Of a stretch of 45,526 bases of DNA, positions 1 to 45,526 are shown one piece after another. The notes beneath the pieces are model-generated. The model saw only the letters and a program-made list of their open reading frames with translations. It did not search any database and was not told where the DNA came from. This DNA is from Halomonas sp. GTDB lineage: Bacteria; Pseudomonadota; Gammaproteobacteria; Pseudomonadales; Halomonadaceae. Numbering within the stretch: position 1 is the first letter of the stretch; each line of letters opens with the position of its first letter. The stretch is from positions 1 through 45,526 of the forward strand of contig NZ_JACUUD010000014.1 in the NCBI RefSeq assembly GCF_014859505.1. The letters run 5' to 3'. The translations under genes were made by a program, and so were the position numbers.

Positions 1-54
1 AGCGCAACACTGGCAGTGTTGAGGTCAGCGGTTCGATCCCGCTAGGCTCCACCA
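1..54 (+). tRNA. tRNA-Ala (GGC anticodon), 3' part only
   Basis: The window opens inside a tRNA gene. The anticodon arm folds as a 5-bp stem CAACA/TGTTG around the loop CTGGCAG, placing GGC at the anticodon, which reads GCC (Ala). The T arm (AGCGG, TTCGATC loop, CCGCT) and the 3' acceptor strand with discriminator A and encoded CCA are intact, ending at base 54. The D arm and 5' acceptor strand lie outside the window. The sequence from the T arm onward is close to the familiar enterobacterial tRNA-Ala(GGC). Confidence 0.95.
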
Positions 55-71
55 ACAAGATACGACGAACA

Positions 72-105
72 AGGCACCCGGCGCACCGCGCCAGGTGCCT
101 TTTTC
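72..105 (+). terminator. Rho-independent terminator of the tRNA
   Basis: AGGCACC (72-78) pairs with GGTGCCT (94-100), continuing inward, after a C/A mismatch, as GGCGC (80-84) with GCGCC (88-92) around an ACC loop. A T-rich tract TTTTCTT follows. It lies 17 bases after the tRNA CCA end. Confidence 0.9.
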
Positions 106-110
106 TTGTG

Positions 111-143
111 GCGATGTTCTTATGGCGATGTTCTTATGGCGAT
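111..143. repeat. 14-bp tandem repeat, 2.4 copies
   Basis: The unit GCGATGTTCTTATG occurs at 111-124 and 125-138, followed by the first five bases of a third copy at 139-143. It directly follows the tRNA terminator. No function is evident; it may be a simple slippage duplication. Confidence 0.8.
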
Positions 144-220
144 CATGTCGCTGATGGCAACATGTCCTGAGTGGACCTGGGGCGAGTCAGGGTCGGCCAT
201 GGCCTTCGGGGTTCGCGCAG

Positions 221-254
221 CAAAAGCCCCGTCGCGGTGATGCCGGGCGGGGCT
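221..254 (-). terminator. Rho-independent terminator of the 323-637 gene
   Basis: Read on the minus strand, AGCCCCG (254-248) pairs with CGGGGCT (231-225) around a 16-base loop and is followed by TTTG. It lies about 70 bases past the stop codon of the leftward small gene, so it probably ends that transcript. Confidence 0.6.
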
Positions 255-322
255 GTGATCTCTCCGGTCGCGTCATTTTCCTGTCGCGCCCATGCCTTGA
301 GGGCATCAGAGCCGTGTCGCGT

Positions 323-637
323 TCAGGCGCAGTCGGCGGCGCCTTCACCGAACATGTCGAACAGCAGTTCACGGCCAAGCGAGGTGAGTACCAGTCGGTT
401 GTGTTCGTTCCACGAGGCCGCCTCGCTGTTGATCAGGACCCTTTCGCAGGTCTGCCATTCGCTGGAGGCGCTCGAGAGGTTCGCCACGTCATGGCGTTCG
501 AGGCCCCGATGGGGGATGGAGATGGTCTCCAGCACATAACCATGGTGATAAAGCAGGGCTGCCATGTTGGAGAGGCATTGCCGCAGGCTGCGCTGCATGC
601 CGGCGAGAGGGGAAGCGTCGATCATCATGTGCCGCAT
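323..637 (-). CDS. Hypothetical protein, 104 residues
   Basis: I do not recognise a family. The product is soluble and mixed in charge, with no signal peptide or membrane segment. An N-terminal helix-like part (MQRSLRQCLSNMAALLYHHGY) is followed by a region rich in polar residues, and the C-terminal stretch (LTSLGRELLFDMFG) looks like the end of a small folded domain. The ATG at 637 has AAAGGAA almost touching it, so translation may really begin at the ATG pair at 628/625, which is better spaced. A convincing promoter (669-697) and a downstream terminator (221-254) make it a monocistronic unit, which is the main reason to believe it is expressed. It stands next to argF, on the same strand, with its own promoter. 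Confidence 0.7.
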   Translation of the reverse strand: MRHMMIDASPLAGMQRSLRQCLSNMAALLYHHGYVLETISIPHRGLERHDVANLSSASSEWQTCERVLINSEAASWNEHNRLVLTSLGRELLFDMFGEGAADCA

Positions 638-668
638 TTCCTTTCACGCTGAGGATGTGCTGCGGCGC

Positions 669-703
669 AGTATACTACCAAGGTCTGAGTTATACAAAGG
701 TCT
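669..703 (-). promoter_or_regulatory. Promoter with tandem operator-like direct repeats
   Basis: On the minus strand a -35 TTGTAT (697-692) and a -10 TATACT (674-669) are separated by exactly 17 bases, 31 bases before the start of the small hypothetical gene. On the plus strand the same segment contains direct repeats: TATAC at 671 and 691 (20-bp period) and AAGGTCT at 680 and 697. They overlap the -10 and -35, where a repressor would bind. The binding protein is unknown. Confidence 0.55.
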
Positions 704-759
704 TACATGAAATGCCGGGCAGAGTCCCTGGAGTGGAGCGCCACAGGGACTCGTCGTGA

Positions 760-1680
760 TCAGCCCTCGACTCGTCCGAGCAGCAGGAATTCGATCAGCG
801 CCTTCTGGGCGTGCAAGCGGTTGCCCGCTTCCTGCCAGACCACGGCCCGAGGGTCGTCGAGCAGGGTCTCGCTGATCTCCTCGCCGCGGTGGGCGGGCAG
901 GCAGTGCAGGAAGAGCGCGTCGGGCTTGGCCCGGTCGAGCAGCGCCTCGGTCACCTGGAAGCCGGCGAAGTCGGCCTCGCGCCTGGCCTGCTCCTCCTCC
1001 TGGCCCATGGAGGCCCACACATCGGTGGTGATCAGGTCGGCGTCGACTACCGCCTCGGCGGGGTCGCGCAGGATCGTCACCCGGTCACCGGCCGCGGCGA
1101 GGATATCCTGGCGGGGTTCGTAGCCCTCCGGGCAGCAGATGCGTAGCTGGAAGTCGAACTGGCGGGCGGCATTGATCCAGGAGTGGCACATGTTGTTGCC
1201 GTCGCCGATCCACACCGCGGTGCGCCCGGCGACGCTGCCGCGCAGCTCGGTCCAGGTCATCACGTCGGCCAGCAGCTGGCAGGGGTGGTAGTCGTCTGTC
1301 AGCGCGTTGATCACCGGCACCGAACTCGAGGCGGCATATGTCTCCAGCCCGGGATGGGAGAAGGTGCGGATCATTACCGCGTCGACCATTTCCGAGAGCA
1401 CCCGGGCGGTGTCGCCGATGGGTTCGCCGCGGCCGAGCTGGGTGTCGCGGGGCGACAGGAACAGCGCATGGCCCCCGAAGTGCGCCATGGCGGTCTCGAA
1501 GGAGACTCGGGTGCGGGTCGAGGACTTCTCGAAGATCATCGCCAGGGTGCGGTTGCGCAATGGTGCATAGACCGGGCCCTCGGCCTTCAGCTCGTTCTTG
1601 ATGGTGATGGCGCGCTGGATGAGATAGCGCAGCTCGTCCTGGCTCAGGTCCAGCAGGGTCAGGAAGTGGCGGGTGGCCAT
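760..1680 (-). CDS. argF: Ornithine carbamoyltransferase, ArgF
   Basis: Cytosolic enzyme joining ornithine and carbamoyl phosphate to give citrulline in arginine synthesis. The 306-residue product has the carbamoyl-phosphate site STRTR at residues 54-58 and the ornithine-site motif HCLP at about 259-262, followed by AHRGEE; the length is typical. The frame is open upstream to 1737, but the chosen ATG at 1680 begins [13 protein letters not shown], as in homologues, and has GGAG 9 bases upstream. The extra upstream residues are Arg-rich and unlike the family. argG lies 1.5 kb away, so two steps of the pathway are close together, but the genes are not co-transcribed. grxD is divergent, with about 150 bases between the starts. 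No clear ArgR box was seen. Confidence 0.97.
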
Positions 1681-1831
1681 TGGGCGTGCTCCACGGGAAA
1701 AAACGTCCATCCTAGCCAGGCGCCGGGGGATGCGCAACGCGCTCGGTATCAGTAGAATGGGAGATCAAGACCTAGCGTCGGGCTCGGGTATTGGCCCGCA
1801 CCGGCATTCGCGACGAGAACAGGGAGACGCC

Positions 1832-2176
1832 ATGAGCACCACCCTCGAGAACATCCAGCGCCAGATCGGCGATAACCCCATCCTGATCTACATGAAGGGC
1901 ACGCCGCAGTTGCCCCAGTGTGGCTTCTCCGCTCAGACCGTCCAGGCGCTGATGGCCTGCGGCGAGCGCTTCGCCTTCGTCAATATCCTGGACAACCCGG
2001 ACATTCGCACCGAGCTGCCCAAGTTCGCCAACTGGCCCACCTTTCCCCAGCTGTGGGTAGAGGGTGAGCTGGTCGGCGGTTGCGATATCGTGGTGGAGAT
2101 GCACCAGAGCGGTGAGCTCGAGAAGCTGATCAAGGAAACGGCCGCCAAGCATCAGGAGGATCAGCCCCAGGGTTGA
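1832..2176 (+). CDS. grxD: Monothiol glutaredoxin, GrxD (Grx4)
   Basis: Small cytosolic CGFS-type glutaredoxin that carries a [2Fe-2S] cluster with glutathione and takes part in Fe-S cluster delivery and iron sensing. The 114-residue product starts MSTTLENI and shows the IYMKGTP strand followed by CGFS at residues 30-33, then the WPTFPQLW segment with the cis-Pro TVP-equivalent (TFP) and GGCDI near the glutathione site. The ATG at 1832 is preceded by AGGGAGA. In-frame codons continue upstream to 1673 but overlap argF and lack homology. A strong hairpin at 2237-2273 probably ends the transcript. Confidence 0.96.
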   Translation: MSTTLENIQRQIGDNPILIYMKGTPQLPQCGFSAQTVQALMACGERFAFVNILDNPDIRTELPKFANWPTFPQLWVEGELVGGCDIVVEMHQSGELEKLIKETAAKHQEDQPQG

Positions 2177-2236
2177 CCCGGCTTCGTCCCGGGCGGCGAG
2201 TCACCGGGGTCAAGCAGCGAGTAGACAAGCGGCCGG

Positions 2237-2273
2237 CAGAAACGCCCATCCGATCCCCGGGTGGGCGTTTCTG
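2237..2273. terminator. Bidirectional hairpin between grxD and rnt
   Basis: A perfect 12-bp stem: CAGAAACGCCCA (2237-2248) pairs with TGGGCGTTTCTG (2262-2273). It lies between the convergent ends of grxD and rnt. The T-run is partly inside the stem on each strand, so it could serve both genes. Confidence 0.75.
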
Positions 2274-2300
2274 CGTTTGTCGTCTTCCGGCAGGATTGGC

Positions 2301-2969
2301 CTAGGGCAGTTCGTCCATCCCCTGCTCACGCTGGGCCTGGGACCAGCCGCCCAGATCCTTGTAACGGTTGACCATGGCGCAGAACAGCTCGGCGGTGCGT
2401 TCGGTATCGTAGCGGGCCGAGTGGGCTTCTCCGTTGTCGAAGGGGATGCCGGCGGCGCCGCAGGCCCTGGCCAGCACGGTCTGGCCGTACATCAGGCCCG
2501 CCAGCGATGCGGTGTCGAAGCTGGAGAAGGGGTGGAAAGGATTGCGCTTGATGCCGCAGCGGCTGACGGCGGCGTTCAGAAAACCGTGATCGAAGGCGGC
2601 GTTGTGGCCGACCAGCACGGCGCGGGTGCAGCCATGGGCCTTGATGGCCTTGCGCACCGGCCGGAAGATCTCGCCGAGCGCCTGGGCCTCGGAGAGCGCG
2701 ACCTGCTGGCGCAGCGGGTCGTCGAGCCTGATGCCGGTGAAGTCGAGCGCCGACTGCTCGACCTCGGCCCCCTCGAAGGGTTTCACATGAAAGGCATAGG
2801 TGGATTCGGGCAGCAGGTTGCCCTGGGCATCCATGGTCAGGGTCACCGCGGCAATCTCCAGGATCGCGTTGCGTTCGGCGTTGAAGCCGCCGGTTTCCAC
2901 GTCTACCACGACCGGCAGGAAGCTGCGGAATCGCTGTGCCAGCAGGTCGCGGGCGATCGCCTCGCTCAT
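2301..2969 (-). CDS. rnt: Ribonuclease T
   Basis: 3'-5' exoribonuclease that trims the 3' ends of tRNA (CCA end turnover) and other stable RNAs. The 222-residue product has the DEDDh exonuclease layout: Exo I DVETGG (Asp23, Glu25), Exo II in [12 protein letters not shown], and Exo III near the C-terminus in [14 protein letters not shown]. Its conserved N-terminal [17 protein letters not shown] is characteristic of RNase T rather than DnaQ. The ATG at 2969 has the strong Shine-Dalgarno AAGGAGAGGG. The gene is divergent from argG and convergent with grxD. It is distinct from the larger DEDDh protein at 9021-11081. Confidence 0.96.
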
Positions 2970-3073
2970 TCACCCTCTCCTTGCGTCTTTCGGTCTCGGT
3001 CTCCCCGTCCCGAAGGCCCCGGGGCGAATCCGCGCAAGTCTAGCAGGTTGACCTCCGGGCGTCCCGGGGCCGG

Positions 3074-3102
3074 TATTCGCCGTGCCGATGGCGCGCTATA
3101 CT
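3074..3102 (+). promoter_or_regulatory. Candidate argG promoter
   Basis: A good -10 TATACT lies at 3097-3102, 45 bases before the argG ATG. The possible -35 (TATTCG at 3074-3079, 17-base spacing) is poor, which would fit an activated or weak promoter. It lies in the 178-bp divergent region shared with rnt. Confidence 0.35.
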
Positions 3103-3147
3103 GCATCCTCTGATGCCAACCCCCTAGCTTTCAACGAGGAGCCCCGA

Positions 3148-4368
<1,221 letters not shown>

Positions 4369-4455
4369 GACCCGCCTGCGTGACCCGCATGCGACGCCGG
4401 CTGATGCCGGCGTCGCTGTTCTTGGGTAATGAAGAGAGGCCAAAGGAGAATCACG

Positions 4456-4755
4456 ATGCTGAAGAAACTGCTGTCCGGGCTGTTCGGCGGTGGCGAGAAG
4501 GCGCCTGCCAGCGCGCCGGCCGCCGAGTCGGTAACCTACCAGGGCTATCAGATCATCTCCGAGCCCGCCGATCAGGGCGGCCAGTATCGGGTCAGCGGCT
4601 GGATTCGCAAGCCCGGTACGGACGGCGAGGTGCAGGAGCACCGCTTCGAGCGCTCCGACATGGTGCCCGGCCGCGAGGCCTGCGACCAACTGATGGTCAG
4701 CAAGGCGCAGCGCTTCATCGACGAGGTGGGCGAGGAGATGTTCCGACCCCGCTGA
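4456..4755 (+). CDS. HlyU-family small protein
   Basis: A 99-residue product beginning MLKKLLSGLFGGG, then an Ala/Pro linker and a compact domain (residues 27-95) with YQGYQIISEPADQGGQYRVSG and a C-terminal half carrying RSDMVPGREAC and RFIDEVGEEMF. This pattern matches the HlyU family, named after a Vibrio transcriptional activator of haemolysin genes; most members are uncharacterised, so a regulatory role is only inferred. The amphipathic N-terminus may bind a membrane. The ATG at 4456 has an AAGGAG Shine-Dalgarno. It stands between argG and the DUF294 gene with no obvious functional tie to either. Confidence 0.8.
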   Translation: MLKKLLSGLFGGGEKAPASAPAAESVTYQGYQIISEPADQGGQYRVSGWIRKPGTDGEVQEHRFERSDMVPGREACDQLMVSKAQRFIDEVGEEMFRPR

Positions 4756-4865
4756 GCGGAGCGCGTAACCTGTGTCACCAGGGCGGTTGCCATGCCCCTT
4801 TCGCCCAAGTGTTTCCGGGTGGGCGCGCGGCTACACTGGGTCGGTGTCTGTTGCTCGGAGCTGCC

Positions 4866-5993
4866 ATGCGCCTGCTTCACCGCGCCTCCTCGTGGCGTTT
4901 GCTGTTCGCCGACGGCGAGCTTCCCGACCCCGGGCGGTTGCCGCCACTCCTGGCCCCATTGCGTGACGCCCTGGCCGAGTTGGGGCCGGCGCCGACCCTG
5001 CCCGACGCCCACGCCTGGCAGCCTCGCCTGGTGGAGGCGCTCATGCGTCTCGATCTCCCTGCCTGGCGCATCAGCCAGCTGATCAGTGACCACAACGACT
5101 GGCTCTATCGTCGCGCCATCCAACTGGCGCAGAGCGAGATGCTGGGGCAGGGCTGGGGGTCCCCCCCGGTCGCCTTCTGCGTGTTGATCATGGGGTCGGG
5201 GGCCCGCCAGGAGAGCCTGCTGGCGCCCGATCAGGACAATGGCATGATCATCGCCGACTACCCGGACAGCCGGCACACCGAGATCGATGGCTACTTCCAG
5301 GCGCTGGGCGAGCGCTTCACCGACCGGCTGGACCAGGCCGGCATTCCGCTGTGCAGCGGCCACGTGATGGCGCGCTGGCCCATGTGGCGAAAGCGTCTCT
5401 CCGAGTGGGGCGAACAGCTGATCCTCTGGACCGCCGAGCGCCGCACCAAGCGTGTGCAGCAGGCCAATATCCTCCTCGATTTCCGGCCGGTCCATGGTGA
5501 AGGGGTCCTGGCCGAGGCCCTGGCCGACCGCGTGGCCCGCCTGATGCCCCGGGCCGGGCTGTTCCTGGATGAGATGGGGGTGCTGCTCGACGATCTGCCG
5601 ATGGCCCTGGACCGCTTCGGGAGGCTGTCGGGCTCGCTGGAGGGAGCGCCCCACGAGAACGCGATCGACCTCAAGCGACAGGGACTGCTGCCGCTGGTGG
5701 CCGCTGCCCGGCTGCTCTCGCTGCGCCATGGTGTGCGCGAGATCGACACCCGGGAGCGGCTAGCGGCCCTGGTGGTGAAGGAGGTGCTGCCCGCCGAGCG
5801 CTGCCGCGCCCTGACCGCCGCCCTGGAGCGGCTCCAGGGATTGCAGCTGGAGGAACAGTGCCGCGGGCTCAGGACGGGGCGTGGCGCCGATGGCTGGGTG
5901 GATGTCTCGCGCCTCGGCGAGGATCAGCGCCTGCTGCTGCGCCATGACCTGCTGCAGATCCGACGGCTCAAGCGGCGGGCGAAGCGAGGGTAG
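4866..5993 (+). CDS. DUF294 nucleotidyltransferase-like protein (GlnD-like), lacking CBS domains
   Basis: A 375-residue protein with a nucleotidyltransferase-type core: IMGSGARQES at residues 109-117 and the metal-binding PDQDNG at about 121-126, as in DUF294/GlnD-like proteins, followed by the helical DUF294 C-terminal domain (about 230-370). Many family members carry cyclic-nucleotide-binding and CBS domains in front; here the N-terminal 100 residues are a short helical region without them. In pseudomonads a DUF294 gene stands beside an acetate-type sodium symporter and a DEDDh exonuclease. The same three components occur here, with the symporter fused to a kinase, supporting a shared signalling role. 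It converges on the kinase gene with only 37 bases between stops. The substrate is unknown. The ATG at 4866 follows a stretch without homology in the longer open frame. Confidence 0.8.
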   Translation: MRLLHRASSWRLLFADGELPDPGRLPPLLAPLRDALAELGPAPTLPDAHAWQPRLVEALMRLDLPAWRISQLISDHNDWLYRRAIQLAQSEMLGQGWGSPPVAFCVLIMGSGARQESLLAPDQDNGMIIADYPDSRHTEIDGYFQALGERFTDRLDQAGIPLCSGHVMARWPMWRKRLSEWGEQLILWTAERRTKRVQQANILLDFRPVHGEGVLAEALADRVARLMPRAGLFLDEMGVLLDDLPMALDRFGRLSGSLEGAPHENAIDLKRQGLLPLVAAARLLSLRHGVREIDTRERLAALVVKEVLPAERCRALTAALERLQGLQLEEQCRGLRTGRGADGWVDVSRLGEDQRLLLRHDLLQIRRLKRRAKRG

Positions 5994-6030
5994 GCAGGGT
6001 CAGGCTCGATCACCGTCACCTGGCGAAGCG

Positions 6031-8775
6031 TCAGCCCTCATCGCCCTGCGTCGGCGCATTGGGCAGTTCCATGGTCAGGCAGGCTCCGCCCAGGATGGGG
6101 GCGTCCTCCACCCATAGCCGGCCGCCCAGATGGGCGACGATCCCGCGGCTGATGGGCAGCCCCAGGCCGCTGCCCCGAGGGCGTCCGCGACTCTTTTCCG
6201 GGGATTCGCCGGGGCGCTGGATCTGGTGAAACTTCTCGAACACCCGCTCGCGCTCTTCCTCGACGATGCCGGGGCCGTTGTCCTCCACCGACAGGCGGTA
6301 ATGGTTCTTGTAGCGCCCCAGACGCAGCAGCACCTTCGGGTTGGCCTCGTCGGCGAACTTGCCGGCGTTGTCGAGCAGATTGATGATCACCTGCTCCAGG
6401 CGATCCGGGTCGCCCACCACCGGGGCCTGCTCGACCTCGATCTGCACCTCCAGTGCCACGCCACGATTCTCCTGCATGTGGTGCACGGCATCGACGCTGT
6501 GGCGGGTCAGCTCCACCAGGTCCAGGCGCTGGGGGTTGAGGGTGAGTCGTCCGCTCTCCAGGCGTGCCAGGTCGAGGATCTCCTCGATCAGCCGTGACAG
6601 TCGCTGGCTTTCCTTGACCACCACGTTGAGGAAGTGCACCCGTTTCTCCTCGGGCAGATCGCCACTGTCGCGCAGGATCTCAGCGAAGGCGCGGATCGAG
6701 GTGAGCGGGGTGCGCAGTTCGTGGCTGACCATGGCCACGAACTCGTCCTTGAGGCGGTCGAGCTCGCGCAGGCGCTCGTTGGCGGCGCGAAGATCCTCGC
6801 TGGCCCGGGCCAGCTCCTCGGACTTCTGCTCCAGGCGGCGGTTGACCTCCAGAGTCTCCGAGGTGGTGTCGAGGATGCTGAGGATCGACTCCAGGTCCAG
6901 CGCCTCGCCGCGCACCACGGAGTTGATCAGCACCCGTGCAGAGGCATTGCCGAGCGCCCCGGAAAGGGCCTGCTCGGCCCGGGCGATCAGCTCCGGCGGG
7001 GCCGGCTGGTCGTTGGTGGGCTCCTCTCCCGGATACCCGGTGAAGACCCGGGCGCTGGCGCCCGCGCCCAGATAGCGGTCGAGCAGGTTGCGCAGCTCAC
7101 CCCGGGTGGTCTGGCCGTGCCACAGCGAGGTCTCCATCAGGCCGGGGTGCATGGCCTCGGTGAACAGCGCCGCCTGGGTCTGTTCCAGAGGAGACTGGCG
7201 GGTGAACAGCGAGATGCCCACCAGCAGGCCGACGTTGGCGGTCAGGCTCCACAGCAGTGAGTGGGAGTAGATGTCCCAGTCTTCCAGGCCGAACAGGGCA
7301 TAGGGCTTCAGCCACTCCAGGCCAAAGGGGCCGAGTGTCAGGAAGGTATCGTCTACCCAGCCGGACTGCGCGAAGCCCGGGATCAGCAGGGTCCAGGCCC
7401 AGATCAGGGTGCCGGCGATCATACCCAGGGCGGCGCCACGGCGGGTGGCGCCGCGCCAGTACATGCCGATCAGCATCGCCGGGGCGAACTGGCTTGCGGC
7501 GGCGAAGGAGACCAGGCCGATGGTCACCAGGCTGTAGGAGTCGCCGATCAGGGCGTGGTAGAGGTAGCCCAGCAGCAGGATCAGCACGATGGCCACACGG
7601 CGAATGCCCAGCAGCCAGCCGGCCAGCTCGCCGCGGCTGCCCAGGTGCAGGCGCCGGGAGCGCAGCAGCAGCGGCATGATCAGCTGGTTGCTGACCATGG
7701 TCGAGAGCGCGATGGTCTCGACGATCACCATGCTGGTGGCCGCCGAGAGCCCGCCGATGAAGACCAGCAGCGGAAGTGCCTCCAGCCCCGCCGACAGCGG
7801 CAGAGTCAGCACGAAACTGTCCGGATCTCCGGCGGAGAGCAGCATGCCGGCCAGGGCAATGGGGATCACGAACAGGTTGATGGCCAGCAGGTAGAGCGGA
7901 AAGAGCCAGCTGGCCCGCTTGAGGTGGCGCTCATCGACGTTCTCGACCACTAGCACCTGGAACTGGCGGGGCAGGGTGATGAAGGCCAGGAAGGCCAGCA
8001 CCAGCATGCCGATCCAGCCGCTGGCGCCACCCGGCACGGCGTCCAGGCCCATGGCGCCCACCAGCTCGGGGCTGGCTGCCACCTGGGCGAAGAGATCCCC
8101 GGGACCGTGGAACAGCACGAACACCACGAAGATGCCCACCGAGAGGAAGGCCACCAGCTTGACCAGCGATTCGAAGGCGATGGCCGCCACCATGCCCTCG
8201 TGGCGCTCGCTGGCATCCAGATGGCGGGTGCCGAAGAGGATGATGAACACCGCCAGCACCAGCGCCACCCAGAACGACTTGTCGACCCAGAAGGCCTCCT
8301 CGACCAGGCTAAGCTCCGGGGCCTGGGGATAGTTGACGAGCACCGCGTGGCTCACCGTGATCGCCTTGAGCTGGAGGGTGATGTAGGGGGTGATGCCGAC
8401 CAGGGCGATCAGCGCCACCAGGGCGCCGAGGCTCGAGCTCTTGCCGTAGCGAGCGCTGATGAAGTCGGCGATGGAGGTGATGCGCTGGGCGCTGGCGATG
8501 CGCACCATCTTGCGGATCAGGAAGGGCGACAGCAGCATGGCCAGGGTCGGCCCCAGGTAGATCAGCAGGAAGCTGGGACCATGCTCGGCGGCGCGTCCCA
8601 CGCTGCCATAGAAGGTCCAGGCGGTGCAGTAGACGGCGATGGAGAGGGCATAGACGGTGGGGGAGCCAATCAGCGACCGCCCCTGTTCGGCGCGACGATC
8701 GCCCCAGGCCGCAATCACGAAGAGCAGCGCCAGGTAGCCGAAGGCGACGCTCAGGACGACTGCATCGGTTCTCAT
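6031..8775 (-). CDS. Sodium:solute symporter - histidine kinase fusion (CbrA/CrbS type)
   Basis: A 914-residue inner-membrane sensor kinase. Residues about 1-480 form a PutP-like sodium:solute symporter domain with about 13 hydrophobic segments. A STAC-like linker follows (about 530-600, LFTEAMHPG...ELRNLLDRYLG), then a coiled coil (about 630-680), a HisKA domain with the H box FVAMVSHELRTP (His at about 690) and a HATPase domain with the N box NLLDNAGKF and G boxes DNGPGI and GSGLGL. No PAS or receiver domain is visible. Family members (CbrA, CrbS) couple nutrient uptake or sensing to carbon-use regulation; the ligand here cannot be read from sequence. It is the last gene of a minus-strand operon led by a stand-alone receiver. 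GGAG lies 11 bases before the ATG. Confidence 0.92.
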   Translation of the reverse strand: MRTDAVVLSVAFGYLALLFVIAAWGDRRAEQGRSLIGSPTVYALSIAVYCTAWTFYGSVGRAAEHGPSFLLIYLGPTLAMLLSPFLIRKMVRIASAQRITSIADFISARYGKSSSLGALVALIALVGITPYITLQLKAITVSHAVLVNYPQAPELSLVEEAFWVDKSFWVALVLAVFIILFGTRHLDASERHEGMVAAIAFESLVKLVAFLSVGIFVVFVLFHGPGDLFAQVAASPELVGAMGLDAVPGGASGWIGMLVLAFLAFITLPRQFQVLVVENVDERHLKRASWLFPLYLLAINLFVIPIALAGMLLSAGDPDSFVLTLPLSAGLEALPLLVFIGGLSAATSMVIVETIALSTMVSNQLIMPLLLRSRRLHLGSRGELAGWLLGIRRVAIVLILLLGYLYHALIGDSYSLVTIGLVSFAAASQFAPAMLIGMYWRGATRRGAALGMIAGTLIWAWTLLIPGFAQSGWVDDTFLTLGPFGLEWLKPYALFGLEDWDIYSHSLLWSLTANVGLLVGISLFTRQSPLEQTQAALFTEAMHPGLMETSLWHGQTTRGELRNLLDRYLGAGASARVFTGYPGEEPTNDQPAPPELIARAEQALSGALGNASARVLINSVVRGEALDLESILSILDTTSETLEVNRRLEQKSEELARASEDLRAANERLRELDRLKDEFVAMVSHELRTPLTSIRAFAEILRDSGDLPEEKRVHFLNVVVKESQRLSRLIEEILDLARLESGRLTLNPQRLDLVELTRHSVDAVHHMQENRGVALEVQIEVEQAPVVGDPDRLEQVIINLLDNAGKFADEANPKVLLRLGRYKNHYRLSVEDNGPGIVEEERERVFEKFHQIQRPGESPEKSRGRPRGSGLGLPISRGIVAHLGGRLWVEDAPILGGACLTMELPNAPTQGDEG

Positions 8776-8794
8776 CGCTTCGCCGTCTCCATGG

Positions 8795-8989
8795 TCACTC
8801 CCCCGAGCGCTGCTCGAGGAGCCAGGCGGCCAGGGCGATCACCACCCCCCACGCGAGGAACAGGTAGAGCGGCAGCCAGGAGGGGCCGCCGGCCGGGCGG
8901 TCGAAGACCAGCACCAACGGCGGGGTGAACAGCAGGGTGGCCAGTAGTACCAGGGCCACCAGTCGCTCGCCGAGACGTGGAGTGTTCAT
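8795..8989 (-). CDS. Small two-helix membrane protein beside the symporter kinase
   Basis: A 64-residue product with two hydrophobic segments (about 10-28 and 39-58) separated by VFDRPAGGPSW, ending LLEQRSGE. It lies 19 bases upstream of the symporter-kinase start and 31 bases after the exonuclease stop, so it is translated from the same operon. Small two-helix partners are known next to related sodium:solute symporters (DUF485 with ActP, DUF4212 in others). This one does not clearly match either, but its position suggests the same kind of accessory role. The family assignment is open; the reading frame is well supported by context and hydrophobicity. Confidence 0.75.
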   Translation of the reverse strand: MNTPRLGERLVALVLLATLLFTPPLVLVFDRPAGGPSWLPLYLFLAWGVVIALAAWLLEQRSGE

Positions 8990-9020
8990 GCCGGCACCCG
9001 AAGGGTCCTGGGGGGTGAGT

Positions 9021-11081
9021 TCATGAGGCGCAGGCGTCCTCCTTGTCCAGGGCGCTGGTCTGCAGGGCCAGCGCCTTCTCGAGGGTGTCGATGCCGCGGG
9101 CCTCTAGCCGCGGCAGCAGGGCCAGCCACAGCTCGGCGGTGACCCGGGCGTCGCCCAGGGCGGTATGCCGCGTGCCCGGCGGGAAGCTGAGACCGTAGCG
9201 CTCGGCCAGGCTGTCCAGATCGTGGCCGTCCAGGCTGGCGTCCAGGGCCCTCGAGATCAGCAGGGTGTCGAGCACCGGCATGTCCAGGGTCACCCCGGCG
9301 CCAGGCGGCTGCAGGGCCAGGAGGTCGAAGGCGGCATTGTGGGCGAGGATCACCGCCTCGCCGACGTAATCGCGGAAGCGCGGCAGCACCACCGGCAGAG
9401 GCGGGGCGCCCACGACGTCGGCGTCGGTGATGCCATGGATGGCGGTACTGGCCGGGGGGATCGGCTTGCCGGGGTCGACGCGCACGTCGAACACCTCGCT
9501 GGCCAGCAGGCGGGTATTGACCACGCGGCAGGCGCCGATGCTGATCACGGTGTCGCCTCGGCGCAGCTCGAGGCCGGTGGTCTCGGTATCGAAGGCCACC
9601 ACCTCCAGGGCGCGCAGCGGGCGGGCGGCCAGCGCGGCGTCGGGTGGCGGCAGGTCGGCGATGCCGAAGTCATGGAACTCGGGGCGCGGCGGGGTGGCCG
9701 GCCGCGGGGCGCCGACCCGATCGGTGGCGGGCATCGGCAGGCGCAGGCGGGCGTGCACGCCGTCGTCATCGGCCAGGCTCCAGGCGTCGCTGGCGTGCTG
9801 GCGCAGCACGTCGGCCACCCGCGGCGAGAGCGGCAGGTCGTCCAGGCGTTGCTGCTGCCACTCGGTGAGCTGGCCTTCGTTGAGCGGCGCGCCCTGCCAG
9901 ATCAGGTCCAGATAGACCCGCTTGTTGCCAAGGCAGACCTCCCCCTCGAGTTCCTCCGGAGCTCGATGCTCCTGAAGCCCCTCGATCAGCGAGCCAAGCA
10001 TCACCAGCAGCGCCGTGGCATCGCCCTTGAACCAGGCGGGCATGCCGACCGGCACCACCTTGACCTGTCCGGCGCGGCGCTCGTTGAGGGCCTCCCACAG
10101 GTCGTTGGACCACAGCGGCACCAGTCGCTCTCCCTCGTGCTGCATCTGCTCCACGAGGGCGGCGAGATGCTCGATGTCCTGGCCCAGGGACTGGCTCTCC
10201 TCGTCGATCACACGTTCAAGGCGCTGGCGCATCTCACCCGAGGCGCTGCCCAGGGAGGTCAGGGCATCAGCCGCACTGGTCAGGCTGGCGCTGTGGCGGC
10301 GCAGGCGGGGCAGGCTGTCGAGCAGGTCGGCGCGGGCACCCATCTCGCTGGTCCAGGCGGCGGTGGTGTCGCTCAGGGTGAGCAGGGTCTCGCCGTGGCT
10401 GCCCGGTACCCGACGCATCACGGCGCGCAGCCAGCGTTCGTCACAGGGCACCAGAGCCTCCCGCGGGGAGCCGTCCCGAGGCAACTGCCCCAGGGCGTCC
10501 TGGAGGCTGACGGCGGGCAGCAGGCTCTCGAGACGCTTGCCCAGCCCCAGTCCATGATGGTCCTCGAAGAGGCGCTCGGCCGCCTGGTTGAAGAGCAGCA
10601 CCCGGCGGTGCTGGTCGCAGAGCAGCAGCGGGGTGTCGAGCACCTGCAACAGGGTCTCGAGTTCCTGGCGAATGCGGGCGGCGCTGCGTGCGCCCTCGGC
10701 GTGAGCAGTGGCCAGGCGACCGCGGTCGGTGCGCCAGGCATCGCGTACCCGCACCAGGTCAGGCCCGAGTGCGCGCAGCCAGCCCTCGGGGGGATAGTCC
10801 TCGCGGGCGTCGGGATTGGCCACCAGGCGTGCCAGCTGCACCTGCAGGTGGCGCAGCGGGGTGAACAGCTGACGCTCCAGCAGCAGGCCCACCAGGAAGA
10901 TGGTGCCGCCCCCGGAGAAGCAGCCCAGCCAGAGCACCAGGCGGGCCATACCCGTTGGCTGGAAGAGGGTGTCGAGCCACAGGGCGAAGGTGGCACCGCC
11001 GAAGATGCTGACGCCGCTGAGCAGCAGCCAGAGACCGATCAGACGCTGGCGGCGGGGCAGCCCGGGGAGACGTCGCGCCAT
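9021..11081 (-). CDS. Membrane-anchored PAS/degenerate-kinase protein with C-terminal DEDDh exonuclease
   Basis: A 686-residue protein in three parts. Residues 1-120: two transmembrane segments (about 14-35 and 45-68) and a HAMP-like stretch. Residues about 140-260: a PAS-like domain (ETLLQVLDTPLLLCDQHRRVLLFNQAAERLF). Residues about 265-460: a region resembling a histidine kinase core but lacking a recognisable phospho-accepting His box and intact ATP-binding boxes. Residues about 490-675: an exonuclease of the DnaQ/DEDDh class with FDTETTGLE (Exo I), HGITDADV, HNAAFDL (Exo II) and HTALGDARVTAELW (Exo III). All acidic residues appear present, so nuclease activity is plausible. Its ATG overlaps the receiver stop as TGATG, giving tight translational coupling. 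PA3232-type exonucleases next to symporters in Pseudomonas are the closest context I know. Confidence 0.88.
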   Translation of the reverse strand: MARRLPGLPRRQRLIGLWLLLSGVSIFGGATFALWLDTLFQPTGMARLVLWLGCFSGGGTIFLVGLLLERQLFTPLRHLQVQLARLVANPDAREDYPPEGWLRALGPDLVRVRDAWRTDRGRLATAHAEGARSAARIRQELETLLQVLDTPLLLCDQHRRVLLFNQAAERLFEDHHGLGLGKRLESLLPAVSLQDALGQLPRDGSPREALVPCDERWLRAVMRRVPGSHGETLLTLSDTTAAWTSEMGARADLLDSLPRLRRHSASLTSAADALTSLGSASGEMRQRLERVIDEESQSLGQDIEHLAALVEQMQHEGERLVPLWSNDLWEALNERRAGQVKVVPVGMPAWFKGDATALLVMLGSLIEGLQEHRAPEELEGEVCLGNKRVYLDLIWQGAPLNEGQLTEWQQQRLDDLPLSPRVADVLRQHASDAWSLADDDGVHARLRLPMPATDRVGAPRPATPPRPEFHDFGIADLPPPDAALAARPLRALEVVAFDTETTGLELRRGDTVISIGACRVVNTRLLASEVFDVRVDPGKPIPPASTAIHGITDADVVGAPPLPVVLPRFRDYVGEAVILAHNAAFDLLALQPPGAGVTLDMPVLDTLLISRALDASLDGHDLDSLAERYGLSFPPGTRHTALGDARVTAELWLALLPRLEARGIDTLEKALALQTSALDKEDACAS

Positions 11082-11452
11082 CAGGAGACCTCGGCGAGCA
11101 GCGCCTTGACCTTGTCGACCAGCGCCTGGGTGGAAAAGGGTTTGGTGATGTAATCGTCGGCGCCCAGCGCCAGGCCCTTCTCACGCTCCACCTCGCGGCC
11201 GTGGGCGGTGAGCATGATGATCGGCAGGCGGGCATGGTCGGGGTCGGCGCGCAGGCGTTCGAGCACATCGAAGCCGCTGATGCCCGGCAGGCTGATGTCG
11301 AGCAGCACCAGATCCGGGGTGCCTTCTGCGACCCGCGCAAGGGCACTCTCGCCATCCTCGGCGGTCACCACCTCGAAGCCGGCCTGCTGCATCAGGAACT
11401 CCAGCGACAGGACGATGTTGGGTTCATCGTCCACCACCAGGACCTTGGCCAT
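11081..11452 (-). CDS. Stand-alone response regulator receiver (CheY-like)
   Basis: A 123-residue single receiver domain without an output domain. The acidic pocket VVDDE (residues 6-10), phospho-acceptor Asp52 in LLDISLP, the Thr in MLTAHG and the Lys in YITKPFS are all present. An in-frame ATG lies at 11464, but the one at 11452 has GGAG with 6-base spacing and gives the family-typical [10 protein letters not shown], so it is preferred. First gene of the operon leading to the exonuclease fusion, small membrane protein and symporter kinase. The kinase at 6031-8775 is its obvious phosphodonor, and with no DNA-binding domain its output must be through protein contact, possibly the exonuclease fusion it overlaps. 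Confidence 0.93.
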
Positions 11453-11610
11453 GGCGTTCTCCATCTCTGTTGTGTTGTCGTCATTGTTGTCTTGATGACT
11501 CGTTGCTGGTCAGTCTAGTGCCCGACCGGGGCGCCGCAAAGGCGACCTTGGCAGGACATCGGGGGTGATCGGCGTTAGGGTTCGCCAATGATTCGACGCG
11601 AGGAAACGAC

Positions 11611-12294
11611 ATGATAGAGGTTCATCACCTGGAGAACTCCCGCTCCCAGCGGGTGGTCTGGCTGCTGGAGGAACTGGGGCTCGAGTACAAGCTGATCACC
11701 CACCGGCGTGATCCGGTGACCCTGCAGGCACCGGACTCGCTGCGGGCGGTGCACCCGCTGGGCAAGGCGCCGGTGATTCGCGACCTGGCCCGCGACAATC
11801 GGGTGATCGCCGAGTCGGGGGCCATCAGCGACTACCTGATCGAGCATCATGACGCCGAGGGGCGGCTGGCGCCGCCGAGGGGCGGCGATGCCTGGGAACG
11901 CTACCGGTTCTGGCTGCACCATGCCGAGGGTTCGGGGATGGGGCCGCTGGTGATGCGCCTGGTGTTCTCGCGGCTCGGCCAGCCGCCGGTACCCGCCCTG
12001 GCGCGTCCGCTGGGGCGGTTGTTCGCTCGCGGGGTGGAGCAGCAGTACCTGGGGCCGGAGATTCGGCGGTTGCGGGACTTCTGGGAGAGCGAACTGGCCG
12101 AGGGGCCCTGGTTTGCCGGCGAGACGTTCAGCGCCGCCGACATCCAGATGAGCTTCCCGGTGCTGGCCTTGGCCGGGGGAGGTGGTATTGCGGGCTGCCC
12201 TCGCCTCCAGGGCTTTCTCTCGGCCTGCCGTGAGCGAGAGGCCCATGCGCGTACGGTGGCTCGCATCGGCGAGTTCCGCCTGGCCGGCGACTGA
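11611..12294 (+). CDS. Glutathione S-transferase family protein
   Basis: A 227-residue cytosolic protein. The N-terminal thioredoxin-like domain contains SRSQRVVWLLEELGLEYKL, the cis-Pro region GKAPVI (about 51-56) and the glutathione-binding AESGAISDYL (about 68-77). A helical C-terminal domain includes FAGETFSAADIQMSFPV, the conserved N-capping box of GSTs. Substrate unknown; the Ser at position 10-12 rather than Tyr suggests a bacterial beta- or theta-like class. GAGGAAA precedes the ATG. It is divergent from the receiver operon and converges, with a 3-base gap, on the small membrane protein gene. Confidence 0.9.
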   Translation: MIEVHHLENSRSQRVVWLLEELGLEYKLITHRRDPVTLQAPDSLRAVHPLGKAPVIRDLARDNRVIAESGAISDYLIEHHDAEGRLAPPRGGDAWERYRFWLHHAEGSGMGPLVMRLVFSRLGQPPVPALARPLGRLFARGVEQQYLGPEIRRLRDFWESELAEGPWFAGETFSAADIQMSFPVLALAGGGGIAGCPRLQGFLSACREREAHARTVARIGEFRLAGD

Positions 12295-12297
12295 GAT

Positions 12298-12582
12298 TCA
12301 GCGCCCCGGGTCATCCTGCCCGGTGCCCCGGGCGGCCGGGCCGAAGGGGCCGAGCCACAGCCAGATCTGCAGCACCACCAGCAGGGGCAGCAGCCACAGC
12401 GGCGCCCCAGTGGTGGCCACCAGCACACGGTAGATCACGAAGCCGATCGTTCCGGCGATCAGGCCCACCAGCGGGAAGAGCAGCGGGCGCCGGTAGCCCG
12501 GGCGTCGGGAGAGTCGGTAGAGGGTGCCCACGATGGCGCCGAAGGCACCGGTCATGGCCAGGGGGAGCAGCAGGTCCTGCAT
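12298..12582 (-). CDS. Small membrane protein, 94 residues
   Basis: Three hydrophobic segments (about 4-22, 33-52 and 58-78) joined by short basic loops (LSRRPGYRRP), with a polar Gly/Arg/Asp tail. I do not recognise the family. The topology and positive-inside loops are those of a real inner-membrane protein. It ends 3 bases from the stop of the GST gene. The 240 bases upstream, to the end of the acyl-CoA synthetase gene, hold no further gene that I can see; a GC-rich hairpin (CCCCGC at about 12742, GCGGGG at about 12759) there lacks a T-tract. Confidence 0.65.
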   Translation of the reverse strand: MQDLLLPLAMTGAFGAIVGTLYRLSRRPGYRRPLLFPLVGLIAGTIGFVIYRVLVATTGAPLWLLPLLVVLQIWLWLGPFGPAARGTGQDDPGR

Positions 12583-12822
12583 GGCGGTCTCGCTTGCGTC
12601 GTTGTCGTTGAGGCATGAGTCGCTGAAGCATCAGTGGGTCATACCATCTCCACCGATCAACCGCCAATGCCTCCTTTGGTGGGTTGTCGCCCCCCGGGTG
12701 ACTGGCGGCGGCGACCGATCGCCGGCCCGTAACGAACCACCCCGCAGCCAGTGGCCGCGGGGCGGGTGTTCACGAGCCGTCGAGGGAGATCGGGTCACGC
12801 TCCGCTCCCCCGCCGCTGAGGC

Positions 12823-14514
12823 TTATTCCAGTCCTAGTTCGTGGGTCGCTTCCTCGCGCATCTTGAACTTCTGGATCTTGCCGGTGACCGTCATCGGGAA
12901 CTCGTCGACGAACTTCACGTAGCGGGGCACCTTGTAGTGGGCGATCTTGCCCTTGCAGAATGCCTTGAGCTCGTCGGCGGTCAGCTGCTGGCCATCGGCC
13001 AGCTTCACCCAGGCCATCACCTCCTCGCCGTACTTCTCGTCCGGCACGCCGATCACCTGGACGTCGGAGATGGCGGGGTGGGTGTAGAGGAAGTCCTCGA
13101 TCTCGCGCGGGTAGATGTTCTCGCCGCCGCGGATGATCATGTCCTTGATGCGCCCCACGATGGCCACGTAGCCCTCGTCGTCCATGGTGGCCAGATCGCC
13201 GGTGTGCATCCAGCCGGCGCTGTCGATGGCCTTGGCGGTGGCCTCGTCGTTGTTCCAGTAGCCCAGCATCACGCTGTAACCGCGCGTGCAGAGCTCGCCG
13301 GTCTCGCCGCGGCCCACCACGGCACCGGTCTCCGGGCTCACCAGCTTCACCTCCAGGTGGGGGTGGATGGTGCCCACGGTGGTGACGCGCTTCTCCAGCG
13401 GGGCGTCGGTCTGGGTCTGGAAGCTCACCGGGCTGGTCTCGGTCATGCCGTAGCAGATGGTGACGTCCTTCATGTTCATGCGGTCGATCACCTTGCGCAT
13501 CACCTCGATGGGGCAGATGGAGCCCGCCATGATGCCGGTGCGCAGGGAGGAGAGGTCGAAGCGCTCGAACTCCGGGTGCTCCAGTTCGGCGATGAACATG
13601 GTGGGTACGCCGTAGAGGGTGGTGGCGCGCTCCTCGGAGACCGCGCGCAGGGTCGCCTCCGGATCGAAGCCGTTGCCCGGGTAGATCATGGTGGCGCCGT
13701 GGGTCACGCAGCCCAGGTTGCCCATCACCATGCCGAAGCAGTGGTAGAGCGGCACCGGGATCACCATGCGGTCCTCCTCGGTGAGCGCCATGGTGCGCGC
13801 CACGAAGAAGCCATTGTTGAGGATGTTGTGGTGGGACAGGGTCGCGCCCTTGGGCGCGCCGGTGGTACCCGAGGTGTACTGGATATTGATCGGGTCGTCG
13901 AACTGCAGCGTGGCCTGTACCTCGGCCAGGTGTTCGGCGGAGACCTCGTCGGCGTGGGCCAGCATCGACGGCCAGCTGAACATGCCGGTCAGGGCACGAT
14001 CGGCATCCAGGCAGATTACCCGCTCGAGCTCTGGCAGCTTCGCGCTCTGGAAGGTGCCGGGACTGGCGTCACGCAGCTCCGGGGCCAGCTCGGCCAGGGT
14101 GGCCACGTAATCGGAGCCCTTGAACCCGCCCTGCAGGATCAGCGTGGAGGCAGCAGACTGCTTGAGGGCGTACTCCAGCTCGTGGGTGCGGTAGCTGGGG
14201 TTGATGTTGACCAGGATGGCGCCGATCTTCGCCGTGGCGAACTGGGTAACGGTCCACTCGGCGCAGTTGGGCGACCAGATGCCGACGCGGTCACCCTTCC
14301 TGACGCCCAGGGCGAGCAGGGCGCGGGCGGCCTGGTCGACGGCGGCCTGGAGTTCCTGCCAGGTGTAGCGCAGGTCCTGGTGGAGGCTGATCAGGGCATC
14401 ACGATCCGGGAAACGGGCGACGGTCTCATCGAAGCAGTCGCCGATGGTCTGGCCCTTGAGGGGGGTGTCGCTGATGCCGCTCACGTAGCTGATCGGAGTA
14501 TGTTGGCGTGTCAT
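12823..14514 (-). CDS. Acyl-CoA synthetase (AMP-binding, FadD/AcsA-like)
   Basis: ATP-dependent activation of a carboxylic acid to its CoA thioester through an acyl-adenylate. The 563-residue product has the P-loop [12 protein letters not shown] (about 200-211), the A5-type motif YGMTETSP, the [12 protein letters not shown] motif and the C-terminal [14 protein letters not shown] with the lysine near the end ([11 protein letters not shown]). Typical length for medium-chain or branched acyl-CoA synthetases. Its position downstream of the MerR regulator and divergent from acyl-CoA dehydrogenase and HIBYL-CoA hydrolase genes suggests a branched-chain or short/medium fatty acid. Similar synthetases sit in liu-type leucine/isovalerate clusters. 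Exact substrate not readable. Confidence 0.93.
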
Positions 14515-14586
14515 CGTCTACCGTCTCTTTGTTGTTGCTGGGTGTGCAGTGGTGCAACACGGTCATGACCCTGGTCGCTGGCGGCC

Positions 14587-15036
14587 TCAGTGCTTCGGGG
14601 GTTCGACGCCGAGGCCGGACAGCACCTCACGGGCGCGGCTCTCGACGTCGTCGAGCTCTCTGTGCATCAGCCGGATATCCTCGAGCTGACGCTCCAGGTT
14701 GGCCCGCTTGTCGGCCAGGATCTCGAGAAGACGCTGCAACTGGCGCGCGTTGCCGTCGGGCATGGCGTCGTACATCATCACCACCTCGCGGATCTCGGCC
14801 AGTGAGAAGCCGAGGCGCTTGCCGCGCAGGGTCAGCTTGAGACGCACCCGATCCTTCTCGCGGTAGACGCGAGTCTGGCCGCGGCGCTCTGGGGCCAGCA
14901 GCCCCTCCTGCTCGTAGAAGCGGATCGTGCGAGGCGTCACCTCGAACATCTTGGCCAGCTCCCCGATGCTGAAGGTGCGCCGTTGGCGGGGCAGGCCGCC
15001 TGGCTGAGCCGCGTCGCTCTCTGTGCGCTGAGTCAT
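14587..15036 (-). CDS. MerR-family regulator, LiuR-like
   Basis: A 149-residue regulator with an N-terminal winged-helix domain FSIGELAKMFEVTPRTIRFYEQEGLL (about 22-47), wing residues RRGQTRVYREKDR and a long C-terminal dimerisation helix (about 95-145). It lacks the metal-binding cysteines of the CueR/ZntR group, as expected for regulators of branched-chain amino acid use such as LiuR. AAAGGAAG precedes the ATG. It is transcribed ahead of the acyl-CoA synthetase (72-base gap) and divergently from the valine-catabolism genes; two dyads between them (15106-15121 and 15154-15173) are candidate binding sites. Confidence 0.9.
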   Translation of the reverse strand: MTQRTESDAAQPGGLPRQRRTFSIGELAKMFEVTPRTIRFYEQEGLLAPERRGQTRVYREKDRVRLKLTLRGKRLGFSLAEIREVVMMYDAMPDGNARQLQRLLEILADKRANLERQLEDIRLMHRELDDVESRAREVLSGLGVEPPKH

Positions 15037-15105
15037 GAGCGTCTTCCTTTAATTGTGTGGCGGGGCGGGGCGCACGCCGCTCGCTGAGGGCAACACTAGC
15101 CGAGG

Positions 15106-15121
15106 TTGACGTTAACGTAAA
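15106..15121. promoter_or_regulatory. Operator-like palindrome in the divergent liu/mms promoter region
   Basis: TTGACGTTAACGTAAA is a near-perfect palindrome: core ACGTTAACGT, with TT/AA outer arms and a single mismatched pair. From memory it resembles the motif reported for LiuR-type MerR regulators. It overlaps a possible -35 on both strands, 70 bases upstream of the regulator start. Confidence 0.6.
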
Positions 15122-15153
15122 GTGCTTGTTAGACCATGGGGTGATGTGGGATA

Positions 15154-15173
15154 AACCTAGCAAGTGCTAGGTT
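15154..15173. promoter_or_regulatory. Second perfect 9-bp inverted repeat, operator-like
   Basis: AACCTAGCA (15154-15162) and TGCTAGGTT (15165-15173) form a perfect inverted repeat separated by AG, 114 bases before the acyl-CoA dehydrogenase ATG. The outward ACCT...AGGT form is reminiscent of MerR-type operators, which sit between -35 and -10. Because it differs from the dyad at 15106-15121, it may bind a second regulator. Confidence 0.5.
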
Positions 15174-15287
15174 GGTGCCAGGGCCGTGCGTCAGACGAGC
15201 GACGAGCGAACTCGGCATGCGCCAACTCCTGAATCCAGTCAATGCAGCCAACTACAACGCAACCGATACGCAGACGAGGATACCACC

Positions 15288-16454
15288 ATGGATTTCTCCC
15301 TGAGCGACGACCAGAAGGCGCTGGTCCAGGCCGCCGCCGACTTCTCGAAGGCCGAACTGGCCGACCACGCCGCCGAGTGGGACGCCACCTCCCACTTCCC
15401 GCTGGATGTCATCCGCCGCGCCGGCGAGACCGGCTTTCTCGGCATTTATACCCCGGAGGAGCACGGAGGCCTGGGGCTTTTGCGTCTCGATGCCTCGCTG
15501 ATCTTCGAGCAGCTTGCCCAGGGCTGTGTGGCGACCACCGCCTACCTCACCATCCACAACATGGTGACCTGGATGATCGCGACCTGGGGCGATGACGCCC
15601 TGCGCGAGGCCTGGGTCCCCGCCATGGTAACCGGCGAGGTGCTTGGCTCCTACTGCCTGACTGAGCCCGGTGCCGGTTCCGATGCCGCCAACCTGCGTAC
15701 TCGGGCCGTTCGTGACGGTGATGAGTATGTGATCAGCGGCAGCAAGATGTTCATCTCCGGCGCCGGCGCCACCGAAGTGCTGGTGGTGATGGCGCGTACC
15801 GGTGAGCCGGACAGCGCTGCCGGCGGGGTATCGGCCATCGTGGTGCCGGCCGACGCCGCCGGCGTCGAGTACGGCAAGAACGAGGAGAAGATGGGCTGGA
15901 AGAGCCAGCCGACTCGCCTGGTGAGCTTCGATTCCGTGCGTGTGCCGGTCGGCAATCGACTGGGTGCGGAGGGCGAGGGCTTCAAGTTCGCCATGAAGGG
16001 CCTCGACGGTGGCCGCGTGAACATCGCCAGCTGTTCCCTGGGGGCCGCCCAGCACGCCCTGACCCTGGCCCGTGACTACATGGCGGAGCGCAAGCAGTTC
16101 GGGCGTGAACTGAACCAGTTCCAGGCGCTCCAGTTCAAGCTCGCCGACATGGCCACCGAGCTTACCGCCGCCCGCTTGATGGTTCGCCAGGCCGCCTGGC
16201 GCCTGGATCAGGACGACCCCGAGGCCACCGCGCACTGCGCCATGGCCAAGCGCTTCGCCACCGATGTGGGCTTCACCGTCTGCAACGAGGCCCTGCAACT
16301 TCACGGTGGCTATGGTTATATCCGCGAGTACCCCCTGGAACGGCTGGTTCGCGATACCCGTGTCCATCAGATCCTCGAGGGCACCAACGAGATCATGCGG
16401 TTGATCGTGGCCCGGCGGCTGATGGCGGATGGCGTGATCGAGTCGATGCAATAA
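15288..16454 (+). CDS. Acyl-CoA dehydrogenase, probably isobutyryl-CoA
   Basis: FAD-dependent alpha,beta-dehydrogenation of a short branched acyl-CoA. The 388-residue product contains the FAD-binding YCLTEPGAGSDA (about 122-133), the FISGAGATE segment, the GGRVNIASCSLG region and the catalytic-base region near the C-terminus (GGYGYIREYPLERLVRDTRVHQILEGTNEIMR), as in short-chain acyl-CoA dehydrogenases. With HIBYL-CoA hydrolase and 3-hydroxyisobutyrate dehydrogenase directly downstream, isobutyryl-CoA (valine pathway) is the likely substrate. The ATG at 15288 begins MDFSLSDDQ, the usual family start; the frame is open to 15186 but without homology. First gene of a three-gene operon, with 14 bases to the next. 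Confidence 0.93.
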   Translation: MDFSLSDDQKALVQAAADFSKAELADHAAEWDATSHFPLDVIRRAGETGFLGIYTPEEHGGLGLLRLDASLIFEQLAQGCVATTAYLTIHNMVTWMIATWGDDALREAWVPAMVTGEVLGSYCLTEPGAGSDAANLRTRAVRDGDEYVISGSKMFISGAGATEVLVVMARTGEPDSAAGGVSAIVVPADAAGVEYGKNEEKMGWKSQPTRLVSFDSVRVPVGNRLGAEGEGFKFAMKGLDGGRVNIASCSLGAAQHALTLARDYMAERKQFGRELNQFQALQFKLADMATELTAARLMVRQAAWRLDQDDPEATAHCAMAKRFATDVGFTVCNEALQLHGGYGYIREYPLERLVRDTRVHQILEGTNEIMRLIVARRLMADGVIESMQ

Positions 16455-16468
16455 GGAGATAACTCTCG

Positions 16469-17623
16469 ATGTCGGATCTTCCCGTACGCTTCGACGAGCT
16501 GCCTACCGGTGACGGTGGGCGGATCGGCGTGGCGACCCTCAATGCCCCCAAGTCCCTCAACGCCCTCTCCCTGGAGATGGTCCACCAGCTGGATGCCAAG
16601 CTCGAGGCCTGGGCGGAGGATCGCAGCATTGTCGCCGTGTGGCTCGAGGGCAGCGGCGACAAGGCCTTCTGTGCCGGCGGCGACGTGGTGGCCCTCTACC
16701 GCTCGCTGACCGAGGAGGGCGACAATCGCGGAGCCGGCCGCGACAGTCTGCTGGCCGAGACCTACTTCACCGCCGAGTATCACCTCGACCATCGCATCCA
16801 CACCTATCCCAAACCGCTGATGGTGTGGGGCGACGGCATCGTCATGGGGGGCGGCCTCGGCTTGATGGCCGGCGGCTTCCAGCGCATCGTCACCGAGACC
16901 ACTCGCATCGCCATGCCGGAGATCACCATCGGCCTCTACCCGGATATCGGTGCCAGCTGGTTCCTCAACCGCATGCCACCCGGCGTGGGCGCCTACCTGG
17001 GCCTGACGGGCGCCCACCTGAACGCCCGCGATGCCCTGGACCTGGGCATGGCGGACCGTTTCATTCCTCGCGAGCGCCGCGGCCTGGTGCTGTCCGCGCT
17101 GGCCGAGGCGGACTACGGTGATCGCAGCGGCCCCGCCCTGCGTGGCGCCGTCCAGCAGGCGCTGGACCACCACGAGGCTCGCGAGGGGGCACCGGCCGGC
17201 CAGGTATGGCCGAACCTCGACCATCTGCAGGCCCTGGTAGGCGCCGTAGATGCCGCAACCGCGGTGAAGCGAATCCTGAGCGATACCCGCGACGACAGGT
17301 GGCTCGCCGCCAACCGTCAGCGCCTGGCCGACGGCTGTCCGCTGAGTGCCCAACTGGTCTGGCGCATGCTCGCCCGACACGCCCATTCCAGCCTGGCCGA
17401 TGCCTTTCGCGACGAGCTGGTGCTTTCTGTGCAGTGCTGCCGCCAGGGCGACTTCGTCGAGGGTGTACGGGCGCTGCTGATCGACAAGGACAAGAGCCCG
17501 CGCTGGAGCCACTCGGATGCGGACGGCGTGCCGGAAGAGACGATCCAGGCGCTGTTTACCTCGCCCTGGGACAGCGAATCCCACCCCCTGCGTGACCTTG
17601 GGCTCGGGCATCGGGTCGGATAA
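16469..17623 (+). CDS. 3-hydroxyisobutyryl-CoA hydrolase (enoyl-CoA hydratase/isomerase family)
   Basis: Crotonase-fold protein of 384 residues. The length and the motifs KAFCAGGDV (about 66-74), GIVMGGGLGL (oxyanion hole, about 126-135) and MPEITIGLYPDIGASWFLNR (about 149-168) are those of 3-hydroxyisobutyryl-CoA hydrolase, which releases free 3-hydroxyisobutyrate in valine breakdown, rather than of the shorter enoyl-CoA hydratases. The acidic Glu of MPEITIG and the Asp of YPDIG are the expected catalytic residues. AAGGAG precedes the ATG. It sits in an operon between the acyl-CoA dehydrogenase and mmsB, which would use its product. A separate enoyl-CoA hydratase for the intervening hydration step is not in the window. 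Confidence 0.9.
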   Translation: MSDLPVRFDELPTGDGGRIGVATLNAPKSLNALSLEMVHQLDAKLEAWAEDRSIVAVWLEGSGDKAFCAGGDVVALYRSLTEEGDNRGAGRDSLLAETYFTAEYHLDHRIHTYPKPLMVWGDGIVMGGGLGLMAGGFQRIVTETTRIAMPEITIGLYPDIGASWFLNRMPPGVGAYLGLTGAHLNARDALDLGMADRFIPRERRGLVLSALAEADYGDRSGPALRGAVQQALDHHEAREGAPAGQVWPNLDHLQALVGAVDAATAVKRILSDTRDDRWLAANRQRLADGCPLSAQLVWRMLARHAHSSLADAFRDELVLSVQCCRQGDFVEGVRALLIDKDKSPRWSHSDADGVPEETIQALFTSPWDSESHPLRDLGLGHRVG

Positions 17624-17648
17624 CACATCAACAACAAGGAGTACGAGC

Positions 17649-18548
17649 ATGAATATCGCCTTTATCGGCCTCGGCAACATGGGTGCGCCCATGGCCACCA
17701 ACCTGGTCAAGGCCGGCCACAGCGTTACCGTCTTCGACCTGGTGGAGAGCGCCATCCAGACCCTGGAAGCCGAAGGGGCCAAGCGGGGCGAGAGCGCCGA
17801 GGCCTGCGTCCGCGGTGCCGAGGTGATCATCTCCATGCTGCCCGCCGGTGCCCACGTCAAGGGGCTCTACCTGGGCCGCAACGGCGAGCCGGGCCTGCTT
17901 GACACTCTGGATGGCAAGCCGCTCTTGATCGACGCCTCCACCATCTCCCCGGATGACGCCCGCACCGTGGCCGCCGCCGCCGCCGAACGCGGGATCAGTT
18001 ACCTGGATGCTCCGGTTTCCGGCGGGGTCGGCGGCGCCAAGGCCGGCATCCTGACCTTTATCGTCGGCGGTGATTCGGCCGCCTTCGACAAGGCCAGGCC
18101 GGTGCTCGAGGCCATGGGCAAGAACATCTTCCACGCCGGTGACAACGGCGCGGGGCAGGTGGCCAAGATCTGCAACAACATGCTGCTCGGTATCCTGATG
18201 AGCGGCACCGCCGAGGCCCTGGCGCTGGGTGTCAAGAACGGCATGGACCCGGCGGTTCTCTCCGAGATCATGAAGCAGAGCAGCGGCGGCAACTGGGCGC
18301 TCAATGTCTACAACCCGTGGCCAGGCGTGATGGAGGGCTCCGCCGCCTCCCGCGACTACCAGGGTGGCTTCCTCACCGACCTGATGGCCAAGGACCTGGG
18401 CCTCGCCTGGGAACTGGCGCTGGGCTCGAAGTCCTCGGTGCCCATGGGCTCCCAGGCCCGCAACCTGTTCGCGCTGCACAGCGCCCAGGGTAACGGCGCG
18501 CTGGATTTCTCCAGCATCCAGACGCTCTATCGCGCCGGCGACGAGTAG
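17649..18548 (+). CDS. mmsB: 3-hydroxyisobutyrate dehydrogenase, MmsB
   Basis: NAD-dependent oxidation of 3-hydroxyisobutyrate to methylmalonate semialdehyde. The 299-residue product has the Rossmann motif FIGLGNMGAPMATNL (about 5-19), the substrate-binding DAPVSGGVGGAKAG (about 119-132) and the catalytic lysine in GQVAKICNNML (about 172). Start ATG 17649 is preceded by AAGGAG; an upstream open frame overlaps the hydrolase gene. It is the last gene of the valine operon. The next enzyme, MmsA (methylmalonate-semialdehyde dehydrogenase), often adjacent elsewhere, is absent here. Confidence 0.95.
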   Translation: MNIAFIGLGNMGAPMATNLVKAGHSVTVFDLVESAIQTLEAEGAKRGESAEACVRGAEVIISMLPAGAHVKGLYLGRNGEPGLLDTLDGKPLLIDASTISPDDARTVAAAAAERGISYLDAPVSGGVGGAKAGILTFIVGGDSAAFDKARPVLEAMGKNIFHAGDNGAGQVAKICNNMLLGILMSGTAEALALGVKNGMDPAVLSEIMKQSSGGNWALNVYNPWPGVMEGSAASRDYQGGFLTDLMAKDLGLAWELALGSKSSVPMGSQARNLFALHSAQGNGALDFSSIQTLYRAGDE

Positions 18549-18694
18549 CGACCAGCCGCTGGGCGCCCGGGGAGCTCCTTGCAGGGGCTCCCGGAGGGTG
18601 TCAACGGCTCGCTGGCTCGAACCTGCCCGCCCCTCGCTCGTCGCTGCCGGTGTGGCACAATAAGTGCCCAGTATCGCAACGAAGGATTCGCGCG

Positions 18695-19147
18695 ATGGCG
18701 TATGTTCTGGTGATGGGCGGGCTGGCGCTGTCGGTGAGCTTCACCCTGGGCTGGGTGCTGTGGCGCTCAGGTCGCTGGGTCTGGGGGCTGTTGGCCGGGC
18801 CTCCTGTCCGGCGTCGGGTACAACCCAAGCCACGCACCCGAAAGGCTCCGGCACCGCCCAGGCCGGCCGCCAGGCCTGCTCCCAAGCCTGCCGAGAAACC
18901 GACCCCGCGCGAGCCCTGGGCCCTGACCCGCTGGCTGGCGCGCCGGCACTCTGCTCTGCCCCTGGCGAGTCTCGCCCTCATTCTCTACGGCCTCACCCGG
19001 GTAGTGGAGTTCGGGATGACCCAGCGCCCACTGTCTCCCCCCCCGGGCTATCATAGCCTCGTGGATGCCCTGGGTTGGGCAGCGGCTACGCTGCTGACCC
19101 TGGCGCTGCTGAACCTCGTGGCGCGCTGGCGCTGCCGGGAGGGGTGA
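18695..19147 (+). CDS. Hypothetical membrane protein with Pro/Arg/Lys-rich linker
   Basis: A 150-residue protein of unknown family: an N-terminal hydrophobic segment (about 2-30), a Pro/Arg/Lys/Ala-rich linker (about 35-72), a second hydrophobic segment (about 88-104) and a third near the C-terminus (about 126-142). The linker resembles the cell-wall- or DNA-proximal basic tails of small membrane proteins but gives no function. The ATG at 18695 follows GAAGGATTCGCGCG, a good Shine-Dalgarno. It stands alone after the valine operon and overlaps the stem of its own terminator. Confidence 0.7.
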   Translation: MAYVLVMGGLALSVSFTLGWVLWRSGRWVWGLLAGPPVRRRVQPKPRTRKAPAPPRPAARPAPKPAEKPTPREPWALTRWLARRHSALPLASLALILYGLTRVVEFGMTQRPLSPPPGYHSLVDALGWAAATLLTLALLNLVARWRCREG

Positions 19148-19170
19148 GCCCCCGGCAGCGTCCTCTTTTT
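19131..19170 (+). terminator. Rho-independent terminator ending the left-hand gene set
   Basis: GCTGCCGGG (19131-19139) pairs with CCCGGCAGC (19151-19159), with possible extra G:C pairs inside, followed by the T-rich GTCCTCTTTTT. The stem begins in the last codons of the membrane protein gene. Confidence 0.85.
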
Positions 19171-19229
19171 ACCTTCCTTTTTCTTCCCCCCGCCTTACGC
19201 TTGTTCATCTTGATGTATCCCCTCCTTTG

Positions 19230-19261
19230 CCGACCCCTTTACGGGTGTCGGTTATTTTTTT
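19230..19261 (+). terminator. Second terminator in the pre-capsule intergenic region
   Basis: CCGAC (19230-19234) and CCC (19235-19237) pair with GGG (19243-19245) and GTCGG (19247-19251) around TTTAC, with one bulged T, followed by TTATTTTTTT (19252-19261). It stands about 80 bases past the last terminator, with no gene between. It could be a back-up terminator or the end of a short RNA. Confidence 0.75.
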
Positions 19262-19335
19262 CATCCCCATCTATTAGTTCTCTAATGCTGTTTGTGAAGT
19301 AAATGCTTAGTGGTTTTCACACTGATATATGGGCT

Positions 19336-19418
19336 TTGCATAACTCCATGACGTTTATTTTAATGTTTTATGTCATGTCTGCTAGCTGTTGAAAATCAGA
19401 ATGTATAAGTTCTGTAAC
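19336..19418 (+). promoter_or_regulatory. Candidate promoters of the capsule operon, in an AT-rich leader
   Basis: The 444 bases between 19148 and wza hold no gene and turn strongly AT-rich after 19260. Two sigma-70-like candidates are visible: TTGCAT (19336-19341) with TTTAAT (19359-19364, 17-base spacing), and TTGAAA (19389-19394) with TGTAAC (19413-19418, 18-base spacing). Either would give a leader of 170-220 bases upstream of wza. Neither is close to consensus. AT-rich DNA here would also suit H-NS-type silencing. Confidence 0.35.
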
Positions 19419-19453
19419 CATGTAAGATGATGTTAGCGGAGTCATGCGCCTGG

Positions 19454-19543
19454 TTTTCCTATCCCATGGATCGGAAAAAAGGCTTACAAGGCCAGCTCGT
19501 CAAAGGGCTGTCAGAGCTCCCATGGTCTCGGAAAATTACCATG
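19454..19543 (+). promoter_or_regulatory. Two leader hairpins upstream of the ops element
   Basis: Hairpin 1: TTTTCC (19454-19459) with GGAAAA (19473-19478) and ATCC (19461-19464) with GGAT (19468-19471), loop CAT. Hairpin 2: CATGGT (19521-19526) with ACCATG (19538-19543), loop of 11. Neither is followed by a T-tract, so they are not terminators. Structured leaders are usual for ops/JUMPstart-controlled operons. Confidence 0.45.
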
Positions 19544-19550
19544 ATTCCGG

Positions 19551-19562
19551 GGCGGTAGCGTG
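19551..19562 (+). promoter_or_regulatory. ops element (JUMPstart core), RfaH recruitment site
   Basis: GGCGGTAGCGTG at this position matches the classical ops sequence GGCGGTAGNNTG at every defined base. In enterobacteria ops pauses RNA polymerase and loads RfaH, which suppresses Rho and pausing through long surface-polysaccharide operons. It lies in the leader, ending 29 bases before the wza start codon, ahead of a 22-kb one-direction gene set, exactly where it would be expected. Whether this genome encodes RfaH cannot be seen from the window. Confidence 0.85.
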
Positions 19563-19591
19563 TCCAGAGAGAACGGCAAGGGGATACTCAT

Positions 19592-20758
19592 ATGCTTCCT
19601 GTGACAATGAATGAGGTTGAGGAATTTCCCTCGAATAGACCTGTAATCGGAAGCTCTTATAGAGCGGCAGGGCTACTGTTCGCAATGCTGATGCTCGGAG
19701 GTTGCGCCCTATCTCCGGGAGGGTATATCGACCATAAAAACGTGGATTCCTCCCTTGACTCTCGTGTGGAAGTGGTGCCAATCACGCCTGAGCTGGTCAA
19801 TGCTCCGGTTGAGGAAGTGGTCACCTCCCGCCTTATTTCTGGCAGCCTTCGCCAGGAAATCGAGAACTATGAGTACCGGATTGGCCCCGGTGATGTCCTT
19901 AGTGTGATCGTCTACGATCACCCGGAACTGACCATCCCGGCGGGGAGCGAGCGCGCTGCGGCGGAGACCGGCAACCGGGTGCGCCCCGACGGCACCATGT
20001 TCTACCCCTATGTGGGCAGAGTGCGGGTGGCCGGCATGACACTGGAAGAGGTTCGGAGCCTGTTGACTCGCCGTCTCTCCGAGGTGATTGCCGCGCCCCA
20101 GGTGGAGGTCGGCATGGCCGCCTTCCGCTCCCAGAAGGCCTATGTCAGCGGGGCCGTGGAGAATCCCGGCACCCTGCCGATCACCATTGTGCCGATGACC
20201 GTGCTGGACGCCATCAGCGAGGCCGGGGGTGCACGACCCAACGCCGACTGGCACAACGTCACCCTCAACGGCAATGGCCGCGACGAGACGATTTCCCTGC
20301 ATGCCATGCTCCGTCAGGGAGACCTTAGTCAGAACCGGCTCTTGCGCGACGGGGACGTGCTCCACGTGCCCACCTCGGAGAATCAGAACGTGGTGGTATT
20401 GGGGCAGGTTCTGCGCCCTGGCGCCATTGCGCTGGGGAATGAGCGGGTCACCCTGACCACGGCCCTTGCTCGTGCGGGGGGGGTCAACGAGAGTCGCGCC
20501 CAGCCCTCGGGCATCTTCGTGGTGCGCGCCATGCCGCCAGGCGCTTCCGCCGACAGGGTAGCCACCGTCTACCAGCTTGATATCCGCGACGCGACTCGGC
20601 TCGTGCTGGGCACTCGCTTCTCTCTGGAGCCTCAGGATGTGGTCTATGTCACTTCCGCACCGTTGGCTCGCTGGAACAACGTGATCTCGCTGCTGTTACC
20701 GTCGGTAAGCCTGCCGGGTGATGTCGCAAGATCGGTCGATAACGTCGGGGATCTATAA
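19592..20758 (+). CDS. wza: Polysaccharide export lipoprotein, Wza-like
   Basis: Outer-membrane export channel of group 1-type capsule/exopolysaccharide systems. The 388-residue product has a lipoprotein signal: a hydrophobic stretch ending LMLGGC with the acylated Cys at residue 38. A Poly_export domain follows (YRIGPGDVLSVIVYDHPEL, about 98-116), then SLBB-type repeats (KAYVSGAVENPG and VVVLGQVLRPGAI) and the C-terminal amphipathic segment (RWNNVISLLLPSVS) that in Wza forms the outer-membrane alpha-helical barrel. The second in-frame ATG (19607) is a possible alternative start. First gene after the ops element; wzc follows after 9 bases. Confidence 0.94.
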   Translation: MLPVTMNEVEEFPSNRPVIGSSYRAAGLLFAMLMLGGCALSPGGYIDHKNVDSSLDSRVEVVPITPELVNAPVEEVVTSRLISGSLRQEIENYEYRIGPGDVLSVIVYDHPELTIPAGSERAAAETGNRVRPDGTMFYPYVGRVRVAGMTLEEVRSLLTRRLSEVIAAPQVEVGMAAFRSQKAYVSGAVENPGTLPITIVPMTVLDAISEAGGARPNADWHNVTLNGNGRDETISLHAMLRQGDLSQNRLLRDGDVLHVPTSENQNVVVLGQVLRPGAIALGNERVTLTTALARAGGVNESRAQPSGIFVVRAMPPGASADRVATVYQLDIRDATRLVLGTRFSLEPQDVVYVTSAPLARWNNVISLLLPSVSLPGDVARSVDNVGDL

Positions 20759-20767
20759 CAAGAGATC

Positions 20768-23035
20768 ATGGCCATGACAGCTTTTCCAGGTCACCACGGG
20801 TTGTCGAGTGAGCCTTCGCGCGACACTCCGGATATCAGTCTCGTAAAGCTGGTTTCCATCCTGCTGGATAATAAATGGAAGATCATCTTCACGGGGATCC
20901 TGTTCCTGCTCGGCGGGTATTTCTACGCCAGCTCCCAGCCGAGGATCTATCAGGCGGATACCCTGATACAGATCGAAGGGCGCACCACCACCCTGGGGCT
21001 GCTCGAGACCCTGGCGGTGGGCGACCAGGGGGGGAACCCCACGACTGCCGAACTGGAGATCCTCCAGTCCCGCATGGTGATAGGGGAAACCGTGGATCGC
21101 CTCGATCTGGCCATCCAGATCGCGCCGCGACGCATGCCCATGGTAGGGGATTTCCTGGTCAATCACGGCTTCACCCGTGAGCAGGTCGATGGGTTGACGC
21201 CGGGGTTCCTGGGTGACTGGCTGGGCAGGATAGGCGGCTGGGAGCAGAACGAGAGCAGCCCCTTTGTGTGGGCCGGTGAAACCCTTCGGGTGTCTCGCTT
21301 CGATGTGCCAACCCAGGCCGAGGGGAGAATCCATGTGCTGAGGGTGGCAGACGATGGCCACTACGTGCTGACCCGGGATGAGGTGACCGTACTGAGCGGG
21401 AGAGTGGGGGAGACGGTTCACGACGAGACATCAGGCTATCGTCTTTTCGTCAGCCAGCTCGAGGCCCATGCCGGAGCGGAGTTCGAGATGCGTCGCGTGT
21501 CGCACCTCGATGCCATCGCCCAGCTGCAACGTAGACTGACGATTGAGACCCGCGGCAAGGATTCCGGGGTCTATCAAGTGATGCTCAGCGGCCAGGACCG
21601 CGAGCAGATCGTCCGGGTGCTCGATACCATCACCGGGGTCTTCCTGTCCCAGAACGTCCAGCGGCAGTCCGAGGAGGCCGAGAAGCAGCTGGCTTTTCTC
21701 GAGGAGCAGATCCCGCAGGTCAATGTGGAACTGACGGACGCCGAAAATGCCCTGAATGACTATCGCGCCGAGCGGGACTCAGTCGACCTGACCTTCGAGA
21801 CACAGAATCTGCTGCGTAGCCTGGTCGCCGTGGACAACCAGCTCTCGGAGCTGGCGCTGGCTGAGGCGGAGCTGGCCGAGCGGTTCCGTCCCACCCACCC
21901 GAACTATCAGGCCTTGCTGCGCAAACGCTCGCAGTTGCAGGCCGAGAAGGTGCAGCTCGAGGCCAGCGTCAACAATCTGCCGGAGACCCAGCAGGAGGTG
22001 CTTCGCCTGACCCGTGACACCCAGGTGAACCAGGAGATCTACGTTCAGCTACTCAACAAGCGTCAGGAGATGCGGCTGGTCAAGGCCGGTACTGTCGGCA
22101 ACGTGAGGATACTCGATACTGGCGTGTTGCAGCGTGGCAGCATCGCACCTCGGGTCGGCCTGCTGACGGTTGGCAGCGCTCTGCTGGGGACCCTGCTGGC
22201 CATCGTTGGGGTGATGCTCAGGCTGGCCTTCAACCGTGCCGTCGAGACTCCCGATCAGTTGGAGGCGATCGGGCTGCCGGTCTACGCGATTGTGCCGGTG
22301 TCATCCGGCCAGGGCAGGCTATCGCACTTCCTCAAGCGTCGACGCAAGGAAGGGGTCAATGTCTTCCGCGGACTGTTGGCTATCACCAACCCCGAGGAAC
22401 CGACGGTCGAGGCCCTGCGTGGCCTGCGAACCAGCCTCTACTTCGCCATGCTGGAGTCCAGCGACAACCGCCTGATGATCACCGGGGCGAGTCCTGAAGC
22501 CGGCAAGAGCTTCATTGCTGCCAATCTGGCCGTGGTCTGTGCTCAGGCCGGGCAGAGAGTGCTGCTGATCGACGCCGACATGCGCAAGGGGCATCTGCAC
22601 CACGCCTTCCAACAGGCCGCCAAGGGGGGGCTATCTGAACTGCTGTCCAATCGCCTGAGCATCGACGAGGCCATTCGTCCCAGCGGACTCGAAAATCTCG
22701 ATTTCCTTTCCCGCGGCAATGTGCCCCCCAACCCCTCCGAGTTGCTCATGCAGAAACCCTTCCATGAACTGCTCGCCTGGGCTGCACCACACTACGACCT
22801 GGTGATACTGGATACTCCGCCGGTGATGGCCGTGACCGATGCAGCAATAGTCGGCAAGCATGCCGGCTCCTGCCTGATGGTTGCACGCTATGGCCTCAAT
22901 CCTCCCAAGGAGCTCGAGATCGCCAAGCGCCGTCTCGAGCATGCCGGAGTTCGGGTGAAGGGCGCGGTGCTCAATGCCGTGGACTATTCCACGAACAGGC
23001 AATACGGCTACTACAACGTCTATGCATACCGCTAG
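20768..23035 (+). CDS. wzc: Tyrosine autokinase / chain-length regulator, Wzc-like
   Basis: Inner-membrane co-polymerase and BY-kinase controlling polymer length and export with Wza. In the 755-residue product: a first transmembrane segment at about 36-56, a Wzz domain, a periplasmic coiled coil (about 290-430) with the GNVR-type tail, a second transmembrane segment (about 457-480), then the kinase: Walker A GASPEAGKS (573-581), Walker A' LLIDADMR (about 597-604), Walker B LVILDTPP (about 678-685). A Tyr-rich C-terminus (about 740-754, six Tyr) provides the autophosphorylation cluster. No Wzb-type phosphatase is found in the window, so dephosphorylation must be done from elsewhere. Confidence 0.95.
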   Translation: MAMTAFPGHHGLSSEPSRDTPDISLVKLVSILLDNKWKIIFTGILFLLGGYFYASSQPRIYQADTLIQIEGRTTTLGLLETLAVGDQGGNPTTAELEILQSRMVIGETVDRLDLAIQIAPRRMPMVGDFLVNHGFTREQVDGLTPGFLGDWLGRIGGWEQNESSPFVWAGETLRVSRFDVPTQAEGRIHVLRVADDGHYVLTRDEVTVLSGRVGETVHDETSGYRLFVSQLEAHAGAEFEMRRVSHLDAIAQLQRRLTIETRGKDSGVYQVMLSGQDREQIVRVLDTITGVFLSQNVQRQSEEAEKQLAFLEEQIPQVNVELTDAENALNDYRAERDSVDLTFETQNLLRSLVAVDNQLSELALAEAELAERFRPTHPNYQALLRKRSQLQAEKVQLEASVNNLPETQQEVLRLTRDTQVNQEIYVQLLNKRQEMRLVKAGTVGNVRILDTGVLQRGSIAPRVGLLTVGSALLGTLLAIVGVMLRLAFNRAVETPDQLEAIGLPVYAIVPVSSGQGRLSHFLKRRRKEGVNVFRGLLAITNPEEPTVEALRGLRTSLYFAMLESSDNRLMITGASPEAGKSFIAANLAVVCAQAGQRVLLIDADMRKGHLHHAFQQAAKGGLSELLSNRLSIDEAIRPSGLENLDFLSRGNVPPNPSELLMQKPFHELLAWAAPHYDLVILDTPPVMAVTDAAIVGKHAGSCLMVARYGLNPPKELEIAKRRLEHAGVRVKGAVLNAVDYSTNRQYGYYNVYAYR

Positions 23036-23090
23036 CCTCCGTTGCCTTTCCTGGCATCGGAGTGCAGACCAGTTCGGGAGTAAAGGCCAT

Positions 23091-24227
23091 ATGCTCGCGT
23101 ATATCTGGGCGCTTGGCGTCTTTCTGTCCCAGTTCTATATCTTGCCGAGCGGGCTGCCTCAGCCGGCACACCTGCTGTTTGCCCTCAATTTCCTGCTGTT
23201 GGGCTACTTCTATTCGCTGACGATTCCCCTCAGCAGCCATGACGAGAGGCTGACAGCGCTCTTTCTGCTGGCCTTCTGTGCCTATGTGGCAATCTCCAAC
23301 CTGGCCTGGGTGCTGGTGGAGCAGGATACCACCTTCATCAAGGCCACCATTTACTGGGTCTATGGGTGTTTGCTGTTTCTGTTCCTGCTGTCGTCACTCG
23401 GTGATGATCGAGTCAGAAGGGCAGTGGTAGCCTCCTGTGCAGTGAGCATCGTGTTGCTGTTCCTCTTCTGGACCACCGGGATGGGTCGCTATGAAGTGGG
23501 CAGCCGCTACCAGGGGTTCTTCAACGACCCCAATCAGATGGCGTTCTACGTGATCTGCGTATTCTCGACTTTCTTCTATCTCTTCAGAGGGAAGGGCAGT
23601 GGCCACCTGTTGTTCGCCATCGCTGTCATCAGCGTGATGCTGGTATTCGTCACACAGTCCAGGTCTGCCCTGCTCGGTATCTTCTTCTCACTGCTGGCGG
23701 CCTATCTTCGCTTCATCGACAACATGGCGGTCGGGTCAGGTGGAAAAGATCGGATACTCGCCTACATCATCGGGATCATGGCCGTGCCCGTTTTTCTCTA
23801 CCTGCTGTTAAGCATGGAGACCGCCGATGTGGCCGTCTCGCGTTTCTCCGGTACGGATTACGGCAGTCAGGCAGAGATCAGGGGCTACACCAGACTGCAG
23901 GAGTTCCCGTCTTATCTCGCTCTGGGATCGGGTCAAGGACTGGATAGGCGTTTCGGCGGCCGGCATGAGATTCACTCCACCTGGGTGGCGGTGCTCTTCT
24001 ACTACGGTATAGCGGGCTTTGTGATCTTCATGGCGTTCATTGCCAGGATCTTCCTGCGACTGGACCTGGCCGGAAAGATCGCCTTCCTCGGCCCGGTGTT
24101 CTATGGCATCTCGACCTATGGCGCGAGGACGCCCATCTTCTGGGTCTTCCTGGCGGCTGCCGCCCTGGCCGCCCGGGAAACCCAGCCGGCGCCCTCAATA
24201 ACACCTGTCAGGGAACTCTCACCATGA
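23091..24227 (+). CDS. Wzy-like polysaccharide polymerase / O-antigen ligase family membrane protein
   Basis: A 378-residue polytopic inner-membrane protein with about 10-11 hydrophobic segments. It carries the features of the Wzy_C/WaaL family: a large periplasmic loop with GRYEVGSRYQGFFNDPNQMA (about 136-155) and a later loop with HEIHSTWVAVLFYYGI, the H-x-(6)-G-like signature near the C-terminus. In this context it most likely polymerises the repeat units. The frame is open from 22974, overlapping wzc, but the ATG at 23091 has GGGAGTAAAGG upstream and avoids a hydrophilic leader. Its stop overlaps the next start as ATGA. Confidence 0.85.
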   Translation: MLAYIWALGVFLSQFYILPSGLPQPAHLLFALNFLLLGYFYSLTIPLSSHDERLTALFLLAFCAYVAISNLAWVLVEQDTTFIKATIYWVYGCLLFLFLLSSLGDDRVRRAVVASCAVSIVLLFLFWTTGMGRYEVGSRYQGFFNDPNQMAFYVICVFSTFFYLFRGKGSGHLLFAIAVISVMLVFVTQSRSALLGIFFSLLAAYLRFIDNMAVGSGGKDRILAYIIGIMAVPVFLYLLLSMETADVAVSRFSGTDYGSQAEIRGYTRLQEFPSYLALGSGQGLDRRFGGRHEIHSTWVAVLFYYGIAGFVIFMAFIARIFLRLDLAGKIAFLGPVFYGISTYGARTPIFWVFLAAAALAARETQPAPSITPVRELSP

Positions 24228-25381
24228 AGATCATGTTCATTGGCACCGGCGTCTCCTCCGTCCTGGGCTTCAGGCGAACCCTGATGGAGAAGCTGCTGGC
24301 CGACGGCCACCGGGTATATGCCCTGGTCGAGGGCTACTCGGAGGAGGAGGAACGGCAGGTGCGGGCGATCGGGGTACTGCCGATGTCCTATGCCCTTGAC
24401 GGCGCCGGGAGGATCCGCCGCAACCCCTTGTCGTCCTTCATGAGGATGGTATCGGCGATCCGGAAGGTTCAGCCGGATACGGTGTTCAGCTACTTTGCCA
24501 AGCCGGTAGTGATCGGGACCTGGGCCGCTGCCATTGCAGGTGTCCGCCATCGGGTCGGCATGCTGGAAGGGCTGGGCTACTACTTTTCCGAATGCCCCGG
24601 CAGGCGCTCCCTAAAGCGGCGTGTCATCAAATGGGCACAGCTTGGCCTGTTCCACCTCTCGGTGCCGCTGCTCGACACACTTGTCCTGCTCAACCCCGAT
24701 GACAGGAAGGACCTGATCGACCGCTACCGGATACGGGCTCGTGATGTCTTTGTGCTGGGCGGAATCGGCCTGCGCCTCGAGGAGTTTCCCTGCTCCCCGC
24801 CGCCGACGGAGCCGGTTTCCTTCATCTTCGTGGGGCGGCTGCTGCTCGAGAAGGGAGTCAACAACTATCTGGATGCGGCCGAAATCGTGGCAAGCCGGCA
24901 TCCCGAGGTGCGGTTCGTGGTCCTGGGCCGCTTCGATTCCGGCAGGACGGATGGGGTGGATCCCGAACGCTTCAAGGACCTCGCGCGCAGGGGCATCATC
25001 GAGTATCCGGGCAAGGTGGGCAACGTCCACGAGTGGCTCACCAACGCGAGTGTCTTCGTGCTGCCCTCCTGGTATCGCGAAGGGGTGCCGCGCAGCACCC
25101 AGGAGGCTATGTCGGTCGGACGTGCCGTCATTACCACCGATTCGCCCGGATGTCGGGAGACCGTGGTCGACGGAGAGAACGGCCTGCTGGTCCCCCCGGA
25201 AGACACGTCCGCCCTGGTCGCTGCCATGACGCATTTCATCGATCACCCCGAGGCGATCATCGCCATGGGCGTGCGGTCACGTGAACTGGCCGAGGCCCAC
25301 TACGACGCCGATCGAGTCGATGCCCTGCTGATCCATCACGTCATGGGACTCCCGGACCCCCAGCTGAGCTGCGCGTCATGA
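24224..25381 (+). CDS. GT4-family glycosyltransferase
   Basis: A 385-residue GT-B glycosyltransferase. The N-terminal domain has MKIMFIGTGVSSVLGFRRTL and the acceptor-side residues; the C-terminal domain starts at about 195 (FIFVGRLLLEKGVNNYLDA) and holds the nucleotide-sugar site PSWYREGVPRSTQEAMSVGRAVITTDSPGCRE (about 285-316), with the EX7E motif, and GENGLLVPP. These are retaining GT4 features, close to WbpT/PglA-like enzymes that use UDP-HexNAc or UDP-Gal-type donors. The ATG overlaps the wzy stop by 4 bases, implying coupling. Specific sugar unknown. Confidence 0.92.
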   Translation: MKIMFIGTGVSSVLGFRRTLMEKLLADGHRVYALVEGYSEEEERQVRAIGVLPMSYALDGAGRIRRNPLSSFMRMVSAIRKVQPDTVFSYFAKPVVIGTWAAAIAGVRHRVGMLEGLGYYFSECPGRRSLKRRVIKWAQLGLFHLSVPLLDTLVLLNPDDRKDLIDRYRIRARDVFVLGGIGLRLEEFPCSPPPTEPVSFIFVGRLLLEKGVNNYLDAAEIVASRHPEVRFVVLGRFDSGRTDGVDPERFKDLARRGIIEYPGKVGNVHEWLTNASVFVLPSWYREGVPRSTQEAMSVGRAVITTDSPGCRETVVDGENGLLVPPEDTSALVAAMTHFIDHPEAIIAMGVRSRELAEAHYDADRVDALLIHHVMGLPDPQLSCAS

Positions 25382-25492
25382 CCCCTTACGGGCATCGACA
25401 GCATGCGTAAAACCGATGGATTCGAGGCCGGTGCACGATTTCTGGCCCCTTTTTCCCACACGACGCGCCCCGACAAGCAAGGAGTAGGTGAC

Positions 25493-27478
25493 ATGACCTG
25501 GCTAGACGCCCTGATGACGATGCCTCGTCATCGCAAGCGCCGCATGCTTCAGCTTATCGATGGCTTGACCATTGTGGTCAGTCTCAATCTGGCGGTCATG
25601 CTGCACCGCGACAGTGTCCTGACTCTTGCGGACATGTGGCTGTGGAGCCTGACAGGCCTGGTCACACTCTTGACCCTGCTGTGCTTTCGCTGGCTGGGGG
25701 TCTACCGGCTGGTTCTGCGTTACATGAACCACAGCGCCGTGCTCAGCCTGGGGGCAGGGGCACTGGTCTCGTCGCTATTGGTGATATTGCTCGATAAGGT
25801 GATGGGAGACATGTTCTCGGCTTCGGTGGCGGTGATCCATGGATTGGCGCTTCTGGTGGGCATAGGTGGGGTGCGCTATGTGCTGCGAGAGCTATACCTG
25901 ATCAGTCAGCGTCGCCAGCGGCGTCCGGTGTTGATCTATGGCGCTGGTGCCGCCGGCTGCGAACTGGTGTCAGCGCTGCGTCATGGGGGCGAGTACGAGC
26001 CCGTGGCCTTCATCGATGACTGGCGCGGACTCGAGGGCAACCTGGTCGATGGCCTGCGGGTACATCAGCCTTCCAAACTTGAGGCCCTGATAGACGAACA
26101 TCGTGCCGCCATGGTCCTGTTGGCCATACCCAGTGCGACTCGAAGCCGTCGGCGCGAGATCCTGCAGCGTCTATCGACGCTCTCCATCCCTGTGCAGACG
26201 ATACCCGGCAGTGCAGATGTGATTGCCGGCCATGCCAGTATCAACGATGTTCGGGACGTGGCGGTGGAAGACCTGCTGGGTCGCGATCCCGTGCCCCAGT
26301 TCCCCGATCTGATGGATGCCAACATCCGAGGCAAGTCGGTAATGGTCACCGGTGCCGGCGGGTCGATCGGGAGCGAGCTGTGTCGACAGATCATCGAGCA
26401 ACAGCCCGCTCGGCTGCTGCTGGTCGACAACTGCGAGTTTGCGCTCTTCTCCATCGAGCAGGAGCTACAGGCGCACCCCGGAGTCGGCAAGTCAGGGGTC
26501 GAGGTCATGCCGCTGCTGGCCTCCATCCAGCGGCGCGATGCCCTGGCCTCGATCTTCGACGGCTTCGAGGTCCATACCCTCTACCACGCAGCCGCCTACA
26601 AGCATGTGCCGATGGTGGAGTACAACCTGATCGAGGGGATTCGCAACAACGTCTTCGGTACGCTGAATCTGGCGCGGGCCGCCATGAGCGTCGGGGTGGA
26701 GACCTTCGTGATGATCTCCACCGACAAGGCGGTGCGCCCGACGAACGCGATGGGCGCCTCCAAGCGTTTGACCGAGCTGATCTGCCAGGCCCTTGCCCAT
26801 GGTGGATGCAGAACCCGCTTCTGCATGGTGCGTTTCGGCAACGTGCTGGGCTCCAGCGGTTCCGTGGTTCCGCGGTTCCGGGAGCAGATCGAACGCGGTG
26901 GGCCGGTGAAGGTGACCCATCCCGAGATCACTCGATATTTCATGACCATACCCGAGGCGGCTCAACTCGTGATTCAGGCAGGCGCCATGGCACGGGGAGG
27001 CGAAGTATACGTCCTCGATATGGGGGATCCGGTCCTCATCCAGGATCTCGCGGTCAACATGATTCGCCTCTCCGGCCTGGAGGTGAAGGACAGCGAACAC
27101 CCCGATGGCGACATCGAGATCATCCATACCGGTCTGCGACCCGGGGAGAAGCTCTTCGAAGAGCTGCTGATCGGCGAGGCGGTGTCGGGGACACGCCATG
27201 ATCGGATCATGACATCGCGGGAGCCGTTCTGGGAGTGGCCCCAGCTCGACGCCTATCTCCAGGAGCTGAAGCGGGCGCTGGGCGCGTCAGACCACATGGA
27301 AGTGCGGCGCCTGCTGCAATCTGCACCCCTGGCCTATCGGCCCGACGACACCATGGTTGATCTCGTCTGGCAGGCTCGTAATGACCGCCTGCTGGCGGGG
27401 CCTGGACCGGCCGCGATAGGGCAGAGGGCAAGAAATTTCTCTGGCCCGGTCGGTCTCCATTCAACGAAGCCAGTTTGA
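25493..27478 (+). CDS. UDP-HexNAc 4,6-dehydratase, WbpM/PglF-type
   Basis: Membrane-bound nucleotide-sugar dehydratase of 661 residues. Four N-terminal transmembrane segments (about 15-140), a first Rossmann-like domain (VLIYGAGAAGCEL, about 147-159), then the SDR catalytic domain beginning at about 280 (VMVTGAGGSIGSELCRQI). The active site shows ISTDKAVRPTNAMGASKR, the Met-Gly-x-x-x-Lys variant (Tyr replaced by Met) typical of UDP-GlcNAc 4,6-dehydratases. It makes the UDP-4-keto-6-deoxy sugar that the PLP aminotransferase at 40759-41952 would aminate. The ATG at 25493 has GGAGTAGG before it; the longer frame from 25403 lacks homology. Confidence 0.94.
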   Translation: MTWLDALMTMPRHRKRRMLQLIDGLTIVVSLNLAVMLHRDSVLTLADMWLWSLTGLVTLLTLLCFRWLGVYRLVLRYMNHSAVLSLGAGALVSSLLVILLDKVMGDMFSASVAVIHGLALLVGIGGVRYVLRELYLISQRRQRRPVLIYGAGAAGCELVSALRHGGEYEPVAFIDDWRGLEGNLVDGLRVHQPSKLEALIDEHRAAMVLLAIPSATRSRRREILQRLSTLSIPVQTIPGSADVIAGHASINDVRDVAVEDLLGRDPVPQFPDLMDANIRGKSVMVTGAGGSIGSELCRQIIEQQPARLLLVDNCEFALFSIEQELQAHPGVGKSGVEVMPLLASIQRRDALASIFDGFEVHTLYHAAAYKHVPMVEYNLIEGIRNNVFGTLNLARAAMSVGVETFVMISTDKAVRPTNAMGASKRLTELICQALAHGGCRTRFCMVRFGNVLGSSGSVVPRFREQIERGGPVKVTHPEITRYFMTIPEAAQLVIQAGAMARGGEVYVLDMGDPVLIQDLAVNMIRLSGLEVKDSEHPDGDIEIIHTGLRPGEKLFEELLIGEAVSGTRHDRIMTSREPFWEWPQLDAYLQELKRALGASDHMEVRRLLQSAPLAYRPDDTMVDLVWQARNDRLLAGPGPAAIGQRARNFSGPVGLHSTKPV

Positions 27479-27500
27479 GCGAGACAGAGAAGGTGATGCC

Positions 27501-29303
27501 ATGTTGAAGGACCTGCGTGAATTCTATTCCCTGCTGAGTCGAGAACAGCGCCGACGGCTTCTCCGCTTGCAGGGCCTCATCATCATCATGTCGTTCGCCG
27601 AGATCGCGAGCGTGGTCTCGATCGGGCCCTTCATGGCCGTGGTGGGAAACATTCAGCGCCTCAATGGTGACGGGCTCATGGCCCGGATCTTCCAGGCCAC
27701 CGGGCTGCAAAGTCCGGAGGCGTTTCTGACCCTGCTCGGCGCCATGGTACTGACGATCCTGTTTCTCTCGGCGATGTTCTCCATGTACACGACCTGGCGG
27801 CTGTCTCTCTTCAGTGCCAGCGTTGGGGCGGAGATATCGAGCCGCCTCTACCGCTACTATCTGCATCAGCCCTGGCTGTTCCACTCCGGTCAGAGTACGA
27901 GCCGCCTGATCAGCAAGGCGTCTCAGGAGGTACAGAGGACCACAACTAAGATCATCTCCCCGAGCCTGCAGCTCAATGCCAAGCTGGTGATGGTGACTAC
28001 CATGACCCTGGCTATCTTCTTCTATCATCCGGGCGTGGCCATGGCAGGCGTGGTCATCTTCGCTGCGGCCTACCTGCTGCTCTACAAGACGGTACGGCGT
28101 TTCCTGGTGGCCAATGGCCGGCGTGTCTCTCGCGCCCAGGCCAAGCGCTTCAAGCTCATGACGGAGGGCTTCGGCGGCATCAAGGACCTGCTGTTGCTGC
28201 ATCGGCAGGATACCTATGTCTCACGTTTCGAGAAGGCTAGTTATAAGGTCGCTCGCGGCCAGGGCGTCACCCAGGGGCTGAGCGATGCCCCTCGCTATGC
28301 CATTGAATTGATAGCCTTCGCCTCGATCGTCCTGCTGGTGCTCTATCTGCTCAACCTGTACGAAGGAAACCTGGGGGCGATCCTGCCGGCGCTGTCGATC
28401 TATGCCCTGGCCGGATTCAAGATGCTGCCAGCCTTCCAGAGAATCTATTCGGCCATCTCGGTGATTCGGGGAAACCTCTCTGCCTACTACACCATTCGCG
28501 ATGACCTGATGGCGAGCCGCGAGAGCGAGCATGACGGTGTTCCTGGACAGGAAGGAGAGATAGTGCCGCTGGTTCCCGAGCAGGCAATCGAGCTTCAGGA
28601 CGTGACGTTTGCCTACCCGGGAAAGAAGGACAGGGCACTCAACGGGCTGACATTGACCATACCTGCCAACGCGATGGTGGGCCTGGTCGGAGCGTCTGGG
28701 AGCGGCAAGAGCACCGCGGTCGACCTGCTGCTGGGTCTGATCCAGCCCGATACGGGCGACGTGCTGATCGATGGGGTGGCATTGACGCCGGAGAATCTAC
28801 GCCATTGGCAGGCAAGCCTGGGACTGGTACCCCAGCAGATCTTCCTGGCCGATGCCAGCATCCTCGATAACGTGGCATTTGGCGTTCCACCCGAACAGGT
28901 TGACGAAGCCAAGGCCTTGAAGGCTCTCAAGATGGCACAGCTGGATGAGATGATCGAGAAGCTGCCCGAGGGCGTCAACACCTGGGTCGGTGAGCGCGGC
29001 GTGCAACTCTCCGGAGGCCAGCGGCAGCGGATCGGGATAGCCCGAGCCCTGTATCAAGAAGCGAAGGTGCTGGTGCTGGATGAGGCCACCAGCGCACTCG
29101 ACGGCATCACCGAACGCCGCGTGATGGAGGATATCCAGCGGCTGGCCGGCAACTTGACGATCATACTGATTGCGCACCGTCTGACCACCGTCAAGGACTG
29201 CGACATGATCTATATCCTCGATGCCGGGCGGGTCGCCGACAGCGGTACCTATGATGAACTTGCGGTGAATAACGCTACCTTCAAGATGATGGCCAACCTC
29301 TGA
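27501..29303 (+). CDS. ABC transporter, PglK/MsbA-type lipid-linked oligosaccharide flippase
   Basis: A 600-residue half-transporter. The membrane domain has six hydrophobic segments (about 20-320). The ATPase domain has Walker A GASGSGKS (about 398-405), the signature LSGGQRQR, Walker B VLVLDEATSALD and the switch His in IAHRLTT. The N-terminus (LREFYSLLSREQRRR...) resembles PglK, which flips undecaprenyl-PP-linked glycans. With Wza/Wzc/Wzy present but no Wzx-type flippase in the locus, this protein is the likely repeat-unit flippase. Substrate inferred from context. Its TGA overlaps the next ATG (TGATG). Confidence 0.9.
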   Translation: MLKDLREFYSLLSREQRRRLLRLQGLIIIMSFAEIASVVSIGPFMAVVGNIQRLNGDGLMARIFQATGLQSPEAFLTLLGAMVLTILFLSAMFSMYTTWRLSLFSASVGAEISSRLYRYYLHQPWLFHSGQSTSRLISKASQEVQRTTTKIISPSLQLNAKLVMVTTMTLAIFFYHPGVAMAGVVIFAAAYLLLYKTVRRFLVANGRRVSRAQAKRFKLMTEGFGGIKDLLLLHRQDTYVSRFEKASYKVARGQGVTQGLSDAPRYAIELIAFASIVLLVLYLLNLYEGNLGAILPALSIYALAGFKMLPAFQRIYSAISVIRGNLSAYYTIRDDLMASRESEHDGVPGQEGEIVPLVPEQAIELQDVTFAYPGKKDRALNGLTLTIPANAMVGLVGASGSGKSTAVDLLLGLIQPDTGDVLIDGVALTPENLRHWQASLGLVPQQIFLADASILDNVAFGVPPEQVDEAKALKALKMAQLDEMIEKLPEGVNTWVGERGVQLSGGQRQRIGIARALYQEAKVLVLDEATSALDGITERRVMEDIQRLAGNLTIILIAHRLTTVKDCDMIYILDAGRVADSGTYDELAVNNATFKMMANL

Positions 29304-30319
29304 TGTCTCCTGAGTTTGATCGCATGCACGGTTCCATATCCGAGGTGTCTGATCCCATGAGCGAGATCGCTGTGAAGTTGCCCCCCTCGAAGCCCTTCTT
29401 TTCCGTGGTCATTCCCGTTCACAATAAGGTCGACCATCTCGAGAGCTCTCTGGCATGTGTCTATGCCCAGACATTCAGTGACTTCGAGATCATCGCAGTG
29501 GATGACTGTTCCACCGACGGCTCCCTGGAAATACTGAGGGAGCATGAGAAGGCGGGAAAGTTGAGGCTCTACCGGCGAAGCGAGCCGGGCCCCGGAGGGT
29601 ATGCGGCAAGGAACCTCGGGGTCAGAAAGGCCCGTGCCGAATGGATCGTGTTCTTCGATGCCGATGACATCATGCATGATGACCACCTGATGGTCTTTCA
29701 CGATGCCATCAGCGAGAATGGACGCCTGGATTTTTTTTGCAACAACTACGTCATGAGGGTGGGCAGCAAGGTCGTCGGAAAAAACAAGGGGATCTCGTCC
29801 GGAGTATATAATAAGCTGGACGGACTGACATTTTTTGCTCAAAACGATTTTGTACACATGAATTCGGCCTCCATTCGAAGGCGGCTGATTGAAAAGCTTG
29901 GGGGTTTTCCTGAAGGAAGATACAAGCGAGGGGGGGACGTCTATTTCTGGGTGAAATTATTGGCAGATATAGAAGCATTTTACTATAGCGACATGGTTAC
30001 CTCCGAGTGGCTCCTGGATAATAGTTTTGTTACAAAAAATCCCGATAACCTGACGGTTCATCCACTGGCAGATTTTATCAAGACGGAGAGGCCGCGGCTG
30101 GACGAGATGTGTGACATTCAGTTAAGGCGAATAATCAACAGGAAAATAATAGCCTGGGCAACGGAGAAAAGGCTTCAGGGCAGAGGGTGTTACCATGACT
30201 TCCCCCACGTGAGCCTGAAAGGCTTGGGGTATGAAAACATGTTAAGACTGTTGTTGTTATCCATGCCCTTGAGCATCTACCATGGCGCCATTACTATGAA
30301 GCGTACCTGGAGGGCGTGA
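29303..30319 (+). CDS. GT2-family glycosyltransferase
   Basis: A 338-residue GT-A glycosyltransferase: FSVVIPVHNKVDHLESSL (about 33-50), AVDDCSTDGS (about 65-74) and the metal-binding FFDADDIM (about 115-122). The N-terminal 30 residues are extra to the fold, so an internal ATG (29357) may be the true start, though TGATG overlap with the ABC gene favours 29303. The C-terminal third is basic and hydrophobic (about 310-330), fitting membrane contact. Donor and acceptor unknown. Base composition falls sharply from about 29.7 kb, inside this gene, including a run of eight T at 29731-29738; here the AT-rich core of the locus begins. Confidence 0.9.
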   Translation: MSPEFDRMHGSISEVSDPMSEIAVKLPPSKPFFSVVIPVHNKVDHLESSLACVYAQTFSDFEIIAVDDCSTDGSLEILREHEKAGKLRLYRRSEPGPGGYAARNLGVRKARAEWIVFFDADDIMHDDHLMVFHDAISENGRLDFFCNNYVMRVGSKVVGKNKGISSGVYNKLDGLTFFAQNDFVHMNSASIRRRLIEKLGGFPEGRYKRGGDVYFWVKLLADIEAFYYSDMVTSEWLLDNSFVTKNPDNLTVHPLADFIKTERPRLDEMCDIQLRRIINRKIIAWATEKRLQGRGCYHDFPHVSLKGLGYENMLRLLLLSMPLSIYHGAITMKRTWRA

Positions 30320-30437
30320 TCGAACCGGGGAGCGTGCACACCCCTGCCATATGAAGCGGTTTGGCGTATGGTGATAGCCTGTCTTTCTGATAACCCCCGA
30401 AGTAACCAGGCGGAGTATGCACCTGCGGGTGGAACTT

Positions 30438-31679
30438 ATGAAAATGACCAGAATTCTGAAACGCGTGTCTATCGACTTTGCCTGGATGCCCCTTGCGCTG
30501 CTGACTCTTCTGGTGCCAAGAAACAGGAAACTCTGGGCGTTCGGGAGTTCGAATGGCCAAAAGTACGCAGATCATTCCCGTATGTTGTTCGAAAACCTGC
30601 AGGAACATGGGGGTGGGGCCGATATACGAGTCGTGTGGAGCACGAAGTCTGAAGAAGTATTTCATGAGCTGATGGGGCGTGGATATCCGGTAATAAAGTC
30701 TGATACCTTACGGGGTTTCCTGACAACACTGCGTGCTGGTGTATGTGTCTACACACACTATGCGCATGATCACAACCGGATCGCGGCATTTGGTGCCTAC
30801 AAGTTGCAGTTGTGGCATGGCATCCCGCTGAAGCGTTTCAAGGCAGTGTCCGGGTTGCTCGAAAAAGGCAAGGCAGGCAGGCAAAGAAGGGACTTTCATA
30901 ATTGGATGCTGAATGTTCAGAAGAAGATCTTTCCCTGGGCAAACCCGACTTGGGACCTGCTTGTTTTTCAAAGTAATGTGGATCGCGAGCGCACCGGGAC
31001 AGCTTTTGATGGAACCTATCGTCGTGGCCTGGTGGCGGGATCAGTCAGGGTGGAGAATTTGAAACAACAATTTTCACCTCAGCTGCCAGAACGAAAAGCG
31101 GGTGACAAGAAGATGCGAAGAATACTTTATGCCCCGACCCACAGGGCGCTAGGTCATGAATCGCTTTTCGAGAAGGTGCCCGTCCCCGTGGGAAATATTC
31201 TCCATGCGGAGTTGCAAAGGATAGGGGCAACGATGGATGTGAGGCTGCATCCATTCCAGGAGGGAGAGGCCGTTCCGGATATCATGAAGTGTGGCCCAGT
31301 GCAACTCGTCGCCAATTCCGCCTGCGACGATATTTACAGTGGGCTTCATGATTTCGATATCCTGATTACCGATTATTCCAGCATTTTTATAGATGTCCTG
31401 CCTCTTGGGATGCCGGTCATTTTCCTGGCGCCGGACCATCTGGAATATTCTAAAGATGATCAGGGTTTTTTCAGCGAGACGTTTTCCGTCCCAGGACCTG
31501 TTGCGCTGACGTGGGAGGAGGCGCTAATTTATTGTGACGGGGTCCTTAATGAAGGCAAGGATCCATGGCTGGAATCCAGAGAAGAGGCGGCCAGGTTTTA
31601 CTTCGATAGCCGTGCTGGAAAGAAATCTGCGATGGAGAATGTTATCTCCACGGTTATGGAAGAACTCAGGATTGAATAA
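30438..31679 (+). CDS. CDP-glycerol glycerophosphotransferase family protein (TagB/TagF-like) no. 1
   Basis: A 413-residue GT-B-like polyglycerol-phosphate transferase. Recognisable parts: an N-terminal membrane-binding helix, LWAFGSSNGQKYADHSRMLFE, LWHGIPLKRFKA (the catalytic-site His of the family), ILYAPTHRA, the phosphate/CDP-glycerol pocket RLHPF and ILITDYSSIFIDVLPLGMPVIFLAPD near the C-terminus. The family transfers glycerol phosphate from CDP-glycerol in teichoic acid synthesis, and some Gram-negative capsules use it. A TagD-type CDP-glycerol synthase lies at 34801-35261. Start uncertain: ATGs at 30417, 30438 and 30444. The AT-rich codon use differs from flanking housekeeping genes. 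Confidence 0.88.
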   Translation: MKMTRILKRVSIDFAWMPLALLTLLVPRNRKLWAFGSSNGQKYADHSRMLFENLQEHGGGADIRVVWSTKSEEVFHELMGRGYPVIKSDTLRGFLTTLRAGVCVYTHYAHDHNRIAAFGAYKLQLWHGIPLKRFKAVSGLLEKGKAGRQRRDFHNWMLNVQKKIFPWANPTWDLLVFQSNVDRERTGTAFDGTYRRGLVAGSVRVENLKQQFSPQLPERKAGDKKMRRILYAPTHRALGHESLFEKVPVPVGNILHAELQRIGATMDVRLHPFQEGEAVPDIMKCGPVQLVANSACDDIYSGLHDFDILITDYSSIFIDVLPLGMPVIFLAPDHLEYSKDDQGFFSETFSVPGPVALTWEEALIYCDGVLNEGKDPWLESREEAARFYFDSRAGKKSAMENVISTVMEELRIE

Positions 31680-31817
31680 TCATGGATATCGGTTCTGGGG
31701 TTTCTGCAAGTTGAAAAACTCTGGGGTGTCAGCGCTGGTCAAGCTTCGCTCTGGGATTTATGAAGCATTGCCACCCGTAAGGCTGCCGGGGAGCGTGGGT
31801 CTGATGAGGGGTGCGTC

Positions 31818-32780
31818 ATGTCCAGTTTGAGAAAAAAAGGGATCGAGTTTATCAGGATCGTCCTGGCTCGTGTTGGTTATAAACTCAAGCCCATAAGTTC
31901 TTCAATTCCTATCGCACTGCCTTCGTTCGACGGTGACCCCCGGGCACTGAGATACCTCAGAAAGAATAGGGACTACTTGATTACGGCAAGACTCAAGGAT
32001 GGTCGTTCGCTATTTGTTTTCCCGCTCAGTGATATCCATGGACACCCCTTTTCAGGGGCTGTCAAGTCGGCGCTTGATGTGTCGTTGACAGGCGGAGATG
32101 AGCGGGAGGCAATCAGGCTCGGGTTGCGGCGCTTCTATTGGTTCCATCAACCGGAGTTTGCAGCTGAGGTGCTTGGAGTTGCACCCAAGGACATTCCCAT
32201 GTTGGGAGTTCAGCCACCTTGGGTGGTGATCAAGCCTTGGGAAGATATGACAGTAACAGAGCGCCAGGAAAAAATAATCAGGCATGAGAGGAAGGACAAC
32301 AGTCATATTTCAAAAGTTGATATGAGTGTCGAGCATGGCTGTAACTTTTGTGGTCCTGTGTCAGAAGAAAAACTCGAGGTTGAAGTTGAGCGACTATATA
32401 AAATCATGAAGTCCATTCGAAAGAATGGATTTATTCGTCATGATTTCCTCGATGGTGACATTCGGGTCGAGTTGCTGGTTGATTCATCCGGTAACTGGAA
32501 GTGGCTCGTAAAGTCAGGCCAGCATCGTGCCGCAGTCATCAGCGCCCTCGGTTTCTCTAGCGTTCCTGTCAGAGTCGGCAGTGTTGTGTGTCGCGATGAG
32601 GTTGACGTCTGGCCTCAGGTACTGGCAGGCAACTACTCCAGGAAAATAGCGCTGCAGGTGTTTGATAATATTTTCGTTGGTGTTGGATTGGGTAAAGGAT
32701 GCCGGATCGGAAGCCCTGGTGTGGCTGCCAGACCTTGGCGATATGATGCAATGTTTAGCAGTATCGATAAGGATGGATGA
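31818..32780 (+). CDS. GQHR-motif protein no. 1 (ParB/sulfiredoxin-like domain), uncharacterised
   Basis: A 320-residue protein with no established function. The basic, amphipathic N-terminus (RIVLARVGYKLKP, about 13-25) may touch the membrane. Residues about 60-145 form a conserved pre-domain (FYWFHQPEFAAEVLG, PPWVVIKPWEDM). Residues about 185-255 match the ParB-type pattern: KSIRKNGFI (198-206), then GQHRAAVISALGFSSVPV (234-251) in the position of the ParB GERR / sulfiredoxin GCHR nucleotide-binding box. The tail holds WPQVLAG and ALQVFDNIF. A paralogue at 35303-36262 has GQHR at exactly the same residues. There is a run of seven A at codons 5-7. It lies 3 bases upstream of the three-domain gene, so they are co-translated. 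A small-molecule phosphotransfer role is a guess from fold relatives. Confidence 0.82.
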   Translation: MSSLRKKGIEFIRIVLARVGYKLKPISSSIPIALPSFDGDPRALRYLRKNRDYLITARLKDGRSLFVFPLSDIHGHPFSGAVKSALDVSLTGGDEREAIRLGLRRFYWFHQPEFAAEVLGVAPKDIPMLGVQPPWVVIKPWEDMTVTERQEKIIRHERKDNSHISKVDMSVEHGCNFCGPVSEEKLEVEVERLYKIMKSIRKNGFIRHDFLDGDIRVELLVDSSGNWKWLVKSGQHRAAVISALGFSSVPVRVGSVVCRDEVDVWPQVLAGNYSRKIALQVFDNIFVGVGLGKGCRIGSPGVAARPWRYDAMFSSIDKDG

Positions 32781-32783
32781 AGG

Positions 32784-34661
32784 ATGAAAATCAAGAGAGG
32801 CATCAGGCGCCGTCTTTCAAGACTGCTGAGACGTCCGATCAATCAGCGCAGGTTTGTTGATTCCTCGCTCGGAGCGAGTGGTTTTCTCAAGATATTGAAA
32901 GAAGAAGATGTTGATTATGTTGTGCTGCGCTGGTTCGAAACATTGCCCCATGTTGCTCCGGGCGAAGATATCGACATCCTTGTTGCTGATAACGATATCG
33001 AAATAATGACATCCTATATGAAGTCGGTTGGGAATAAAGGCGATATTCCCTGTGATGTCTATAGTGTCAGTGGCCTGCCAGGTTCAAACTCGAGGAATAT
33101 GCCTTATTACCCCGTGCCAATCGCCAGGAAGATATTGGATAATGCCATCTGGGTGAATCACCTCGTCAAGGCTCCTTCCCATGATGATCATTTCCTATCT
33201 CTTTGCTATCACGTCTTGTACCATAAAGGCTATTCATCGGGAGTCCCCTCCGAGGACGCAGAGCGTAACAAGAAGGTGCTCCCCTGTAATGATCATGATT
33301 ATGTAGCAATGCTCGAGAGGCTGTATCAGGAATCCAGTCTGAAGTCTGCGCAATTTGTGGTTACCCTCGAAGGGATCGATAGAATATTGAGTGAAGCCGG
33401 GTGGAAGCCTGCCCATGATACGCTCGAGAAGATATCAATGCGAAATCAATGGATCCGCGATGCGCTCTGTGAAGACGCGGTCGAGATTCCTGATGATCTG
33501 AGAGGGTTATCCATTTTCCTGGTCAGGGAAGAGGGGATGGAATATCTTGATGTCATCAAGAAGATCCTCTTTGACCAAGGTTTTGATCACGTCATGGAGG
33601 GGAGTATTCCGGAGGAAAGAGTCGGCCGGGTTGCATCCGGTATTCGCGGAGGAAACTGGGGAAAGGGCCCTTGGCCAAAAAGCGGAGGTTTGCCCTCTTA
33701 TTATTATGTTGTCTATGATGCCAAGCCTATTTCACCCAATAAAAAAATGCTCAAGGATCATCCTGGACTTCATAATGAAAGAATCTCGATGGCGAAGCTC
33801 AATATACGGGATAAGTACAATCGTGAGGTGGGCCCCAAGTTTAGATGTAATATTCTTCATTCGGCTGATAATGCTGACCAGACGCTCTATTATCTTGGGC
33901 TTATAAATACTGGTTGTATTCCCTTTGTCAAGGAAGAGGCTTGCAGGAAATATTCCGCGTTTGCCACCCCATTTGCGGTTGTCAAGGATCTCAGTAAACA
34001 TGCGCGACGAGCGAAGGTTGAGCTGATCGATTTTCATGGGAAGAAAGCCATATGCAAGACGTTCAAGGAAGGTCGTGAGCATTTCCTGGAGAGAGAAATT
34101 ACAGCACGTAAAGTCGGTGCGGGCTTGAGTGAGGTATCCAGCCTCCTAAAGGCCGGGAAAAACTATATTGTCATGGAGTTCTGTGAGGGTTCCCGTGATG
34201 AAATATCGAGTATTCGACCATTTTTTCACAGTCATGATTATTTGCCGATTTGGGCAATAGAACAAATGAAACAGATAATTATTTATTATCGTGCGCGCGG
34301 CTATGAATGCGTTGACTTCAGTCCGAGAAATGTCCTGATTGACTCCAGTAAGGGGCTGAAGGTCATTGATTTTGAATTTTTGCAGAAGGTGGATGCTCAG
34401 TCGGCAGGACTGGTGGGTAATTTGGCCTGGTATTCTCCTCCTGATGGTTTTGAAGGCGACCTGCCTCAGGGGAAGACTAACGTTTCTCTGTATCGTAGGC
34501 GCTGGTTTCGCTATACGGGGCTCCCGATCTATTTCTGCCTCAACGATTTTCCCAAGGCCGTTCTTCACCTGGTTCGTGGGGTGACCTTCATTTATTTCTC
34601 TGTCAATAACGCCAGACGAAAAGCCGTTTCACTACCCTTCAAGAAATTTAACTTCCGCTGA
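32784..34661 (+). CDS. Three-domain protein: nucleotidyltransferase-like, NDK-like and kinase-like
   Basis: A 625-residue protein that I cannot assign to a named family. Residues about 30-170 resemble a nucleotidyltransferase fold (YVVLRWFETLP, then PGEDIDILV with acidic residues 62 and 64, and a later YHVLYHKG). Residues about 240-375 follow the nucleoside diphosphate kinase pattern: SIFLVREEG at the first strand, LNIRDKY, and CNILHSADNADQ with the catalytic His359 in the N-x-x-H context, although the usual first-strand Lys is Arg. Residues about 400-550 look like a protein/sugar-kinase fold: Lys425 in AICKTF, hinge IVMEFCEG, catalytic DFSPRNVLI (Asp511, Asn516) and metal-binding VIDFEF (Asp529). 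All key kinase residues are present. It is bounded by GQHR protein 1 and TagD, in the AT-rich core. Confidence 0.8.
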   Translation: MKIKRGIRRRLSRLLRRPINQRRFVDSSLGASGFLKILKEEDVDYVVLRWFETLPHVAPGEDIDILVADNDIEIMTSYMKSVGNKGDIPCDVYSVSGLPGSNSRNMPYYPVPIARKILDNAIWVNHLVKAPSHDDHFLSLCYHVLYHKGYSSGVPSEDAERNKKVLPCNDHDYVAMLERLYQESSLKSAQFVVTLEGIDRILSEAGWKPAHDTLEKISMRNQWIRDALCEDAVEIPDDLRGLSIFLVREEGMEYLDVIKKILFDQGFDHVMEGSIPEERVGRVASGIRGGNWGKGPWPKSGGLPSYYYVVYDAKPISPNKKMLKDHPGLHNERISMAKLNIRDKYNREVGPKFRCNILHSADNADQTLYYLGLINTGCIPFVKEEACRKYSAFATPFAVVKDLSKHARRAKVELIDFHGKKAICKTFKEGREHFLEREITARKVGAGLSEVSSLLKAGKNYIVMEFCEGSRDEISSIRPFFHSHDYLPIWAIEQMKQIIIYYRARGYECVDFSPRNVLIDSSKGLKVIDFEFLQKVDAQSAGLVGNLAWYSPPDGFEGDLPQGKTNVSLYRRRWFRYTGLPIYFCLNDFPKAVLHLVRGVTFIYFSVNNARRKAVSLPFKKFNFR

Positions 34662-34800
34662 GTTGATTGCCGGATATTCGAGGTTGTCAGCTTCCTGATA
34701 CGCATGAAGTCAGATTTAATAGAATAACTTCTCCGATTTTCACATCTCGTGTCGCCTCAACAGCGACATGTTGGCCATTCTGTTTGGGGAGAACGAAAGA

Positions 34801-35261
34801 TGACAAGAACAGTGATTACCTACGGCACATTTGACATGTTTCATATTGGTCATCTCAACCTGCTTCGGCGCATTTCCGAGTTGGGGGACCGGTTGGTCGT
34901 TGCGGTATCCACGGATGAGTTCAATGCCGGTAAGGGCAAGCGAACCCTCATTCCCTTCGAGCAGCGTGCCGAAATCGTGCGCAATATCCGCTATGTGGAT
35001 GAGGTGATACCGGAGGCCTCCTGGGATCAGAAAATCGACGACGTGAAACATCACCAGGTGACCACCTTCGCCATGGGAGACGACTGGATGGGCAAGTTCG
35101 ATTTCCTTTCCCCCCATTGCGAGGTCGTGTATCTGCCGCGGACCGAGGGTGTCTCGACAACCGAGTTGAAGCGCTCCCTGAATCGCTTCTGCAGCGTTTC
35201 CCGCGAGGATATCCTGCGCGCCTTCGACGTTATCGAGCAGTTGCGCAAGGATTTTGGCTAA
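34801..35261 (+). CDS. tagD: Glycerol-3-phosphate cytidylyltransferase, TagD-type
   Basis: Makes CDP-glycerol from CTP and glycerol 3-phosphate, the donor for glycerophosphotransferases. The 152-residue product has YGTFDMFHIGHLNLL with the HxGH motif (residues 15-18), the lysine-containing AGKGKRTLIPFEQRAEIVRNIRYVD region and the C-terminal RTEGVSTTELK, matching the RTxGISTTxI signature of this family. The GC content returns to the genomic level within this gene. A 139-base AT-rich gap precedes it, which may hold a promoter that I could not define. Two TagF-like genes in the locus would consume the product. Confidence 0.92.
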
Positions 35262-35302
35262 TCGTGACTTTCCCTATCGGGCTCTATCTTGCGGTGAGTC
35301 TT

Positions 35303-36262
35303 ATGCCATGTACAGGAAAGTGGATTTCAGCCGCTCGTCGGCTACCCATCAGGGCGTTGGCAAGGGCAGGATTCGGCGTCTATCCAAGCCGCGACCTGAG
35401 AGGGGTGGCGATTACCGTTCCCGAAGTGCTCGATCGATACGCGCAGCGCCCCTGCATCGTGGAGTGCCCCATTTCCCATTGCCTATGGTTCGGTCCCACG
35501 GGCCTCGCCTATGGCAAGGAGTCATCGCACCCCTATGTGCAGAGCCTGTTGCAACAGCTGCGTGGCGAGTGTCGCTACTATCAGGAGACTTGCCTGGCGC
35601 ACTACTGGCGGTCATGGACGCCGGCGACACTGGCGGAGTCCCTGGGAATCGATGCTGAATCGGCGCATCCCTGGTTGAACGACAGCCCCCCGCTGAGCGA
35701 CTTCATGCCCTGGGGGGGCATGCCACAGTTCGAGGCCCTCAAGCTGTCCGTACAAGCCTCCGAACAGGGACGCCTGGCAGATGGAGAGATGCCGGCGGTC
35801 AGCGAGATCGCCGTCAGACAGGTGGGTCCCAAGCCCGACTGGTTCGGCGAGCTCAGGATTCAGCATCTTGTGTCGCTACATGCGCAGATAGCCTCGGAGG
35901 GCTACCGCCAGCGGGCCTCGTCGAGTCTTTCGTACAAGCATCAACATGTGGTGGTCGACTCCATGGTGCGCGGTGGCGAGGTCAGGTTCCTAGTGGCCAA
36001 CGGCCAACATCGGGCTTCGGTGCTGTCCGCCATGGGACACGAGAGCGTGCCGGTGCTGCTCAACGTCTCCCACAAGCGTGGACCATCGGTCATCCGCCGT
36101 GGCGACGCTGCTAACTGGCCGCTTGTCCGGATGGGCATCATTTCACTTTCCGATGCGCTCGACGTCTTCGACAGAGTCTTCGAGGGTCGACAGCCCCGCG
36201 GTTTTCCGGCCCTGAAGCGAGCGGGCGACCCCTGGCCGTGTTGCACCTGCCAAGGGGAATGA
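35303..36262 (+). CDS. GQHR-motif protein no. 2, paralogue of 31818-32780
   Basis: A 319-residue uncharacterised protein. It aligns along its length with the protein at 31818-32780: an N-terminal IRALARAGFGVYP helix, the AHYWRSWTPATLAESLG / PPLSDFMPWGGM pre-domain, and VANGQHRASVLSAMGHESVPVLL, with GQHR at residues 234-237 in both. The tail ANWPLVRMG...ALDVFDRVFEG also aligns. The frame is open from 35117 across the tagD end, but the ATG at 35303, preceded by GGTGAG, gives the same length and motif position as the paralogue, so I prefer it; a GTG at 35264 is the alternative. Unlike its paralogue it has a high-GC composition and a Cys-rich C-terminus (CCTC), so duplication is old or the two arrived separately. 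Confidence 0.82.
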   Translation: MPCTGKWISAARRLPIRALARAGFGVYPSRDLRGVAITVPEVLDRYAQRPCIVECPISHCLWFGPTGLAYGKESSHPYVQSLLQQLRGECRYYQETCLAHYWRSWTPATLAESLGIDAESAHPWLNDSPPLSDFMPWGGMPQFEALKLSVQASEQGRLADGEMPAVSEIAVRQVGPKPDWFGELRIQHLVSLHAQIASEGYRQRASSSLSYKHQHVVVDSMVRGGEVRFLVANGQHRASVLSAMGHESVPVLLNVSHKRGPSVIRRGDAANWPLVRMGIISLSDALDVFDRVFEGRQPRGFPALKRAGDPWPCCTCQGE

Positions 36263-36338
36263 GGGTCGGTCATTGCTTCGCCTTGCCTTCCCGAGGGCAT
36301 CCCCAGTTCGTTTTTCTGCACGCCAAGGAAGTAACCCC

Positions 36339-37355
36339 ATGTCGATTCTTGTGACAGGTGGGGCCGGTTACATTGGCTCTCACATGGTGCTCGCTCTGCT
36401 TGAGCATCACCATGAGGTAGTGGTGCTGGACAATCTGAGCAATGGTTCCGCCGCATCGCTTGAACGAGTCGCGGCGTTGACCGGCAGGGACGTGGCCTTC
36501 ATCGAAGGCGATGTGCGCGATCGAGAGCTGCTGGATCGGCTCTTCCACCAGCATAAGATCGATGACGTGCTGCATTTTGCCGGTCTCAAGGCAGTTGGAG
36601 AGAGCGTCGAGCACCCTCTGCGTTACTTCGATTACAACGTGTCGGGAACCGTGACCCTCTGTCGTGCCATGGAGGCCGCTGGCGTCCGTCGTCTGGTCTT
36701 CAGCTCCTCGGCAACGGTCTACGGGGATAACGACACCGTCCCCTACGACGAAGCGCTGCCTACCGGGGAACCGACCAATCCCTATGGTCGTTCCAAGCTG
36801 ATGGTAGAGGAGGTGCTAAGGGACCTGGCGCGGGCCGATACGCGCTGGTCCATTGCGTTGCTGCGCTACTTCAATCCTGTGGGGGCGCACCCCAGTGGAC
36901 TCATCGGCGAAGACCCGCTCGGCATTCCCAATAACCTCGTGCCTTACATCACCCAGGTCGCCGTCGGGCGCCGCGATGCGCTATCGGTGTTCGGCAACGA
37001 CTATCCGACTCCCGATGGCACCGGGGTGAGGGATTACATCCATGTGATGGATCTTGTAGAGGGGCACCTGGCGGCCATGAAGGCGATCGGCAGGCGTCCG
37101 GGCGTCTCGGTCTGGAACCTCGGGGGCGGACGGGGATACTCGGTACTCGACATGATTCAGGCCTTCGAGAAGGCCGCCGGGCGCAAGATCCCCTACCGGA
37201 TCGCGCCACGCCGAGACGGGGATCTGGCGCAATACTGGGCCGATGCCTCCAAGGCCGAGAGAGAGCTGGACTGGAAGGCGACACGTGACATTGAGGCGAT
37301 GATGGCGGATGCCTGGCGATGGCAGGTCAACAATCCCGGGGGCTATGCCTCTTGA
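36339..37355 (+). CDS. galE: UDP-glucose 4-epimerase, GalE
   Basis: NAD-dependent SDR epimerase interconverting UDP-glucose and UDP-galactose (or the HexNAc pair). The 338-residue product has TGGAGYIGSHMVLALL (about 6-21), SSSATVYGD with Ser near 123 and catalytic YGRSK (Tyr about 149, Lys about 153), then the YFNPVGAHPSGLIGEDP substrate loop typical of GalE. The ATG at 36339 follows AAGGAAG; the upstream open frame to 36273 is not conserved. It supplies a sugar donor for the polymer, and the presence of one in the capsule locus need not mean it is the housekeeping copy. Confidence 0.95.
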   Translation: MSILVTGGAGYIGSHMVLALLEHHHEVVVLDNLSNGSAASLERVAALTGRDVAFIEGDVRDRELLDRLFHQHKIDDVLHFAGLKAVGESVEHPLRYFDYNVSGTVTLCRAMEAAGVRRLVFSSSATVYGDNDTVPYDEALPTGEPTNPYGRSKLMVEEVLRDLARADTRWSIALLRYFNPVGAHPSGLIGEDPLGIPNNLVPYITQVAVGRRDALSVFGNDYPTPDGTGVRDYIHVMDLVEGHLAAMKAIGRRPGVSVWNLGGGRGYSVLDMIQAFEKAAGRKIPYRIAPRRDGDLAQYWADASKAERELDWKATRDIEAMMADAWRWQVNNPGGYAS

Positions 37356-37437
37356 TCCGGCCGTGTCCCCTGTCCCCGCATGCTGCCCCCCGGCCTGGCC
37401 CGGTGAAGCCGAGTCCTCATACCGAGAGTCGAATACC

Positions 37438-38646
37438 ATGAATTACCTCTTGCGTCTGTTGCAGCAACTCGCCTGGCTTCCGCTCTGTCTGTTCGGTTGG
37501 ATGAGCTCTCGCGATGACACGCTCTGGGTGTTCGGTGCCTGGCACGGTCGCCAGTATTCGGACAATGCCCGGCATCTCTATCGGCACGTTCGCGACCATG
37601 AACCAGAGCTTCGTGCGGTGTGGCTGAGCCATGACCCCGATGTGGTAAGGCAGGTCCGTGAGGAGGGGGGAGAGGCCGCGCTGGCCTATTCGCTGGCGGG
37701 TATCCGGTTCTCCCTGCGGGCACGCCTATTCCTCGTGACCCATACCGCGGAGGACGTCAACGCACATGCTTCCGTCGGGGGCACCCTGGTCAACCTGACT
37801 CACGGTACGCCATTGAAGCGGTTCGGAAAGGATGCCAGGTCCAGCAGGCTCGGCGGTTTCACGCCGCTGTTTGACCTCTACCTGCGCCGACTGCTGCCGG
37901 CGAAGCGGGGGCCGGATCGAGTCCTGGTGGCGTCGGGTGTCGGGCGCCAGCGGATGATGACGGCCTATGGCCTTCCTGCCGAGCGCGTCTCGGTGCTGGG
38001 CTATCCCCGCTGGGCTGCGTTCCACACCGATGCCGCCTCGTTGCTGCGTCGTGAGGGCATCGAGCCACGTCGCTACAAGGGTGTCGTGCTCTACGCCCCA
38101 ACCCTGAGGCAGCAGGGCAGGGGTGGGCTGGATGTGGCCCAGGGCAGGCGGCTCGAGGCGCTGTTGCCCTGGCTCGAGCAGCAGCAACTGCTCCTGCTGG
38201 TGCGTGGTCATGTCGCGTTGAAGATGACGGGGGTTGAGGCCCTGGCCCGGCACTCGTCACGGATCATGGAGGCTTCGGCAGACCGCTTCCCGGACGTCAA
38301 CGAGCTGATGCCTGAGATCGATGTGCTGATCACCGACTACTCCAGCCTGATGTTCGACTACGCCTGCTTCAAGCGCCCGATCATCCTGATGGCGCCGGAC
38401 CTGGAGGACTATCTCCATCGCGACGTCGGGGTCTATGGCGACTATGTCGAAGACGCCCCGGGACCTGTGATCCGCGACTGGTCCCAGGTGCCCTCGGCCT
38501 GGCAGGAAATTGCCGAGGGCCGACATGACCAGCGACTCGCTCGCTTTACGGCTCGCCATGCCGCCATGAATGACGGCCGGGAGTGCGAGAGGGTCACCAT
38601 CTACCTGCGTGACCACTATCAGCTCAAGACGGTCGTTCCTGCCTGA
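37438..38646 (+). CDS. CDP-glycerol glycerophosphotransferase family protein (TagB/TagF-like) no. 2
   Basis: A 402-residue relative of the protein at 30438-31679. It begins with a hydrophobic helix (LLRLLQQLAWLPLCLFGW) for membrane association, then WVFGAWHGRQYSDNARHLYRHV, LTHGTPLKRFGKD (catalytic-site His), VVLYAPTLR, LVRGH and DVLITDYSSLMFDYACFKRPIILMAPDLEDY, the CDP-glycerol pocket signature. The C-terminal DAPGPVIRDW is family-typical. The two copies share motifs but are not near-identical, so one may prime the linkage and the other add further glycerol phosphates, as TagB and TagF do; this is inference. The Shine-Dalgarno at 37438 is weak. Confidence 0.9.
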   Translation: MNYLLRLLQQLAWLPLCLFGWMSSRDDTLWVFGAWHGRQYSDNARHLYRHVRDHEPELRAVWLSHDPDVVRQVREEGGEAALAYSLAGIRFSLRARLFLVTHTAEDVNAHASVGGTLVNLTHGTPLKRFGKDARSSRLGGFTPLFDLYLRRLLPAKRGPDRVLVASGVGRQRMMTAYGLPAERVSVLGYPRWAAFHTDAASLLRREGIEPRRYKGVVLYAPTLRQQGRGGLDVAQGRRLEALLPWLEQQQLLLLVRGHVALKMTGVEALARHSSRIMEASADRFPDVNELMPEIDVLITDYSSLMFDYACFKRPIILMAPDLEDYLHRDVGVYGDYVEDAPGPVIRDWSQVPSAWQEIAEGRHDQRLARFTARHAAMNDGRECERVTIYLRDHYQLKTVVPA

Positions 38647-38830
38647 CGGTTCGCGCCGGGCGGTCTGCCCCGTGCCTCCTTTTTCTCGTTAACCGACCTT
38701 TCCTGTTGACCCAAGGGCCTGCTGTGTCCTCTGCATGCCCACGTCCGGGCCGCGGTCATCCTGCCGTGACGTGCCGCCGTGGGCATCGGGGGCGGGTTGG
38801 CCCCCTCTTTCCCCTTCTGTTGGAGATATC

Positions 38831-40039
38831 ATGCAACACGAATCCGAAGCCACAGTGCTGTTGACCCAGGGATGGTGCCGAAGCAGCTATTCGGCGCTGC
38901 GCGGTCTGGCGCAAAATGGTGTCGAGGTGGTGGTCTCCGATACCTCGAGGATCGGCATGTGCCAGGCCTCGCGATTTGCCCACGGGCGGGGGCGCTATGC
39001 CTCGCCCTATGGTGACCCGGAGGGGTTCGTCGCGGACGTGGTCGGCCTGTGTGAGCGTCATGACATCGGTCTCATCCTGCCGGGGCACGAGGAGGGTGAA
39101 TTGCTGGTGCAGGCCCGTGAGGCAGGGCGGCTGCCGGCGCACGTGGTGCTCCCCATGGTGGATTCGGCCACCCTGGCGCTGGTCAATGACAAGGATCGAA
39201 TGAGCCGTCTGGCCCGCGACCGGGGGGTGTCGGTTGCCTCCATCGTTGACTACACGACCCCGGCGGAGGCCGGCCAGGCGTCCGATGCTTCCTGCGAGTA
39301 CGTGGCCCGAGCGCGTCGTGGTAACAGCTCCAAGGGCGTGCGCTTTTCCCGAGGTGGCGGAACGCTGGCCCAGACGCTGGACGAGATGATCGAGGATTTC
39401 GGGCTGGATCCCTCCCGACCCCCCATCGTCCAGGAGCGGGTGGTCGGCGATGGCTGGGGCGTCTCCTGCCTCTACTGGCATGGCCAGCGTATCGCCTCCT
39501 TCACCCACCGGCGGCTGCAGGAGAAGGTCGCCACCGGCGGCACCAGTACCCTGCGGGTGAGTGACGCGCATCCAGGCATGGAGGCGGATGCCCATCGGCT
39601 GCTGGACTCGCTGGAGTGGCACGGCCTGGCGATGCTCGAGTTCAAGCACGACCCGGCAACCGGACGTCACGTCTTCATCGAGGTGAATCCCCGTCTGTGG
39701 GGCTCCATCGACCTCTCGCTGAGCGCCGGGGTGAACTTCCCCTGGCTGCTGTACCTGGCCCAGACCCGCGGTCCGGCCGTTGCCCAGGCTCATTTTCGTC
39801 CCGCCCGGCAGGGCGTCGTCGCTCGCTGGTTGCTGGGCGATGTCATCCGGCGCCTGGACCTGATGCAGCGCGGCCACCTCGGGACGGCCCTCACGTTTGC
39901 CGATGGCGTGCATGCCGACAGCTTCGATGACGCCAAGTGGGACGACCCCCTGGTGCTGTTCGGCGAGGGTCTCTACTACCTCGTGAAGGGGCTGCGGACC
40001 CAAAGCATGAACCCGCTGGAAGCGGGAATGGTGCGCTGA
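38831..40039 (+). CDS. ATP-grasp ligase
   Basis: A 402-residue ATP-grasp protein (carboxylate-amine/thiol ligase superfamily). The N-terminal Rossmann-like preATP-grasp domain (VLLTQGWCRSSYSALRGLAQNG) is followed by NDKDRMSRLARDRGVSVA (about 116-133), ATP-binding RARRGNSSKGVRF and the metal-binding FIEVNPRLWGSIDL (about 280-293). Such enzymes join a carboxylate to an amine or thiol. Its stop is one base before the PglC-like gene, whose neighbour is the amino-sugar aminotransferase, so N-acylation or aminoacylation of a 4-amino sugar is a plausible job, since no PglD-type acetyltransferase is present. Acceptor not readable. GGAG precedes the ATG. A GC-rich stem (GGGGGC/GCCCCC, 38788-38805) lies in the 184-base upstream gap. 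Confidence 0.85.
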   Translation: MQHESEATVLLTQGWCRSSYSALRGLAQNGVEVVVSDTSRIGMCQASRFAHGRGRYASPYGDPEGFVADVVGLCERHDIGLILPGHEEGELLVQAREAGRLPAHVVLPMVDSATLALVNDKDRMSRLARDRGVSVASIVDYTTPAEAGQASDASCEYVARARRGNSSKGVRFSRGGGTLAQTLDEMIEDFGLDPSRPPIVQERVVGDGWGVSCLYWHGQRIASFTHRRLQEKVATGGTSTLRVSDAHPGMEADAHRLLDSLEWHGLAMLEFKHDPATGRHVFIEVNPRLWGSIDLSLSAGVNFPWLLYLAQTRGPAVAQAHFRPARQGVVARWLLGDVIRRLDLMQRGHLGTALTFADGVHADSFDDAKWDDPLVLFGEGLYYLVKGLRTQSMNPLEAGMVR

Positions 40040-40040
40040 C

Positions 40041-40715
40041 ATGGCTCTGATCGATTATCACCACCACGACCTCCTGTCCCACAGGCATGGCACCGGGCCG
40101 AGTCCTTCACAGCGACTGGTGAAGCGGCTCTTCGATCTCGGGCTGGCCCTGACCCTGCTCGCGCTGCTGCTGCCGGTGATCCTGATCACGGCCCTGGCGG
40201 CGCGTCTGGATACCGGGGCATCCGGCTTCTTTCTTCAGGAGCGGATCGGGCGGAGAGGTCAACCGTTTCGGGTTGTCAAGATTCGTACCATGCGTCCGGT
40301 GGCGGGGACGACCGTGACCACCCTGGGAGATCCCCGCATCACTCGGCTTGGCGGCTGGTTACGCCGTACCAAGCTCGATGAGCTGCCGCAGCTGTTCAAC
40401 GTCCTGGCCGGCCAGATGAGCTTCGTGGGTCCGCGCCCCGACGTGCCGGGCTTCGCCGATGCCCTGGCCGAGGAGGGGCTGGTGATCCTCTCCGTGCGCC
40501 CTGGCATCACCGGTCCGGCCACCCTGAAGTATCGCGACGAGGAGGCCCTGTTGGCCGGGGTGGAGGACCCTGAGCGCTTCAATCGCGAGGTGATCTTCCC
40601 CGACAAGGTCCGGCTCAATCGAGACTACGTGCTGCACTGGTCCTTTACTCGGGACCTGGTCTACCTGTGGCGCACCGCGTTTCCTCGCCCGCATCACGGG
40701 TCGGAGAAGCGCTAG
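40041..40715 (+). CDS. Phosphosugar transferase initiating glycan synthesis, PglC/WcaJ-C type
   Basis: Monotopic phosphoglycosyl transferase that moves a sugar 1-phosphate to undecaprenyl phosphate, starting the repeat unit. The 224-residue size is that of the PglC core plus a short N-terminal extension: a basic helix [13 protein letters not shown] and re-entrant hydrophobic segment (about 28-58), [22 protein letters not shown] (about 60-81), the catalytic Asp/Glu pair in [13 protein letters not shown] and [12 protein letters not shown]. Together with the PglF- and PglE-like genes it suggests a bacillosamine-type amino sugar as the first residue. The gene begins one base after the ATP-grasp stop. 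Confidence 0.94.
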
Positions 40716-40733
40716 GTACGCTGACTGTTGCAG

Positions 40734-40748
40734 GCGCCGTTGGCGCCA
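40734..40748 (+). promoter_or_regulatory. Short perfect hairpin before the aminotransferase Shine-Dalgarno
   Basis: GGCGCC (40734-40739) pairs with GGCGCC (40743-40748) around GTT, directly before the AGGAGG-type site at 40749-40754. It may modulate translation; there is no T-tract. Confidence 0.4.
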
Positions 40749-40758
40749 GGAGGAACCA

Positions 40759-41952
40759 ATGCAAGGCTGGCCACGTCATGAACCCGATGAAATCGAGGCG
40801 GTAAACCGCGTGCTGTGTTCTGGACGCGTGAACTACTGGAACGGCGGGGAGGGGCGCGCCTTCGAGCAAGAGTTTGCCGACTTTCACGACATGCCCCATG
40901 CCATTGCCGTGGCCAACGGCACCCTGGCCCTGGAGTTGGCGCTACGCGCCCTCGAGGTGGGCCCGGGCGCTGAGGTAGTGGTGACGCCGCGCAGCTTCAT
41001 GGCGTCCGTCTCCTGCGTGGTGGCCTGCGGGGCGCGTCCGGTGTTCGCCGATGTCGACCCCGACACCGGCAACCTTACCGCCGAGAGTATCGAAGCGGTG
41101 CTGACGCCGCGCACTCGGGCCGTGATTGCCGTGCATCTCGCCGGCTGGCCCTGCGATCTGGAGGCACTGCGGGCGCTGGCCGACGAGCGGGGCCTGTGGT
41201 TGATCGAGGACTGTGCCCAGGCCCACGGCGCCATCTGGCAGGGCCGGCGGGTCGGCAGCGTGGGTGATGCGGCGGCCTTCTCCTTCTGTACCGACAAGAT
41301 CATCTCCACCGGAGGGGAGGGTGGCATGCTGCTGCTAAAGGACGATGCCGCCTGGGAGCGGGCCTGGAGTTACAAGGACCACGGCAAGTCCTGGCAGGCG
41401 GTGCACGCCGAGCATCCGCCGGGCTTTCGCTGGCTGCATGGCAGCTTCGGCAGCAACTGGCGGTTGACCGAAATGCAGGCGGCCATCGGGCGCTGCCAAC
41501 TGCGAAAGCTGGAGGGATGGCTGGCGAAACGCACGGAAAATGCTGCGCGGTTGGCGGAAGGGTTGAAGGACGTACCGGGATTGCGGCTGCCGGTTTTCCC
41601 GCCACAGGCCACGCCGGCCTGGTACCGCTTCTACGCCTTTGTCGAGCCTGATGCCCTTGGCCCGGGCTGGGATCGTGATGCCATCGTCGCCGAGGTCAAC
41701 GCCAGGGGCGGGCACTGTCTGCATGGCGGCTGCAGCGAGATCTATCGGGAGCAGGCCTTCGATGGCACCGATCTTCGTCCACGCGAGCCTCTTCCCGTGG
41801 CGAAGCGGCTGGGCGAGACCAGCCTGATGTTCCTGGTGGACCACACCCTTAATCCGGACCAGATGTGCCACCTGGCCGAGCGGGTCAAGGAGACGATGGC
41901 CCTGGCCAGCGGAGGGTCCCACGCCCGGCTGGGTGAACGCCAGGCCGTGTAA
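40759..41952 (+). CDS. PLP aminotransferase, DegT/DnrJ/EryC1/StrS (PglE-type)
   Basis: PLP-dependent aminotransferase acting on 4-keto (or 3-keto) nucleotide sugars. The 397-residue product has the N-terminal sugar-binding stretch (RVNYWNGGEGRAFE), the VANGTLALELAL cofactor-phosphate site, IEDCAQAHGA with the Asp binding the PLP pyridine, and FSFCTDKIISTGGEGGM with the Schiff-base Lys. It is expected to aminate the product of the dehydratase at 25493-27478. Shine-Dalgarno AGGAGG at good spacing. It is the last gene of the capsule set; the TerB-like gene follows after 37 bases and is probably unrelated. Confidence 0.94.
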   Translation: MQGWPRHEPDEIEAVNRVLCSGRVNYWNGGEGRAFEQEFADFHDMPHAIAVANGTLALELALRALEVGPGAEVVVTPRSFMASVSCVVACGARPVFADVDPDTGNLTAESIEAVLTPRTRAVIAVHLAGWPCDLEALRALADERGLWLIEDCAQAHGAIWQGRRVGSVGDAAAFSFCTDKIISTGGEGGMLLLKDDAAWERAWSYKDHGKSWQAVHAEHPPGFRWLHGSFGSNWRLTEMQAAIGRCQLRKLEGWLAKRTENAARLAEGLKDVPGLRLPVFPPQATPAWYRFYAFVEPDALGPGWDRDAIVAEVNARGGHCLHGGCSEIYREQAFDGTDLRPREPLPVAKRLGETSLMFLVDHTLNPDQMCHLAERVKETMALASGGSHARLGERQAV

Positions 41953-41989
41953 CAGGTCATACTCCGAGACAGATACGAGGAGGACGGCC

Positions 41990-42445
41990 GTGCTTACAGC
42001 TATTCAGCGTTTCTTCCAGCAGGTGCTGGCAGACCCCGAGGCGCAGGGCGAAGAGGGGCCTACCCTGGAACTCGCCGCGGCGGCTCTCCTGTGCGAGGTG
42101 ATGCGCGCCGATTATCAGGAAGATCCTGCCCAACTGGTGGCGCTGCGCGAGATGCTGCGTGAAAGCCTCGATCTGGAGGATGAGGCGGTGGATGAACTGG
42201 TGGCGCTGGCTCGGGAGGAGGTGGAGAGTTCGGTGGACCATTATCAGTTCGTGAGCCTCATCAAGCAGCATTACGACTGCCCCAGGCGCTGCGCGCTGGT
42301 GCGGATGATGTGGGAACTGGCGCTGGCCGACGGCGAGCACCACCATCTCGAGGAACACCGCATCCGCCAGCTCGCCGACCTGCTGCACGTGGGGCACGGC
42401 GATTTCATCCGCGCCAAGCTTCAGGCCCAGGTGGCGTGCGATTGA
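41990..42445 (+). CDS. TerB-family protein
   Basis: A 151-residue all-helical cytosolic protein with the TerB pattern: LLCEVMRADYQEDPAQLVALREML in the first half and RMMWELALADGEHHHLEEHRIRQLADLL (about 110-137) in the second. The repeated acidic Asp-Gly-x-x-x-x-x-E motif, thought to bind metal, is present in the second half. It begins at GTG (41990) with the strong GAGGAGG site; no ATG suits. TerB proteins are named for tellurite resistance, but single copies outside ter operons are of unknown role. Not clearly linked to the capsule genes despite the same direction. Confidence 0.87.
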   Translation: MLTAIQRFFQQVLADPEAQGEEGPTLELAAAALLCEVMRADYQEDPAQLVALREMLRESLDLEDEAVDELVALAREEVESSVDHYQFVSLIKQHYDCPRRCALVRMMWELALADGEHHHLEEHRIRQLADLLHVGHGDFIRAKLQAQVACD

Positions 42446-42471
42446 AAGCTTCGTCTATCGCCGCGAGACTT

Positions 42472-42490
42472 TTTGGAGAAATCCTCCAAA
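42472..42490 (+). terminator. Small hairpin after the TerB-like gene
   Basis: TTTGGAG (42472-42478) pairs with CTCCAAA (42484-42490) around AAATC, 26 bases after the stop. There is no T-tract, so termination is uncertain; it could stabilise the 3' end instead. Confidence 0.3.
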
Positions 42491-42576
42491 CATGCCGAAT
42501 AAAATAGACAGTTCATCTTAATTCTTGTCGATATCCCGTGGTTATGGCGAGGCCTGCTAGACTGGATCCCACGAAT

Positions 42577-42605
42577 GCCCTGCCGAGAGGCGGGGCTTTT
42601 TCTTT
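42577..42605 (+). terminator. Intrinsic terminator in the leader of the DadA-like gene
   Basis: GCCCTGCC (42577-42584) pairs with GGCGGGGC (42589-42596) around a GAGA tetraloop (8 bp with one T:G pair), followed by TTTTTCTTT (42597-42605). It ends 22 bases before the ATG at 42628, so it is either the terminator of an upstream transcript or an attenuator. Confidence 0.75.
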
Positions 42606-42627
42606 GGCGGATCGGGGAGACTCTCGC

Positions 42628-43869
42628 ATGTCCCGTAACATCATCGTCCTCGGCGCCGGGATTGTCGGCGTCTCGGTGGCCTGGCATCTGGCGCGTCGCG
42701 GCCACGACGTCACACTGGTGGATCGCCGCGAGCCAGGCCGCGAGACCTCCTTCGGCAACGCTGGCATCATCCAGCGCGAGGCGGTGCGCCCCTACGCCTT
42801 CCCCCGTGACCTCGGTACCCTGCTGCGCGTCCTGCCCAACCGCGAGGTGGACATTCGCTACCGTCCGACCGGCATGGTCAGCGCGGCGGGGCCGCTGCTG
42901 CAGTACTGGATCAACTCGGGCGGCGCGCGCTACGAGCGCATCGTCAACGACTACGCCTCTTTGATCATGCGTTGCCTGGATACCCATGCGACGATGATCG
43001 AGGCCGCAGGCGCCGAGGCACTGGTGAGCCAGGGCGGCTGGCTGGAGCTCTACCGGACCCGGAAGGCCATGGAGGAGCGCCTGACGGAGGCCCGCGAGAA
43101 TCACGCGCGTTTCGGGGTGGAGCATGAGGTGCTTGACGCCGAAGCGCTGCATGCCATGGAGCCGCACCTGGCCAAGGGGCTGGTGGGTGCCATCCACTGG
43201 ACCCAGCCATGGATGGTGGCGGACCCGGGCGCCCTGGTACAGGCCTATGCGAAGAGCTACGAGGCGTCGGGCGGCCACCTGATGCAGGCCAGCGTCGAGG
43301 ACGTCAACCAGGTGGGCACCGGATGGCGCGTGATGACCAGCGAGGGCGCCCTCGAGGCGGATCAGGTGGTGGTGGCGATGGGTCCCTGGACCGGTGAGCT
43401 GCTGTCACGCCTTGGCCTGGAGGTGCCGCTGTTCGTGAAGCGTGGCTATCACATGCATTATTCGGCAGAGCAGGGCGCGCAGCTCAATCACTGGGTGATG
43501 GACGCCGAGCGGGGATTCCTGCTGGAGCCGATGCGGGCCGGTATTCGCCTGACCACCGGGGCCGAACTGGCCGCCCTCGACGCGCCGCCCCACTACAAGC
43601 AACTGGCGGCCGCCGAGAAGGCGGCGCGCAAGCTCTTCCCGCTGGGCAAGCGACGAGATGCCCAGCCGTGGAAGGGCGCTCGCCCCTGCATGCCGGATAT
43701 GAAGCCGGTGATCGGTCCCGCGCCCGGTAAGCCTGGGCTGTGGCTGGCCTTCGGTCACGGCCACCAGGGATTCACCCTGGGGCCCGCCACCGGCGAGCTG
43801 CTGGCGCAGATGATGGACGGTGAGACCCCGGCGGTCGACATGACCCCGTTCCGTCTCGATCGCTTCTGA
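42628..43869 (+). CDS. FAD-dependent oxidoreductase, D-amino acid dehydrogenase (DadA)-like
   Basis: A 413-residue flavoprotein of the DAO family. It starts with the dinucleotide-binding fold NIIVLGAGIVGVSVAWHLARRGHDVTLVD (about 4-32), then RREPGRETSFGNAG with the FAD-contacting Ser-Phe-Gly-Asn, typical of DadA, and ends with the C-terminal KPVIGPAPGKPGLWLAFGHGHQGFTLGPATGELLA FAD-binding segment. DadA oxidises D-amino acids to keto acids at the membrane with quinone as acceptor; substrate specificity here is inferred only. The ATG at 42628 lies just after the leader terminator; GGGGAG lies 9 bases upstream. Divergent from nothing and followed by a strong bidirectional terminator. Confidence 0.9.
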   Translation: MSRNIIVLGAGIVGVSVAWHLARRGHDVTLVDRREPGRETSFGNAGIIQREAVRPYAFPRDLGTLLRVLPNREVDIRYRPTGMVSAAGPLLQYWINSGGARYERIVNDYASLIMRCLDTHATMIEAAGAEALVSQGGWLELYRTRKAMEERLTEARENHARFGVEHEVLDAEALHAMEPHLAKGLVGAIHWTQPWMVADPGALVQAYAKSYEASGGHLMQASVEDVNQVGTGWRVMTSEGALEADQVVVAMGPWTGELLSRLGLEVPLFVKRGYHMHYSAEQGAQLNHWVMDAERGFLLEPMRAGIRLTTGAELAALDAPPHYKQLAAAEKAARKLFPLGKRRDAQPWKGARPCMPDMKPVIGPAPGKPGLWLAFGHGHQGFTLGPATGELLAQMMDGETPAVDMTPFRLDRF

Positions 43870-43881
43870 TCCTGCTGCCTG

Positions 43882-43923
43882 AACGAGAACGGGCGCCTGG
43901 TAGCCAGGCGCCCGTTCTCGTTT
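43882..43923. terminator. Strong bidirectional terminator
   Basis: A perfect 19-bp stem: 43882-43900 pairs with 43904-43922 around TAG; the arm begins AACGAGAACGG and ends in CGTTCTCGTT, followed by TCC. It lies between the convergent DadA-like and small membrane protein genes and can serve both. Confidence 0.9.
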
Positions 43924-43946
43924 CCGGGGCTCTTTCTCGGGACTCG

Positions 43947-44381
43947 TCAGGAACCCGCACTGCCGTTGCTCCGGTGGCGCCGTGTCAGATGCATGGCCAG
44001 CTTGATCAACACCGTGAGCAGGAAGACGAGCCAGCCGGCGGTGGCGAAGATGTTGAACAGCAGCATCTTCTGCTGCCCGTTCAGCGGCGCCAACAGACTT
44101 TCGATGACGATGCCGAACAGGAAGGCCAGCGTCAGAGGTAACGCCAGGATATGCATCCACATCTCGGTGCGCCGTTTGCGCACGTGGTAGCGGCGCAGCA
44201 GCACGCGGGAGGGGCGGTGCACGAAGCTGACCAGTATCAGGGTCCCCAGCATCAGCAGGGCGGCCAGGGTGGGTTCGATGCTGCCGATCTGCGCCGTGAG
44301 GCTGACCGACCAGAAGACCACCAGCCATGATAGCCCTGACAGGACGGTGACCAGGTCGGCATAGTGGCGCACCTTCGGCAT
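43947..44381 (-). CDS. Membrane protein of unknown function, 144 residues
   Basis: Four hydrophobic segments (about 10-28, 33-53, 76-97 and 108-130) separated by a basic loop (SRVLLRRYHVRKRRTE) and a basic C-terminus (LTRRHRSNGSAGS), which gives a consistent positive-inside topology. Family not recognised. The frame is open to 44411, but the ATG at 44381 has GAGGGAAG at good spacing, so it is preferred. It converges with the DadA-like gene on the terminator at 43882-43923 and is separated by 41 bases from the transporter gene on the same strand, so the two may be co-transcribed. Confidence 0.78.
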   Translation of the reverse strand: MPKVRHYADLVTVLSGLSWLVVFWSVSLTAQIGSIEPTLAALLMLGTLILVSFVHRPSRVLLRRYHVRKRRTEMWMHILALPLTLAFLFGIVIESLLAPLNGQQKMLLFNIFATAGWLVFLLTVLIKLAMHLTRRHRSNGSAGS

Positions 44382-44422
44382 GTTCACTTCCCTCTTTGGA
44401 TCTGCGGGCATGATACGGGAAT

Positions 44423-45313
44423 TCAGCGCCGGGTGAAGAGTCGGCGTACCCAGTACCAGCGATTGATCAGCAGCGCGGCGAAGATCAGCGCGCAGCCGGC
44501 CAGCTGCAGCGGCGACATGGTCTCACGGTACCAGGCGGCGGACAGCAGCGCGGTCCAGACCGCCTCGAGCATCAGGATCACCGCGGCATGGCTGGGCGTG
44601 GTGAGCCCCTGGGCATGCACCTGCAGGAAGAAGCGCAGGGTGCTGGCGAGCAGCACGCTGGCGGCCAGCCAGCCGAGGGTTACCCCACCAATACGCGTCG
44701 GCCAGGGTTCCACGGCCAGGGAGGCCAGCCCCAGCACAATGCCCACCGTGATCAGCTGCAGCACCGTCAGGGGGAGGGCCGGCAGTCGGCGCACGACCCG
44801 TGAATTGGTGTTGATCAGCAGCGAGAAGAGCACGGCAGAGCAGGCCATCAGCCACTGGCTCGGCTCGATGCGAAAGCCGGCATTGAGCGACAACACGCCA
44901 AAGCCGGCCAGTGCCACGGGGAGGGCGATCCAGGTGGTGCGGGGCGGCCGGTCGCCGAACACCAGGCGCGCCATCACCGGCACCAGCAGGATGCCCAGGC
45001 TGTTGATGAAGGCGCTTTCACCAAGGTGGTGGGAATGGTAGAGACCCGTGATCCACAGCGTGAGCGCTCCGCTGAACAGTACGCCGACACTGGCCCCGGT
45101 CAGGATGTCGTTCGTTGAGAGCCGCCGCAGGGCAGGGCCGGCGAAGGCGGCGAGAATCAGCCCGGCCAGCAGGAAGCGGGTGCCGATGAACAGCAGCGGC
45201 GGCAGGCCGTTCAGCGCTTCCTTGGAGAAGATCCAGCCCGAGGCAGCCAGCAGCGTCACCAGCAGCAGGAGCAGGTCGGCACGCAGCGGGGCGCGGACGG
45301 CGGAATCGGGCAT
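44423..45313 (-). CDS. EamA/DMT-superfamily transporter
   Basis: A 296-residue inner-membrane protein with ten hydrophobic segments in two EamA repeats (about 10-140 and 155-285), each starting with a segment like LLLLVTLLAASGWIFSKEAL and carrying FIGTRFLLAGLIL. Members export or import small metabolites, often amino acids or nucleosides; the substrate here is unknown. ATG at 45313 fits the family N-terminus; an upstream frame to 45358 is possible but hydrophilic. It is transcribed ahead of the 144-residue membrane protein and is divergent from the partial gene at the right edge. Confidence 0.9.
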   Translation of the reverse strand: MPDSAVRAPLRADLLLLLVTLLAASGWIFSKEALNGLPPLLFIGTRFLLAGLILAAFAGPALRRLSTNDILTGASVGVLFSGALTLWITGLYHSHHLGESAFINSLGILLVPVMARLVFGDRPPRTTWIALPVALAGFGVLSLNAGFRIEPSQWLMACSAVLFSLLINTNSRVVRRLPALPLTVLQLITVGIVLGLASLAVEPWPTRIGGVTLGWLAASVLLASTLRFFLQVHAQGLTTPSHAAVILMLEAVWTALLSAAWYRETMSPLQLAGCALIFAALLINRWYWVRRLFTRR

Positions 45314-45407
45314 GGGGCACCGGATGAAGGGACGTGAAGGGGGGATGTTAGCAGGCAAAGGGCTGATCGTCTGTGTCGTTCGTCCGCCTTCAAGACAGCC
45401 TTTACGA

Positions 45408-45442
45408 CAGTCTCGACGGGCAGTCTCGACGGGCAGTCTCGA
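45408..45442. repeat. 13-bp tandem repeat, 2.7 copies
   Basis: The unit CAGTCTCGACGGG occurs at 45408-45420 and 45421-45433, followed by the partial copy CAGTCTCGA at 45434-45442. It lies between the divergent EamA gene and the right-edge gene, directly upstream of a -10-like box, so it could hold repeated regulator sites or be a neutral duplication. Confidence 0.75.
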
Positions 45443-45456
45443 ACAGGGGCTTCCGG

Positions 45457-45462
45457 TATACT
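45457..45462 (+). promoter_or_regulatory. -10 element of the right-edge gene
   Basis: TATACT, preceded by CCGG, lies 40 bases before the GTG at 45503. No good -35 is seen; at 17-base spacing the position falls inside the third repeat unit (CAGTCT). Confidence 0.4.
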
Positions 45463-45502
45463 GGTCACTTTCGTGAACGTTCCAGCCGAGACAGGACCCG
45501 AC

Positions 45503-45526
45503 GTGACCTCACTGACCCTGACCCGC
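45503..45526 (+). CDS. 5' end of a gene truncated by the window edge, possibly pyrC (dihydroorotase)
   Basis: GTG at 45503 opens a frame reading (M)TSLTLTR to the window edge, preceded by AGGA at 7-base spacing. PyrC proteins of pseudomonads begin in a similar way, with L-T-L-x-R leading into the conserved RPDDWH motif, and pyrC belongs to the argF/grxD/rnt/argG neighbourhood there. Only eight codons are visible, so this is a suggestion; the metal-binding motif that would prove it lies outside. Confidence 0.4.

Follow-up and report, generated by a model that had tools for sequence, protein, structure and literature searches.

A predicted ParB/sulfiredoxin-fold protein family often found beside flippase genes in bacterial surface-glycan loci

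Results

The window, i.e., the whole 45.5-kb stretch of Halomonas sp. DNA that was analysed, carries two genes, P1 and P2, which encode related proteins and flank tagD and a 625-aa gene, P3 (Table 1), at the coordinates and in the arrangement first read from the sequence. Genes were called with a greedy ORF caller and not taken from annotation. The tagD product scored 169.6 bits against its model (cut-off 165.4), and the ABC transporter upstream is by our reading a PglK-like, putative flippase. P3, which starts 3 bases past the end of P1, had been described as a three-domain kinase-like gene. Residues 458–552 gave a weak protein-kinase match (Pfam, E 0.0016), the best 60 of 167 sequence matches in the PDB were all protein kinases (best E 0.0073), and the N-terminal part resembles a partner gene of other members of the family and has what we take to be a nucleotidyltransferase-like motif; the remainder of the description found no support.

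Table 1. Features of the window around P1 and P2.
Feature	Position	Strand	Basis
ABC transporter, putative flippase, third gene upstream of P1	27501..29303	+	PF00664 + PF00005
TagF-like CDP-glycerol glycerophosphotransferase, just upstream of P1	30417..31679	+	PF04464
P1, copy 1 of the ParB/Srx-fold glycan-locus family, 320 aa	31818..32780	+	
P1 helical insertion inside the fold, about residues 77–180, holds PW motif	32046..32357	+	model secondary structure, aligned ranges
P1 GQHR, residues 234–237, putative phosphate-binding P motif, Box II position	32517..32528	+	
P3, 625 aa, N-terminal part and weak protein-kinase-like part	32784..34661	+	
tagD, glycerol-3-phosphate cytidylyltransferase	34800..35261	+	TIGR01518
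P2, copy 2, 319 aa, predicted fold as P1	35303..36262	+	
P2 GQHR, residues 234–237	36002..36013	+	
Second TagF-like gene, true start may be internal	37309..38646	+	PF04464

P1 and P2 share 28% identity over 225 aa (BLASTP E 1e-15), above chance, and retrieve each other in genome searches (E 4e-12 and 5.6e-12). They belong to one unnamed and undescribed bacterial family of about 300 residues, here called the P family. A recent tandem duplication was rejected as their origin, as the two were placed in different subclades of a FastTree tree of 43 sequences. The motifs reported for the two proteins were recovered: GQHRA begins at residue 234 in both, the pre-domain FYW/HYW...PPxxxxxPW is present in both, and SIRKNGFI (residues 199–206) is found in P1 only. 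An N-terminal amphipathic helix was borne out in part, i.e., the models contain a helix at low confidence, but its hydrophobic moment (0.43 and 0.49) is not clearly beyond chance given an internal mean of 0.34 and a 95th percentile of 0.55. After removal of 5 of 48 ORFs that were fragments or weak matches (L026, L110, L113 and two pieces of L039), the G, H, and R of GxHR were invariant in 43/43 aligned members, P2-type copies included; the x position holds Q, H, E, N, Y, W, F, I, or K. The proline and tryptophan of the PW motif (P140 and W141 in P1) are kept in 41/43 and 42/43 members, and the glutamate at P1 E189 in 38/43; this glutamate is lost in P2-type copies, P2 itself having Arg185 there.

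AlphaFold models of both proteins (pTM 0.76 for each) had their best matches among solved structures in ParB, Noc, sulfiredoxin (Srx), SbnI, and SerK, so that the ParB/Srx fold suspected from the motif was returned for both copies. Counting Atu1540 and Osa, which we take to be ParB/Srx-fold structures, the superfamily fills rows 1–45 among the 50 Foldseek matches listed for P1 and rows 1–30 of 32 from VIA; for P2 it fills rows 1–26 and 43 among the 50 listed and all 34 VIA rows. The best Foldseek E-values are 1.6e-3 for P1 and 0.02 for P2, none attaining 0.001, and the VIA Z-scores of superfamily rows are modest (2.5–6.0). The predicted fold is nevertheless well supported for both models. It is not confined to residues 185–255, as had been proposed, since structural matches begin at about model residue 28–54 and the helical insertion sits inside the fold.

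The P family is sporadic, as searches of 398 genomes across the phylum with single sequences and profiles matched the window's own genome alone (1/398); in the host family homologues were found in 13/151 genomes. Two further weak matches (genomes G547 and G554) lie outside the set of 44 loci analysed below. A Halomonadaceae member used as query had no match in 50,697 phage records, two scans of viral contigs found no relative, and among plasmids a single record was matched, a 2.6-Mb Acetoanaerobium record.

The homologues lie mostly in glycan loci, as the sequence-only reading would have it, with a glycan marker in 31 of the 43 loci other than the window. In the non-redundant set a marker was present in 23/34 P loci as opposed to 2/40 control stretches, a tally in which three Wzx markers derived from P loci count themselves; the ABC marker alone gave 14/34 against 0/40. 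A flippase was found in 24 of 44 loci and is of two types, ABC and Polysacc_synt/MatE-like. Wherever flippase and P share a strand the flippase lies upstream (25/25 copies), and this position of P directly after a flippase is newly found here: with ORFs below 150 aa ignored and 47 of 48 copies evaluated, the flippase is the immediate upstream neighbour in 14 copies where 4.7 are expected, or in 10/17 non-redundant copies where 3.5 are expected. Glycosyltransferases used as controls occupied that position in 2/18 and 0/16 cases. As four MATE-type flippases were labelled because they were seen beside P, a recount was made with the ABC cluster alone, which gave 10 copies, 7 of them non-redundant; the MATE-type flippase of L108 has no Pfam match itself and owes its label to its likeness to that of L107. 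Flippase-P pairs also occur amid housekeeping genes (L036 and L107). The flippase is on the opposite strand in 2/47 copies and was undetected within about 10 kb in 20/47, many loci ending at contig ends; since locus lengths differ (3.9–30 kb, the window 45.5 kb), absences in loci are lower bounds. It is conceivable that the gene order is inherited rather than functional.

The sequence-only reading had assigned P1 and P2 to a phosphoglycerol or phospho-sugar branch. Co-occurrence with tagD holds among their closest relatives (the window, L028, L030, L031, and L039, which are few loci) but not across the family, where a cytidylyltransferase gene is found in only 7/44 loci; the assignment is therefore too narrow. 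A universal CDP-glycerol role was likewise rejected, no such gene being found nearby in 37/44 loci. One of the seven, L024, has a PEP mutase-cytidylyltransferase fusion directly after P. In L099 the product of the gene after P has a LicD-like part (residues 37–173, which match a protein with LicD annotation) and, C-terminally, a GKHR box whose match spans 14 columns only (hhalign E 0.005, probability 7%), and this candidate fusion of a LicD-like part and a ParB/Srx-like box is a lead only; among 124 genomes of its order 5 gave a match at E ≤0.001, at full length only G668 itself. Stealth occurs in L095 and, by cluster, in L098.

Discussion

The P family shares its predicted fold with the ParB and Noc CTPases, which are among the top structural matches, but differs from ParB in having GxHR in place of GERR. 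Up to E 10 the ParB domain PF02195 matched neither P1 nor P2, and up to E 1 it matched none of 14 family members; a whole-genome scan with it picked out the true ParB plus a single weak site elsewhere, but not P1 or P2. The genome's own ParB carries GERR and is encoded on a separate contig beside a ParA-like ORF, whereas the Pfam-scanned neighbours of P1 and P2 include no ParA-like gene. At the sequence level the family motif resembles those of SerK (GHHR) and SbnI (GVHR) rather than that of ParB. In sulfiredoxin the catalytic Cys lies in GCHR; human Srx is the best Foldseek match of P1 (E 1.6e-3, prob 1.00), but none of the 43 aligned members has Cys at the x position.

SerK, the archaeal ADP-dependent kinase of free serine (TK0378, PDB 5x0b), shares the fold, the G-x-H-R motif, and a W-P...G stretch that follows GHHR at nearly the spacing of the P family, and hhalign across these elements gave E 0.0018 with a probability of only 15%. 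On the other hand SerK has 242 aa without the helical insertion, and the column of its Glu30 appears not to be conserved: P1 position 186, paired with it by gapless register, is Gly in 24/43 and Leu in 7/43 members, the conserved Glu lying 3 residues, or one turn, beyond. SbnI, the staphylococcal O-phosphoserine synthase, came out on top, though weakly, when two family profiles were compared with PDB sequences (E 0.086 and 0.05); the helix ahead of its GVHR aligns and E189 pairs with a SbnI Glu. The NCBIfam SbnI model finds P1 weakly (15.4 bits, cut-off 350) but not P2 at E up to 10, nor the genome's own ParB. It is very unlikely that the P proteins are themselves kinases of free serine or another small metabolite supplying a phosphorylated precursor, even though SbnI and SerK are the best sequence relatives, as the score falls far below the SbnI cut-off, the SerK Glu30 appears not to be kept, and neither the roughly 100 additional helical residues nor the setting in glycan loci would be explained. 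SbnI works in siderophore biosynthesis, unlike the P family in its glycan loci, and SerK is described as serving cysteine biosynthesis and serine metabolism (PMC5120207).

Computation shows four things: the predicted fold, GxHR as an invariant motif, a setting in glycan loci, and a place downstream of the flippase gene. We tentatively favour, as the leading of several readings, that the P family is an NTP-dependent phosphotransferase acting on a lipid-linked glycan at the flippase. Like SerK, SbnI, and Srx, P would use its GxHR to bind an NTP, most probably ATP; it would act at the inner membrane face on the lipid-linked glycan exported by the adjacent flippase, and would phosphorylate a hydroxyl group either on that glycan or on its non-sugar substituent. 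In the window TagD and the TagF-like enzymes could provide the substrate, a unit that bears phosphoglycerol, with P1 as the catalytic copy and P2, without the conserved Glu, as a divergent or regulatory partner. Phosphotransfer is opposed by the apparent lack of the SerK Glu30 column and by the Arg in P2 at the nearest conserved Glu. A survey of the ParB-CTPase fold (PMC12704722, 2025) also speaks against it, as it reports that the NTP bound by this fold can be predicted neither from sequence nor with AlphaFold3 and that a SerK-like protein bound CTP. In favour of nucleotide binding, the survey reports that the tested binders of this fold no longer bound NTP once the Arg of GxxR was replaced. 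It argues that the fold serves as a versatile module for NTPs and that many of its members are uncharacterised; it searched for domains with PF02195, and its main text contains no word that starts with polysaccharide, capsul, teichoic, or glycan. Literature searches aimed at a tie between this fold and surface glycans turned up one paper, a Streptococcus pneumoniae knock-down screen.

A serious though rather doubtful competitor is an NTP-dependent switch or coupling factor, in which the nucleotide would change the shape of a ParB-like protein and so gate or localise the flippase or assembly complex without phosphorylation. ParB and Noc use the fold as a switch driven by CTP, which controls membrane binding of Noc (PMC8429893), the flippase is the best-placed partner and two flippase types are used, and the catalytic Glu column of SerK appears not to be conserved. 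Such a switch would have to operate without an HTH or dimerisation domain recognised by Pfam and with GxHR instead of GERR, and SbnI and SerK come first in sequence and hhalign matches. It is less probable, and on the whole unlikely, that the P protein takes up CDP-glycerol or a similar donor in a CTP-like pocket and aids phospho-alcohol transfer of the LicD or TagF type to the glycan; the loci with a cytidylyltransferase (L024 with its fusion included), the LicD-like gene with GKHR next to P in L099, and Stealth in L095 and L098 speak for it, and the many loci without a cytidylyltransferase nearby and the short GKHR match speak against it. Least probable, and improbable in itself, is a fold devoid of nucleotide function, e.g., a structural subunit of the glycan locus; the loss of the conserved Glu in P2-type copies and a suggested non-catalytic binder form of the fold (PMC12704722) would agree with it, but the G, H, and R are invariant in P2-type copies too.

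Returning to the phosphotransferase reading, it is tempting to speculate, though on balance this is unlikely, that P represents a glycan kinase of a new class. A membrane enzyme of ParB/Srx fold would phosphorylate the lipid-linked oligosaccharide, the phosphate acting as a cap or licence for flipping, and would be paired with an ABC- or MATE-type flippase and sometimes with a Glu-less partner copy.

The ParB/Srx fold has so far been linked with the partition of chromosomes and the regulation of genes, with redox repair, and with phosphorylation of serine. To our knowledge, schemes of surface-glycan export pathways do not contain a nucleotide-dependent step of this kind. GxHR together with E189 provides a compact, testable target for work on the function of divergent proteins of the ParB fold. 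The findings hint that the export of surface sugars includes a nucleotide-using step so far overlooked, and a ParB/Srx-fold family fixed beside flippases would add such a nucleotide-dependent step to surface-glycan export.

Predicted Fold and Conserved Residues

Computation establishes P1 and P2 as members of one family (any member is termed P here; residue numbers are those of P1) with a predicted ParB/sulfiredoxin fold, a GxHR motif, a glycan context and flippase adjacency. Re-reading of the sequence bore out the coordinates and named motifs that the sequence-only reading had given for both proteins, as well as their paralogy (E 1e-15). The paralogy is old, P1 and P2 falling in separate subclades of a 43-member tree. 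AlphaFold2, given 11 sequences as input, yielded a pTM of 0.76 for P1 and for P2, with much of the core at about 90 pLDDT; in the models the first strand lies close to residue 53, and residues from about 77 to 180 form a helical insertion ahead of the helix and GxHR. The first 45 Foldseek matches of the P1 model were sulfiredoxin, ParB, Noc, SbnI, the SerK relative 1vk1, KorB and their relatives, the best E being 1.6e-3, while the P2 model matched Noc best (0.02), then PadC, sulfiredoxin, SbnI and SerK, seven unrelated proteins among its best 50 matches all ranking below 26. VIA-align Z reached at most 5.0 for P1 and 6.0 for P2, with 79–102 residues aligned in the ten best rows per model, and values of this size, taken alone, could reflect a common arrangement. 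The predicted fold is accepted because one superfamily fills the match lists of both models, although P1 and P2 are only 24–25% identical, and GxHR lies at the expected place.

Of 48 ORFs, five were fragments or weak hits, and in the alignment of the other 43 members G234, H236 and R237 are invariant; P140, W141, W265, P266, V268 and F282 are each retained in 40–42, and E189 in 38. Glu is replaced by Arg in four P2-type copies and by Ala in the second tandem copy of locus L096, and all five genomes also hold another copy with Glu. As four of the five Glu-less copies form one orthologous group, this pairing is a pattern and not a statistic.

Occurrence of the Family

Pfam searches gave no match for P1 and one sub-threshold, unrelated-looking match for P2, and no Pfam family was common to 14 members checked. 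With P2 as query, 151 genomes from the same bacterial family were searched and 13 of them, own genome counted, hold members; a profile search recovered the identical 13. Phylum-wide, only the own genome was positive (1/398). Scanning 84,980 species genomes for a pattern led to nine confirmed loci, in Modicisalibacter, two Halomonas, Thiorhodospira and five MAGs (Balneolales, Spirochaetaceae, alphaproteobacterial, deltaproteobacterial and Nealsonbacteria). Counting the host itself, the order of Thiorhodospira has 8 matching genomes out of 47, two of them only at E 1e-5 to 1e-6, and that of the Balneolales MAG has 13 out of 128. One member, with about 200 additional N-terminal residues, lies in a clostridial record (L020, NZ_CP154629.1), deposited as a 2.6-Mb plasmid and probably a chromosome.

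The window is one entire contig of a 3.36 Mb genome. Halomonas campaniensis was the nearest named relative found, and gene order is the same in its locus L028 (ABC transporter, GT2, TagF, P1, P3, TagD, an extra HAD-type gene, P2, GalE, TagF2), with 67% identity for P1 and 71% for P2. G+C is 47–53% across 29–35 kb of the window vs. 58–68% elsewhere within 14–44 kb; P1 and P3 lie inside this stretch and P2 outside, and the dip suggests that GT2-TagF-P1-P3 came in as one block.

Features of the window and of related loci
Feature	Locus	Position	Strand	Remark
P1	window	31818–32780	+	320 aa
P3	window	32784–34661	+	625 aa, directly after P1
tagD	window	34800–35261	+	
P2	window	35303–36262	+	319 aa
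G+C dip	window	29000–35000		
HAD-type gene (PF12710)	L028, H. campaniensis	9044–9739		between tagD and P2; absent from window
P, two pieces	L039, same-genus genome	9714–10010 and 10020–10757	-	most like P1; split by one in-frame stop; locus also has tagD and P3-like genes
Partner-family gene	L042	8583–9896	-	no Pfam match
Partner-family gene	L027	3471–4757	-	no Pfam match
Sulfotransferase-like genes	L027	1–17000		several by eye, surrounding a single P gene; PF00685 confirmed for one

Glycan Context and Flippase Adjacency

By Pfam the window neighbours belong to a Wza/Wzc polysaccharide locus, in which glycosyltransferases are accompanied by a sugar transferase, a DegT aminotransferase, a Polysacc_synt_2 enzyme and the products of two PF04464 genes. 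Of the 43 other P loci, 31 have one or more glycan markers. Among non-redundant loci the figure is 23/34, vs. 2/40 control stretches drawn from nine P-carrying genomes, and two or more markers occur in 11/34 vs. 1/40 (Fisher p 0.0008). Some of the 12 marker-less loci still carry other glycan or sulfation genes: sulfotransferases (L027 and L029), a pyruvyltransferase gene (L100) and GT2-cluster genes (L041, L042, L100 and L110). Inspection by eye found no glycan genes near P in L020 and L111. Genes named by eye as HpcH-like aldolase and 2-hydroxyacid-dehydrogenase-like both recur in four of the polysaccharide loci, L021, L022, L032 and L035. A family without Pfam match recurs beside or near P in L042, L041, L027 and the window, either standing alone or forming the N-terminal portion of P3 (BLASTP 4e-6, 1e-35); it has what we take to be a nucleotidyltransferase-like motif.

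A flippase was found in 24 of the 44 loci, within reach of 27 of 47 evaluated P copies. Two of these are on the opposite strand, and in the remaining 25 the flippase is always upstream. Direction alone says little, since GT2 genes are likewise mostly downstream of the flippase (16/18) and gene layout alone predicts an upstream flippase for 18.6 of the 25. The signal is immediate adjacency: the flippase is immediately upstream of 14 copies vs. 4.7 expected (simulation p 5e-5), and of 10 of 17 non-redundant copies vs. 3.5 expected, the controls giving 2/18 (GT2), 0/16 (GT4) and 0/13 (epimerase cluster). Flippase-P pairs also stand in housekeeping surroundings in two loci. In L036 a peptidase S49 gene lies on one side of the pair and Maf/YceD genes on the other; in L107 the pair is bordered by a CNNM transporter gene and by a presumably ComF-like gene without Pfam match, after which come genes for HTH_25 and DNA ligase.

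Possible Function

The sequence-only reading had proposed an enzyme of the phosphoglycerol or phospho-sugar branch. Cytidylyltransferase genes occur in 7/44 loci, including the few loci of the closest P1/P2 relatives. In L024 P is followed by a PEP mutase fused to a cytidylyltransferase and by a TPP enzyme, by our reading a phosphonate pathway; a sulfatase-family gene (PF00884), presumably LtaS-like, adjoins P in L034, and L099 encodes a LicD-like protein bearing a GKHR box. Cobetia marina belongs to the same bacterial family as the window's host. A capsule of this species is reported to bear both sulfate and phosphoglycerol (PMC11766843), so such decorations exist in these bacteria.

Searched against the whole genome, an SbnI model matched only P1 (E 0.013), while PF02195 matched the genuine ParB (E 1.4e-38) and, weakly, one further place that is neither P1 nor P2. 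Two family profiles ranked SbnI top in the PDB (E 0.086 and 0.05), unrelated chains following at about E 1, and hhalign aligned the family with SerK across GxHR and W-P...G (E 0.0018, probability 15%). GxHR agrees with the SerK and SbnI motifs, whereas the genome's own ParB has GERR. What may speak against a simple SerK-like kinase is the column opposite SerK E30 in our own register, where Gly predominates, E189 being placed one turn further on; in the profile alignment with SbnI, a Glu of SbnI pairs with the conserved Glu of the family. GxHR and the affinity to SbnI and SerK favor a kinase over an NTP-dependent switch, if not by much. NTP binding, phosphotransfer, a membrane site and the substrate are proposed here.

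The domain search of a ParB-CTPase-fold survey used PF02195 (PMC12704722), a model that misses the P proteins; the survey's main text has no words starting with polysaccharide, capsul, teichoic or glycan. In the open-licence literature we recognized no published link of the ParB/sulfiredoxin fold with glycan loci.
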